Part shown: in pieces, positions 1-5,483 of the stretch
Layout: the number at the start of each line of letters is the position of its first letter
How positions within the stretch are numbered: the stretch's first letter is position 1
Assembly: GCA_946481475.1 (NCBI GenBank)
Contig: CAMLOB010000317.1
Coordinates: 1 to 5,483, forward strand
Length of the DNA stretch: 5,483 nucleotides
Reading direction: 5' to 3'
Origin: an uncultured Chlorobiota bacterium
GTDB taxonomy: Bacteria > Bacteroidota > Kapaibacteriia > OLB7
Position numbers and translations under genes: made by a program
Notes under the pieces: generated by a model
Seen by the model: the letters and a program-made list of their open reading frames with translations, nothing else
Database searches by the model: none
What the model was told of the DNA's origin: nothing

Positions 1-118
1 CCAGGTAGACGAGTCGCTTCCCACGAATCTCCCGCTCAAGAATCGGGAAGTCCTCGCGGACGAAATTGTTCAGGTCGGTCAGGAGCCGTTCCTTCCGGTT
101 GTCGAGAAGAGTGTTCAT
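1..118 (-). CDS. sufS: SufS cysteine desulfurase, N-terminal fragment (gene continues past the left edge)
   Basis: SufS is a PLP-dependent group II cysteine desulfurase that takes sulfur from cysteine and passes it to the SUF scaffold. Only 39 codons lie in the window, starting at ATG (118-116). The translation contains VREDFPILEREIRGKRLVYL, the typical SufS opening just before the DNAATS segment; the next base (G) fits that Asp. The PLP lysine and catalytic cysteine lie outside the window, so activity cannot be judged. The gene starts 33 bases after the sufD stop. A purine-rich AGAGGGG (129-135) sits about 10 bases before the ATG and is the best ribosome binding site in the operon. The family call rests on this short segment and on the operon position, where sufS commonly follows sufBCD. 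Confidence 0.88.
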   Translation of the reverse strand, partial: MNTLLDNRKERLLTDLNNFVREDFPILEREIRGKRLVYL

Positions 119-151
119 GAACTTCGATCCCCTCTGCTGCGTGTCTGCTTC

Positions 152-1477
152 TTATTTCTCAAGCCGTGCGTCAAGCAACTCCATTGCATACCCCCGAAGG
201 GCCTCATCGCCGATGTGCTCGATAACCTCGGCGGCAAAGGCATAGGTCAGCATCTTCCGTGCATGCTCCTTCCCGATACCCCGCGCCCGAAGATAGAAGA
301 TCGAGGTCTCGTCCAGTCGACCGATCGTAGCGCCGTGAGTACACTTCACATCGTCGGCAAAGATCTCAAGCTGCGGTTTCGTGTCGATCTCCGCCTCGTC
401 CGACAGCAGCAGGTTCATGTTCGACTGCACCGAGTCGGTCTTCTGTGCATCCTTGCGAACAAAGATCTTGCCGTTGAAGACGCCGTGTCCGTTTCCGCGA
501 AGGATTCCCTTGTAGAGTTCGTGGCTCGTACAGTTCGGCACCGCGTGGTCGATCGAGGTGTGGCTGTCGATCAACTGATCTTCCCCCACCAGATACAGTC
601 CGTCGATCGCCGCATGTCCCCCCTCCCCCTGCAGAACCGCCCACGGATCGTTCCGGGCGATCCTTCCGCCGAAGGAGAGCGTGTTGTTGTAGTAGTTGGC
701 GTTCCGCCCCAGTCCGGCCCAGGACGTTCCGATATGGAACGCATCGGGACTTTCATGCTGAAGCTTCACGTGCCCGAGATGAGCATTCTCTCCCACCACG
801 GCTTCGGCAACGGCATTGGTCAGATAGGTCTCTCCCGGTTTTCCGGTAAACTCCTCGACAACTGTCGCTTCGGATCCCGATTCGGCGATCAGCAACGTGC
901 GGGGATAGGTCACCACCGGCTGGTCCGAGGAGGTGGTCAGATAGAGGATATGAACCGGCTTCTCCAGCTTCAGGTTCTTCGGAATGTAGACAAACGCTCC
1001 GTCACGAAGGTGTGCGGTGTTCAGCACGGCAAAGGGATGTTCGAATCCGGCTCCGTACCCGGCGATATGCCTGGTCACCAGCTCGGTATGTTCGCGAATC
1101 GCCGAGACGAGATTTGCCGCGATAACCCCTTCGGGAAGCCCTTCAACCTCCGATTGTTCCGGGACAAAAAATCCGTTGAGGAAGACAAGCCGGAACGCAT
1201 CTCCCCGAAATCCGACACCCCCTGAAAAAAGGGATTCAACACTCTTCTCCTCCCGTGCCAGAACCGGTCTGAAACGGTTTCGGATAACCGGAAGGACGTT
1301 CGTGTACTTCCATTCCTCATGCTTCGTTGTCGGGAATCCGGTCTCCTCGAATCGTCTGATCGACTCGGTCCGCACCCCTGCCAGCGGTCCCTCGGCATCC
1401 CCGTTCAGCGAACCCCGGAAAAGATTGAAGGCATCGAGGAATTGCCGAACGTTCTCTGTAGTGTATTTCTTGCTCAC
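152..1477 (-). CDS. sufD: SufD, Fe-S cluster assembly scaffold protein
   Basis: SufD pairs with SufB in the cytosolic SufB-SufC2-SufD complex that builds Fe-S clusters for transfer to apoproteins. The 441-residue product has the expected length. An N-terminal helical part contains FPTTKHEEWKYTN (48-60), a segment typical of SufD. A central beta-helix core follows, and a C-terminal helical part (about 395-440) carries the SufB/SufD family ending. The segment DDVKCTHGATIGRLDE (375-390) holds Cys379 and His381, which appear to match the Cys/His pair around E. coli SufD His360, implicated in cluster assembly. The start is GTG (1477-1475). No ATG, GTG or TTG lies in frame between it and the sufC stop at 1547, although that frame stays open throughout. 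No Shine-Dalgarno sequence precedes the GTG closely; a GGAGG-like run lies about 60 bases upstream. The gene ends in TAA. Confidence 0.96.
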   Translation of the reverse strand: MSKKYTTENVRQFLDAFNLFRGSLNGDAEGPLAGVRTESIRRFEETGFPTTKHEEWKYTNVLPVIRNRFRPVLAREEKSVESLFSGGVGFRGDAFRLVFLNGFFVPEQSEVEGLPEGVIAANLVSAIREHTELVTRHIAGYGAGFEHPFAVLNTAHLRDGAFVYIPKNLKLEKPVHILYLTTSSDQPVVTYPRTLLIAESGSEATVVEEFTGKPGETYLTNAVAEAVVGENAHLGHVKLQHESPDAFHIGTSWAGLGRNANYYNNTLSFGGRIARNDPWAVLQGEGGHAAIDGLYLVGEDQLIDSHTSIDHAVPNCTSHELYKGILRGNGHGVFNGKIFVRKDAQKTDSVQSNMNLLLSDEAEIDTKPQLEIFADDVKCTHGATIGRLDETSIFYLRARGIGKEHARKMLTYAFAAEVIEHIGDEALRGYAMELLDARLEK

Positions 1478-1546
1478 AATGATTGTGCGATGTTCATGTA
1501 TTAATGATCGTCTGCAAAACGGGTCGGATTCTTTCCTCCGGCTCCC

Positions 1547-2332
1547 CTACGCCGTCTCGGCCACGCTCGTCTCACCGGCATGATCCTTCACCCAGTCATA
1601 CCCCTTCTCCTCAAGCTCAAGAGCCAGTTCCTTCCCGCCCGACTTGATGATCCGCCCGTCGTAGAGAACGTGAACAAAATCCGGAACGATGTAGTCGAGC
1701 AACCGCTGGTAGTGGGTAATCATCAACGTCGCATTGTCCGGACGTCTCAGCTTGTTTACCCCGTCAGCCACAACCCGAAGGGCATCGATGTCCAGTCCGG
1801 AATCGGTCTCGTCGAGAATCGACAGCATCGGCTCCAGGACAGCCATCTGGAAGATTTCGTTCCTCTTCTTCTCTCCGCCGGAGAAGCCTTCGTTTACCGG
1901 TCGGTTCAACAGTTCCTTCGGAATATCGAGAACCTCGGTCTTCTCACGGATAAGACTCATGAAGTCGGCCGCATCGAGTTCCTCCATCCCCCGATGTTTC
2001 CGCACGGCGTTCAGGGCCGCCTTCAGGAAGTACATGCCGTTGACTCCGGGAAGTTCCACCGGATACTGGAACGCAAGGAAAACACCCTCGCGTGCACGTT
2101 CCTCCGGATCGAGTTCCAGAAGGTCATGCCCCCGGAACCTCACGCTCCCCTCGGTTATCTCGAAGGCTTCGTGACCGGCCAGAATCTGCGCAAGCGTACT
2201 CTTGCCCGAACCGTTCGGTCCCATAATGGCGTGAACTTCCCCCGGATTGATCCGCAGGCTGATCCCCTTCAGGTTTTAGTTCCCCTCCACACTGGAGTGG
2301 AGTTTGTTGATGTAAAGAATTGGCTGTGACAT
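1547..2332 (-). CDS. sufC: SufC, Fe-S assembly ABC-type ATPase, interrupted by an in-frame TAA at codon 19
   Basis: SufC is the soluble ABC-type ATPase that binds SufB and SufD and drives their conformational change during cluster assembly. From ATG (2332-2330) the frame runs 261 codons to TAG, near the usual SufC length of about 250. It opens with MSQPILYINKLHSSVEGN, typical SufC, then hits TAA at codon 19 (2276-2278) and continues with NLKGISLRINPGEVHAIM. Downstream are the Walker A motif GPNGSGKST (38-46), Q-loop Gln89, signature FSGGEKKR (150-157), Walker B LSILDE (170-175), D-loop SGLD (178-181) and switch His207. No frameshift is needed, so one codon breaks an otherwise intact gene. An ATG at codon 37 (2224-2222) could start a 225-residue protein that keeps Walker A but lacks the first beta strands. 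A base-call error, a true nonsense mutation or internal initiation all remain possible. No Shine-Dalgarno sequence precedes the 2332 start. Confidence 0.9.
2276..2278 (-). other. In-frame ochre stop inside sufC
   Basis: The codon reads AAC-TAA-AAC-CTG-AAG-GGG on the minus strand. SufC proteins usually have an E-I-L-K-G-like run here, so the stop replaces a residue that is often Glu (GAA to TAA needs one base change), and the next residue is Asn where Ile or Val is usual. TAA is the normal terminator of sufD and of thiE in this window, so general reassignment of UAA to an amino acid is unlikely. Confidence 0.9.
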
Positions 2333-2379
2333 TGTTGTTGATCTGTCTGTATACTGGATTATTGAATTCAAATACCGGC

Positions 2380-2394
2380 TCTTCGCAGCGAAGA
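2380..2394 (-). other. Small hairpin in the sufB-sufC gap
   Basis: TCTTCG and CGAAGA form a perfect 6-base-pair stem with a three-base loop, 9 bases after the sufB stop codon. No T-run follows on the transcript side, so it is not an intrinsic terminator. It could be a processing or stability element between the two genes, or it could be chance. Confidence 0.25.
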
Positions 2395-2403
2395 CTTCAT
2401 GCG

Positions 2404-3918
<1,515 letters not shown>

Positions 3919-4007
3919 TGCAAGTTCCAGTTCTTTTATCTTCAGCTTGATTGAATTATCGGCAGTCCCGGGGTGAATCGGGCAGGGTTTGACGGACGAA
4001 AGTGAGA

Positions 4008-4031
4008 AATCTTGACAAAAGAATCAAGATT
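4008..4031. promoter_or_regulatory. Perfect inverted repeat, candidate operator in the sufB / DUF4286 divergent region
   Basis: AATCTTGA-N8-TCAAGATT is a perfect 8+8 base dyad with an A-rich centre, in the only divergent intergenic region of the window. Its centre lies about 100 bases before the sufB ATG. CTTGAC...ATCAAG within it resembles the SYYGAC...GTCRRS core of E. coli IscR type 1 sites, but the spacing is one base shorter and one position differs. The plus strand of the left arm also spells TTGACA (4012-4017), a perfect -35 hexamer, but the hexamer 17 bases further (AGTGTA) is a poor -10. For sufB, GATAAT (3960-3955, minus) is a possible -10 without a recognisable -35, which would suit an activated promoter. 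Control by an Rrf2-family Fe-S sensor is inference from the site and its neighbours. Confidence 0.45.
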
Positions 4032-4158
4032 CAAAGTGTATGAACGCCTCAGCCCCCGCTTCGGGATGTGCAATCGGGAACATTTGCCTCCCCCCGAACG
4101 TTCCTTGCAAAGAAAGAGCATCTATCTGGAGTTCCCGTTCCTTTCAAGCACAGAACAT

Positions 4159-4572
4159 ATGACGATATACGAGGTAAATGTCAGAGTCCTCACCGAAATC
4201 GCCGATGAGTACGAGATCTGGCTGAACGATCATATAGAAGAAATTCTGCTGATCGACGGGTTCGAATCGGCCGAATGGTTTGTTGTGGAGGAAGACAAGG
4301 AGACGAAAGATCTGGAGGAAGCCGTACGACAGGCCGTGCGGCTGGATGAGTCGGTGCCGGCCGAGATTCGCGAGGCGGCCGCATCACCGGTCGAGACCCG
4401 CCTCTATTCCATTCAGTATCGGCTTCGCGACCGGGCAAGTCTGGATCACTACTTCAACTTCCACGCCGAGAGATTGCGTCAGGAAGGGATCGAACGGTTC
4501 GGCACCAAATTCGCCGCCACCCGCAGAGTGATGAAGCTCTATCGCATCTACGAAACGGCAACCGAAAGATAG
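4159..4572 (+). CDS. DUF4286-like small protein of unknown function
   Basis: The 137-residue product begins TIYEVNVRVLTEIADEYEIW and later has TRLYSIQYRLRDRASLDHYF (about 77-96) and HAERLRQEGIERFGTKFAAT (about 99-118). This order (beta strand, helix with a Trp, a Y-S-I-Q-Y strand, then H-x(8-10)-RFG-K-F-A) matches my memory of the DUF4286 family, small proteins of roughly 100 residues with no known role. A charged stretch (about 42-75, rich in Glu, Asp, Lys, Arg and Ala) seems to be an insertion relative to the family and may form a helix. No signal peptide or membrane segment is visible. I chose ATG 4159 because the family match begins right there. The frame is open back to a TTG at 4012, but those 49 residues look unlike the family and overlap the inverted repeat. 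No Shine-Dalgarno sequence is evident. Confidence 0.82.
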   Translation: MTIYEVNVRVLTEIADEYEIWLNDHIEEILLIDGFESAEWFVVEEDKETKDLEEAVRQAVRLDESVPAEIREAAASPVETRLYSIQYRLRDRASLDHYFNFHAERLRQEGIERFGTKFAATRRVMKLYRIYETATER

Positions 4573-4588
4573 TCCGCTCTGTCGGTTG
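4559..4588 (+). terminator. Possible weak intrinsic terminator after the DUF4286-like gene
   Basis: CAACCGA (4559-4565) and TCGGTTG (4582-4588) form a perfect 7-base-pair stem around a 16-base loop that includes the stop codon, followed by ACTTTGTTTT. The long loop, modest stem and broken T-run make it weak. Its right arm overlaps the -35 hexamer of the next promoter. Confidence 0.35.
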
Positions 4589-4614
4589 ACTTTGTTTTCC
4601 CGCCGCGATATATT
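4586..4614 (+). promoter_or_regulatory. Sigma-70-like promoter for the 61-residue gene
   Basis: TTGACT (4586-4591) and TATATT (4609-4614) are separated by exactly 17 bases, each one mismatch from the bacterial consensus. The -10 continues as TATATTGT, which also partly resembles the TAnnTTTG motif known from Bacteroidota. Transcription would start near 4621, about 25 bases before the ATG at 4647. This is the best promoter match in the window. Confidence 0.65.
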
Positions 4615-4646
4615 GTTCCCCTTGTCCACAACAAACCTGCAGGCCT

Positions 4647-4832
4647 ATGAAACACGACTACCGCGCCGTACCCAGAGAGGATGGAGGATGGAAAATCGTT
4701 CTGCAGACCCCAGCCGACGAACCGGAAGCTTCCACAGGCTTTTCCCACTCCCCTGACCGGATGGAACTGAAACCTCCGACCCGGATTCGACCGACAGTCT
4801 CCCCTTCCGATCCCCCCTCTCCTCTGGACTGA
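4647..4832 (+). CDS. Unrecognised small protein, 61 residues
   Basis: I do not recognise this protein. It begins MKHDYRAVPREDGGWKIVLQ, a polar N-terminal half with alternating hydrophobic residues that could form a short beta hairpin (about 5-20). The rest is rich in Pro, Ser, Thr and Asp, contains KPPTRIRP and SDPPSPLD, and is probably disordered. There is no signal peptide, membrane segment or cysteine. Support for a real gene is its position: a well-formed promoter ends 32 bases upstream, and the region holds no better candidate. There is no clear Shine-Dalgarno sequence before the ATG, as for most genes here. It ends in TGA and meets thiE tail to tail with four bases between them, leaving no room for a dedicated terminator. 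It may instead be a chance frame within an untranslated or regulatory transcript. Confidence 0.5.
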   Translation: MKHDYRAVPREDGGWKIVLQTPADEPEASTGFSHSPDRMELKPPTRIRPTVSPSDPPSPLD

Positions 4833-4836
4833 GGGC

Positions 4837-5483
4837 TTATCTGTTCGCGTGAATGGTTTCGAGGAACGCCCGAACCGTTCCGACGGGATCGGACGCCGAG
4901 GCGACGGCGCCGATCACGGCAACCCCGTATGCCCCGGCCGCAATAACCTCACTGCAATTTTCAACCGTCACGCCCGCAATGCCGATCACCGGAATGCCTC
5001 CGTCGCGAACGGTCTCGCGCACATGATCGATGCCGAAAGGAACAACCGACAGGTCTTTTGACGATGTGGAGAAGATCGGACCGAGTCCCGCATAGTCGGC
5101 CGAATCCCGTTCGGCTCGCCTCAATCCGGCGGCATCCCGCACCGTCGCCCCGATCAGCTTCCCGTTTCCCAGAATCCGCCGGGCAACCGGCACCGGCATA
5201 TCTTCCGCTCCAAGATGAACTCCGTCGGCATCGACCGCCAGACAGAGATCGACCCGGTCGTTGACGATACAGGTAACCCCCGACCGGCGGCAGAGCCGGG
5301 CAAGCGCATCGGCTTCGGCAAGCATCTGACGCATGCTTCCCCTCTTGTTCCGATACTGCAACGTATCGGCTCCGCCGGCAATCACCTCTGCGGCAAGATC
5401 GACCGCCGAACGAAACGGGCGGCCCCCGTCACCACCGTTGATGATGACGTGAAGCCGCCCGACGCTCTTTCGGATACGGTTCA
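4837..5483 (-). CDS. thiE: Thiamine-phosphate synthase (ThiE), 5' end at the window edge
   Basis: ThiE joins the pyrimidine (HMP pyrophosphate) and the thiazole phosphate to make thiamine phosphate in the cytosol, in a TIM-barrel fold. The frame is open to the right edge; the last two bases read TG on this strand just before NRIRKSVGRLHVI, so the start codon (xTG) is probably cut by one base. That would give 215 residues, the normal length. Using that numbering, GGADTLQYRNKR (37-48) matches the usual GGAxxxQxRxK pyrophosphate-binding segment, VNDRVDL (74-80) and DADGVHLGAEDM (85-96) carry the Asp residues used for Mg, and Lys143 sits in the TxTK-like loop. GPIFSTSSK (135-143) and IGATVRD (111-117) deviate from the common GPIFPTxTK and GVSxH. 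A GTG at 5385 would cut off the first strand and is unlikely. A TenI-like thiazole tautomerase is a less likely alternative. Confidence 0.92.
   Translation of the reverse strand, partial: NRIRKSVGRLHVIINGGDGGRPFRSAVDLAAEVIAGGADTLQYRNKRGSMRQMLAEADALARLCRRSGVTCIVNDRVDLCLAVDADGVHLGAEDMPVPVARRILGNGKLIGATVRDAAGLRRAERDSADYAGLGPIFSTSSKDLSVVPFGIDHVRETVRDGGIPVIGIAGVTVENCSEVIAAGAYGVAVIGAVASASDPVGTVRAFLETIHANR

Follow-up and report, generated by a model that had tools for sequence, protein, structure and literature searches.

A nonsense codon in the sufC gene of an uncultured bacterium is very likely a local error in the sequence record

The in-frame TAA that interrupts sufC in the 5,483-nucleotide stretch of DNA analysed here (the window) is very probably a local error in the record rather than a mutation, whether it arose in sequencing, in assembly or in later handling of the record. 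We favor this reading because a database SufC with no stop, P0002, is found on seven contigs and because all the protein-level differences between it and the window's SufC fall within 14 codons. On this view about five positions would be wrong within some 40 bases (2274-2314) of a sufC that is otherwise correct, and in the organism itself SufC, which is the ATPase component of the SufB-SufC-SufD scaffold, is most likely produced in normal form. There is a general caution in this: when a single record shows a nonsense codon in a core gene of some uncultured bacterium, comparison with near-identical sequences should precede any proposal of pathway loss, recoding or unusual translation.

Judged by its sequence, the interrupted gene is unmistakably sufC, encoding the Fe-S cluster assembly ATPase. 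It occupies 1547..2332 on the minus strand, starts at the ATG at 2332-2330 and consists of 261 codons plus a TAG stop. Translation of the minus strand showed that the TAA at codon 19 (2276..2278) is its sole internal stop, and it is this codon that deprives the record of the single uninterrupted reading frame expected of SufC, which P0002 has. The original prediction, that SufC sequence continues in the same frame on both sides of this TAA and that the ATPase motifs downstream of it are intact, was borne out. Codons 1-18 align in that frame to the N-termini of SufC proteins, and the open reading frame downstream of the TAA (1547..2224, minus strand; 225 aa from the ATG at 2224, without the first 36 residues) by itself reaches 316.5 bits with the SufC model TIGR01978, exceeding the cut-off of 212.8, and 331.5 against a second SufC model, NF007134, which is below that model's cut-off of 400. 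This frame begins at the Walker A loop, and residues 37-47, 151-159, 173-184 and 206-212 form invariant columns in an alignment of 31 SufC sequences, blocks that we take to be the Walker A, signature, Walker B and H-loop motifs of ABC ATPases. The neighbors are also those expected of SufC, as the gene lies between sufB (2404..3918, 504 aa) and sufD (152..1477, 441 aa, with a GTG start and a TAA stop), all on the minus strand; sufB and sufD score above the cut-offs of TIGR01980 and TIGR01981, respectively, and both are free of internal stops.

We searched about 5.8 billion proteins with the window's SufC frame, entered with an X at the stop, and considered the best 120 of 8000 scored candidates, among which none had the window's truncated length. 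P0002, a SufC of 261 aa, is one distinct sequence on seven contigs (sources lgn and ena), which may stem from few samples. It differs from the window's SufC at five of 261 codons (7, 10, 13, 19 and 20) and agrees with it at the other 256, so that past codon 20 the two are the same at 241 of 241 residues. The proteins encoded by the neighboring genes have close counterparts as well. SufB agrees with P0241 at all 504 of its residues, an identity that is possibly in part a self-match because P0241 (11 members, 4 contigs, listed with no source) may include the window's own record, and the final 258 residues of SufD equal P0133. Over its full length, SufD reached at best 77% among the matches listed, none being near 100%. 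The closest known suf genes are those of Candidatus Kapaibacterium and related Bacteroidota/Chlorobi lineages: the best named SufD among the matches listed, at 77%, is that of Candidatus Kapaibacterium sp., and a named SufC match among those listed, at 83%, is from a Chlorobi bacterium. The longest contig is 7993 bases for both P0002 and P0241, which hints that the two may be encoded together on one contig of that length. As far as the proteins tell, the window and the source of P0002 would thus represent the same population, with the difference between them limited to about 40 bases. P0133 itself is peculiar: it is a protein of 273 aa from a 1250-base contig, and its first residues could not be aligned to the SufD proteins compared, as if the contig were broken or chimeric.

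How unusual is it that five differences should lie so close together? All of those seen at the protein level between the window's SufC and P0002 are confined to one short tract of otherwise identical sequence, codons 7 to 20 (2273..2314, minus strand), and their clustering is far from random. When five codons were drawn at random from the 261 of sufC, 8 of 400,000 trials put all five into a span of 14 codons, and when they were drawn from the 1023 codons compared in SufC, SufB and part of SufD, none of 400,000 did. The residues in the tract are themselves atypical. In a set of 119 homologs (P0002 to P0120, without P0001, an odd duplicate of 418 aa), what the window has at codons 7, 13 and 20 is absent throughout, and its residue at codon 10 is found in one. 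By comparison, the 14 closest homologs each have 0-7 unique residues overall and 0-2 within their first 20, and P0002, when set against the other 118 homologs with the window left out, has three unique residues, all of them beyond residue 20. Were P0002 removed from the comparison, the window would gain three unique residues outside the cluster; this uniqueness is invisible in the full set because P0002 equals the window there. Called proteins, moreover, hold no stops by construction, and the stop therefore cannot appear in a list of them. Given these two limits, codons 7, 13 and 20 carry our argument, and we make no claim that the gene's only unique states lie in the cluster. As for P0001, it is encoded on a 2682-base contig; after a SufC that is almost complete it has another without the Walker A part, the two being joined at a short shared stretch. 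It is either a genuine tandem fusion or a chimera in which assembly merged two metagenome sufC genes.

The anomaly thus spans more codons than the original prediction could see. Its suspicion that more than one base near the stop departs from the family pattern proved correct, in that codons 7, 10, 13, 19 and 20 all differ from P0002, and the clustering of these differences within 14 codons supports its hint of a local sequence error. By its own account a sense codon at 2276-2278 in related genomes would speak against the nonsense codon, and P0002, which has no stop there, is such a sequence. It was also right that an Asn stands beside the stop, at codon 20, but not that Ile or Val is usual at that position, since all 119 homologs have Ile there.

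The other homologs in the protein database likewise have sense codons at this position, but because called proteins cannot contain stops, a fairer control comes from relatives at the DNA level. Among loci fetched by SufD, 73 of 80 carry a SufC match, and the DNA of 132 loci yielded 119 SufC matches, of which 106 are distinct and 105 cover codon 19. Two stops occur within the 119 matches, both at the C-terminal end (L026 and L093), and none of the 106 distinct matches has a stop ahead of that end. Of 391 genomes searched at the level of the class, 344 yielded SufC matches (E 1e-90 or better). The best SufC among these genomes is 84% identical to P0002, and no genome close to the window was found among the 391 drawn from the class. 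Eight of the SufC rows listed from that search were flagged "1 TAA" or "1 TAG" and were therefore suspected of internal stops, but none of them has a stop inside its SufC match. The intact P0002 matches the solved SufC chains 2zu0_C, 11mp_A/2d3w and 2d2e_A over approximately residues 5-250, whereas the window's record departs from known SufC by the TAA at codon 19 and by four unusual residues around it. Among the papers listed on sufC and premature stops, none, judged by title and abstract opening, concerns a natural sufC nonsense allele. Carriage of the suf genes on a plasmid was considered and rejected, as the 13 plasmid records that match the sufB part do so at 60-80% identity, none of them over 80% of the query.

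What kind of error could have produced such a tract? One route, offered as an example, is that the low-quality end of a single read entered a metagenome contig with little coverage. Each of the five differences can be explained by one substitution, a transversion, with no insertion or deletion, as far as can be deduced from the residues, and three of the five deduced changes would belong to the class in which G on the coding strand is misread as T, the other two not. According to one study, Illumina errors rise and accumulate near read ends, and in one Illumina data set G was mostly misread as T (PMC4787001). The window resembles the read-end errors described there in that it has substitutions only, within about 40 bases, with three of five in the G-as-T class; it differs from them in that the other two changes are off this pattern and the GG motif given there is not obvious here (PMC4787001). 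The overall read error rates reported there are 0.0021 and 0.0042 per base (PMC4787001), and at such rates five errors in 41 bases would need an exceptionally poor read.

Could the cluster nevertheless be real? We consider it unlikely that one strain truly has a null or damaged allele of sufC, produced by a multi-base mutation cluster or by early gene decay. Such an allele might have arisen by error-prone repair or by a template switch, in a strain that uses another Fe-S system or that is transient and unfit, and the stop and the four other changes do, after all, stand in the record. The cost of such an allele depends on what else the cell has: according to PMC6006206, SUF no longer functions in vivo once sufC has been deleted, and it is essential wherever there is no other system. 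We therefore considered the Fe-S assembly genes of the nearest order, taken as the order of the genome with the best SufC in the class-level search, of which five genomes, their completeness not given, were searched. Three of the five have one SufC and a single NifU_N scaffold gene 2.7-3.0 kb away on the same contig. In such SUF-bearing relatives SUF appears to be the sole scaffold of its kind, and loss of SufC should consequently be costly. These three genomes fall below the IscS cut-off, yet each has two to three lower-scoring desulfurase matches, and as the cut-off is strict (it was reached by one of 14 control genomes) their failure to reach it says little. The other two genomes (G032 and G051) have no SufC at E 1e-40, have an IscS above the cut-off and carry one NifU_N gene each, a stronger match than in the three SUF genomes. 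That two of five genomes lack a SufC match at this limit and have ISC-type genes indicates that SUF is dispensable to some members of the wider group; replacement between SUF and ISC inside one order is possible, and this speaks for a null allele. However, decay would scatter changes, and the 241 residues after codon 20 are those of P0002, as the compared part of SufD is that of P0133; SufB also equals its counterpart, an entry that possibly includes the window's own record, and neither sufB nor sufD is interrupted. The changes are not spread over the gene and the neighbors are not decayed, as they would be for a pseudogene. A 9-base direct repeat (89% alike) does flank the stop, at 2263-2271 and 2281-2289, but two-copy repeats so short often occur by chance and the five changed sites lie outside it, and the sole inverted repeat found nearby (2380-2394) lies outside the cluster. 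We also rejected template switching from a local donor: with up to three mismatches allowed, the 20- and 24-base tracts found no match other than themselves, and for the 12-base core there was a single additional match, with two mismatches (shuffled sequences average 0.14 matches, and 3 of 200 reach two). That a real cluster kills or truncates sufC in a natural strain in which sufB and sufD are intact and which lives on through an alternative Fe-S pathway or a truncated, restarted SufC is, we consider, decidedly improbable. A real allele would be informative about how SUF can be lost in a group in which some relatives use ISC-type genes in its place.

Alternatively, the stop might be genuine and SufC still be made, either because the stop is read through or because translation starts again beyond it, which we regard as very improbable. 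In addition to the ATG at 2224, there are non-standard start codons in frame just past the stop, and a purine-rich run, GGAGGGG, precedes the stop; these could presumably serve a restart. Yet the purine run encodes SufC residues that are common to P0002, a restart would cost at least the first 19 residues, or 36 if it took place at the ATG at 2224, and neither restart nor read-through explains the other rare residues around the stop. TAA ends sufD, and the SufD relatives end at the same residue in five of six aligned sequences and three residues later in the sixth. The same facts weigh against the idea that this organism has a modified code in which TAA specifies an amino acid, to which we give hardly any credence. 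The frame is indeed open on both sides of the TAA, as it would be under reassignment, but TAA is used as a stop, ending both sufD and thiE (the latter cut by the window edge), and SufD relatives stop at or near the same position. There are, in addition, no internal stops in the four other genes examined (sufB, sufD, the DUF4286 gene and thiE), and the SufC proteins of the three nearest-order relatives read by the standard code. Among the three options that had been offered at the outset (a wrong base in the assembly, a strain with a damaged SufC, or an unusual way of making the product), the first is the one that P0002 and the cluster favor, whereas unusual expression found no support.

Two further features of the window lie beside these genes. 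Past sufD, at 1-118 on the minus strand, is the start of a further gene that is cut by the window edge; the 41 residues tried gave no Pfam match, and we take them to resemble the N-terminus of the cysteine desulfurase SufS. On the plus strand at 4159-4572, the DUF4286 gene (PF14114) encodes a small protein and points away from the suf genes.
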